Virus record (IMG/VR): IMGVR_UViG_3300037882_001607
Location: 1-35,170 of that record
Length of the DNA: 35,170 nt
Direction: 5' to 3' (one strand)
DNA from: a virus
The notes under the pieces were generated by a model. It was not told the origin of the DNA. It did no database searches and saw only the letters and a list, made by a program, of their open reading frames with translations. Below are positions 1 through 35,170 of this stretch, one piece after another (positions within the stretch are counted from its first letter, which is position 1; every line of letters begins with the position of its first letter). The position numbers and the translations under genes are program-made.

Positions 1-416
1 GCTTGTGCGCTGCGTATTGCCTGCCGTGGGTCATCGGTGTAGACCTCTGCTGCCACGCGCTCATGTGGCTTGGATATGTGGTGCTGGATGACACGCCAGC
101 CAATATCAGCATCATCGCCACCAGCCGTGGGTATGTCGAATGAACGCAAATCCAAACTGCCATCCCGCAAAAAGTCCAGCAGCTGCGTGTCCTCGGCTAC
201 GGTCTGGACTGGCGCACTGGTTGCGCTTGCCCGCCTGTTCCAAGCTGCAACGGCCTCTTTGGCTGTTCCGCGCTCTGGGCCACAAATAAAGCAGTCAGTG
301 CCTCCGCATTGAACACCGAAGCTGTCGCGCTGGTGTTCGGTTGCAGAATTGAAGATGTGGACATTTGCGCAGCCACAAAAAGGGCAGGGCTTGAGGTCTT
401 TGGCTTGGTCGGTCAT
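1..416 (-). CDS. Lar-family restriction alleviation-like zinc-ribbon protein (partial, runs off left edge)
   Basis: The reading frame is open from ATG at 416 to the window edge (138 codons, no stop), so the C-terminus is missing. The N-terminus reads KPCPFCG with Cys11 and Cys14, followed by Cys37, Cys42 and Cys45 and then AVAAWNRR at residues 55-62. That pattern (Lys-Pro-Cys-Pro-Phe-Cys-Gly, a second Cys pair, then Ala-x-x-x-Trp-Asn) is the signature of the Lar restriction-alleviation family, whose Rac-prophage member modulates type I restriction. A clear GGGAGA ribosome site lies just upstream, inside the previous gene, and the spacing to that gene's stop is 2 bases. The extension after residue 62 is longer than in the minimal family and unrecognised. 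The alleviation role is inferred from the family only. Confidence 0.7.
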   Translation of the reverse strand, partial: MTDQAKDLKPCPFCGCANVHIFNSATEHQRDSFGVQCGGTDCFICGPERGTAKEAVAAWNRRASATSAPVQTVAEDTQLLDFLRDGSLDLRSFDIPTAGGDDADIGWRVIQHHISKPHERVAAEVYTDDPRQAIRSAQ

Positions 417-418
417 TA

Positions 419-850
419 CTATCTCCCGAAATCGTTGTAAAGGTCATCAGTCACTTTTTGAGCTTCTGCCATATCAGCCATTCGCGCCGCAAACTCTTTT
501 TTGTAGTCAAACGAATCAACCATAGGCACTGGAATTCCTTTGATGCGCAATGCCGCCATGATGCAGGCTGGGCAGTTGTTTGCAAGCTCTCGCAGAGCTG
601 GCATTGCAGCTTCTACGGCATCACAGAGCGATTGCTCAGATTCCATTGAGGTCAGCAAGCCCGTAGGATCTGGCAGTAGGGCCAGCATTTCAGCCATCGC
701 AGGGGTAGCCTCACCCATCAGGCTGCAGATCCCGCAAACCCGGCCAGGGTTCAAAGTGCAGGCCATTTCATGCTTGTGCATTGCAGCACCAGAGCCGCCA
801 GACTTTTTGCAAAAGCCGCAGTAGTAACGCCAGCGTTGAACCTTTTTCAT
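419..850 (-). CDS. hypothetical Cys-rich phage protein
   Basis: 143 residues. I do not recognise the family. The N-terminal 45 residues contain Cys11-x2-Cys14, His25, His27, Cys31, Cys39-x2-Cys42, enough ligands for one or two zinc sites, and a further CPAC pair lies at 93-96. The rest is probably helical and acidic. The start overlaps the stop of the upstream gene by ATGA, so the two are translationally coupled. It ends in TAG, which shows that amber is a normal stop codon in this genome. It is likely a non-essential early accessory protein; no specific function can be assigned. Confidence 0.75.
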   Translation of the reverse strand: MKKVQRWRYYCGFCKKSGGSGAAMHKHEMACTLNPGRVCGICSLMGEATPAMAEMLALLPDPTGLLTSMESEQSLCDAVEAAMPALRELANNCPACIMAALRIKGIPVPMVDSFDYKKEFAARMADMAEAQKVTDDLYNDFGR

Positions 851-1140
851 GCTTTCCCCTTTGAGTGAGTGGCTGCAGGCGCTTCAAGGCCCCATCCGGC
901 ATAGTCAAAGCCCTTGAGCCAGTTTGCGTGTGATTCGGCGGTGCCGTCCCACTCGACCACTGTTGTCATTACGGATTCGCGCAAAAGACCAAACGGCGGC
1001 TCTACAAGCTCTGGATGCTTTTCGAGGTATTCGGTCATTGCTGCGTTGTTCTTTGCGGCCATGTGATGTGCAGCAGCTTCGCTTGGTGCGGCGTGAAGAT
1101 CGTCAGGGCCGGGGATGTGGATTGCCCAAAGTTTGCTCAT
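847..1140 (-). CDS. conserved phage hypothetical protein
   Basis: 97 residues starting SKLWAIHIPGPDDLHAAPS, a type of N-terminus I associate with small conserved proteins of betaproteobacterial phages and prophages whose function is unknown. No signal peptide or membrane segment is seen. It overlaps both neighbours by 4 bases, in the middle of the leftward distal operon. The assignment as a real gene rests on the overlaps and the protein-like composition; function is not known. Confidence 0.75.
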   Translation of the reverse strand: MSKLWAIHIPGPDDLHAAPSEAAAHHMAAKNNAAMTEYLEKHPELVEPPFGLLRESVMTTVVEWDGTAESHANWLKGFDYAGWGLEAPAATHSKGKA

Positions 1141-1928
1141 TTTTCACCGCCTTTGGCTTGTATGGCTGCAATGGCTGTACGCCACTCTTCATCAGCGTCT
1201 TGCATTGCGTCCATTGTTGGGAAACTGAAAACCATTTCATACTTCCCGCCGCCGCTTCGGAATGTTCTGAATGCAGCTTTCATCAGTGGAAAACCTTGTT
1301 CGCGGCTATCCGCATCCTGTGTGACATCTCCCATCCGCTCCGCAACCCAATCCCGCAAAGCCTCTGGTGATATTGCGCACTTTGCGTAGTGCTCTGCAAT
1401 CTCTTCGTATGCGTGCAGGTTTGCCGCAAGTTGTTCTTTTGCGTGGCGATAACCAACGTCATATCCAGCAGCCCGACCGTCAGCCCGACCCTTTTGGTAT
1501 TCAGGAGACCGTTCAAGGTCATATTGCTGCAGCGCTGAAAGCTGTGGCGGCTCTGCTTGCGGGCTGGGTGCGGCAGCTTCATGCTCAATAATCCCCGATT
1601 CAAGGTCTCGGCTAGCCCACCAGCGCACCGTCCCCCAGTTGGTAATAAATCCACAAGATACGGTGTCGCCAGTGCGCTTTTCTAGCGCGTATCCGTTGAC
1701 AGCATAGCCCTGCGTCTTCAATCGATCCAGTTTCAACTGAGCAATTCTGTGAAGTTCAACCCGCTCGACTGGCACAGCCTGAGCCGCTTCAAGCTCTGCG
1801 ATGCGTGACTCAATAAATGGCATGAGTGCTTCGGCAAGTGCGCCAGCACCAAGGCTGTGGTTGCCGTCAACTCGCCGGATTTCTTGGGCCAGGTCATCAA
1901 TTCCAAGCCATATTTTTGTGTCGCTCAT
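1137..1928 (-). CDS. hypothetical phage protein
   Basis: 263 residues from ATG at 1928. A TTG six bases upstream is also possible, but AAAGGA lies 7 bases before the ATG and favours it. The N-terminal half has a short helical segment (SRIAELEAAQ), and the middle has a Tyr/Arg/Asp-rich segment (YQKGRADGRAAGYDVGYRHA) that looks like a charged helical spacer. The C-terminus is a compact domain with FRSGGGKYEMVFSFPTMD. I recognise no enzyme motif. Its stop overlaps the next start by ATGA. Confidence 0.7.
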   Translation of the reverse strand: MSDTKIWLGIDDLAQEIRRVDGNHSLGAGALAEALMPFIESRIAELEAAQAVPVERVELHRIAQLKLDRLKTQGYAVNGYALEKRTGDTVSCGFITNWGTVRWWASRDLESGIIEHEAAAPSPQAEPPQLSALQQYDLERSPEYQKGRADGRAAGYDVGYRHAKEQLAANLHAYEEIAEHYAKCAISPEALRDWVAERMGDVTQDADSREQGFPLMKAAFRTFRSGGGKYEMVFSFPTMDAMQDADEEWRTAIAAIQAKGGEK

Positions 1929-1930
1929 CT

Positions 1931-2182
1931 TCAATTCCTTTGTGTGGTTACTTCGTCGCGTGGGGCGCTATTCCATAGAAAAATCGCCTCTGCTGGCGTT
2001 GGTTTGAATCCACTCTGTGAACCACAGCCGCCAGGCCCATGCCCATACCAAGACGAGTTATCACAGACAACAGCAAAAAACTTTTCGCTATTGCAGTCGT
2101 CTTCGCCTTCATGCGAATCAGTAAGCCTGACTGGTGATGTTTTTTTGCAAAAGGGGCAAGCAAAAATTTCAGCGCCGCTCAT
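1931..2182 (-). CDS. Lar-like restriction alleviation zinc-ribbon protein
   Basis: 83 residues. Cys9-Pro-Phe-Cys12 near the N-terminus, Cys40 and Cys53 in the middle, and EAIFLWN at 65-71 reproduce the Lar layout (CPFC, second Cys pair, Ala-Ile-x-x-Trp-Asn). It is the second such protein in the operon, and it differs enough from the one at 1-416 that a recent tandem duplication is unlikely. By family it may relieve type I restriction; equally, many phage proteins of this fold are uncharacterised. It is coupled to the upstream gene by a 4-base overlap. Confidence 0.65.
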   Translation of the reverse strand: MSGAEIFACPFCKKTSPVRLTDSHEGEDDCNSEKFFAVVCDNSSWYGHGPGGCGSQSGFKPTPAEAIFLWNSAPRDEVTTQRN

Positions 2183-2634
2183 TTCGCAACTCCCAGCGCT
2201 GCGATTGCTGCAAGTGCGTATTCGCGCATCAGTTCGCCTGCCCGTTCAGGAGAAAAGACAAAGTAGTTTTCTTTTGCGTGTTGGATTTCCGCCGGCAACT
2301 TGGGCAGCACAGGTGCGCTTTCCTGTTGCTTTGCGAGAGGTTCCCCAGCAACCAGCGCATCAACCATTCCGTCGAAGTTTTCACCCGCCAGGTTACGCCG
2401 ATTCAACTCTGTGAACTGCTTGGCAGTCAGTTTGCGCAGAGCTTCGTAGCGGTTGGATCCGCGCTGGAGTTCTGCATGGTTCAGGTATTCGCCCTGTTCC
2501 GCTATTGCTTGCGCCTGTACCTCATCAATCAACGCGGCGAGACTTCCAAAGTAAAAGTGAGCTAGTTGAGGGCCAGTTGTCCCATATTTTTCGGCCAGCT
2601 TTTTGGCTTGCTCTGGTGTGGTCTTTGCGGTCAT
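2179..2634 (-). CDS. hypothetical phage protein
   Basis: 151 residues from ATG at 2634, chosen because it overlaps the upstream stop by ATGA like the other genes here. A longer frame reaching 2730 would run through the upstream gene. The N-terminus (TAKTTPEQAKKLAEKYG) and the segment around RYEALRKLTAKQFTELNRRN are predicted helical and basic, and the C-terminus is Ala-rich. No recognised family. It sits in the middle of the distal leftward operon. Confidence 0.7.
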   Translation of the reverse strand: MTAKTTPEQAKKLAEKYGTTGPQLAHFYFGSLAALIDEVQAQAIAEQGEYLNHAELQRGSNRYEALRKLTAKQFTELNRRNLAGENFDGMVDALVAGEPLAKQQESAPVLPKLPAEIQHAKENYFVFSPERAGELMREYALAAIAALGVAK

Positions 2635-3728
2635 GCTGCCGCATCCTTTGCGGCCATGGCCGCGAGGGCTTTGCGCAAATTCTTTGTGGTGTAAAAGGTG
2701 GTGGCGTCTTCGTCCGGAGAGTTGGCCCATGAAATCTTGATGCGCTCAAATTTCGGCCCATCCATCAGCCACTTGAAAATTTCCGCATCCATCCGCTCGG
2801 AGTCAGTCAGCGCTGGTGCTTGCGGCACAAGTGGCGTCCATTTGCAGCCTTGTTCTCCAGTCACCTCTGGGCCGTCAAACTCTAGTCCTTTTGGTGCGAA
2901 GGCCAGTTTGTTTTCCGTTTCCCACATCCAAGCCACTGGCTCTGTATCAGCCTTCTGCGCGACTGGCTGGGCAAAAGCCTCGCCTTCAATTGGCTTTGGT
3001 GATGCATCGTCATCACCCTCAATCCAGTTCAAAGCCTTTCCCATCAATGCAAAGCGGGCAATACAGCCATCCTCAAGCATGGTGGTGTCGTCGTCTTTGC
3101 CGCTGAAAAGCCAGTTATCAGGCTCGCCGCTCACGGTGTCAAATTCTTGGCAGTCACCATCAATTACCAGATGGTCGCCGTTTGCATAAAACCGCAGTGC
3201 CTGCAAAACTGGCAAGGGCAGGGTGCCGGCCATCTCAGCGGGTGGCGCAGGCTCTGCTGCCTGGCTGGTTGAAGCAGCTAAAATATTGAGCGCCGACTTT
3301 GCATTTACCTCTGCCGCAGCGCTCCAAGTTCCTTTTACACGGCCAAACGCATCCATCCCTTCATGACGGCAAAGGCTGTGCCGGGCGTTATCACCGACGA
3401 ACATGCGCAACGCATCAGCCAGTATTTCCACAATTTCAGGATGAATCGGCTGGCTGACTGGCGCAGGGGATGCGGCAACCAAGCTGCGAAGTTCTTTCGC
3501 CGCCAGCAATGGGTCTTTGCCACCCTCCAGCCAGTCAATGACAAATCCCAGCCCGTTGGCCATGTCGGGCATTGGCTGGGATGCGGCAACCCGGCCAGTT
3601 GCGAATTGCCTTAAGGCTTTTTCCATCATTGCGATGCGTTCGCCATTTGGGGGCAGCTCATTTGCCGCCAATGCGTCTTTGACTTCCCAATCAGTTATAG
3701 CGGTTAACAGGGTCTTATCGTTGCTCAT
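2631..3728 (-). CDS. hypothetical phage protein with modular low-complexity linkers
   Basis: 365 residues. It appears to be several short modules separated by Ala/Pro linkers: an N-terminal helical part, a Cys/His-containing segment (NARHSLCRHEGMDAFGRVKG), an acidic central part, and a C-terminal part opening with EPVAWMWE and ending in a Pro-Gln-Ala-Pro linker. The EPVAW ... PL ... PQAP arrangement is common in phage and prophage accessory proteins of unknown function. AAGGACA precedes the start at good spacing. Its 5' end overlaps the 3' end of the upstream gene by 14 bases. Confidence 0.7.
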   Translation of the reverse strand: MSNDKTLLTAITDWEVKDALAANELPPNGERIAMMEKALRQFATGRVAASQPMPDMANGLGFVIDWLEGGKDPLLAAKELRSLVAASPAPVSQPIHPEIVEILADALRMFVGDNARHSLCRHEGMDAFGRVKGTWSAAAEVNAKSALNILAASTSQAAEPAPPAEMAGTLPLPVLQALRFYANGDHLVIDGDCQEFDTVSGEPDNWLFSGKDDDTTMLEDGCIARFALMGKALNWIEGDDDASPKPIEGEAFAQPVAQKADTEPVAWMWETENKLAFAPKGLEFDGPEVTGEQGCKWTPLVPQAPALTDSERMDAEIFKWLMDGPKFERIKISWANSPDEDATTFYTTKNLRKALAAMAAKDAAA

Positions 3729-4080
3729 AGTGTTGTCCTTGTGTGTATTGGGTCAGGTCTTTGATGCCCAGACCGCGCAACAACTCGCACATGCGCAATG
3801 GCTGGATTTTTTGGTTGTCGTGGTTTTGGAGCGCATCAAGTACATCGACGAACTCAGCCAGTGCAGCCAATGCGTCATCGAAGACTTCAAGACGCGGTGA
3901 GGCTGGTCTTTCTCCAAGCGCGTACCACTTAATAGAGAACTCACCCATGGTTCCGCCATCGCAGTGATACATGCCAATCATCATTGAGGCCTTCACATCA
4001 CGCTCAATCAATGCGGAACTGGCGTACCACGCGGCTGATGAATGATGAAAACCGCGAACGCAGCCGGTGAAGTCTTTCAT
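3715..4080 (-). CDS. hypothetical phage protein
   Basis: 121 residues from ATG at 4080, with GAAG six bases before it. A longer frame begins at 4179 but would overlap the upstream gene. The protein contains a His/Ser-rich N-terminus and a Leu/Ala-rich helical middle (DALAALAEFVDVLDAL). I see no known motif. It lies second in the distal operon, directly after the winged-helix-like protein. Confidence 0.6.
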   Translation of the reverse strand: MKDFTGCVRGFHHSSAAWYASSALIERDVKASMMIGMYHCDGGTMGEFSIKWYALGERPASPRLEVFDDALAALAEFVDVLDALQNHDNQKIQPLRMCELLRGLGIKDLTQYTQGQHYEQR

Positions 4081-4105
4081 GGTGTTCTTCAATCTATAAA
4101 AATGG

Positions 4106-4438
4106 TTAAAAACTGCCAAGTTGGAACACACTGTTCGGCTGCCCTCGCATCGCTGATTCAGCGATGCCAATAAGTTCAACTTCCTTGACCTCTATCCGGT
4201 CGGTGCCGAACAGCAGGTCTACGCCTACCTGTGACAGCTTGAAAACAATCGGCAAATGGCCGGGATTCAGTACATCGACATAGCCGCTGGCTTGGTAGCG
4301 CGTTATCGTGACTCTGGTTCCGCTAACACTAGCGCCCAGACACCCTGCCAAGGCTTCGTTATTCGTCACGCCCAGCTCGCGTATTACCAGCAGGGTTTGT
4401 ATTAGTTTGGGATGCTTGGGTTGCATTGGGAAATTCAT
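4106..4438 (-). CDS. winged-helix-like DNA-binding protein (putative regulator)
   Basis: 110 residues. The middle reads as a helix-turn-helix followed by a wing: a helix around IQTLLVIRELG, then NNEALAGCLGASVSGTRVTITRYQASGYVDVLN, and beta-rich sequence after it. The pattern resembles MarR- or phage-type winged helices, but no exact family is recognised. It is the first gene of the distal leftward operon and starts next to a short promoter region shared with the divergent gene at 4523, so it may control itself and that gene. There is no strong ribosome site before ATG 4438. Confidence 0.5.
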   Translation of the reverse strand: MNFPMQPKHPKLIQTLLVIRELGVTNNEALAGCLGASVSGTRVTITRYQASGYVDVLNPGHLPIVFKLSQVGVDLLFGTDRIEVKEVELIGIAESAMRGQPNSVFQLGSF

Positions 4439-4468
4439 TCATTCAAGTTCATTTATTGTGATTTATAA

Positions 4469-4498
4469 AATCATCAAAAGCAAGCTATTTCGATGATT
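4469..4498. promoter_or_regulatory. inverted repeat in a divergent promoter region (candidate operator)
   Basis: AATCATC at 4469-4475 is the exact reverse complement of GATGATT at 4492-4498. The repeat lies in the 84 bases between two divergent starts (4438 minus, 4523 plus). A -10-like TATAAA on the minus strand (4467-4462) lies just left of the repeat, and a -10-like TACAAT on the plus strand (4511-4516) lies just right, so a protein bound here could affect both. The neighbouring winged-helix-like protein is the obvious candidate; that is inference. Confidence 0.4.
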
Positions 4499-4510
4499 CT
4501 TTTAATGCCA

Positions 4511-4516
4511 TACAAT
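4511..4516 (+). promoter_or_regulatory. -10 box TACAAT placing transcription start at the ATG (leaderless candidate)
   Basis: TACAAT matches five of six bases of TATAAT and ends 6 bases before ATG 4523, so transcription would begin at or next to the start codon. No Shine-Dalgarno sequence precedes the ATG. The -35 region at 17 bp (TTTCGA, 4488-4493) is poor. The bases between box and ATG (CGCGGC) closely resemble those at the cro gene (GGCGGC). Confidence 0.4.
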
Positions 4517-4522
4517 CGCGGC

Positions 4523-4699
4523 ATGGAACAAGCAAAGAAATCGAAAGGACGGCCACCGATTGACCAGGCGGACAAGCTCGTCCAGATTTCGATTCACGTA
4601 AAAGCCTCGACTGCCAAGCTGATTCAGGAATACGGTAGAGCCTGGGCGCGTGAGGCTCTGGAAAATGCGCCACCTCCACCGGATAAGCGCAAAATCTGA
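4523..4699 (+). CDS. small basic protein, possible ribbon-helix-helix fold
   Basis: 58 residues from ATG 4523; an upstream in-frame start at 4493 would add ten residues across the -10 box. The sequence opens with KKSKGRPP, continues as a strand-like KLVQISIHVKAS and then a helix (TAKLIQEYGRAWAREALENA). The order basic tail, short strand, two helices is that of small ribbon-helix-helix DNA-binding proteins, but this is only a resemblance. It is the only rightward gene in the left arm, divergent from the winged-helix-like gene and convergent with the gene ending at 4723. Confidence 0.5.
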   Translation: MEQAKKSKGRPPIDQADKLVQISIHVKASTAKLIQEYGRAWAREALENAPPPPDKRKI

Positions 4700-4722
4700 T
4701 TCATGCTGCAGGCCAGTGGTGG

Positions 4723-5397
4723 TCAGACTTCTTGCTCTGCCTCAAACTCTGCAATTTCGCCAGCAGAGTAGCCTTTGACTTGATATGCAAACAAGCGCCA
4801 TTTGGTTTTTGTGTCTGCCGTCATAGAAGACCATTGGGGGGCTTCATCGCTGAAGGTTTTGGAGCCATCCTTCAAGGTAAACGTCCCGCAATTGCGGCCA
4901 ATGTCTTCATCGGCATATGTCACAGTGATTTCATCGTCAGGGAACCGCTTGGAAAGCTCGGCCAATGCATGCGTGGGGCAAGACCATGCGGTGTCAAAGT
5001 TTGCGGTTCCGGCTTCAATGTCATGCTCGGATTGACGGGCATTCCACTTTGACCCCCACTTATCACGTTGCCAGTCCATGTAATGCGGGTAGCCACAGAC
5101 CCGGTAGTTTTCCATCATCCCAACAAACTACTGAAAAGATTTGTCGTTGAGTTTCTTGATGTCAACTTGCTGGCGATTGGTCATTTCCAGAGAGGCTAGC
5201 AAAGGGTGACTATGTATTGGTGTGCCAAGCACTGCCTTTGCGGCGGTTTCGGCATCGCAATAAATACCATTCCAATCCAAGCCATTCGGGCCAGGAAAGG
5301 GGGCTATTAGGTTGAAGTCAATCTCGCCTTTGTCATTCACTACGGCTTGAATAACGGATTTAGACGCTGCAATTTTGTTCGTAATCCAATTTGGCAT
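4723..5397 (-). pseudogene. Api92-like phage protein interrupted by an in-frame amber codon
   Basis: One reading frame runs from ATG 5397 to TAA 4723 (225 codons) except for a TAG at 5128-5130. The first part (89 residues) begins MPNWITNKI, the typical Api92 N-terminus; the second (131 residues from the next ATG at 5118) holds DWQRDKWGSKWNA and FDTAWSCPTHALAEL, the typical C-terminal block. Together they form one full-length family member. The stop follows CAG, giving CAG-TAG-TTT, so a single C-to-T change in a second CAG would explain it. No good ribosome site precedes 5118. The family has a ferredoxin-like fold and unknown role. It may be a nonsense mutant, a read-through product or a sequencing error; other genes here use TAG as a normal stop. 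Confidence 0.75.
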
Positions 5398-5415
5398 GTT
5401 TTTTCCAGTGGTGGG

Positions 5416-7338
5416 TTAGGCTGCTTGCTTGGCTTGCACCAGGGTGATGTGGTCAACCAGAGCGGCGCAGATGTGCGCAAAGTCGGCTTCGTGGTACAAA
5501 ACTGCTGCCCCGGCATGTCCAGCGGCATCAAAGCCAAGCGATTTCAGGAAGTTGGCGGTGACGGTAAAGCCCAAGCGTTCCGCAATCTGACCCAGGCGCA
5601 GGCTAGGCGCGGCGACTGGTGCCGCAGCAGGGCGCGGCGCGAACATCTGGACAACTGCTGGCGCCGGCGGCATGGGTTTCAGTGCGGCCTTTTCAATGCT
5701 CAAGTCAGCAATACCGGACGATGAAATGAAGTCAACAACACCATCCAGTTCTTTCAGCAACTCAGGCGGCATTGAATCTTCGTCGCGGGCCGCTGCCAGC
5801 GCCTGTTTGGCATCAGTTGCTGCCTCGCTCAATTCACCCACTGCGCGGTCGATCTGGTTGCTTCGGATGGCGTTTTCTTGAGCCTGCTTTGCAGCAAGGG
5901 CAGCGGCTTCGCGCTGTTCACGGGCGATGGTTTCGCGGGCTTCAAGTTCAGCCTTGGCTTGTTCCTCGGCCCGGATGCGCTGGCGTGTGGCTTCTTCGCG
6001 GGCCGCTTCGGCTTTCTTGTGTGTGTCAATCCGGCTGGATACCAGCAATTTCAGGTCATCTGGCGCTTTGGCAACAATCTGAGCCTTGTCAGCAAACAGG
6101 AACTCATAACCAGCGCCATCGGTCTTGATGCAGTCCAGATTCATGCGGATGGCCCGTGCGGCAGCGTCAGCGGAAATCTTGGCCCCGGCGAGCATGGTGT
6201 CCAGCGCGTCCTGCATACTGGCAAAGTTGCGTTTGTTTTTGAGTGCTTCGGCAAACGCTGGAGCGGCAACATTCAAACGGATTGGCTGAATTTCACTTTC
6301 AAGCGATGCAATGTGGAATGTGTACTTTTCGCGTGTTGCTGCCACCATTGCGGCCTTCTTGGCCTTGTCTTCGCGCTCCACATCCTTTTCCAGCTGCAGG
6401 GCTGTCAGGCGCATGTCTTCACACCATGCGTCAATCATCCGGGCAGCTTCGCCTACGGTCACGGTTTCAGCCAGCATTGCGGCTTTGGCCTGCTTGGCTG
6501 ATTCGATGTTTTCGCGCAGCTGCTTTGCCGCCAGTTTTGCGTCTGAAAAGTCTTGGTCAGTCACCAGCGCAATTGAGCGGATGGCCTGCAGTTTTTCAGA
6601 CAGCTTCAGGCCGTAGTCCTGCATGTTGTCTGCTGTGATTTCGCCCTTGGCCCGGATGAACAAAGCGGGCAGGTCGGTCGTGGCGCGTGGCTTGGGCATT
6701 TCAACGGCAGCAGGGCAATCCACGTATTCGGCCAGGTCGCGCTCAAACTGAATCCAGCCCTGACGGATACGCTCGGCCAGGTCTTCATCATTGAAATACC
6801 AGCAGTGGTGCTCTTCAACCAGTGTGTCGCCATCCCACTTTGAAGCCATGAACAAGACACGCTCCGCACCAGACACCATGATCTGCTGCTGCATCTGGAT
6901 CCGGTACATCAGTGGCAATTCATTGCCTGCGCGGTTTGCCGTTTTTCCGATGTCTGCCCGGTCGTAGTTACCAAACCAGGCGCGCAGCGCTTCATTCAAG
7001 CTTTTATGCTCAAAGGCGATGGTTTCATCCATCGTCAGGCCGTCAAAGCTGGCAGATAGCAGGCCGTTTGAGCCAACTACGGGATAAAGGTCTTCGCCAA
7101 TGATGGCCTCAGCCAGCGGGCGGGCCAGGGCTTCAAAGCGGTGGCCATCATCAAAGCGGCGCTGGGTCTGTGCGTCAACGTCCGGCGTGATGCCAGTCTT
7201 GACGCGGCGCAGCAGTTCGGCGCGGGTCATGTAGGCCGACTCGCCCATCATGGCAGGCGCATCGCTGGCGTTTCGGTGTGCGGCCCGGTATGCGTGCCAT
7301 TCTGGAATTCCTTGTTGTAGGTCGTGGTGAACTTTCAT
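5416..7338 (-). CDS. YqaJ/lambda-type exonuclease with long C-terminal coiled-coil extension
   Basis: 640 residues from ATG 7338, chosen for its AAGGAG ribosome site and ATGA overlap with the upstream gene. The first ~220 residues are a YqaJ/lambda exonuclease domain: GIPEWHAYR at 10-18, NASDAPAMMG at 23-32, a conserved Glu69, SASFDGL with Asp99, and the catalytic E-H-K triplet at 110-112. Such enzymes degrade one strand at double-strand ends to feed a single-strand annealing protein. After residue ~220 comes a long helical, Ala/Glu/Lys-rich region (around EKDVEREDKAKKAAMVAATR and AREEATRQRIRAEEQAKAEL), then a Pro-rich linker and a C-terminal domain with a LGQIAERLGFTVTANFLKSLG helix pair. 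The fusion makes it much longer than the ~220-residue core enzyme. It is paired with the candidate annealase upstream. Confidence 0.8.
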   Translation of the reverse strand: MKVHHDLQQGIPEWHAYRAAHRNASDAPAMMGESAYMTRAELLRRVKTGITPDVDAQTQRRFDDGHRFEALARPLAEAIIGEDLYPVVGSNGLLSASFDGLTMDETIAFEHKSLNEALRAWFGNYDRADIGKTANRAGNELPLMYRIQMQQQIMVSGAERVLFMASKWDGDTLVEEHHCWYFNDEDLAERIRQGWIQFERDLAEYVDCPAAVEMPKPRATTDLPALFIRAKGEITADNMQDYGLKLSEKLQAIRSIALVTDQDFSDAKLAAKQLRENIESAKQAKAAMLAETVTVGEAARMIDAWCEDMRLTALQLEKDVEREDKAKKAAMVAATREKYTFHIASLESEIQPIRLNVAAPAFAEALKNKRNFASMQDALDTMLAGAKISADAAARAIRMNLDCIKTDGAGYEFLFADKAQIVAKAPDDLKLLVSSRIDTHKKAEAAREEATRQRIRAEEQAKAELEARETIAREQREAAALAAKQAQENAIRSNQIDRAVGELSEAATDAKQALAAARDEDSMPPELLKELDGVVDFISSSGIADLSIEKAALKPMPPAPAVVQMFAPRPAAAPVAAPSLRLGQIAERLGFTVTANFLKSLGFDAAGHAGAAVLYHEADFAHICAALVDHITLVQAKQAA

Positions 7339-8327
7339 GCTGTTTCTCCTTCGGTTATGACGGCCCAAGATGCGATTTCGACCTTCTGGTCGTCTGTCAA
7401 AATCTCTCTGGTTTGGATGGTTGAAATCAAATCGTTGACGGACTTACCGCCTTCGATAGTCTTTTTCCAGCCGGCCTTTTTCTTTTCAAAAGACTCGGTG
7501 GTGCAGGTTTCTGGTGTTTTGGGTTTGGTGGCTGCAGGCGCGGCACCCTCTTCAAATTCAAACCAGTCGGCTGGGGAACTCATTTCGTCGCGCAAGCTGG
7601 CATAAACGCGCTTGAGCATCACCACCTGGGCAGGCTGGATGGCTTCAAGCCTGCGCTGAATGCGCTTTTCAATCTGTTCTCGGGTCACGCCAAACTCGGA
7701 AAAGGCTTCAACCATCTTGACCATGGCTGCTGGGCTGGTATCGGCTTTTGTGCGCAGGGTTACTTCAGCCTGATTCATGGCTGTATCAATCACATCGCCG
7801 GGGATCATGGCCAGGATGCATGCGCGGACGCGGCGCTGGGCTTGGTTTGCAATCAGCTCGTAAATGTCGCGTTCATCTTTGAGCTTGTAACCGCCGCCTT
7901 TGGTGTCGCGCCAGTGTTTAACAATGAACTGCAGACGCTTGAAGCAGCGGTTTTCAAGGTCTGCGCAATATGCTTCAACTTCTGAAAATGGGGTGCCGTT
8001 GTCGTCAGAGCCTCGGGCCAGTTCGCGCCAGCCTTGTTCCATGTTCCCCCATTGTTGGGCGATGGCCTCGGCTGCGCGGATGCTGGGGCCACAGATATCA
8101 GTGCCGCCACGGGAAAATTGGTACTGCGACTTTTCAGCCAAACCGGGACGGGTGAAGGCGTTCAGTATCTTGTCCATGCTGGCGACCACGTTGCGCGGGA
8201 ACTGTTGGGCCATCATGTATTTGGCTTGCGTCTCAGCAAGTTCGCGGGTCTGCGCTTGGCGCGCCCCACTGGTTTCGGCCAAGGCTGTAGAGCGCTGTCC
8301 CATTGGGTTTTCGACAAGGTTATTCAT
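7335..8327 (-). CDS. putative phage single-strand annealing recombinase
   Basis: 330 residues with GGAG seven bases before ATG 8327. The core contains GGTDICGPSIRAAEAIAQQW, GYKLKDERDIYELIANQAQR and RRVRACILAMIPGDVID. I know this set of motifs from phage proteins encoded next to YqaJ-type exonucleases and regarded as functional counterparts of RecT/Red-beta. The C-terminus is a Lys/Ala-rich linker and a small helical domain. The stop overlaps the exonuclease start, as expected for a two-component recombination system. Direct RecT homology cannot be shown from the sequence alone. Confidence 0.6.
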   Translation of the reverse strand: MNNLVENPMGQRSTALAETSGARQAQTRELAETQAKYMMAQQFPRNVVASMDKILNAFTRPGLAEKSQYQFSRGGTDICGPSIRAAEAIAQQWGNMEQGWRELARGSDDNGTPFSEVEAYCADLENRCFKRLQFIVKHWRDTKGGGYKLKDERDIYELIANQAQRRVRACILAMIPGDVIDTAMNQAEVTLRTKADTSPAAMVKMVEAFSEFGVTREQIEKRIQRRLEAIQPAQVVMLKRVYASLRDEMSSPADWFEFEEGAAPAATKPKTPETCTTESFEKKKAGWKKTIEGGKSVNDLISTIQTREILTDDQKVEIASWAVITEGETA

Positions 8328-8342
8328 GTGTTTCTCCAGTAA

Positions 8343-8666
8343 TCAAAAAAAGTAGCGATACAGGCCGTAAGCCACAGCCGAAAAGATGCAGACCAAGTAA
8401 GCGCGGTACAGTCCTGGCGGCTCATGATTGAAAAGCGCGCCGATGGCAATGAAGGTGCCGACAACGCCAGACAGCCAAAGCCAAAAACTGTCAAAGCTGA
8501 CTACCGGGGAATCTGGCTCTGCGTGAAAGTCGCGGCTGACATAAGCAGCAGTAGCGCGGTCGTGGGCATCCTGCGGCGGTGTGGCATAGCAGCCAGGGCC
8601 GCAGCGGTAGGCCGTATCGCACTCTTGGTGAGATACTGGACAGAACTTGGAGTGCTGGCAGGTCAT
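8343..8666 (-). CDS. small two-span membrane protein
   Basis: 107 residues. The N-terminal third is Cys-rich (CQHSKFCPVSHQECDTAYRCGPGCY), perhaps metal-binding or disulfide-linked. Two hydrophobic segments follow at about residues 62-80 (WLWLSGVVGTFIAIGALF) and 90-106 (YLVCIFSAVAYGLYRYFF). There is no signal peptide, so the Cys-rich part is probably cytoplasmic. It overlaps the gene upstream by ATGA. A role in membrane-linked exclusion is possible but not shown. Confidence 0.65.
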   Translation of the reverse strand: MTCQHSKFCPVSHQECDTAYRCGPGCYATPPQDAHDRATAAYVSRDFHAEPDSPVVSFDSFWLWLSGVVGTFIAIGALFNHEPPGLYRAYLVCIFSAVAYGLYRYFF

Positions 8667-8929
8667 TTCGCCACCTCATAATCATCAATTTCGTCGCCGT
8701 CTTCGCTTGCCCACTCGTACCATCTGCCATCTTCTTCGCAGATCTCCAGTCCGCCAGCGTTGCAGTAGTCGGGTTTGATGCGGTGATCAAGTTGGAACTG
8801 GTCATAGTGGGCCAGGACATCAAGCAGCTTCTTGGCCTCTTCGGGCGATGCGACATCGACAAAAAACGCATCGCAGCCCAACTGTGGAAACCAGTAAACC
8901 CGGAGGTCGCCGATCTTTGGTTCTTTCAT
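8663..8929 (-). CDS. superinfection-exclusion gp17-like protein
   Basis: 88 residues from ATG 8929 (ATGA overlap; the longer start at 8962 lies inside the upstream gene). The sequence contains GDLRVYWFPQ, EEAKKLLDVLAHYDQFQLDHR and RIKPDYCNAGGLEI, followed by an acidic Trp-rich tail. This resembles the family named after P22 gene 17 (superinfection exclusion gene product 17), where the YD-x-FQ ... I-KPDYCN-GG core is characteristic. I rely on memory of the family, so the name is tentative. It is flanked by two small membrane proteins. Confidence 0.5.
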   Translation of the reverse strand: MKEPKIGDLRVYWFPQLGCDAFFVDVASPEEAKKLLDVLAHYDQFQLDHRIKPDYCNAGGLEICEEDGRWYEWASEDGDEIDDYEVAK

Positions 8930-9189
8930 TTCGCAGCTCCAGTCTTGACAGCATCCCGGCAAACAAGGTGCTGGCCGTCCAATAAATAAATCTGGGCATC
9001 AGGCCCTCTCATAGCCTTGCAGGCCTCGATTTCAGCCATGATCAGAAAGTGGCTGTGCTGGGCTTCGCCGATGTCATCAGCAACCGCTTGAGCTGCTTCT
9101 GTGTCTTCTGAGAACGGCACGACCCAAATTAGGGCAACTAGGGCCAACATCAGAAAAGCCAGCTTGGTGTTTGGGCTGTAGCGGCTCAT
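8926..9189 (-). CDS. small membrane-anchored protein
   Basis: 87 residues with one N-terminal hydrophobic stretch at about residues 10-26 (LAFLMLALVALIWVVPF) after a basic start, fitting a signal anchor. The remaining ~60 residues are acidic and soluble-looking with two Cys. It starts with an ATGA overlap. No family recognised. Confidence 0.65.
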   Translation of the reverse strand: MSRYSPNTKLAFLMLALVALIWVVPFSEDTEAAQAVADDIGEAQHSHFLIMAEIEACKAMRGPDAQIYLLDGQHLVCRDAVKTGAAK

Positions 9190-9566
9190 GACTGTTTACC
9201 GTTTGTGTCAATGCCGTTGACCTGGGTGTCAGCTTCCATAAGCCAGACGCGAGACATTCCATCGCCATAGTTTTTAGTCGCCAGCACTTTTGCATTCAGA
9301 CTGGCGCGGCGGATATAAGCGCGCATTGCACCGGACACGCGCCCCATTTCGCCGGGGTGGCATTTGATGGCCTGGCCAAGTTTCATTTTTTGGAAAAGGG
9401 CCGTGTACTTGGTTCCAGCTGGCGCTTTGTGCGGCTGAATCTTGTCATCGCAGATAACAAGTTTTGACGGGTCTGTGTGCTTTGATGGTGTGCTCATGAT
9501 TACTCGAAATGGGTTGTGCGCGCCTTGGGTAGTCGCTGCTGTCTTGATGGTCTGGGCGATGCTCAT
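9186..9566 (-). CDS. hypothetical phage protein
   Basis: 126 residues from ATG 9566, overlapping the upstream stop by ATGA; an internal ATG at residue 24 is an alternative start. The C-terminal 90 residues (PAGTKYTALFQKMKLGQAIK ... VSGAMRAYIRRASL ... SRVWLMEA) look like a small basic domain, possibly nucleic-acid binding. No family is recognised. Confidence 0.6.
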   Translation of the reverse strand: MSIAQTIKTAATTQGAHNPFRVIMSTPSKHTDPSKLVICDDKIQPHKAPAGTKYTALFQKMKLGQAIKCHPGEMGRVSGAMRAYIRRASLNAKVLATKNYGDGMSRVWLMEADTQVNGIDTNGKQS

Positions 9567-9760
9567 GCTGCACTCCAGTTAGCTGCGATAACTTCATCCA
9601 CAAACTTGTCGCCAGCCTTCATGGCCTCGTTTTGTTTGACCTGTTCCCGTGCCACGCAAAAAGGCAGGCTTGGGTCAATCTGTCCGAGCAGCACATGGGC
9701 CAGCTCGCTTTGCAGTTGCCGGATAACTCCGATTGCGTCATTGATGACATCGGTTTTCAC
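9563..9760 (-). CDS. hypothetical small protein
   Basis: 65 residues, mainly helical (VINDAIGVIRQLQSELAHVL). It is joined to both neighbours by 4-base overlaps in the proximal leftward operon. No motif recognised. Confidence 0.6.
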   Translation of the reverse strand: MKTDVINDAIGVIRQLQSELAHVLLGQIDPSLPFCVAREQVKQNEAMKAGDKFVDEVIAANWSAA

Positions 9761-10125
9761 GAATCCACCTCTGCGTTTTCAATACCAAACTGGACGGCGA
9801 TGACTTCGCAAGCCTCTTGCGCCTCAATCACGCCACGCCTTGCAGCCAGCATCAGGGCTTGCATAACTTTGCAGCTGATGGCCGGATAGCTCTCAATAAT
9901 TGAGGTCATGCTTTCGTGCAGAAACTCCGGACGGCTGCGGTAGGGCCAGTCACAGGCAACAATCTGGGTTTTGGTCTTTCCCAAAACGATGCTGTTGGGG
10001 TCGCACTTTGCAATTGCCACGCGCATTTCAGTTGCGCGGGCAATCTCGCTGGCCTGCATCTGTTCGCTGTAGCTGGCCAGCTTGTCTGTGTGACGGTCAG
10101 CGTCTAAAACCGGGTTTGCTGTCAT
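9757..10125 (-). CDS. hypothetical protein, first gene of the leftward recombination operon
   Basis: 122 residues from ATG 10125. An in-frame ATG at 10143 exists, but GGAG lies at good spacing (GGAGATTGAC) before 10125 and nothing suitable before 10143. The protein is helical at both ends, with a central TQIVACDWPYRSRPEFLHE segment. No family recognised. It is the first gene after the long leader of the leftward promoter, the position of N in lambda, but it lacks the Arg-rich motif of N proteins. Confidence 0.6.
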   Translation of the reverse strand: MTANPVLDADRHTDKLASYSEQMQASEIARATEMRVAIAKCDPNSIVLGKTKTQIVACDWPYRSRPEFLHESMTSIIESYPAISCKVMQALMLAARRGVIEAQEACEVIAVQFGIENAEVDS

Positions 10126-10484
10126 GTCAATCTCCATCTCCATGGTTAGTTGTTCTCAAAATCTCAGGTAGGTGTAGGCTGGTCTGGCCAGCTATCGGCT
10201 GTCAGCAATCTTGATCAGTGCCTAGGCCGTCGCCGTGACGCCTATATCCGGTTTCCCGGCATGGGTGCTGATTGCGTTTTATGTGTCTATCCACATCGCT
10301 ACACCTATCTGAAATCTCAAATCGAAGCCTTGACCCGCAAGGCTTTGAACTGATCCCCTGCCGCTGTAACTGCAGGGGAGGAATGCGCGCTACATATGAC
10401 CTCCTGAACGTCCCGCCAGAGCCGCTGGCGTATCGGTAAACCCCGGCTATGGCCTGGGTTTGGGTTGTTTGTTGCGATGGATGA
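10126..10484. other. leader of the leftward operon; no convincing gene
   Basis: About 350 bases between the leftward promoter and the first leftward gene. On the minus strand it holds a strong AGGAGG followed at once by ATG-TAG (start-stop, 10395-10390), and a perfect 7-base inverted repeat, CCCCTGC at 10355-10361 with GCAGGGG at 10372-10378. On the plus strand two short open frames exist: 10150-10353 (TTG start) and 10281-10439 (52 codons, ATG). Neither has a clear promoter and I do not call them. The long structured leader may carry an antitermination or attenuation signal. Confidence 0.4.
10355..10378. repeat. 7-bp perfect inverted repeat with 10-base loop
   Basis: CCCCTGC (10355-10361) and GCAGGGG (10372-10378) can form a GC-rich hairpin in the leftward leader RNA. 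No T-run follows on either strand, so it is not a simple terminator. Confidence 0.5.
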
Positions 10485-10513
10485 ACTGTATCCCAGCTTT
10501 ATTTAACTGTCAA
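10485..10513 (-). promoter_or_regulatory. leftward early promoter (PL-like)
   Basis: Reading leftward, a perfect TTGACA -35 (10513-10508) is followed after 17 bp by TACAGT (10490-10485), four of six matches to the -10 consensus. It points into the recombination operon. It lies back to back with the rightward promoter, 36 bases from its -35 box, like the early control regions of lambdoid phages. Confidence 0.6.
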
Positions 10514-10548
10514 CTCTTTTTTACATTTAATTGACAAGTATTTTTGAT

Positions 10549-10577
10549 TTGACAAAATCGGAGGGCGGTGGTAAAGT
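10549..10577 (+). promoter_or_regulatory. rightward early promoter (PR-like), leaderless for cro
   Basis: A perfect TTGACA (10549-10554), a 17-bp spacer and TAAAGT (10572-10577) form a good promoter. The start point should fall at or beside ATG 10584, six bases beyond the -10 box, so the cro mRNA is probably leaderless. A second TTGACA lies exactly 18 bp upstream (10531-10536), and its reverse complement is the -35 of the leftward promoter; these repeats could be part of operators. Confidence 0.6.
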
Positions 10578-10583
10578 GGCGGC

Positions 10584-10757
10584 ATGACCAAAAAACAAGC
10601 AATTAAACTCGCTGGCAGCGGCGCAGAGCTGGGGCGGATTGTTGGCGCATCGCGTCAAGTTGTCCACTCGTGGGCAAAAAACAAAATTCCTGAGCTTTAC
10701 ATGTACCGACTCAAAGAAAAAAAGCCAGAATGGTTTTTGGCGAAGGTGGCAGCATGA
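10584..10757 (+). CDS. cro: Cro-like repressor
   Basis: 57 residues, MTKKQAIKLAG then a helix-turn-helix at about 13-31 (AELGRIVGASRQVVHSWAK), then IPELYMYRLKEKKPEWF. The layout (short start, AxAxGxSxxxVSxW-like helix pair, IPxxxxYRLE) matches P22-type Cro. It is the first gene of the rightward operon and would bind operators between the divergent promoters. There is no ribosome site at useful distance and the ATG coincides with the predicted transcription start. A partner cI gene is not found beside it. Confidence 0.75.
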   Translation: MTKKQAIKLAGSGAELGRIVGASRQVVHSWAKNKIPELYMYRLKEKKPEWFLAKVAA

Positions 10758-10963
10758 CCAAACCAAACCCAAAGCTCCGCGATGTAAACGGCGTTCCTCA
10801 AGTAAGCATTGCCCCGCGCAATTACGGCGCGCAAGAAAAAGCAGCTTTCTCGCCCCCTGACCGCATCACAAACAGCATGGGCGCGAATGGCTATTGCCCA
10901 AAAATGCCGGAATGCACACGGCCTGGTGCTGGCCAGCTTTCACCGAATGGGCGGGCGGCATGA
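10754..10963 (+). CDS. hypothetical phage protein
   Basis: 69 residues from ATG 10754 (ATGA overlap with cro). It begins TKPNPKLRDVNGVPQVSIAP and ends in a short segment with two Cys (GYCPKMPECTRPGAGQL). It is in the position where lambdoid phages carry cII, but no helix-turn-helix is visible. Function unknown. Confidence 0.6.
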   Translation: MTKPNPKLRDVNGVPQVSIAPRNYGAQEKAAFSPPDRITNSMGANGYCPKMPECTRPGAGQLSPNGRAA

Positions 10964-11262
10964 ACTGCAAACCCGATGACATAGCCTACATCGTTGCACC
11001 AGCGGCCCAAGAGTGCCGAGGCCGATTCGTCAAGGTTTTGAGGCGCGCTGGCATCAATGAAATTCTCGATGGCCAGCACTATCAGCTCAGCAACCCGTCA
11101 GTCGTGGCTTGGGTTTGCGAAGGCCAGATTCCCCACTATTTGGGCGGGACTGTCAATTTGTCGGTTATTGGTGACGCTTGTTTGCGCCCAATCCGCGACC
11201 AGCCAGGCGACGACATCACCCTTACCTGGGCACCCGTCCCCGGTGTTCTGGTGGACGCCTAA
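10960..11262 (+). CDS. conserved phage hypothetical protein
   Basis: 100 residues from ATG 10960 (ATGA overlap). The sequence begins with CKPDDIAYIVAPAAQECRGR and ends with LRPIRDQPGDDITLTWAPVP. I recognise this pair of motifs as typical of a small phage protein common in betaproteobacterial and other proteobacterial phages, of unknown function and probably a beta-barrel (SH3-like start). Confidence 0.65.
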   Translation: MNCKPDDIAYIVAPAAQECRGRFVKVLRRAGINEILDGQHYQLSNPSVVAWVCEGQIPHYLGGTVNLSVIGDACLRPIRDQPGDDITLTWAPVPGVLVDA

Positions 11263-11266
11263 CCCC

Positions 11267-11443
11267 ATGAACTGCGCCCGCTGCAATCGCCCCATGACCA
11301 AGCCTTACGCAGTGGTCGGCAAATACAGCTTTGGGCCTGTCTGCTTTACCAAGATGTTTGGCAAAAAGGAACAGGTCAAGACTGGCAAGCGGGCTGTGCG
11401 GGTAGAGATAAATCAATTGGAATTGGAATTGGAAACCGTATGA
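11267..11443 (+). CDS. small zinc-ribbon protein (DUF6011-like)
   Basis: 58 residues. Cys3-x2-Cys6 at the start (NCARCNRPM) and GPVC at 23-26 match the small zinc-ribbon type CxxCgrpL ... GpvCxxK. The start is 4 bases after the previous stop, with no strong ribosome site. Longer upstream frames read through the neighbour and are rejected. Its stop overlaps the methyltransferase start. Confidence 0.6.
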   Translation: MNCARCNRPMTKPYAVVGKYSFGPVCFTKMFGKKEQVKTGKRAVRVEINQLELELETV

Positions 11444-12120
11444 CCTACGTTCAAAAAGTTGTGATTGGGGATGCGACGCTTCTACTTGGCGATTGCATGG
11501 ACATCTTGCCTACGCTGGGTCAGGTTGATGCGGTGATTACAGATCCGCCCTATGGGCTGTCAGAAAAACTTCTTGGCGGTAGAACTAGCGATATTTTTAA
11601 GGACGCTCTACACGATTGGGATGCTACCGCCCCGGCTGAATTGCTCGACCAAGCGCTGCGACTTTCTGATAAAGCCATTGTTTGGGGTGGCAATTACTTC
11701 TCTTTGCCGCCGTCGCGTTGCTGGCTGACATGGATTAAGCGTGATGCCGTGCGAACTATGGCCGGGTGTGAGCTTGCCTGGACAAACTTCGATGCCAATG
11801 CAAAGTTTTTCGACTGGACGATTGCGGCTACGAACGCCGAACGGGTTGCACATCCAACACAAAAGCCGCTGGCGCTTATGCGTTGGTGTATTGAGCAGGC
11901 CGGTAAACCCGAAACCATCCAAGACATTCTCGACCCGTTTATGGGAAGCGGCACGACTGGAGTCGCAGCCGTCCAAATGGGCCGCAAGTTCACCGGAATA
12001 GAACGCGAACCCAAATACTTCGCCATCGCCTGCCAACGCATAGAGCAAGCCCACGCCCAAGGCCAACTATTCGCACCAGTGCAGGCCAAGCCTGAACAGT
12101 TGAGTTTGGAGGCCGCATGA
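11440..12120 (+). CDS. DNA methyltransferase, beta class (N6-adenine or N4-cytosine)
   Basis: 226 residues. The catalytic DPPY is at 35-38 and the AdoMet-binding DPFMGSGTT at 165-173, so the order is motif IV before motif I, as in beta-class enzymes. HPTQKP at 138-143 is the usual motif before the AdoMet pocket. The target-recognition part between them is short. There is no restriction nuclease beside it, so it is an orphan, most likely modifying phage DNA against host restriction. Target sequence cannot be read from the protein. Confidence 0.85.
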   Translation: MTYVQKVVIGDATLLLGDCMDILPTLGQVDAVITDPPYGLSEKLLGGRTSDIFKDALHDWDATAPAELLDQALRLSDKAIVWGGNYFSLPPSRCWLTWIKRDAVRTMAGCELAWTNFDANAKFFDWTIAATNAERVAHPTQKPLALMRWCIEQAGKPETIQDILDPFMGSGTTGVAAVQMGRKFTGIEREPKYFAIACQRIEQAHAQGQLFAPVQAKPEQLSLEAA

Positions 12121-12326
12121 AAACCCGACCAATCGGCGACGACCTGCGCGAAGCCGCAAGCCGCGTAAACGAAGCCCAAGCCGCTTTTCTGGCGACTGGT
12201 GAGGACTCAGACCGTCAAGAGCTTTTGCAGCGTCTGGCGTACCAGGACAAGCTGATTGACGCAGGTCTGAACTACTTTGCAGCGCAGGGTGAGGCTGATA
12301 GCTTGGCTTTGCGGGAGGCGCAATAA
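12117..12326 (+). CDS. hypothetical small helical protein
   Basis: 69 residues, charged and helical (DDLREAASRVNEAQAAFL, QELLQRLAYQDKLID). ATGA overlap with the methyltransferase; the replication initiator starts directly after its stop, with GGGAGG from this gene as its ribosome site. Function unknown. Confidence 0.65.
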   Translation: MKTRPIGDDLREAASRVNEAQAAFLATGEDSDRQELLQRLAYQDKLIDAGLNYFAAQGEADSLALREAQ

Positions 12327-13166
12327 ATGGCCGGTATGGATTGGTTCCGCTGGCATCACGGGTCTGTGACAGATCCGAAATTTGGCTTGGTGGCGCGCAA
12401 GTCTGGCGCTTCATTGCCGGATGTGCTGGCAGTCTGGGCTTACATCCTCGAAGCCGCAAGTCAGTCCGTAGAGCGCGGCGACTTCGGTACTGTGGATTGC
12501 GAAGCCCTGGACTGTCTTTTCAATTTTCCGGGAACGGAAAACCGCACATCTGACATTTTGAAGGCGATGGCTGCGCGTGGGCTCATTGCTGGGTCACGCA
12601 TAGCCAAATGGGAGGAACGCCAACCAAAACGCGAACGAGAAGATAACACTAACGCCAGCCGACAAGCGAACTTTAAAGCCAAGAAAAACCAAGTAACGCC
12701 AGATAACGCCAACGACGACCAAAAAACACCTAGAGAAGATAAGAGTAGAGAAGATAAGAAAGAAGATTCCGTTCCTGACGGAACGGGCGCTTCGCCGCCA
12801 AATTTGCCAACCGATGACCAAGTTGGAAAAGATTCGGCTGAAAAACACAAAACCCCGGCAGAACTCGAAAAGTCCCGGCTTTGGGCATGGGTCAAAACCC
12901 GCATGGTCGAGCAGGGTTCGTCAGCTGATGTGAAGGCCGCTGGGGTGTTGGCTGGAAAGCTGGCGTCGAAGTACGGGGGCGACGTTTTCATTGAAGCCCT
13001 GCGCCAGGGCGAGATTGCTGACCCAGGCGATGTGCACACCTACGTGGTCGCTCTTTGCGAACTTGCGGCAGGCAAGCGGGTGCCTTTGACCAAGCCCGGT
13101 TCACACACCGGATTCCAAACCAAAAACTACCGTGAAGGCGTTGCCGAAGATGGCTCATTCTCCTGA
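12327..13166 (+). CDS. phage replication initiator (lambda O/DnaD-like)
   Basis: 279 residues. The N-terminal ~95 residues (MDWFRWHHGSVTDPKFGLVA, PDVLAVWAYILEAASQS, FNFPGTENRTSDILKAMAAR) form a winged-helix domain seen at the start of phage replisome organiser proteins. A very charged linker (100-150) contains PREDKSREDKKEDS, and the C-terminal half (LWAWVKTRMVEQG ... ADVKAAGVLAGKL) is helical. It lies directly before the helicase loader, as O does before P. The linker is encoded by purine-rich direct repeats that could be origin elements, as in lambda, whose origin is inside O. Confidence 0.7.
   Translation: MAGMDWFRWHHGSVTDPKFGLVARKSGASLPDVLAVWAYILEAASQSVERGDFGTVDCEALDCLFNFPGTENRTSDILKAMAARGLIAGSRIAKWEERQPKREREDNTNASRQANFKAKKNQVTPDNANDDQKTPREDKSREDKKEDSVPDGTGASPPNLPTDDQVGKDSAEKHKTPAELEKSRLWAWVKTRMVEQGSSADVKAAGVLAGKLASKYGGDVFIEALRQGEIADPGDVHTYVVALCELAAGKRVPLTKPGSHTGFQTKNYREGVAEDGSFS
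12731..12759 (+). repeat. direct repeat, 14 bp twice, in the initiator gene (candidate origin element)
   Basis: TAGAGAAGATAAGA occurs at 12731-12744 and again at 12746-12759 (15-base period, one codon block of five). The surrounding strand is almost pure purine. Because phage origins often lie inside the initiator gene, these may be iterons; they could also simply reflect the repeated Arg-Glu-Asp-Lys protein sequence. Confidence 0.4.
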
Positions 13167-13986
13167 AAACTTTGCATCGCAAATCGTGTCCCGTTTGGCA
13201 CCGGGTGCGCCGCTGACCGCCCCGCTGGGTGAGCGCGAAGCCGTGTGCTCGTCCCATGGCCCGTATACCGCCACCGGCACCCGCTACATGGGCAAGCGTG
13301 AAATCTGGACTGGTTGCCCGGACTGCAAAGAGGCAGAGCTTGCCGCCGAGCGCCAGGCAGAAGCCAAAAAACAGGCCGAGCAAGCGCAACGGGTGATTGA
13401 AGCCATGCTTGAAGAGGCCGCAATCCCAAAGCGCTTTATGGGCCGCACGCTGGACAACTTCAAGGCGTCAAATTCAAAGCAATCCGCAGCCCTCAGCATC
13501 GCCAGGGAGTTTGCCAGCAACTTTGAAATCCACCGCAAAAAAGGGACTGGCCTTATTTTCTCTGGCCTGCCAGGCACAGGCAAAAGCCACCTCGCTACCG
13601 CCATCCTTCAGGCCATCATGCCCGACCACTGCGGGGTTTACGTGACCTGTATGCAGATGATTCAAGCTGTCCGGGCGACATGGCGCAAAGACTCCGAAAA
13701 AACAGAGGTGCAAGTCCTTAAAACGTTTGGCGCTGTGCCTCTTTTGGTGTTGGATGAAGTCGGCGTCCAGTACGGAACCGATGGCGAAAAGAACCTGATT
13801 TTTGAGGTGTTGGATCGCCGATACCGCGACATGCTGCCGACCATCATCCTGACCAATGAAAACACTGAGGGATTGAAGGCGCTTGTCGGTGAGCGCAGCT
13901 TTGACCGCCTTACCGAGTCCTGCCGCTGGGTGTCGTTCGATTGGGGCAGCTATCGCCAGACAGCCAAGAAGGAGGCGGCATTGTGA
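13150..13986 (+). CDS. DnaC-type helicase loader ATPase
   Basis: 278 residues from ATG 13150 (an upstream GTG at 13132 is possible). An N-terminal Zn-binding segment has Cys33, His36, Cys56 and Cys59. A coiled helical stretch (60-90) is followed by the AAA+ core: Walker A GLPGTGKS at 139-146, Walker B LLVLDEVG at 198-205, the sensor-like TNENTEGL, and RLTESCRWVSFDWGSYR at the end, typical of the DnaC/IstB group. It would load the host replicative helicase at the phage origin together with the upstream initiator. The last 20 bases carry the strong ribosome site of the next gene. Confidence 0.85.
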   Translation: MAHSPENFASQIVSRLAPGAPLTAPLGEREAVCSSHGPYTATGTRYMGKREIWTGCPDCKEAELAAERQAEAKKQAEQAQRVIEAMLEEAAIPKRFMGRTLDNFKASNSKQSAALSIAREFASNFEIHRKKGTGLIFSGLPGTGKSHLATAILQAIMPDHCGVYVTCMQMIQAVRATWRKDSEKTEVQVLKTFGAVPLLVLDEVGVQYGTDGEKNLIFEVLDRRYRDMLPTIILTNENTEGLKALVGERSFDRLTESCRWVSFDWGSYRQTAKKEAAL

Positions 13987-14144
13987 GCCATAACCCACCA
14001 ACCAAACCGCAATTGCTGGCGCTGACGGGCGACATGAAGGACTGGGCGCGCCGCCTGATAAACCGCCACGAGTTGGGCGAAAAAATCCGGCCTTACTCGC
14101 TCAACCTGGCCCGCGAAGCCCTGAAAGCAAGGGTGTCGGCATGA
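13983..14144 (+). CDS. small basic protein, GTG start
   Basis: 53 residues. GTG 13983 overlaps the loader stop (GTGA), and AAGGAGG at 13969-13975 stands 7 bases before it, which decides this start. The protein is basic and helical (DMKDWARRLINRHELGEKI ... LNLAREALKARVSA). Function unknown; it may work with the loader, as small genes after P-type genes often do. Confidence 0.65.
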   Translation: MSHNPPTKPQLLALTGDMKDWARRLINRHELGEKIRPYSLNLAREALKARVSA

Positions 14145-14449
14145 CCTGCCCTTCAAAACTAGCACGTAGGCAATTTTTGCTTGATCGGTTTTATACCAAC
14201 TTTGGCCCCTGCTGCGCTGGCTGTGACTGGTGGCAGCATCAAAACAGTTGGATTGGTGAATGCATCAAGTCCGCACCAGTTTCTGGCGAACAACGCGCAG
14301 CAATGTTGGGTATCGCGGGCATTTCGTTGCCAATTGGCGCAGGCCACGCCCTGACCGACCGCGCCCACTACTGCGGCGACTTCAAAGACGAGTTCGACTG
14401 GTCAACCTTGCCAGTTCAGTATTTAAAAGAGATTGGCAGGCGCGCATGA
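14141..14449 (+). CDS. conserved Cys-rich phage protein
   Basis: 102 residues. CCAGCDWW, GECIKSAPVSGEQRAAMLGI, AGHALTDRAHYCGDF and FDWSTLPVQYLKEIG recall a small phage protein family with conserved Cys and His likely to bind metal. Function is unknown. It overlaps both neighbours by 4 bases. Confidence 0.65.
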   Translation: MTCPSKLARRQFLLDRFYTNFGPCCAGCDWWQHQNSWIGECIKSAPVSGEQRAAMLGIAGISLPIGAGHALTDRAHYCGDFKDEFDWSTLPVQYLKEIGRRA

Positions 14450-14940
14450 AAACCATTGAAGGCATCACACTCAACTGGCTGCATGAGCGCGTCAAAGACG
14501 AAGACGGTTGCTTGGTCTGGCAAAAGTGCATATCCGGCAACGGAGTCCCACAGGGCTACATCGGCGGCAAGGTGGTCACGGTCAGGCGCTTTTTGTGGAA
14601 CGAAAGCCATGAAGAGCCTTGCCCGGCAAACATGCAGGTCAGGCCCAAGTGCAATAACCCTTTATGCGTAAAGCCCAGCCACCTCAGGGCGTACCCAAAA
14701 AACGAGTTTCACAAAGGCAAGGCCCATGCACTGCCATGGCGCAACGCCTATGCCCAGACCGCCAGGGCAAATTCCCGTTTCAGCGATGAACTGATAAATG
14801 AAATTCGGGACAGCCAAGAGCCAGGTCGAGTGCTTGCTGAGCGCCACGGGATGAGTGAAACCTACGTGAGCCGAATCAGGCGCGGCAAGGCCCGCCAGGA
14901 CTACACCAACCCCTATTTGCAACTGATGGCCAGGGCATGA
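14446..14940 (+). CDS. HNH-like protein with C-terminal helix-turn-helix
   Basis: 164 residues from ATG 14446. The first 80 residues follow the HNH homing-endonuclease outline: CLVW at 22-25, TVRRFLWNESHE, then C69-N-N-P-L-C74 and KPSHL at 76-80. In ordinary members a His precedes this Cys (RHxCxNPxC); here it is Pro67 (VRPKC), so the first catalytic-type residue seems missing. Residues 112-147 (FSDELINEIRD ... VLAERHGMSETYVSRIRRG) form a helix-turn-helix. It may be a DNA-binding protein derived from a homing nuclease, or a nuclease with a variant site. Confidence 0.6.
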   Translation: MKTIEGITLNWLHERVKDEDGCLVWQKCISGNGVPQGYIGGKVVTVRRFLWNESHEEPCPANMQVRPKCNNPLCVKPSHLRAYPKNEFHKGKAHALPWRNAYAQTARANSRFSDELINEIRDSQEPGRVLAERHGMSETYVSRIRRGKARQDYTNPYLQLMARA

Positions 14941-15185
14941 CATGCCAATCATGCCAAGCATCAAAAGAAACAAACGGCTTATGGACAACTTACGACACCC
15001 TGCGGTGCATCTATTGCACGGCCAGGCTGATAAAGCAGATTGGAACTTACCGGGTGAGCAAAGACGAAATTCATGCACGGCAGCTTGCAGTTTTGCGGGA
15101 TGCAGTCGCTACAGGGCAGAGCGCGAAGGAAATCAGGCGGCTGGTGAAGTTGGACGGCGCGCCACTCAAGGAGGCAAGTAAATGA
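14937..15185 (+). CDS. small zinc-finger-like protein
   Basis: 82 residues. CQSCQ at the start and CIYC at 24-27 give a four-Cys site. The C-terminal half (DEIHARQLAVLRDAVATGQS) is a helical region. Joined by overlaps on both sides, between the HNH-like gene and the second methyltransferase. Function unknown. Confidence 0.6.
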   Translation: MTCQSCQASKETNGLWTTYDTLRCIYCTARLIKQIGTYRVSKDEIHARQLAVLRDAVATGQSAKEIRRLVKLDGAPLKEASK

Positions 15186-16234
15186 CCGACTATTTGAACA
15201 AATGCCACTTTGGTGACGTGCGCGATGTGCTGCGTCAAATGATTGCTAATGGCGTGAAGGTGCAAACCATCGTCACCAGCCCGCCATATTGGGGCCTGCG
15301 CAGCTACCTGCCCGCTGACCACATAGATAAGGCCCGCGAGATTGGTAGCGAGCCTACCCTGCGCGAGTTCCTTGACACGATGGTGGGCGTGTTTGACCTG
15401 TGCCGCCAGGTGCTGTCCGATGACGGCACGATGTGGGTCAATATGGGAGACAGCTACGCGGCAAACCGTGGAATTCAACCCAACCCCACAAACACACGAA
15501 ACAAAACTGGGCATATTGGTGATCAAAAAGTTCCCGTAGGACTGAAGGCAAAAGACCTTGTGGGCCAGCCATGGCGTTTGGCTTTTGCGCTGCAGGATGC
15601 CGGTTGGTACCTTCGCCAAGACATCATCTGGGCCAAGCCAAACCCTATGCCGGAAAGCGTGCGCGACCGCTGCACCAAGGCCCATGAATACATCTTCCTG
15701 CTGTCGAAATCAGCGACCTATTACTTTGACCAGGGCGCGATTCTGGAACCTGTCAGCGCCAGCACACATGCCAGGTTGTCGCAGGACGTTCAGGCTCAGA
15801 TAGGTTCTGCCCGCGCCAATGGTGGCGGCAAAACAAACGACAACATGAAAGCGGTGGGGCGTGGCGTTGGCTGGGGCCACGGTACCGATGCCGAACAGCG
15901 TAATCGCGGCAGGGTAAAAAATAACGCCAGCTTTAATGAAGCCATGGCCATCATGCCCACAGAACGCAATCGCCGAAGCGTCTGGACGGTACCGACCGAA
16001 AGCTACAAGGGTGCCCACTTCGCCACGTTCCCCCGCGCCCTGATCGAGCCCTGCATTCTTGCTGGCGCGCCTGCTGGCGGCGTAGTGCTGGACATCTTCA
16101 TGGGCAGCGGCACCACCGCCCAAGTCGCCGAGCAGCTTGGCCGCAAGTGGATCGGCATCGACATTGACATCCGGAACAAGGCCTTGCAGGACGAACGCCT
16201 GCGCCAGCCTTCACTTGATCTGGAGGCAGCATGA
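15182..16234 (+). CDS. DNA methyltransferase, beta class with SPPY motif
   Basis: 350 residues. SPPYWGLR at 33-40 is the catalytic motif IV and DIFMGSGTT at 304-312 the AdoMet motif, again motif IV first. The SPPYWG form is common among N4-cytosine enzymes, although N6-adenine members exist. The region 185-260 is Gly/Asn/Arg-rich and probably contains target recognition. No cognate nuclease is next to it. The first methyltransferase is much shorter and only motif-related, so two specificities are likely protected. Confidence 0.85.
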   Translation: MTDYLNKCHFGDVRDVLRQMIANGVKVQTIVTSPPYWGLRSYLPADHIDKAREIGSEPTLREFLDTMVGVFDLCRQVLSDDGTMWVNMGDSYAANRGIQPNPTNTRNKTGHIGDQKVPVGLKAKDLVGQPWRLAFALQDAGWYLRQDIIWAKPNPMPESVRDRCTKAHEYIFLLSKSATYYFDQGAILEPVSASTHARLSQDVQAQIGSARANGGGKTNDNMKAVGRGVGWGHGTDAEQRNRGRVKNNASFNEAMAIMPTERNRRSVWTVPTESYKGAHFATFPRALIEPCILAGAPAGGVVLDIFMGSGTTAQVAEQLGRKWIGIDIDIRNKALQDERLRQPSLDLEAA

Positions 16235-16602
16235 CCCGCAACCCAGCCAAGCCACAAACAAACGCACATTACGCACTTGGCCGATTGAAGGTCGGGGCCA
16301 TGAACAAGACAGAGCAGGGCTACGGACAGCACCTAGAGCTTTTGAAGCGCGCTGGTGAAGTGCTTTGGTATCGGTTTGAGGGCGTCAAGTTGCGCTTGGC
16401 CGACAACACTTTTTACACACCGGATTTTGCGGTGATGGTCAGCACGGGCCAGATGGAGCTGCACGAGGTTAAAGGGTTTTGGCAAGAAGACGCCCGCGTG
16501 AAGATCAAGGTCGCCGCTGAGATGTACCCGTTTCGATTCCTGGCTGTGAAGGTCAGATCCAAAAAAGAAGGCGGCGGGTATGCCGTAGAGGAGTTTGCAT
16601 GA
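16231..16602 (+). CDS. DUF1064 nuclease-like protein
   Basis: 123 residues. A conserved acidic position in KTEQGYGQHLELLKRAG (Glu28), YTPDFAV at 62-68 and LHEVKGFW at 77-84 give the E ... PDF ... ExK outline of PD-(D/E)XK-type nucleases, as in DUF1064 phage proteins. Substrate is unknown, but Holliday-junction or branched-DNA cleavage is usually considered. It lies in the recombination/nuclease part of the rightward operon. Confidence 0.7.
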   Translation: MTRNPAKPQTNAHYALGRLKVGAMNKTEQGYGQHLELLKRAGEVLWYRFEGVKLRLADNTFYTPDFAVMVSTGQMELHEVKGFWQEDARVKIKVAAEMYPFRFLAVKVRSKKEGGGYAVEEFA

Positions 16603-16925
16603 CCAAGGCCGAACTAGACCACAAAAACAAGCTGGTGCAGTTGGGATGCATAGCCTGCCTGCGCATACATGGTATGCATGAACCTGGGCCCGTCCAGTTG
16701 CATCACATGAGGTCAGGCGGCTGGGGGAAGGGCGACTACACGACGCTTATCCCGCTTTGCTACCCGCACCACATGGGTAAAGAGGGTGTGCATGGCCTGG
16801 GTACCCGTGGATTTGCAAAGTTCCACGGCTTTGACCAGCAGGATTTGCTGAACGACACCAGGGCATTGCTTCGCGGCCAGGACGAAGAACTCCAAGCCGT
16901 TCAAAAACAGATGGAAACAGCATGA
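16599..16925 (+). CDS. Ref-like HNH nuclease
   Basis: 108 residues. CIACLR (Cys17, Cys20), VQLHHMRSGG (His35, His36), LIPLCYPHH (Cys54, His57, His58) and VHGLGTRGFAKFHG correspond to the Ref family, first known as the phage P1 recombination-enhancement nuclease acting with RecA. The length fits the catalytic domain alone, without the N-terminal basic tail of P1 Ref. A host-RecA partner role is inferred from the family. Confidence 0.65.
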   Translation: MTKAELDHKNKLVQLGCIACLRIHGMHEPGPVQLHHMRSGGWGKGDYTTLIPLCYPHHMGKEGVHGLGTRGFAKFHGFDQQDLLNDTRALLRGQDEELQAVQKQMETA

Positions 16926-17182
16926 AATACCACGCACCAACAGGCCAATTCACGATTGACCGCGAGGCAATTGGCCAAGCCGCACTGAACCTGCGCTATG
17001 CGCTCAAAACAATCCGGAAGATTGCCGGGTTACCGCTTGACCGATATGCAAAACCCAAAGGAGCGTTAACCGACGCCTGTTATGCGCAGATCACCATTCT
17101 TGAGGCCGCTGAAACCTTGGGAATTGACCTTGGAGTCACGCGCCATCGGTTCAACGAACTTGATTTGAGGGATGCACCGTGA
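16922..17182 (+). CDS. hypothetical phage protein
   Basis: 86 residues with helical segments (EAIGQAALNLRYALKTIRKI, YAQITILEAAETLGIDLG). No motif recognised. It overlaps the Ref-like stop by ATGA and is followed by a GTG-started small gene. Confidence 0.6.
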   Translation: MKYHAPTGQFTIDREAIGQAALNLRYALKTIRKIAGLPLDRYAKPKGALTDACYAQITILEAAETLGIDLGVTRHRFNELDLRDAP

Positions 17183-17313
17183 GCATCCAAAACGCCCACG
17201 TCATCAAGTGGTACCGCTGGCGGATCTGGTGCGCCGAGCAGTCTGGCCGACTGTTTGCGCAGACGCTGCTGATTCAGTGGCACAACGAAGAGTTGGCGAG
17301 GCAGGTGCCATGA
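17179..17313 (+). CDS. 44-residue Trp-rich protein, GTG start
   Basis: GTG 17179 overlaps the previous stop (GTGA) and the frame ends at TGA 17311-17313, which overlaps the next ATG. The product (HVIKWYRWRIWCAEQSGRLF...) is basic and Trp-rich, with a helix that could be amphipathic. The overlaps on both sides are the main support for it being a gene. Confidence 0.5.
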   Translation: MSIQNAHVIKWYRWRIWCAEQSGRLFAQTLLIQWHNEELARQVP

Positions 17314-17411
17314 GGATCAACTATCAGTCTCCAAAGATGTTCCGTTATGCCGGGGTGTATCTCACGGTATTCGGAAAGCGTTACCGCATTTTGAAGGTGG
17401 GGCCGCAATGA
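17310..17411 (+). CDS. 33-residue basic protein
   Basis: ATG 17310 to TGA 17411, overlapping both neighbours by 4 bases. The sequence (RINYQSPKMFRYAGVYLTVF...) is a basic, beta-rich mini-protein. Very small; accepted because of the unbroken chain of ATGA overlaps. Confidence 0.45.
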   Translation: MRINYQSPKMFRYAGVYLTVFGKRYRILKVGPQ

Positions 17412-17809
17412 CCACCAAATGCATTTTCTGCGGTGGCAAAGCCGACTTGCTGTGTGATTCAAAGCTCGGATGGGAGCGCAAGCGCGATACGCCAGACGGC
17501 CCCAACGTAGCAAAGCTACCCAGCTACAGCGTGCCACTTCGCCACCGGATCATCCATACCTGCGATGCACCTCTTTGCAGAGCTTGTGCAACCAGAAGCG
17601 GAATCATGCACGTCCGCATGAAGCACACAGCTTTTAGCGATTCCATTGACTACTGCCCGGGCCATGATTTTGGCGAGTTGCGATATGAAATCACAGGATT
17701 GCAGGCTGAGGCCACGCGGGCAAAGTGGCGGGCGGCTGCACGGGCCGAGCGCCAACGCAACGAGCCAGGCGCTGCGCAGATTGGTTTGTTCACTGGATTG
17801 GTGCCATGA
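17408..17809 (+). CDS. phage zinc-binding protein
   Basis: 133 residues. CIFCGGKADLLCD at the start and HTCDAPLCRAC in the middle, plus DYCPGHDF, provide two or more zinc sites. The C-terminus is a long basic helix (EATRAKWRAAARAERQRNE). I recognise it as a kind of small phage protein found upstream of ninB-like genes; no activity is known. It is the last plus-strand gene before the first inverted cassette. Confidence 0.65.
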   Translation: MTTKCIFCGGKADLLCDSKLGWERKRDTPDGPNVAKLPSYSVPLRHRIIHTCDAPLCRACATRSGIMHVRMKHTAFSDSIDYCPGHDFGELRYEITGLQAEATRAKWRAAARAERQRNEPGAAQIGLFTGLVP

Positions 17810-17834
17810 CCAAGCCAAGCGCCATCCCAAAGAT

Positions 17835-18032
17835 TCAAAGGCCTATCGGTGTGCGGATTTTGAAAAGCGCCCACAGGCCGGGGTGCAGCTTGCGCTCTCC
17901 AGCCTCATACGCCTGCCAAGCGCGAGTACTGGCATGTATCAAGCCTGCCGCCTGTGTCTGGGTCAGGCCAGCAGCAGCCCTGCGCTCTTTTATTGCGTCG
18001 GGTGGGGGAGATTTGAATTTTGGTTCAGGCAT
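17835..18032 (-). CDS. small XRE-type helix-turn-helix regulator (Aca-like candidate)
   Basis: 65 residues. DAIKERRAAAGLTQTQAAGLIHASTRAWQAYEAGERKLHPGLWALF is a compact helix-turn-helix domain with almost no other sequence, of the type that ends in a W-x-x-Y/W-E-x-G-x-R-x-(M/L) helix. Aca proteins of anti-CRISPR operons are of this size and kind. It is the second gene of a minus-strand pair inserted among plus-strand genes and overlaps the 82-residue gene by 8 bases. It is likely to bind the operator in its own promoter (inverted repeat 18310-18347). No match to a named Aca is claimed. Confidence 0.7.
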   Translation of the reverse strand: MPEPKFKSPPPDAIKERRAAAGLTQTQAAGLIHASTRAWQAYEAGERKLHPGLWALFKIRTPIGL

Positions 18033-18273
18033 TCAGAGTCTCAATGTCATAGCCATCGCTGGTTATGGTCACAACTTCAGTGCGTCCGGTAGTGCTGTCC
18101 CAGCTTTTGATTTCAAAGCACATGCCATTGCCGTTGTCGAAAGATTCTTCAGCTTCTGTGGCCCAAGCACTCAGCATTGCGGCATTGAAATGGTCTTGGC
18201 CCAGTTTATGGGAGAGGCCCAAAGCGTCAGAAATTTGTTTGATTCCGTTAGCGTTGATATGAGCAGTTTGCAT
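18025..18273 (-). CDS. small acidic protein, candidate anti-defence (anti-CRISPR-like) protein
   Basis: 82 residues, strongly acidic. It contains a helical N-terminal half (IKQISDALGLSHKLGQDHFN, AMLSAWATEAEESFD) and a beta-like C-terminal half (MCFEIKSWDS, TEVVTITSDGYDIE). I know no family. GGGGA precedes ATG 18273 at suitable distance. It is the first gene of a two-gene minus-strand unit with a helix-turn-helix gene second, has its own promoter, and lies in otherwise plus-strand DNA: the arrangement of acr-aca operons. An anti-CRISPR function is a hypothesis only; other moron roles are possible. Confidence 0.65.
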   Translation of the reverse strand: MQTAHINANGIKQISDALGLSHKLGQDHFNAAMLSAWATEAEESFDNGNGMCFEIKSWDSTTGRTEVVTITSDGYDIETLNA

Positions 18274-18304
18274 GTCGTTTCCCCGGTTAGTTGTGACAGC
18301 GATT

Positions 18305-18385
18305 TTGCTGCCATGACTGTATTATGTCCCACAATGTGCGTCATGGCCAGCGGAAAATCAATTATTTGATAGGTATAAACCCTAT
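18305..18385 (-). promoter_or_regulatory. promoter/operator of the first inverted cassette
   Basis: On the minus strand a -10 box CATAAT lies at 18326-18321 and the first gene starts at 18273. A perfect 8-bp inverted repeat, GCCATGAC (18310-18317) and GTCATGGC (18340-18347), flanks the -10/spacer region and is a good operator candidate. Blocks 18305-18327 and 18364-18385 are nearly identical to 25016-25038 and 25074-25095 in front of the second cassette (20/23 and 19/22 identical). The -35 element is not obvious, so an activator could be involved. Confidence 0.6.
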
Positions 18386-18755
18386 GTCTAAGCAAATCAC
18401 AAGACCAACCCGCCGCCAGCTGTACGGCCTGCTATTCGGCCCAGTGCTGGGTGACATCAGCGAACAGGTGCTGATAACGCAGGACGACGGCAGCACAACC
18501 ACGCATGAGCCGAAAGTTTGGCATGAATGGTTCAAAGGCCGGATTCTCAAAGGCAAGAGCACCACAAAGCTGCCAGACGACAAATTGCACCTCTACATCC
18601 TCGAAGTTCAGGCCTTTGCCGCGACTGAGATGGGGGTGACTTTTACCGAGAAACTGGCCCCAAAAGAGCCGCCAAAGGTCCTAGCTGGTCCACCCACTTC
18701 AGCCGTTGATTTCATTGAAGAAAACCATGGAAACATGGCCCAAACATGCAGTTAG
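18384..18755 (+). CDS. NinB-like recombination protein (tentative)
   Basis: 123 residues from ATG 18384. RPTRRQLYGLLFGPVLG, EPKVWHEWFKGRILKGKSTT and LHLYILEVQAFAATEMGVTF follow the NinB outline (Arg-rich start, VW-x-E-x-FK, STTKL, and helix with A-x-E-x-GV). NinB proteins bind single-stranded DNA and help recombination. The C-terminus is unusual (a Pro-rich stretch). No ribosome site is seen; TATAAACCCT stands right before ATG. Its TAG stop is inside the terminator hairpin. Confidence 0.5.
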   Translation: MSKQITRPTRRQLYGLLFGPVLGDISEQVLITQDDGSTTTHEPKVWHEWFKGRILKGKSTTKLPDDKLHLYILEVQAFAATEMGVTFTEKLAPKEPPKVLAGPPTSAVDFIEENHGNMAQTCS

Positions 18756-18783
18756 GTCCAGCCAATAGGTCCTAGCTTTTTTT
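18753..18783 (+). terminator. probable intrinsic terminator of the early rightward operon
   Basis: TAGGTCC (18753-18759) pairs with GGTCCTA (18768-18774) with one internal T-T mismatch and an 8-base loop, followed by GC and seven T (18777-18783). It overlaps the stop codon of the NinB-like gene and separates early from late genes. The ten bases GGTCCTAGCT also occur at 18677-18686, so a short duplication helped build it. Confidence 0.55.
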
Positions 18784-18899
18784 ACCCCGATACGCAGCGG
18801 CCAGCGTGTGATGGCGCATAACTGAAAGTCAAAAGTATTAGGAAAAACTCAAAAAATCCGCATCATGTTCTAGACACACCTAGAAATTAGGAGTAACGG
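18784..18899. other. short intergenic region before the late module
   Basis: 116 bases, AT-rich towards the end, with no gene. AGGAG at 18889-18893 serves the GTG start at 18900. I could not find a convincing -35/-10 pair, although late transcription is expected to begin near here. Confidence 0.5.
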
Positions 18900-19358
18900 G
18901 TGCAGCAATTGGATTTATTCGGCGGGACTCAATGCGAGTTTGCCAAGCGCAAAAGGCAAAGAACGTACAGGCGGCGCATATGCCCCACATCTGTACAGCT
19001 TTGCTTTGACCTAAAAATCATCAGCGATGACGACGAGCAAGAAGACCGCCTAGTAACAGATCCAATCATTCACCGAATACTCAGCGCAGTAGAAGCCGAG
19101 CCCATTAAGACCAGCGCGCCGCGTTCCATTTTTGACACATCAAACGGTTTTTTACAAATCAAGATGCCACAACAAGGAAAGCGGGCTTTGACCAAAATCG
19201 AAATCATCGAAGGTGTCACCCGGTCAACGCGCATCCTTCCGCAAGAAACACTTGAATGGAAAGAGAAAGAAGCTCAGCGCCGCGCGCGCCAGATCGTCCC
19301 ACGCCCCCCAAGGTCTGCAAAGACACTCGGGCGAAAGCTGAAAGAGTGGGTGAGCTGA
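18900..19358 (+). CDS. basic protein at the early/late boundary (unknown; late-regulator position)
   Basis: 152 residues from GTG 18900, with AGGAG seven bases upstream deciding the start. Basic patches (KRKRQRTYRRR, EKEAQRRARQ, GRKLKEWVS) alternate with an acidic segment (SDDDEQEDR). No family known. It follows an intrinsic terminator and precedes the terminase, where lambdoid phages keep the Q antiterminator, and its charge would suit nucleic-acid binding. That is position-based inference. Confidence 0.65.
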   Translation: MQQLDLFGGTQCEFAKRKRQRTYRRRICPTSVQLCFDLKIISDDDEQEDRLVTDPIIHRILSAVEAEPIKTSAPRSIFDTSNGFLQIKMPQQGKRALTKIEIIEGVTRSTRILPQETLEWKEKEAQRRARQIVPRPPRSAKTLGRKLKEWVS

Positions 19359-19537
19359 TGCCTCTCCCTATCCTTGAAACAACACCCGAAGTTATCTGCA
19401 AGTACAGCGCAGACCGGCACGGGCAAATGCCGGGGTTCTCCAGAGTATGCGCACCTCGATCTGTACGGCGCGAACGGTCAGGCCCAGCGCGCAAGCGTGA
19501 ATCCGATGGGTGCTTGGGTTTAAAGGGTAAGACATGA
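19358..19537 (+). CDS. small basic protein of unknown function
   Basis: 59 residues. ATG 19358 overlaps the previous TGA (TGATG) and its own TGA overlaps ATG of the terminase small subunit (ATGA). The C-terminal half is very basic (RSVRRERSGPARKRE). The translation chain supports it, but composition alone would not. Confidence 0.45.
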   Translation: MPLPILETTPEVICKYSADRHGQMPGFSRVCAPRSVRRERSGPARKRESDGCLGLKGKT

Positions 19538-20094
19538 ACAACAAATCAAAACTTACCGATAAACAGTGGGCAGAGATAGAAAAACGGCTGCTTGAGGGTG
19601 AAGCAGCAAGGGCGCTTGCAAAAGAGTTCGGAGTGAGCGAGGCGGCAATCAGAAAGCGCAAAGGTGCGCAGGTAAAACAGATAAAATATGTTGCAAATCA
19701 AATAGTTGCAACTGAGCTGGCTTTTAGAGAGTTGCCGATTGGTACGCAGATTAGTACGCAGCGGTACGCAGCAAAATTGCTTTGCATCAGCGATGACATG
19801 CTGGAGGGCTCAGTCCATGCGGCTTCCAACTTCCGAAGGCTCAGCGCCATCGCAAGCACAGAGCTCGGAAAGGTGGATGTGGTTGACCCAAACCAATCGG
19901 TGAATGTCCTCAAGGGCATCGCATTCATCACGAACCTTGCCAATGAGGCCGCAAAGACTCCGGTGAACCTGATTGCAGCCAACAAGGAAATCATCAAGGA
20001 GTCGAGCAAGCATGAGGGTGAAAACATGCCAAATTCACCAATTACCCGGCAAGAACTAGCCGAATCAATCCGCAGTGTCCGCGACCAGTTTTAA
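19534..20094 (+). CDS. terS: terminase small subunit
   Basis: 186 residues. The N-terminal helix-turn-helix (LTDKQWAEIEKRLLEGEAAR ... LAKEFGVSEAAIRKRKG) is the DNA-binding domain of many phage small terminases, followed by a helical oligomerisation region (ELAFRELPIGTQ ... SNFRRLSAIASTELGK). It binds the packaging site and hands DNA to the large subunit, whose gene overlaps it by 20 bases. Confidence 0.75.
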   Translation: MNNKSKLTDKQWAEIEKRLLEGEAARALAKEFGVSEAAIRKRKGAQVKQIKYVANQIVATELAFRELPIGTQISTQRYAAKLLCISDDMLEGSVHAASNFRRLSAIASTELGKVDVVDPNQSVNVLKGIAFITNLANEAAKTPVNLIAANKEIIKESSKHEGENMPNSPITRQELAESIRSVRDQF

Positions 20095-21469
20095 GCCCGC
20101 CGACCATCTGGCGGCGATTGGATGGGCACGGGAAGACCTGTACGACTTCAGCCGCTTGATGTTCTTGAGGCGTAAGGGCTTCAAGTGGCAGCGCGCCAGG
20201 CAGCATCAAATCATCTGTGATGCCCTGATGCGGGTCTATCGGGGTGAGTGCAAACGCTTAATCATCAACGTCCCGCCCAGGTACAGCAAAACCGAGCTGG
20301 CCGTGGTCAACTTCATCGCATGGTGCTTTGGCAGGGTGCCAGACTGTGAATTTATCCACGCCAGCTATTCAGGAACGCTGGCAATCAACAACAGCGCGGC
20401 GGTGCGTGGTGTGCTGCAGCATGAGGCCTACGCCGAGATATTCCCCGACACGCAGTTAGCCAGCGATGCCAAGGCGCATTGGAAGACCACGGCAGGCGGG
20501 GTGATGTACGCCACGGGCACCGGAGGCACCATAACTGGGTTCGGTGCGGGCAAGCATCGGCCAGGTTTTGGGGGCGCAATCGTAATTGATGACCCGTTAA
20601 AGGCTGACGAAGCAAAATCCGAGGTGATGCGCAAGAACGTCATTGACTGGTTCCAGAACACACTGGAAAGCCGCAAGAACAGCCCAGACACGCCAATCAT
20701 CGTCATCATGCAGCGCCTGCACTCCGATGACTTGTCAGGCTGGCTGCTGGGTGACACACCCGGAAAACCAGGCGGCAACGGTGAATTGTGGGAGCATGTC
20801 TGTATCCCTGTCTGGAATGACGACGGAACCCCGCTATGGCCTGAAAAGCACGACGAAGAAACGCTCAGGGCCATGGAAAAGGCTTCACCCTACGTTTTCG
20901 CAGGCCAATACAGGCAAAGCCCAGCGCCACCAGACGGCGGGGTTATCAAGCCCGGAATGCTTCAAATTGTCGATGCCATCCCCGCTAACGTGGCCGAATG
21001 GTGCAGGGGTTGGGACTTGGGCGCATCGCTGAACGGTGATTACACGGCAGGCGCAAAGATTGGCAGGCTGACCGATGGCCGCTACATCATTGCAAACGTG
21101 GTCAGGGATAGGCTGGAATCACACCAGCGTGACGCACTGATAAAAAACACAGCAACGGCAGACCGCATCAAACAGAGCTTGCCACAAGATCCAGGGCAGG
21201 CCGGGAAGTCGCAAGTTTTGGCGTTTGCAAAGCTGCTGGCTGGGTTGCCCGTTCACTTCAGCCCGGAAAGTGGCGACAAGGTGACCAGGGCTGACCCGCT
21301 GGCCAGTCAAATCAATGTCGGCAACGTCCTGATGCTTCGCGGCGGCTGGAATGAGGAATTCAAGGCCGAATGCGCCCTGTTCCCTAACGGCAAATACGAT
21401 GACCAGGTTGATGCGGCAGCACGGGCATTCAATAAACTGCTCACACCGCAGGCGGGCATATTCATCTAA
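20075..21469 (+). CDS. terL: terminase large subunit
   Basis: 464 residues from GTG 20075. ATPase: Walker A-like PPRYSKT at 67-73 and Walker B AIVIDDP at 168-174. Nuclease: GWDLGAS at 312-318, GRYIIANVVRDR, and KYDDQVDA at 440-447 with the metal-binding aspartates. This is the RNase H-type nuclease layout of TerL; it powers DNA packaging into the prohead and cuts the concatemer. Downstream there is an unusual non-coding region rather than the portal gene directly. Confidence 0.9.
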   Translation: MSATSFKPADHLAAIGWAREDLYDFSRLMFLRRKGFKWQRARQHQIICDALMRVYRGECKRLIINVPPRYSKTELAVVNFIAWCFGRVPDCEFIHASYSGTLAINNSAAVRGVLQHEAYAEIFPDTQLASDAKAHWKTTAGGVMYATGTGGTITGFGAGKHRPGFGGAIVIDDPLKADEAKSEVMRKNVIDWFQNTLESRKNSPDTPIIVIMQRLHSDDLSGWLLGDTPGKPGGNGELWEHVCIPVWNDDGTPLWPEKHDEETLRAMEKASPYVFAGQYRQSPAPPDGGVIKPGMLQIVDAIPANVAEWCRGWDLGASLNGDYTAGAKIGRLTDGRYIIANVVRDRLESHQRDALIKNTATADRIKQSLPQDPGQAGKSQVLAFAKLLAGLPVHFSPESGDKVTRADPLASQINVGNVLMLRGGWNEEFKAECALFPNGKYDDQVDAAARAFNKLLTPQAGIFI

Positions 21470-21491
21470 TTGCGCGCCTCCGTAACATTGT

Positions 21492-21520
21492 TTGCATTGG
21501 GACGCTCGCACCGTTACAAT
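21492..21520 (+). promoter_or_regulatory. possible promoter inside the non-coding region
   Basis: TTGCAT (21492-21497), 17-bp spacer and TACAAT (21515-21520, five of six). Transcription would begin near 21527, just before the left arm of the terminator-like repeat, predicting an RNA of about 80 bases. The spacer is exactly where the left arm of the 13-bp inverted repeat lies. Confidence 0.35.
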
Positions 21521-21606
21521 GAAACCTTGAAGCCCTTGAGCTTCTGCTTTCTGCCTTTAATGGCGACACGGTGCGAGCGTGGAAAGTGGAGCCTCAAGGG
21601 CTTTTT
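21502..21606 (+). ncRNA. candidate structured RNA: two interlocked perfect inverted repeats (pseudoknot topology) plus T-run
   Basis: Arm A (ACGCTCGCACCGT, 21502-21514) pairs perfectly with A' (21568-21580); arm B (AAGCCCTTGAG, 21530-21540) pairs perfectly with B' (21593-21603). The order is A-B-A'-B', so each helix encloses one strand of the other. B' runs into TTTTT, giving the form of a terminator. The two loops are almost equal (53 and 52 bases). Such long perfect helices do not arise by chance. It could be a phage non-coding RNA, an attenuator, or A/A' could be a protein-binding site in DNA with B/B' a terminator. Confidence 0.6.
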
Positions 21607-21833
21607 GCTTTTCGTCGTCAGGGCGCGTACCCGTGCAGCTAATGGGCCTATGTCGTGGCCGCACCCAAGAAAGCGATGGCGATTAACTGACAACCCCGTC
21701 GCCAGGGCGTTTCACAGCGACCCTAAAAACCAGCAATGTAGACTGACAAAGCGTTTGGCCCACGTAATCGGGCGCTGGATAGTTTGAATGTGACGTTAAG
21801 CGAGCATGAGGCCTGCAAGGGCTGCATGAACTT

Positions 21834-21869
21834 GGTTCCATAAGACACTGCAAGTCAGTGTCAGGAACC
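21834..21869 (+). other. stable stem-loop upstream of portal gene
   Basis: GGTTCC (21834-21839) pairs with GGAACC (21864-21869) outside, and GACACTG (21844-21850) with CAGTGTC (21856-21862) inside, closing a 5-base loop. An asymmetric internal loop (4 against 1 base) separates them. It ends 42 bases before the portal ATG, which lacks a ribosome site, so it may protect or control the portal message. Confidence 0.6.
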
Positions 21870-21893
21870 TCGGGGTTGTCCTATGGGTCATCG

Positions 21894-21903
21894 TCCCTAG
21901 CAT
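21894..21903 (+). repeat. TCCCTAGCAT start-site motif (copy 1, portal)
   Basis: TCCCTAGCAT stands 8 bases before ATG of the portal gene, in place of a ribosome site. The same or nearly the same ten bases recur before four other late genes. TTGTCC at 21876-21881 lies 16 bp before TAGCAT, so this copy could be a promoter. Confidence 0.55.
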
Positions 21904-21911
21904 GAACGGCT

Positions 21912-23255
21912 ATGGCCCAAACAATCACCGTAAATACTACTGATATTGAGATCATCAGAGCGCGTCAGCTTGCCTATGGCGGGTCACTGGATGCAAAGCG
22001 GCCCGATTCGTGGCAGGTGTACGGCTACCCAGACGATGTGACGTTTGAGCGGATGCTGACAGCCTACGAGCGGGGCGGTGCAGCACATGGCGCAGTTCAC
22101 CGGATGCTTGACGGCTGCTGGCAGGACAACCCCCGCATCAAGACCGAAGGCAGCGAAGACGAAACGCCGTGGGAGAAAAACACCCTCAAAGTGCTGAAAT
22201 CTGTCCGTGGCTTTGCAAAGCTGCGCGACCTTGACCGCAGGAACATGATTGGCCGCTATGCCGGGTTGATTTTGCGCGTTGCTGACAGCTTGGCATTGCG
22301 TGAGCCGATGGTCAGGGCTCAGAAGCTGGTGGACATGGTGCCCGTTTATGAAAACCAGCTTAGGGTAACGGCTTGGAACGTTGATGAAACATCAGAGGAC
22401 TACGGCAAGCCGACCATGTACCAGTACCGCACCCGGCCAGTGCAGAACCAGGGTGACACGCAGGGTAGGCCGGAAACATGGATTGATGTTCACCCCTCAC
22501 GCATCATCATCATGGCCGAGGGCAGTGTGGGTGATGATATGTTTGATGGTGTGCCGCTGCTCAAAGCTGGTTTTAATGCGCTGGTTGACATCGAAAAGGT
22601 GTCGGGCGGCTCTGCTGAATCGTTCCTGAAAAACAGCGCCCGGACAATCACTATCCAGTATGACAAGGACGCATCACCGTCAGCAATTGGCGCAGACGGC
22701 GAAAAAGTCAGCATCAAGCAGGCGCATGAATCCCAAGTAAAGGCGCTGAATAGCAACCAGGACGGCGCAATCGTCACGCAGGGCGCAACAGCTGGAGTGC
22801 TGCAAACAACCGTCAGCGACCCAGGCCCATCGTTTATGGTGCCTGCCAATATCTTTAGCGCTTCGGTGCAACTGCCGTTCACGATTCTTTTCGGCCAGCA
22901 GACCGGGCGACTGGCCAGCGATCAGGACAAGAAAGACGCTGATGCCCGCTACAAATCCCGCCAGACCAATGAAATCACGCCAGTAATCGAGGAAACCATC
23001 AGGAGGTTGCAGGGTGTCGGAGTCATCGAGCCAGGCGCGTTTGAAGTCGAATGGCGCGACATCTCTGCACCGTCTGACCTTGACAAGCTGAACAATCTCA
23101 AATTGATGACCGGGGCCATGGCTGATGTCTTCAAAAACGGCATTACCGACCTGTTCACGGTCGATGAGTTGCGTAAATCGGTGGACTATGCCCCCGTGGA
23201 CGAATCGCAGTTGCCCGACATGCCCGCAGAAGGCGACCCGCTGGACAATGCGTAG
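21912..23255 (+). CDS. portal protein (DUF1073-like)
   Basis: 447 residues. RPDSWQVYGYPDDVTFERML, a long helical middle, IIIMAEGSVGDDMFDGVPLL, and ANIFSASVQLPFTILFGQQTGRLASD fit the DUF1073-type portal family. The dodecameric portal forms the DNA channel at one head vertex and binds the terminase. It comes after terL and before the head morphogenesis gene, as expected. The preceding ATG at 21902 gives only a 13-codon frame. It ends in TAG. Confidence 0.85.
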   Translation: MAQTITVNTTDIEIIRARQLAYGGSLDAKRPDSWQVYGYPDDVTFERMLTAYERGGAAHGAVHRMLDGCWQDNPRIKTEGSEDETPWEKNTLKVLKSVRGFAKLRDLDRRNMIGRYAGLILRVADSLALREPMVRAQKLVDMVPVYENQLRVTAWNVDETSEDYGKPTMYQYRTRPVQNQGDTQGRPETWIDVHPSRIIIMAEGSVGDDMFDGVPLLKAGFNALVDIEKVSGGSAESFLKNSARTITIQYDKDASPSAIGADGEKVSIKQAHESQVKALNSNQDGAIVTQGATAGVLQTTVSDPGPSFMVPANIFSASVQLPFTILFGQQTGRLASDQDKKDADARYKSRQTNEITPVIEETIRRLQGVGVIEPGAFEVEWRDISAPSDLDKLNNLKLMTGAMADVFKNGITDLFTVDELRKSVDYAPVDESQLPDMPAEGDPLDNA

Positions 23256-24180
23256 TCCCATCATCCCCGGCACCCCACAAGACCGCACAGGCTCAGCCGG
23301 ACTACTACGCAAGGCCATAGCAGACATCCGGCGCAGGTACGCGGGACTACAGGCCGAGGTACTGGCAACATTTGACGCAATCCAGGTTTACAGCCTGAAC
23401 GATGCCGCCGACCGCGTAGCTTATGGCATGACCCCGGAGCAGATGCAGGCGCTCAGCGATGCACTGGCCGCAACCTTTGACCGCTGGCTTATACCGTCAC
23501 TCAGCGCCAAAGACCCGGCAAACGTTTTCTGGTGGTCTGGTTATGTCGAAGATGCCGCAACGCTTGGGGCTGCGCAGTCAGTCGCAAACCTGAGCAACTT
23601 GTCAGCAGCTTATGGCGCAAGCAGGGCGCTTGAAACGGTCATCTACAGCACACCGTACAAAGTCCGGCTGGCGATGGCTCAGATCAAGAGTTATGACCAC
23701 TGGGTAGGACTTGCAGCACAGCAAAAGTCAGACCTCAGCGCCATCATTGGCCGTGCAGTGGTTGACGGCAAGAATCCGCGCACAGTCAAGACTGAAATCA
23801 TGGATCAGCTCAAAGTGAGCAAGTCCAGGGCAGAGGGCTACGCGCAAACCGACATCACCGACACGCTCAGGCAGGCGAAGATGGCCGAGGCTGACGATTC
23901 AGCAGAGGCTTTGAACCTGAACATCGTCATGCTGTGGACATCTGCGCTGATACCGACCACCAGGCCAACCCATGCGGCAAGAAACGGCAAGGTTTACACG
24001 ACGCAGGAGGTCAAGGCGTTTTATGCGAAGGATGGCAATCGATATAGGTGCCACTGCGGGCTAACCCAGGCGCTACTGGATAAGGACGGCAAGTTGCTGC
24101 TGTCAGACAAGGCCAAGGCCCGGTTCAAGGCTGAAACTGACGCTTGGGAAAAGGCCCAGGCCGACAAAAAAGCGTCGTAA
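23248..24180 (+). CDS. phage head morphogenesis protein (Mu gpF/SPP1 gp7-like)
   Basis: 310 residues from ATG 23248 (8-base overlap with portal). The C-terminal third has the family pattern: RAEGYAQTDITDTLRQAK, MLWTSALIPTTRPTHAARNG, YTTQEVKAFYA and YRCHCGLTQALLD with a Cys-x-Cys near the end. These minor head proteins are bound to the portal and are packaged in few copies. Its stop is inside a 20-bp palindrome shared with the convergent cassette. Confidence 0.8.
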   Translation: MRSPIIPGTPQDRTGSAGLLRKAIADIRRRYAGLQAEVLATFDAIQVYSLNDAADRVAYGMTPEQMQALSDALAATFDRWLIPSLSAKDPANVFWWSGYVEDAATLGAAQSVANLSNLSAAYGASRALETVIYSTPYKVRLAMAQIKSYDHWVGLAAQQKSDLSAIIGRAVVDGKNPRTVKTEIMDQLKVSKSRAEGYAQTDITDTLRQAKMAEADDSAEALNLNIVMLWTSALIPTTRPTHAARNGKVYTTQEVKAFYAKDGNRYRCHCGLTQALLDKDGKLLLSDKAKARFKAETDAWEKAQADKKAS

Positions 24181-24194
24181 ATACGTATTTACGA
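24175..24194. terminator. 20-bp perfect palindrome at convergent gene ends (bidirectional terminator candidate)
   Basis: The arm TCGTAAATAC at 24175-24184 is followed at once by its exact reverse complement, 24185-24194. It contains the TAA stops of both convergent genes (24178-24180 plus, 24191-24189 minus). TTTT follows on the plus strand, and on the minus strand GCTTTTTTG follows after CG. The stem is AT-rich and there is no loop in the DNA, so the RNA would make a shorter hairpin. Confidence 0.5.
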
Positions 24195-24353
24195 TTTTCC
24201 GGGCCTACTGGGTTTCTTGGTGGCAGGCTTCACCACTGGCGGCGGCGCTGAATCCTTGGGCTTGGGGTTTTCAGCGATGTAACGGCCCATGATTGACAGC
24301 GAGTGTGTTTCGAGGTCAAGCAAGCGGGGTGAGATCAGGGCTGGTTTTTTCAC
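24189..24353 (-). CDS. small protein with Lys/Pro-rich tail (uncertain)
   Basis: 54 residues from GTG 24353 (34 residues if ATG 24290 is used). It overlaps the end of the KorA-like gene in another frame. The first half is ordinary (ALISPRLLDLETHSLSIMGR), the second is KPKDSAPPPVVKPATKKPSR, like the basic tails of histone-like proteins. No clear ribosome site; support is the protein-like composition and its fitting exactly to the terminator palindrome. Confidence 0.35.
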   Translation of the reverse strand: MKKPALISPRLLDLETHSLSIMGRYIAENPKPKDSAPPPVVKPATKKPSRPGKS

Positions 24354-24561
24354 ACATGCAGTTTACAACCTTGCGCGCCTGCTCAAAACCATCCGAATAG
24401 CGTTTCACCGCATTCCACACGCCTTGATGCGTCAATCCGGTGGCGGCGACGGCTTCGGCATTGGTCTTGCCTTCAACCAGCACCAGGCGGGCGGCTTCTT
24501 TGGCTGGCCCGCCACGGGAAACGATCATCTTGGCCAGCTCTTGGAATTGGGATTCAGTCAC
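24316..24561 (-). CDS. KorA/TrfB-type helix-turn-helix repressor
   Basis: 81 residues. MTESQFQELAKMI is very like the start of KorA, and AARLVLVEGKTNAEAVAATGLTHQGVWNAVKRY is the same helix-turn-helix region, in which plasmid RP4 KorA recognises a palindrome with core TTTAGC. The KorA dimerisation domain is absent. It is downstream of the tiny ORFs in the second inverted cassette and overlaps the 68-residue gene by ATGA. TTTAGC occurs at 25045-25050 in the cassette promoter, so it probably represses its own operon, as Aca proteins do. Confidence 0.75.
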   Translation of the reverse strand: MTESQFQELAKMIVSRGGPAKEAARLVLVEGKTNAEAVAATGLTHQGVWNAVKRYSDGFEQARKVVNCMCEKTSPDLTPLA

Positions 24562-24764
24562 AAGATTTGATAAGCAGCTGTGAAGGATGCTTGGCAGTTA
24601 AAACGCTCTGAGTCTGCAGAATTGGCTTTTTTGATATAGACAGCACCAGAGTCAACTTCTCTAACCGAAATTTCACCCATAGTGCAATCAATCCGGCCAT
24701 TCACGTTGTTCAGCGCGCACATGGCGTCAGAAACAGCTTTTGCTTGGTGTTTGTTCAAAATCAT
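24558..24764 (-). CDS. small protein, candidate anti-defence protein
   Basis: 68 residues from ATG 24764, chosen because AAAGGA stands 8 bases before it (the longer start at 24788 has none). It has a helical first third (NKHQAKAVSDAMCALNNVN) and a beta-like remainder (IDCTMGEISVREVDSGAVYI). No family known. It lies immediately upstream of the KorA-like repressor, as an acr gene lies before aca. Confidence 0.6.
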   Translation of the reverse strand: MILNKHQAKAVSDAMCALNNVNGRIDCTMGEISVREVDSGAVYIKKANSADSERFNCQASFTAAYQIL

Positions 24765-24839
24765 GACGTTTTCCTTTGTTACGTGCAAAACCGCACTCCA
24801 AAGCCGCGAGGGCTTCGGGCTGGGGTTTTGGTAAATTTC

Positions 24840-24989
24840 TTAATTAGCAATTGCGTAAAAAACCATAAACTGGAACAGCAATGCATCAGAGTTTTTGATG
24901 ATGGCCCATTTTTTTGGGCTATTGCTCCAGCGAACTGCGAAATTTCCACTTTCCAGTTTTTTGTACTCAAGGACTTTTGGTGCTGCCAT
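24840..24989 (-). CDS. small basic protein, first gene of the second inverted cassette
   Basis: 49 residues from ATG 24989, with GGAG at 25000-24997 before it; a longer frame to 25088 would run through the promoter. The sequence (AAPKVLEYKKLESGNFAVRW, then KKWAIIKNSDALLFQFMVFY) has beta-strand character. It is unrelated to the 82-residue protein that follows the homologous promoter in cassette one. Function unknown; anti-defence is a hypothesis. Confidence 0.6.
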   Translation of the reverse strand: MAAPKVLEYKKLESGNFAVRWSNSPKKWAIIKNSDALLFQFMVFYAIAN

Positions 24990-25015
24990 TTTGAATCTCC
25001 GGTTAATACAGCATC

Positions 25016-25095
25016 TTGCTGCGATGACTCTATTATATACATGTTTTAGCGTGTATGTGTAGCTTTCTGATTTATTTGCTAGGTGCAAACCCTAT
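25016..25095 (-). promoter_or_regulatory. promoter/operator of the second inverted cassette
   Basis: The minus strand has a perfect TATAAT at 25037-25032. Upstream of it (higher coordinates) TTTAGC at 25045-25050, read on the plus strand, equals the core of a KorA operator half-site, and ATACA (25037-25041) with TGTAT (25052-25056) form a short inverted repeat. The blocks 25016-25038 and 25074-25095 are shared with the first cassette. No good -35 is visible, as in cassette one. Confidence 0.6.
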
Positions 25096-25103
25096 AGGGT
25101 TTG
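25086..25103. repeat. 18-bp perfect palindrome CAAACCCTATAGGGTTTG
   Basis: It lies at the outer border of the second cassette, overlapping the shared block (AAACCCTAT), upstream of the protease gene. The equivalent place in cassette one has the left half only. It could bind a dimeric regulator of the divergent genes or mark a recombination point. Confidence 0.5.
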
Positions 25104-25120
25104 ATGCAGTCCGCCACCCC

Positions 25121-25130
25121 TCCCTAGCAT
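25121..25130 (+). repeat. TCCCTAGCAT motif (copy 2, before protease gene)
   Basis: Exact copy of the motif before the portal gene, here 25 bases before ATG 25156, farther than in the other copies. GGGGG precedes this ATG and may act as a weak ribosome site. Confidence 0.5.
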
Positions 25131-25155
25131 GGCCCTCATCTAATTTGGGGGTCTC

Positions 25156-26460
25156 ATGACAGTAAAACGGGTTCACATTCTTTCGGCGGTCAATGCGGCC
25201 AATGTCAGCAAGTCGGGCGGGACGTACACCATCAAGGATGTTTGCGGTGCCATTGACGGAATCGTGATGAATGGCCGCATGTACCCCGGCGACCAGCTCG
25301 CGGCAGGTGTCGAAAGTCTCAGCGGCAAGCCAGCGCCAGCAGGACACCCAAAGAACGCGGCAGGCCAGCACATCAGCGCATTGAACGGCGAAGCCCTGGC
25401 ATCCGCATGGATTGGCAGCTACGCAAAGAACGCTAGGCATGAAGGCGGCAGGACGCTGGCCGACATTCTGGTGAATGAGGCCCAGGCCAAAGCACACCCT
25501 GACGGCATGAAGCTGATTGAACGGCTGGATGCTGCCATTGCGGGTACGAACGCCGAGCCCATCCACGTATCTACCGGGCTCAACCTTGTTGAAATCAAGG
25601 CCAACGGCGAAAGCATGGGCAAGAAGTATTCAAGCATCGCTACCAACCTTCAATATGACCATCTTGCCATCCTGCTAAACGAGCAGGGCGCAGGCACACC
25701 CGCCCAAGGTGTCGGGATGTTCCTCAACTCCGAAGGCCAAGCCGAAGAAGTCGAAACCGTCACGGTTAACACCCTGCCAGAAGACAAGCGCTACGAGGGT
25801 TTAACCGGGTGGATCCGCAAGTTGTTGGGCAACTCTGAACTGTCATTCGAGCAAATCAGCGAGGGAATCCGCAAGCTACTTCCCGAATCTACCTATGTTC
25901 AAGAGGTGTTCGCCCGGTACGTTGTCTGGGTCAACTACCAGTCAAACATGATGTATCGGCAGGATTATTCAGTCGGTTCAGACGGCTCCGTAGCATTTAC
26001 CAGTGACCCAATCGAAGTGATTCGAGAAGTCAAATATAAACCCGTTGAAAACTCAGAAACAAAGGACGATTCTGTGAAAACTCACATTCTTGCCGCGCTA
26101 AATGCTGCGGGTATTCAGACGGCAGGACTGGATGACACCCAGATTCTGACCGCCTATAACGCGTATATCGCCAAGCCTTATCAGGAGGCCACCCACGCAG
26201 CCAATGCAAAGGTTGCCACTTTCGAGGCCAACGCCAACGCAGCCGAAAACGCTGAAATCTTGGCGCTGTCTACCGAGATGGCCGTGAACAGCTCCCTGAC
26301 CGTTGATGACCTGCAAAAGCTGGGCTTGGCCCGCCTGAAGGAAATCAAGGGCAATGCCAAAGTGGCCGCGCCGATTGTTTTGGGCGCACCAGCAGCCAAG
26401 CCAGCCTCTGAATTTGCAGGCTACGACATGAACGCCATCAACAAAGAAGGAGCTAAATAA
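25156..26460 (+). CDS. DUF2213-type prohead protease/scaffold protein
   Basis: 434 residues. The N-terminal ~190 residues (VHILSAVNAANVSKSGGTYT, CGAIDGIVMNGRMYPGDQLA, APAGHPKNAAGQHISALNGE, THVSTGLNLVEIK-like TGLNLVEIK, and YDHLAILLNEQGAGTP) match the DUF2213 head-maturation protease outline with conserved His and Ser. A middle insertion follows, including RYVVWVNYQSNMMYRQDYSV. The C-terminal ~120 residues are Ala-rich helical, like scaffolds (HAANAKVATFEANANAAENA). Fused protease-scaffold proteins are usual before the capsid gene. Confidence 0.7.
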   Translation: MTVKRVHILSAVNAANVSKSGGTYTIKDVCGAIDGIVMNGRMYPGDQLAAGVESLSGKPAPAGHPKNAAGQHISALNGEALASAWIGSYAKNARHEGGRTLADILVNEAQAKAHPDGMKLIERLDAAIAGTNAEPIHVSTGLNLVEIKANGESMGKKYSSIATNLQYDHLAILLNEQGAGTPAQGVGMFLNSEGQAEEVETVTVNTLPEDKRYEGLTGWIRKLLGNSELSFEQISEGIRKLLPESTYVQEVFARYVVWVNYQSNMMYRQDYSVGSDGSVAFTSDPIEVIREVKYKPVENSETKDDSVKTHILAALNAAGIQTAGLDDTQILTAYNAYIAKPYQEATHAANAKVATFEANANAAENAEILALSTEMAVNSSLTVDDLQKLGLARLKEIKGNAKVAAPIVLGAPAAKPASEFAGYDMNAINKEGAK

Positions 26461-26912
26461 TGGCCTATCGCATTTATCGCGGCCCCAATGACCGCCAGCC
26501 AAAAACGGTGTCGAGCAAGACGGTAGCCGGGGCCTATCTGCCCGCCACCTTTGTAACCGAAAGCGCCACGGCTCTGACTGCTGCCACTGCCCCCGGCCCC
26601 ATGGTTCGACTGCTTGCCAATCGTGACTACTACAGCGAAGGCGCATTCACCGCCACCAACCCATTGCTGGCTGCCTACGCCTCCGGCGATACAGGCGTTG
26701 CTTTCGTGTTGGAACCCGGCCAGACGTATCAAATCGCCATGGCTGCAGCTACCTACACCTACGGGCAAGAGGTCACTGTGGCTGCTGCTGGCCGCGCTGC
26801 CGCTGCTGCCTCGACCAACATCGTTATCGGTTTCTTCAAGGGCACCCCCGGCGCATTTGCTGCTGGTGCATTGGCGGACATCGAAATCGCCAACTTCTAC
26901 ACCAAAGCATAA
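26460..26912 (+). CDS. putative head decoration/stabilisation protein
   Basis: 150 residues, Ala/Thr-rich and beta-like (LEPGQTYQIAMAAATYTYGQ, VTVAAAGRAAAAASTNIVIG). It starts by a 1-base overlap (TAATG) and lies between protease and capsid genes, the place of lambda gpD-like decoration proteins. Sequence identity to a known family is not recognised. Confidence 0.55.
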   Translation: MAYRIYRGPNDRQPKTVSSKTVAGAYLPATFVTESATALTAATAPGPMVRLLANRDYYSEGAFTATNPLLAAYASGDTGVAFVLEPGQTYQIAMAAATYTYGQEVTVAAAGRAAAAASTNIVIGFFKGTPGAFAAGALADIEIANFYTKA

Positions 26913-26926
26913 GGGAGACCAAGAAA

Positions 26927-27919
26927 ATGCTTACCTTTACCCCTGAGCAACTGCTGGCCGTCAATTCGGTTCGTACCGAGTTTAACGAAGCCGAGACCGC
27001 ACGCGCATCGCGCACTTTCCTGGCAGGCAACGCAGCCCCCATCCCGCTTGACGCATGGCGTCGTATTGACAGCCGTTCGGCCATGATTCAGCGCGACGTG
27101 CTGACCGTGTTCAACCGAATGGCCGCTGCCAATCAAACGCCGGTTGGTGTTGGTGACATCGTTTCTTTCTACGCGCAAGCCAGCGATTCTGGTGAAGTCC
27201 ATGTATCCATGGATGGCCGCAGCGAAGGCAACGCAGATCAGGCAACGGTCAAATACGTGGGCACCCCCGTTCCTCTGTTTGACAGTTATGCCCGTTACGG
27301 CTGGCGTCAAATGGAAGTCATGCGCAAGGGCGGCATGATGATTGATACCGCCACCATCGGCAATCACCAGCGCAAAGTGGCTGAAAAGCTGGAAGATGTC
27401 ATGCTGAATGGCCTCAGCTCCATCGTTGTCAACGGCAACACCATCTACGGCCTGCGCAACTTCCCAGAGCGCAGCACAGCAACGCACGGCCTGACCCTTG
27501 CGACCTCGACCGGCGCTCAGTGGTTGGCTGCATTCAAGACTCTGATTGATACCCTGATTGCAGATAATGCCTTTGGCCGCATCACCGTGTTCTTGAACTA
27601 CAGCGATTGGCTCTCTGCATCCATCAATGAGTTCGTGGCCGGGTATCCAAAGACCATCCTGCAGCGCCTGCAGGAAATTCAGCAGATCGCTGAAATCGTG
27701 CCTGCATCCAAATGCACCGCAAATGAAATCATCGGTGTTGCCAACATTCAGACCGGCGATTGGGGCACCATTCTGCAAGCGATGCCAATGGTCACACGAC
27801 CAAAAGCCCGTCTGAACCCTGAAGATGACTACACCTTCGGCGTGATGGCGATGGCCGCACCGCAACTGCGCGCAGACTTCGACGGGCGCTCACAAATCGC
27901 CCACCTGACCGCCTCTTAA
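26927..27919 (+). CDS. major capsid protein (HK97-fold, encapsulin-like family)
   Basis: 330 residues with GGGAGA before ATG 26927. The order ... SRSAMIQRDVLTVFNRMAAA ... EVHVSMDGRSEGNADQ ... YGWRQMEVMRKGG ... EDVMLNGLSSIVVNGNTIYG ... LRNFPERS ... QLRADFDGRSQIAHL fits capsid proteins of the encapsulin-related HK97-fold group. Position after the protease/scaffold and before neck genes supports it. No cleavage site is identified. Confidence 0.75.
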   Translation: MLTFTPEQLLAVNSVRTEFNEAETARASRTFLAGNAAPIPLDAWRRIDSRSAMIQRDVLTVFNRMAAANQTPVGVGDIVSFYAQASDSGEVHVSMDGRSEGNADQATVKYVGTPVPLFDSYARYGWRQMEVMRKGGMMIDTATIGNHQRKVAEKLEDVMLNGLSSIVVNGNTIYGLRNFPERSTATHGLTLATSTGAQWLAAFKTLIDTLIADNAFGRITVFLNYSDWLSASINEFVAGYPKTILQRLQEIQQIAEIVPASKCTANEIIGVANIQTGDWGTILQAMPMVTRPKARLNPEDDYTFGVMAMAAPQLRADFDGRSQIAHLTAS

Positions 27920-27921
27920 AA

Positions 27922-28125
27922 ATGCGCGTGCAAATCACCCATATGAAAGCGCCATGGCCCCTCGGGGCTGTGGTCGGTGATGTGGTGGATGTTGAAAGCA
28001 TCCCCGCATGGGCTGTGGGCAAGTGTGTCCAGGTGGCCGACGATGCAGAAGTGACCATTGGCAGCACGGCTGAAAAGGTTTTCGTCGTCAACCCTGACGA
28101 AACAAAGCCCAAAAAAGGCAAGTAA
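27922..28125 (+). CDS. hypothetical small structural-region protein
   Basis: 67 residues, opening RVQITHMKAPWPLGAVVGDV with beta-strand character and ending in a basic tail (KPKKGK). It begins 2 bases after the capsid stop without a good ribosome site. Small proteins here are often capsid accessory or connector parts; function unknown. Confidence 0.6.
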   Translation: MRVQITHMKAPWPLGAVVGDVVDVESIPAWAVGKCVQVADDAEVTIGSTAEKVFVVNPDETKPKKGK

Positions 28126-28500
28126 ATGGCGCACATTGTCAGTCAAGGCGAAGTCAAGCAGTACATGGATTACGCGCTTGGTATCACCTTGCCTGAATTT
28201 ATCGTGCAGGCTGCCATGGACAAGTTTGAAACCGTAGAAACCACATTGGATGATGCGGGCTATTCGGATGCAGACAAAACGCTCATGGCAGCTATGGCAA
28301 TCACCATCATTGCCTGCGCTGGTGCCCCTAGACGTATTCAATCGCAGGGCGCACCCTCTGGAGCTTCGCGCAGCTTCAAAAACATTGACAACGCACTGTC
28401 AGCACTTCGCCGCTCATTATTGGGCCTCGACACGGCAGGCGTTTTGACTGACCTTATCGGGCCTGACCCGGCAATGGCAACCCTGTTCATGGTCGTGTAA
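28126..28500 (+). CDS. head-tail connector (adaptor) candidate
   Basis: 124 residues, mostly helical (YMDYALGITLPEFIVQAAMD, DKTLMAAMAITIIACAGAPR, NIDNALSALRRSLLGLDTAG). Head-tail adaptor proteins binding under the portal are of this size and helical type, and this is their usual place after capsid. It starts directly after the previous stop codon. Confidence 0.6.
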   Translation: MAHIVSQGEVKQYMDYALGITLPEFIVQAAMDKFETVETTLDDAGYSDADKTLMAAMAITIIACAGAPRRIQSQGAPSGASRSFKNIDNALSALRRSLLGLDTAGVLTDLIGPDPAMATLFMVV

Positions 28501-28502
28501 CC

Positions 28503-28841
28503 ATGAGCAGCGCAGCAAGTTGGAGCTACACCAGCAAAGCCACACACTGGAAATTGCTAGGTGTTGATGACTGGTCAGGACAAAAGATGTACGGCCCGCC
28601 AGTCGTGTTTGACTGCGACTACCAGGCTAAATCCACGAGGATGACCGACAGCAACGGCATCGAGTTCACAAGTCGCCAAATCATCTACACCGAGCGCAGC
28701 ACCATCACGCAGGGCGACATGGTTTTGATCGGCCAACACACCACAACCCCGACAACGGCCAAAGCCTTTGAAGTCCGGGCCGTGACCCGTTACGCCGACA
28801 CGTTCCAGCAGCTGGCCGACGATTACGAGGTGGCTACCTAG
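28503..28841 (+). CDS. head-closure/neck protein candidate
   Basis: 112 residues with beta-barrel-like sequence (YGPPVVFDCDYQAKSTRMTD, EFTSRQIIYTERSTITQGDM, AFEVRAVTRYADTFQQLADD). The motif of questions about 'original units' typical for neck stopper proteins is approximate only; position decides. It ends in TAG. Confidence 0.55.
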   Translation: MSSAASWSYTSKATHWKLLGVDDWSGQKMYGPPVVFDCDYQAKSTRMTDSNGIEFTSRQIIYTERSTITQGDMVLIGQHTTTPTTAKAFEVRAVTRYADTFQQLADDYEVAT

Positions 28842-28844
28842 CAT
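28835..28844 (+). repeat. TACCTAGCAT motif (copy 3)
   Basis: Nine of ten bases of TCCCTAGCAT, overlapping the previous stop codon and ending 6 bases before ATG 28851. No ribosome site is present. Confidence 0.45.
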
Positions 28845-28850
28845 GTCACC

Positions 28851-29237
28851 ATGGCTAAACCCCGCATCGTAAACAATTTGCCACAGTTCATAGGCCGCGT
28901 GCAAGTCAACGCCGCCAGGGGCATGACCACGGCTTTGCTGATTGGTGGCGCAGAGACTGCAGCGCTGACTCCGCGTGAAACAAGCACGTTGGTCAACTCG
29001 CAATACCACAACGTTGATGCTGAGGCTGGCCGTATTGTCGGCACGTTTGGCTACACCGCTGAATATGCGCTTGCCGTGCACGAGTCCGTAGGCGTTTACT
29101 ACGGCTGGAACATCCCCAGGCCAAGCGGCAAGGGTGTGTATTGGGGGCCATCCGGCGAACCTGAGTTTATGAAAACCGGCTTTGAAAACGCCCAGCCAAT
29201 GATTCGGGCCACACTTATCGGAGCTATCAAAGTATGA
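28851..29237 (+). CDS. tail-completion protein (HK97 gp10-like)
   Basis: 128 residues. LTPRETSTLVNSQYHNVDAE, GTFGYTAEYALAVHESVGVY and EPEFMKTGFENAQPMIRATL are typical of the HK97 gp10/minor-capsid group (conserved 'Y-A-x-x-VHE' and C-terminal 'F-x-x-A'). These proteins complete the tail end that joins the head. Confidence 0.7.
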   Translation: MAKPRIVNNLPQFIGRVQVNAARGMTTALLIGGAETAALTPRETSTLVNSQYHNVDAEAGRIVGTFGYTAEYALAVHESVGVYYGWNIPRPSGKGVYWGPSGEPEFMKTGFENAQPMIRATLIGAIKV

Positions 29238-29581
29238 GCGCATCTGACGCCCTGCGCGACTACATCACGCCCCTTTTACCTGGTTGGCGCGTCCAGTTCG
29301 GGCGCTGGACTGATGGCACCAAAACAGACCGTTATGCAGTCCTTCGCCCGGTCGGTGGCGGCATGGCTTCGCTGGTGCGCAGGCCCAAGTTCACATTGCT
29401 GCTGATTGGTGCTGAGAATGACGCCGCCTCTGTCCCTAACATGGCTGCAAACGCAATCATAGAGGCCATGCGCAACGACAACGGCAGTCTGGTGGTGATG
29501 AGGGCTGATGAGCCAATCTACCGGGCAGCAGATGACGGCAGGCCCATGTTTGAGTTTGGAATTTCAACCATCACGAATTAG
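29234..29581 (+). CDS. tail terminator protein candidate
   Basis: 115 residues, ATGA overlap. RDYITPLLPGWRVQFGRWTD, RRPKFTLLLIGAENDAASVP, AANAIIEAMRND and PMFEFGISTITN fit the alpha/beta fold of gpU/tail-terminator proteins. It stops tube polymerisation at the length set by the tape measure. Position between gp10-like and tube genes supports it. Confidence 0.65.
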   Translation: MSASDALRDYITPLLPGWRVQFGRWTDGTKTDRYAVLRPVGGGMASLVRRPKFTLLLIGAENDAASVPNMAANAIIEAMRNDNGSLVVMRADEPIYRAADDGRPMFEFGISTITN

Positions 29582-29589
29582 AGGTAATT

Positions 29590-30042
29590 ATGAGCTCATA
29601 TGACGGCAAGACCTGCGCGGTCTCGTTTTCGATTCAGCCAGAAACAACGTCACCCGGCGCTCTGGTCTGGACTTCCCTTGGCATGATGAAAACTAAGTCG
29701 TTGAAAAGCACTTGGGACATGGCCGACAGCACGGCAGACAGCACCCTGAATGCTGGTAAAACTGCGATTGCTACCCGATTGGGCACTTCATTTACTGGCG
29801 ATGGCGTGAGTTACGACGACGCAATCTACAACCAGAAAGTCCTCAAAAATCAGTATTACAACCCTGGTGCAACGACTCAAAACCAGCCGAAAGCGTGGTT
29901 CAAACTGGTGTTTGGTTCTGGTGAAACCTTCATCGGCCCTTACCAGATGACCTCGTGGACAGATGACCAGCCAGAAGCCGACGTAGGCACCTGGAGCATC
30001 GAAGCCACCATCAATGGCCGTGTTGCCTACACCCCCAACTAA
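29590..30042 (+). CDS. major tail tube protein
   Basis: 150 residues with GAGGT before ATG 29590. MKTKSLKSTWDMADSTADST, FKLVFGSGETFIGPYQMTSW and AEADVGTWS-like EADVGTWSIEATINGRVAYT have the character of tail tube proteins (beta-sandwich; 'E-x-T-x-x-x-SG-x-v' ending). It is directly before the tail accessory gene and tape measure. Confidence 0.7.
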   Translation: MSSYDGKTCAVSFSIQPETTSPGALVWTSLGMMKTKSLKSTWDMADSTADSTLNAGKTAIATRLGTSFTGDGVSYDDAIYNQKVLKNQYYNPGATTQNQPKAWFKLVFGSGETFIGPYQMTSWTDDQPEADVGTWSIEATINGRVAYTPN

Positions 30043-30056
30043 AAGGAGCCTAAAAC

Positions 30057-30404
30057 ATGGCCGCTATTGCTTCAATCAACGCTACTGGCGTTCTGGGCTC
30101 GTTCGTCGCTACCGAGTCCACTTTGTCAGCCTCTGACACCATTACCATCGCGCCAGGCAAGCTGCAACTGATGGTTTTGCGTAACGCTACAGCCGGTTCT
30201 TTGACCTTGAACATCGACGGCGACGGCAACACCGTTTTCCCAGTTCAAGGTCTGGGCAATGTCACCGTGTCGGCTGGTCTGAATATCGTTCTGGCTGCAG
30301 GCGCTCAGGTTGCCGTGATTCTGTCGACCATCAGCGCCTACTGTGCGGGCACCGTGACCCTGACGGGCGCGGCATTGGTCAAGATCCAAATCTTCGACAT
30401 CTGA
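30057..30404 (+). CDS. hypothetical small structural protein (beta-rich)
   Basis: 115 residues with AAGGAG before ATG 30057. Repeated hydrophobic strands (LQLMVLRNATAGSLTLNIDG, VTVSAGLNIVLAAGAQVAVI) suggest an Ig-like or beta-sandwich domain. It may decorate the tail tube or head. No family known. Confidence 0.6.
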   Translation: MAAIASINATGVLGSFVATESTLSASDTITIAPGKLQLMVLRNATAGSLTLNIDGDGNTVFPVQGLGNVTVSAGLNIVLAAGAQVAVILSTISAYCAGTVTLTGAALVKIQIFDI

Positions 30405-30949
30405 TGCTCGTTGAATGCGGCTTTGTAAAAGTCACCGCGACCGATGGCACTGAATACAGCTTCACGCCATCGCTTAGCCGCATCGCAACGCTTGGTCATC
30501 CCAAAGAGATAGTTAGCCTTTACGCGGGCCTGCACGGGCCACGCGCTGCGCAGGATGCCACCTATGTGCTGGCCTGCTTGTGCGACCAGGCAGACCCCTT
30601 GCCGCTTGTAGGTTGGTTTGATGATGAGGGCCAGCATGACGGCCTGATGCCAGACGGCGAAAAGGTCATCATGGCCCGTCACCTGATGCTTCATGGCATT
30701 GTCGGCAAGGCAAAGCCCAGCAAGGGCAAGGGCGGCAAGTTCTCAGAAGAGTTCGACGCATCCGAGTTCATCGCAGCCGCCTGCGTTCACTTGGGCCTGA
30801 CCCGCGAAGATGCCGAAAACATCAGCATGACCGAGTTTCACAAGATGTTTGAGATGAAGTTCCCGGAGCTGAAAGAAAAAGAAATCCCGTCGCGTGATGC
30901 TTACAAGGCGTTCATGGCCAAGATCGACGCAATGCAGAAGAAGGATTGA
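30404..30949 (+). CDS. tail assembly chaperone-position protein (DUF6246-like)
   Basis: 181 residues, 1-base overlap (TGATG). VECGFVKVTATDGTEYSFTP, SRIATLGHPKEIVSLYAGLH and ISMTEFHKMFEMKFPELKEK recall a phage family regularly found before the tape measure, where tail assembly chaperones are encoded. I looked for a slippery heptamer near the end and found no convincing one, so no frameshift product is proposed. Confidence 0.6.
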   Translation: MLVECGFVKVTATDGTEYSFTPSLSRIATLGHPKEIVSLYAGLHGPRAAQDATYVLACLCDQADPLPLVGWFDDEGQHDGLMPDGEKVIMARHLMLHGIVGKAKPSKGKGGKFSEEFDASEFIAAACVHLGLTREDAENISMTEFHKMFEMKFPELKEKEIPSRDAYKAFMAKIDAMQKKD

Positions 30950-30951
30950 AT

Positions 30952-33480
30952 ATGGTTGCCGGAACACGCGTAGGGGGGCTGTATTACGATGTCACGCTTG
31001 ACACGCAGGGGATGATTGATGGAACCCGCGTTGTTGACCGTGAACTGGACAAGATAAAGCCCAAATTCAACGCCTTGGCTATTGCCGTGGCTGTTCTCGC
31101 TGCATCGCTTGCCGCATTGAAGATGGCAAAAGCAGCCGATGACATGAGGCTCATGGGGGCGCGTGTTGAAGTCGCAGCCGGAAGCATTGAATCTGCCTCA
31201 CTCGCTATGTCGCGGCTTGAGGCCATCAGCCGTACCACACAAACAGCCGTCGCCGGGAATGTGGAGGTTTTCACCCGCCTGAACCAGTCCATGATTCAGA
31301 TGGGCGGGACGCAAAACGACACCTTGAACATGGTGGAATTGCTGGCAAAAGCCATCAAGGTATCGGGCGCATCAGCAGTGGAAGCAAAAGCCGCCATGCT
31401 GCAGTTCGGCCAGGCGATGGGGTCGGGCAAGCTCCAGGGAGATGAACTGCGTTCGATGATGGAAACCGCGCCTTACCTGATGCGCAAAATGGCTGAGGGT
31501 ATTGGCGTTCCAGTCGGCGCACTCAAAAAGCTGGGTGAAGAAGGCAAGCTGACGGCTGATGTAGTCGCCAACGCCCTGACTAAAGCCGCCGCCCAGATTG
31601 ATGAGGACTTCAAGAAGTTCCCTCAAACCATTGAGTCATCCATGGACGGCGCTCTGGATGCCGCATCACGGGCCAATGCAAAGTTTGACGAACTATCAGG
31701 CACCAGCGTTGCCCTGACTGGCGTAACCAAAGGGCTTGGTGAAACGCTCGACAAGCTGGCGGAGCAGTTCGGAGCCGCCAACACCGAAGCCGGGACGCTT
31801 GGCCGCAACGACAAAATCAAAACATGGGCAGATGGAACCCGTCTTGCGCTTTCATACCTAGCCGACGGCGCGGATATTCTTTGGCAAACCATCAGCGTTC
31901 TGGGGCGGAATGTTGCCTATGTGTTCACAGGCATCGGGAATGAAATAGGGGCGATTGGTGCCCAGGCTATGGCTGTTGCTCGGGGTGATTTTGCAGGGGC
32001 TGCAGCAATTGGTGATGCTGTCCGGGCTGACGCAGAAAGAAGGCGCAAGGAACTGGACGCAGCAGACAGTGCCTCACTGTCAAAGTCCCGATTGGCTGGT
32101 CAGCAGATGCGTGATGCTTGGGAGGCTGGCGCTGGTGGTGGTCGTGGTTCTGTAAACCCATCATCTGCGGCCAGCACATTGAAAAGCGGCAAGACTGATG
32201 ACGGCGCAGCAAAAAAGGCTGCATCAAAAGCAATGAGCGCTCAGGTTTACCTTGACGGCTTGGTTATCGCCAATAAATCCGGGCTGGACAGAATCGACGC
32301 TGAAGAAAAAAAGGCGCTCGACGAAAACAAAAAAAGGATGATCGAAGACGCCGCCAACGCTTCAATCTACGAAAAAGCCAAGTTTGAAATCAAGGCCAAG
32401 TACGCAAACGAACGGCTGATGCTGGAGAAAAAGACGGCAGAAGACCTGGCGGCGGTTGAAGACCGGAACGAAGCGGCCAGGGCTGAGGCTCGAATCCTGC
32501 TGACTGAAAACGCAGAGATGCGGATTTTGTTCATAAGGGATGAGGCCATGCGCCAGGCTGAAGCCGCCTACAAACGCGGCCGGGCCACCTTTGAGGAAGC
32601 AGAGACAGCCAAGACGCAGGCCATTCAAAGAGCGATTGACGACGAAAAGGCGCTCAGGCTCAGCCGTCAGGATTACGCAATCGGGACGCTCGGAATAACT
32701 GCGGACAACGGCGACCCAGCAGCAAAGGAAAAGCTGCTAATTGCCCAGGCTGCACGCGAACAGGCCGCAAACCTTTTGCTGCAAGAAACTGACCTAGCCA
32801 ATGCGCAGATTTACGCTGATCGCAAAGTTGCGATTGAGCAAAAGCTGCAAGACGACATCAAAGCCGTCCGGGAATCTGCAAATCAAGCCGCAATGACCAG
32901 CCAGGCGGAAATATTCGGCTCATTGCTCAGCATCACCAAGAACGCAGCCGGGGAGCAATCCGGCCTCTACAAAGTGATGTTTGCGGCGCAAAAGGCTTTC
33001 AGCATTGCTCAGGCCATCGTCGCCATTCAAACAGGCATTGCCAACGCAGCGGCTATGCCGTGGCCTTTGAATCTGGGGGCTATGGCCAGCGTAGCAGCAG
33101 CCACCGCCAGCATCGTTTCAACCATAGCAGGCACCAACATCAGCGGCGGTCGGCAATACGGCGGTGTCGCCAACAGCGGCAATATGTACCGGGTCAACGA
33201 AAAGGGCGCGCCTGAAATGTTCACAGCGGCGAATGGCAAGCAATTCATTGTTCCCACTCAATCGGGCCGTGTGACGGCTGCTGACCAAATCGGCGGCGGG
33301 ACGGCTGTAAGCATTGTTGTCAACAACACAGCATCAGGCGTGAGCGTCACCCCGAACTACGACGAACAAAGCCGCACTGTGACCATCGCAGTCAACGAAG
33401 TGGCGCAGCAAATCAGGGAAAACAGCGGCCCGGTGTGGTCGGCCATGCGCAGCGCTTCAAACGTTCAACCACGGGTTTAA
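30952..33480 (+). CDS. tape measure protein
   Basis: 842 residues from ATG 30952 with AAGGA six bases upstream (TTG 30946 is a less likely start). The N-terminal part has the tape-measure domain (QMGGTQNDTLNMVELLAKAI, AMLQFGQAMGSGKLQGDELR, SMMETAPYLMRKMAEGIGVP). The middle is long and helical with many Ala/Glu/Lys. A hydrophobic segment at about 685-735 (AFSIAQAIVAIQTGIANAAA) precedes the beta-rich C-terminus. By the common rule that tail length scales with this protein, the tail would be on the order of 120 nm. Confidence 0.85.
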   Translation: MVAGTRVGGLYYDVTLDTQGMIDGTRVVDRELDKIKPKFNALAIAVAVLAASLAALKMAKAADDMRLMGARVEVAAGSIESASLAMSRLEAISRTTQTAVAGNVEVFTRLNQSMIQMGGTQNDTLNMVELLAKAIKVSGASAVEAKAAMLQFGQAMGSGKLQGDELRSMMETAPYLMRKMAEGIGVPVGALKKLGEEGKLTADVVANALTKAAAQIDEDFKKFPQTIESSMDGALDAASRANAKFDELSGTSVALTGVTKGLGETLDKLAEQFGAANTEAGTLGRNDKIKTWADGTRLALSYLADGADILWQTISVLGRNVAYVFTGIGNEIGAIGAQAMAVARGDFAGAAAIGDAVRADAERRRKELDAADSASLSKSRLAGQQMRDAWEAGAGGGRGSVNPSSAASTLKSGKTDDGAAKKAASKAMSAQVYLDGLVIANKSGLDRIDAEEKKALDENKKRMIEDAANASIYEKAKFEIKAKYANERLMLEKKTAEDLAAVEDRNEAARAEARILLTENAEMRILFIRDEAMRQAEAAYKRGRATFEEAETAKTQAIQRAIDDEKALRLSRQDYAIGTLGITADNGDPAAKEKLLIAQAAREQAANLLLQETDLANAQIYADRKVAIEQKLQDDIKAVRESANQAAMTSQAEIFGSLLSITKNAAGEQSGLYKVMFAAQKAFSIAQAIVAIQTGIANAAAMPWPLNLGAMASVAAATASIVSTIAGTNISGGRQYGGVANSGNMYRVNEKGAPEMFTAANGKQFIVPTQSGRVTAADQIGGGTAVSIVVNNTASGVSVTPNYDEQSRTVTIAVNEVAQQIRENSGPVWSAMRSASNVQPRV

Positions 33481-33481
33481 C

Positions 33482-33491
33482 TCCCTACCAT
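33482..33491 (+). repeat. TCCCTACCAT motif (copy 4)
   Basis: Nine of ten bases of TCCCTAGCAT, directly after the tape measure stop and ending 7 bases before ATG 33499. No ribosome site. Confidence 0.45.
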
Positions 33492-33498
33492 CCACCCT

Positions 33499-33966
33499 AT
33501 GGCTGAACCCTACCCACTAGCGCTAACGACAATCTCAAGCGCATCCAAAAGTCGCAGCCAGCCCGCAGCGTTTACGATGGCTGAGCCGCGCCGGGGGTAT
33601 GGTTACGCACAGGCCATAGGCACCGATACGCCGGTGTTTTGGGATGTGGTTTTCAAGTTCACCCGTGCCGAGGCCATCCGCTTTCAAATCTGGTTCGTCA
33701 GGGTCATCAATCGCGGCATTGATGAATTCACGCTGCCCATCAAAACAGAGTTTGGGACGATCACCCACACCTGCCGATTCCTGCCCGATGGTCTGGGTGA
33801 TTCGCAAGAAAACGGCCAGATGTGGAGCTACAGCGCAAAAATCATGGCCCGTGCGCAGATCATCCCGACTGGTTTCATTGACGCGGAGGACTTCATTCTG
33901 GAGCTTGAAGACTGGTCGGCATGGGCTGAGCTGCTGGATATGTCCATTGCGGTGCTGCCGTCATGA
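33499..33966 (+). CDS. minor tail protein
   Basis: 155 residues. PVFWDVVFKFTRAEAIRFQI, FTLPIKTEFGTITHTCRFLP and WSYSAKIMARAQIIPTG look like the distal-tail or minor tail type protein found between tape measure and DUF1833 proteins in siphophages. It has no ribosome site but the TCCCTACCAT motif. Confidence 0.65.
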   Translation: MAEPYPLALTTISSASKSRSQPAAFTMAEPRRGYGYAQAIGTDTPVFWDVVFKFTRAEAIRFQIWFVRVINRGIDEFTLPIKTEFGTITHTCRFLPDGLGDSQENGQMWSYSAKIMARAQIIPTGFIDAEDFILELEDWSAWAELLDMSIAVLPS

Positions 33967-34439
33967 CACCAAATGAATTTTGGGCCGCAAAAAGCCCGCT
34001 GCCGGAATATCACGCCATCACGTTTGACCACCCGGCATTCGATGCCCCGATTCGGCTGGTGGCCAACAAATTTGCAGCGGTCACGCTTGACGGCAACAGC
34101 TACACCCCGGCCCCCATGAGCATCAAGCCACCAGACCAGACGGGCGGCACCCAGGCAAAGTTAAGCATGACGTTTCCACGTGTGGTTGTCGGGAGGCAGT
34201 TCAAGCAGCAAATCAAACTCGTCGCAGGGTCACGGGAACCCATCACTGTTCTTTATGCCGTCTACCTTGACGACCTTAACAACCCGGCATTGTCGTGGAG
34301 CCTGTACGTGTCAGATGCCGGCGGCGTGACGTTTAGCCCGGATGCTGTGCAGGTCACGGCCACGGATGACAACCCGCTGAGGCGCAGGGCCGGGGTGATT
34401 TATGAACCGAGCGTGTTTACCGGACTGGAGAGCATCTAG
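33963..34439 (+). CDS. DUF1833 family tail protein
   Basis: 158 residues, ATGA overlap. YHAITFDHPAFDAPIRLVAN, PPDQTGGTQAKLSMTFPRV and PLRRRAGVIYEPSVFTGLES are the usual beginning and end of DUF1833 proteins, a minor tail-tip part encoded before an NlpC/P60 gene. It ends in TAG. Confidence 0.75.
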   Translation: MTPNEFWAAKSPLPEYHAITFDHPAFDAPIRLVANKFAAVTLDGNSYTPAPMSIKPPDQTGGTQAKLSMTFPRVVVGRQFKQQIKLVAGSREPITVLYAVYLDDLNNPALSWSLYVSDAGGVTFSPDAVQVTATDDNPLRRRAGVIYEPSVFTGLESI

Positions 34440-34442
34440 CCA

Positions 34443-34452
34443 TCCCTAGCAT
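34443..34452 (+). repeat. TCCCTAGCAT motif (copy 5)
   Basis: Exact copy, 6 bases before ATG 34459; the bases between (AGCGGC) resemble those at cro and 4523. No ribosome site. Confidence 0.5.
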
Positions 34453-34458
34453 AGCGGC

Positions 34459-34845
34459 ATGACGCAAACAGAATTCATCAATCGCGCCGTGGGGCTACCG
34501 TGGGTCAGGTGGCGCAGCGATTGGGCTGCGTGTGATTGTTTTGGATTGATCGTCCTCTATTTCCGCGAAGTTCTTGGCATTGACCTAGGACAAGTCCCAC
34601 AAACAGACATTGCAAGCGGCTTTGCGTCCATGCCCGGTTGGTCAGAGTGCGGCCCTGATGCTGGTGCCACATGCTTTATGGCGTGGAGCGATGGCGCGCC
34701 CACTCATTGCGGCATTCTGCTTTCACCCAGCCAGGTTTTGCACAGCGAAGGCGACCGGAAAAACGGCGGCAGTGTCCGTGTCTCCCGCATTTCAGCCATG
34801 ACTCGCATTTACGGCGACCTACATTTTTACAAGTACACATGCTGA
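34459..34845 (+). CDS. NlpC/P60 family tail-tip peptidase
   Basis: 128 residues. AACDCFGLIVLYFREVLG has the catalytic Cys27, THCGILL the His83, and QVLHSEG follows with His95. This is the NlpC/P60 layout; phage members cut peptidoglycan during entry or serve in tail-tip assembly, as lambda gpK. It lies between the DUF1833 gene and the hub gene. Confidence 0.8.
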   Translation: MTQTEFINRAVGLPWVRWRSDWAACDCFGLIVLYFREVLGIDLGQVPQTDIASGFASMPGWSECGPDAGATCFMAWSDGAPTHCGILLSPSQVLHSEGDRKNGGSVRVSRISAMTRIYGDLHFYKYTC

Positions 34846-35170
34846 AAATACTCAACGACCCGGCAGGAATCACGGGCGGGCAAGTCTATGACCTCGACTA
34901 CAGCCTGACGATTCAGCAAAACATTGAAAAGCATTTGGCTTCAGGTGCCGATTGCGAGCTGTACATAAACGATGTTCTGGTTGACCCGCTGACCGACACA
35001 CGAATGGCGCAACGTCCTACAGCGCTTGACTTTATAGAGGTCAAACGCAGGCCGCAGGGGTTTGATCCTATTAGCCTGTGGGTTATTGCGGCGGTTGCTA
35101 TTGGTGCAGCCGTAGTGACTTATGCTCTGATGCCAAAAATCAATTTGGACTCAGGCGCATCGGCAGGCAA
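34839..35170 (+). CDS. central tail hub/host-specificity protein (J-like), N-terminal part
   Basis: 110 codons visible, open at the right edge. ATG 34839 overlaps the previous gene by 7 bases. The sequence begins LKILNDPAGITGGQVYDLDY, then a beta-rich part, then a hydrophobic helix (SLWVIAAVAIGAAVVTYALM). Such a hydrophobic N-terminal segment is common in J-like hub proteins of this type. The assignment is from position and this segment; the diagnostic C-terminal parts lie outside. Confidence 0.6.
   Translation, partial: MLKILNDPAGITGGQVYDLDYSLTIQQNIEKHLASGADCELYINDVLVDPLTDTRMAQRPTALDFIEVKRRPQGFDPISLWVIAAVAIGAAVVTYALMPKINLDSGASAG

Follow-up and report, generated by a model that had tools for sequence, protein, structure and literature searches.

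The lack of any common sequence makes Acr genes difficult to find, and most searches for them use an Aca gene as bait. For acrIC6/acrIC7, one association with aca4 and one with aca10 have been reported (PMC7913775). In archaeal viruses (SIRV2 and others), unrelated accessory genes share a conserved regulatory sequence around a strong promoter, and this sequence is suitable as a probe (PMC11065993). Frpo elements are single-stranded DNA promoters that fold into hairpins (PMC11541004), intrastrand pairing of the -10, -35 and UP regions forming the promoter elements.

Here we analysed IMGVR_UViG_3300037882_001607, positions 1-35,170 (35,170 nucleotides, hereafter the window), in which two cassettes, both on the minus strand, stand behind related promoters. 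The two are probably acr-aca-type accessory operons of a tailed phage, each in its own cargo spot and served by one modular promoter family to which the cargo is joined at the ATG.

Two related promoters in one phage genome

Cassette 1 stands behind promoter copy A and cassette 2 behind copy B, with the following features.

Cassette 1
17835..18032, minus strand: 65-aa Aca10-type HTH regulator (PDB 7XI5, E=1e-16; HTH_31, 3e-7)
18025..18273, minus strand: 82-aa first gene, candidate anti-defence protein, without family match
18274..18385, minus strand: promoter/5'UTR module, copy A (77/117 columns versus copy B, stopping at the ATG)
18294..18313, minus strand: 5'UTR hairpin TGGCAGC-N6-GCTGTCA (7-bp stem, z=-2.3)
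18321..18326, minus strand: predicted -10 box CATAAT, opposite TATAAT of copy B
18369..18385, minus strand: distal 17-bp inverted repeat ATAGGGTTTATACCTAT, then CAAATAA (21/24 versus copy B including the AAATAA tail)

Cassette 2
24189..24353, minus strand: 54-aa last gene; copy in sibling locus L004 identical
24316..24561, minus strand: 81-aa KorA/Aca4-type regulator (PF16509 KORA, 4e-11; TrfB/KorA structures, 1e-4)
24558..24764, minus strand: 68-aa gene; L003 relative of 34% identity, L004 copy identical
24765..24804 (ends approximate), minus strand: conserved linker GGAGTGCGGTTTTGCACGTAACAAAGGAAAACGTC preceding the 68-aa gene, with counterparts in L004 and L003
24840..24989, minus strand: 49-aa first gene, not in L004; phrog_14601 (unknown function), 7e-4
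24990..25095, minus strand: promoter/5'UTR module, copy B; aligns with copy A and resembles the promoters of the L122 type
25008..25022, minus strand: 5'UTR hairpin GCAGCA-AGA-TGCTGT (6-bp stem, z=-1.1)
25032..25037, minus strand: predicted -10 box TATAAT, opposite CATAAT of copy A
25079..25095, minus strand: distal inverted repeat ATAGGGTTTGCACCTAG, counterpart of the copy A repeat
25086..25103, no strand: perfect palindrome of 18 bp, CAAACCCTATAGGGTTTG, which overlaps the copy B distal repeat

The first-pass annotation had proposed that the upstream DNA of the two cassettes aligns over about 110 bases, and this was reproduced: 18385-18274 (-) against 25095-24990 (-) gave 117 columns with 77 identities, or 77/101 (76%) without gaps. 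The two blocks that it had singled out matched exactly as claimed, the inner one (18305-18327 versus 25016-25038) at 20/23 and the outer one (18364-18385 versus 25074-25095) at 19/22, with 36 bases between the blocks in copy A and 35 in copy B. The same is true of the -10 boxes, CATAAT (18321-18326) lying opposite TATAAT (25032-25037), and of the CCGGGG and CCGGAG that precede the two ATGs (18273 and 24989). The local score of the pair was 70, against maxima of 34 among about 4,900 random pieces of the window and 38 among 2,000 shuffles; nothing else in the window scored near it, and no third promoter copy was found there. The likeness breaks off at each ATG and, at its other end, upstream of the inverted repeat, the flank scores (21 and 14) being background. 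As had also been claimed, the genes behind the two promoters are unrelated by BLASTP and the cassette regulators belong to two different families; the flanking DNA of the two cassettes is likewise unrelated.

The promoter family in other loci

In related phages, promoters of the same plan precede five first genes that are unrelated to one another, encoding proteins of 82, 60, 47 and 89 aa and RadC; in some of these loci, with the 82-aa gene or RadC in first place, a KorA-type regulator comes next. Over the aligned stretch the relatives' copies are 85-100% identical, and the genes that they precede are unrelated; one contig has two such copies. The search for varied small ORFs followed by HTH genes behind the promoter, which had been put forward as a check, therefore succeeds at the family level. 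It had also been suggested that the promoter could serve as a probe. This worked for the family, where probing found L143 (radC and a KorA-type gene), a locus overlooked by protein searches, but the narrow window pattern finds L003 only. The exact window-type promoter is found here and in L003 alone; narrow patterns gave 0 matches and 1 match (L003) in viral_contigs, and with a looser pattern for the 5'UTR 32 stretches matched there, no recognisable promoter copy being among them. No credible match to the window promoter was found in INPHARED and PLSDB (annotated phages and plasmids), nor any window-type copy in cultured phages. Scanning of genome_contigs gave three matches, and a single shared clostridial sequence accounts for two; none was module-like and we read them as chance.

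L003 carries 63 bases identical to copy B, palindrome included, in an unrelated context. The palindrome CAAACCCTATAGGGTTTG forms the left edge of the stretch common to the window and L003, and the match runs to the contig edge. The sibling locus L004 is without the promoter and first gene only; the remainder is kept, and so is the palindrome. The linker GGAGTGCGGTTTTGCACGTAACAAAGGAAAACGTC is 95% identical in L004 and 92% identical in L003, and in each it precedes a relative of the 68-aa gene. Cassette 2 occupies spot 2, between Mu-F-like and DUF2213 genes, and the content of this spot varies in relatives. The five unrelated first genes and the state of L004 support that part of the earlier proposal which saw a mobile promoter module with varied genes.

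One alternative would be simple paralogy, in which the promoter of a cassette was duplicated long ago in this lineage and the copies stayed while the genes behind them changed, the promoter itself not being exchangeable. That A and B are just 76% identical, and that the window holds no third copy, would fit such a history. However, the B-type promoter stands in another context in L003, the same locus lacks it in L004, and the highly similar copies of the relatives precede unrelated genes, even within one contig, and we consider paralogy quite unlikely.

Parts of the promoter

The blocks differ in kind, a correction to the first-pass annotation. Copies A and B agree in the outer block and again from the -10 box to the Shine-Dalgarno sequence, and the 30 bases immediately 5' of the -10 box are not common to them (17/35, p=0.08). 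Tested by segment, the distal repeat was common to all compared promoters (p<=5e-4) and the 5'UTR was common to A and B (p<5e-4). The spacer was not shared between A and B (p=0.08) and was weakly shared between B and L122 (p=0.02), both of KorA type. The spacer 5' of the -10 box thus seems to follow regulator type, a pattern seen across two regulator classes (p=0.02). Imperfect repeats in the core-promoter spacer are centred at the same place in B and L122, with a weaker repeat in A. A hairpin equivalent in place to that of copy A is present in copy B, in the L122 type and in L130, the folding having covered the 5'UTR downstream of the -10 box only.

The 17-bp distal repeat has the pattern TAGGG-N5-[A/C]CCTA, and L122-type promoters carry a distal repeat of the same plan as copy A. 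Its distance to the -10 box is 31, 41-42 or 51 bases; these 10-base steps may be a mere reflection of a 10-bp tandem unit. The repeat was also found at an immunity region and before the terminase gene TerS, and so occurs outside cargo as well; in this respect the proposal of a cargo module was not supported. Its presence at these two places suggests that it is a putative operator of a phage-wide regulator.

Perhaps, then, the blocks are only selected binding sites for a phage-wide repressor or activator and for RNA polymerase, a shared regulon in which no DNA moves with the promoter. The repeat at the immunity region and before TerS speaks for this, as does the keeping of the repeat-to--10 spacing in 10-base steps. 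Against it, the likeness includes bases without an obvious binding role (TAACCGG, AGTCAT), and the identity with L003 extends to poorly conserved positions. A regulon alone is in our opinion improbable.

Regulators and first genes

The cassette 1 regulator matched 7XI5 (Aca10 of P. citronellolis) over 56 residues (E=1e-16), with the Aca10 DNA-contact residues Q22, Q37 and R44, and also R34, aligned and identical. Judged by its sequence, it is an Aca10 homologue. The best match of the known Aca10 operator ATACGCTCATTGAGCGTAT in copy A, located in the spacer, was 11/19 and at chance level (p=0.27). The cassette 2 regulator, at 81 aa (Aca4 is expected to have 60-85 aa), matched PF16509 KORA (4e-11) and HTH_23 (0.005), and shares 45% identity with the regulator that follows the 82-aa gene of L122. 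By these matches it is of KorA type, the Pfam family of Aca4, and it is likened to Aca4 by domain. An Aca10 homologue in one cassette and a member of the Aca4 Pfam family in the other give both cassettes an acr-aca anatomy.

Relatives of the 82-aa gene were found in L122-L130, in Alfacinha1 (gp21) and in a Citrobacter plasmid. In L122, L123 and L125-L129 the gene that follows encodes a regulator of KorA type, in the window one of Aca10 type and in Alfacinha1 an HTH_31 protein; in the Citrobacter plasmid, a weak ribbon-helix-helix match lies one gene beyond. A model of the 82-aa protein (pLDDT 69, helix-helix-strand-strand-strand) had no significant PDB match. We regard it as an unnamed family and a candidate anti-defence gene. 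Its identification as AcrIC6 (WP_080050315.1; AcrIC7 is WP_003294373.1) is not favoured, because the family has a single plasmid match and AcrIC6 is reported to be frequent in Salmonella (PMC7913775).

Alternatively, these operons with their autoregulators could be ordinary morons, or modules resembling toxin-antitoxin systems, unconnected to defence or counter-defence. Regulators of KorA and Xre type are commonly found outside acr loci, and KorA-type and Aca10-type proteins also occur on plasmids, adjoining other genes; the Aca10-type protein of cassette 1 weakly matches the MqsA antitoxin, and the first genes of both cassettes had no known Acr family match in NCBIfam or PADLOC. However, the closest solved relative of the cassette 1 regulator is Aca10, the second regulator has the Pfam type of Aca4, and the 82-aa gene, in the manner of acr genes, is found with several regulators that are unrelated to one another. 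This alternative therefore appears unlikely.

A proposed modular promoter for exchangeable cargo

In the acr-aca-type reading that we prefer, each cassette would consist of small orphan gene(s) and a small DNA-binding autoregulator behind a promoter of four parts. The first would be the distal 17-bp inverted repeat, probably the operator of a phage-wide regulator, and the second an A-rich spacer. The third would be the core promoter, whose -35/-10 spacer probably carries an operator for the regulator encoded in the cassette and would differ according to that regulator. The fourth, with the -10 box, the 5' hairpin and the Shine-Dalgarno sequence, would end at the start codon. Cargo would be swapped at the ATG, most likely via recombination between the repeated promoters and linkers. 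Different genes joined at the ATG to a shared promoter would thus come under the control of the phage, and each Aca-like protein would keep its own repression loop. The anti-defence function of the cargo, the operator roles, the role of the hairpin and mobility by recombination are what we infer from these sequences.

More tentatively, the family might be a standard promoter chassis for counter-defence cargo, in which the distal operator answers to the phage-wide regulator and the exchangeable core carries the operator of the incoming Aca. Cargo and regulator could thus be swapped without loss of phage control.

Comparison with known systems

A promoter family that stays constant while cargo and Aca change provides an independent bait in bacterial phages, an approach already taken in archaeal viruses. 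Since at least five unrelated genes stand behind it in related viruses, candidate anti-defence genes can be sought with it, the 82-aa family being foremost among the concrete candidates. It also raises the question of phage control over foreign cargo operons that each bring their own repressor.

The cassettes resemble the acrIC7-acrIC6-aca10 locus of Pseudomonas citronellolis and the aca4 loci in having orphan gene(s) and then a 65-81-aa HTH regulator of Aca10/KORA type, and they resemble acr-aca operons in having their own promoter with inverted repeats at most 120 bases from the ATG (PMC9410906, PMC9410881, PMC7913775). Unlike those operons, they combine different regulator families with one promoter family and have a distal repeat specific to neither; their Acr activity is putative. 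As with the SIRV2-type anti-defence genes, unrelated accessory genes of one virus share regulatory sequence usable as a probe (PMC11065993), but here this occurs in a bacterial tailed phage, with a bacterial promoter, an autoregulator per operon and two copies in the genome. The recurrence of a promoter before diverse genes is also known from Frpo/ssi of plasmid anti-defence islands (PMC11541004), although the promoter described here looks like an ordinary double-stranded one with a 5'UTR hairpin. Finally, phage cargo hotspots and morons, the P2-like hotspots for example, have accessory genes that vary while their positions between core genes are fixed (PMC9122126), as in spot 2; unlike there, the cargo here shares promoter and linker sequences between spots.

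Gene layout and regulators

The 35,170-base record is of a tailed phage with TerS-like, TerL, portal (PF06381), Mu-F-like and DUF2213 genes, and its plus-strand gene order is broken by two minus-strand groups, cassettes 1 and 2.

18273-18025, minus strand: cassette 1, first gene, 82 aa
18032-17835, minus strand: cassette 1, 65-aa HTH gene, after the 82-aa gene
24989-24840, minus strand: cassette 2, 49-aa gene
24764-24558, minus strand: cassette 2, 68-aa gene
24561-24316, minus strand: cassette 2, 81-aa KorA-type gene
24353-24189, minus strand: cassette 2, 54-aa gene

Two DNA N6/N4 methylase genes (11440-12120 and 15182-16234) may offer restriction protection, and a YqaJ-type viral recombinase gene (5416-7368) is a candidate for recombination that could exchange cassettes.

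The cassette 1 regulator matched Aca10 of Pseudomonas citronellolis (PDB 7XI5, E=1e-16) and keeps residues Q22, Q37 and R44, which are important for DNA binding by Aca10 (PMC9410881). The cassette 2 regulator is of KORA type (4e-11) and resembles KorA/TrfB structures; Aca4 has been described as a KORA/HTH_23 protein of 67 aa (PMC9410906). These family-level matches assign the two regulators to the Aca10 and KORA (Aca4-like) types, with a putative role in repression. Both families also occur on plasmids, next to other genes. On Klebsiella plasmids (L149, 1997-2695; 62 Klebsiella records matched), Aca10-like HTH genes immediately follow a 148-aa hypothetical gene, another acr-aca-like pair.

A promoter shared by both cassettes

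The first-pass annotation had proposed that unrelated first genes and regulators stand behind one mobile promoter module, and its counts of 20/23 and 19/22 identities in two blocks were exact on recount. On the minus strand, copy A (18385-18274, cassette 1) and copy B (25095-24990, cassette 2) give a 117-column alignment in which 77 columns are identical, at a local score of 70 against a best of 34 among about 4,900 random window pieces and 38 in 2,000 shuffles. The similarity stops at both start codons, and its other limit lies upstream of a 17-bp inverted repeat. Beyond these limits, on the coding side (first 120 bases) and on the upstream side (120 bases), only background scores were obtained. 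No third copy was found within the window.

Read downstream, the module has the distal inverted repeat (ATAGGGTTTATACCTAT or ATAGGGTTTGCACCTAG) with CAAATAA behind it, then A/T-rich sequence, and then a core with a weak -35 (assigned by inspection only) and a -10 of CATAAT or TATAAT. Transcription probably begins a few bases ahead of a hairpin, and CCGG(G/A)GA and the ATG come last. Tested piecewise, the repeat block (21/24 identical) and the 5'UTR (33/47) are each shared at p<5e-4, against just 17/35 for the 30 bases preceding the -10 (p=0.08).

First genes and their changing partners

Family searches assigned no family to the 82-aa protein, and the sole match of the 49-aa protein was a weak one, to a phage family of unknown function. 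Relatives of the 82-aa protein were found in nine viral contigs, in Acidovorax phage Alfacinha1, MW202796, and in one Citrobacter plasmid, where the gene adjoins Tn3-family genes. The gene behind it is of Aca10 type in the window, of KorA type in L122, L123 and L125-L129, and HTH_31 in Alfacinha1; on the plasmid, a weak ribbon-helix-helix match lies one gene farther along. The KorA-type regulator of L122 is 45% identical to that of cassette 2. An orphan protein with varying DNA-binding partners is a pattern typical of acr genes; acrIC7/acrIC6 have been reported once alongside aca4 and once alongside aca10 (PMC7913775).

The same promoter before other cargo

A promoter built on this plan is found in most contigs that have the 82-aa gene (L122, L123, L125-L129): TAGGGAAAACCCCTA, an A-rich spacer, TTGCACCCG..AAAATGGGTGTATAAT and a hairpin. 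Its score against copy B was reached by 0-2 of 2,000 shuffles, and its copies are 85-100% identical across the aligned stretch. The cargo behind them is the 82-aa gene, 60-aa and 47-aa genes in one contig (L125), or an 89-aa gene (L127). When 2.9 million viral contigs were scanned for the promoter pattern, one further locus came up: L143, with the promoter, radC and then a KorA-type gene.

L125 also has a second linker, itself repeated. This intergenic linker recurs before different genes (L125 2047-2125 and 2921-3000; L127 1974-2053) and carries a GTGCG..CGCAC-type hairpin and a GGAAAA Shine-Dalgarno; the window linker at 24765-24804 is of similar plan. The L122-type core weakly resembles the terminal region of PRD1-like phages (PP412825, PP412836, PP412824; 81-88% over 32-43 bases, E 0.03-0.4), which may be chance.

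Two putative layers of control

We infer that the cassettes are under two layers of control, one phage-wide and one exerted by the cassette's own regulator. The distal repeat is common to A, B and the L122 type irrespective of regulator (p<=5e-4). Its perfect form, TAGGG-N5-CCCTA, was found in the L122 group only, in 8 distinct contexts against a null of about 1 (1.6 Mb of loci), including two sites outside cassette promoters:

L139, about 725-745: repeat TTAGGGTTTGTCCCTAT, adjacent to a Cro/CI-like HTH gene (782-976)
L144, 1258-1274: repeat TTAGGGTTTGTCCCTAT, immediately before TerS

Because the repeat ignores regulator type and recurs at these two genes, it is best explained as a putative operator of a phage-wide regulator.

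The spacer adjoining the -10 is common to B and L122, both of KorA type (p=0.02), and not to A, of Aca10 type; imperfect repeats in B and L122 are centred at the same place. On this thin evidence, the regulator of a cassette may have its operator in that spacer. The repeat lies 31, 41-42 or 51 bases from the -10, in steps of about one helical turn, which a 10-base tandem unit could also yield.

Gain and loss at the cassette sites

L004, a near relative of the window (portal 92% identical), retains the palindrome and the 68-aa, KorA-type and 54-aa genes, and is without the promoter and the 49-aa gene. In L003, from the same metagenome as L004, 63 bases equal copy B from the palindrome on, in an otherwise unrelated context; since the match extends to the contig end it may mark an assembly branch. 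Our reading is that this stretch is probably a repeat occurring in two contexts. The site of cassette 2, between the Mu-F-like and DUF2213 genes, varies in other relatives: some have nothing or only a short stretch there, others have unrelated genes, often on the minus strand. In L010 (14295-15177) it is occupied by four other small minus-strand genes, of 86, 62, 65 and 80 aa.

Comparison with known systems

Operons of acr and aca genes have been described before, as have their autorepression and the inverted repeats that their promoters carry (PMC9410906, PMC9410881). No report of one promoter family across operons with different Aca types came up in a limited search of the open literature. 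The anti-defence function of the present cassettes is a prediction; in archaeal viruses, unrelated anti-defence genes are preceded by a shared regulatory sequence (PMC11065993), and plasmid anti-defence islands have recurrent single-strand promoters (PMC11541004).
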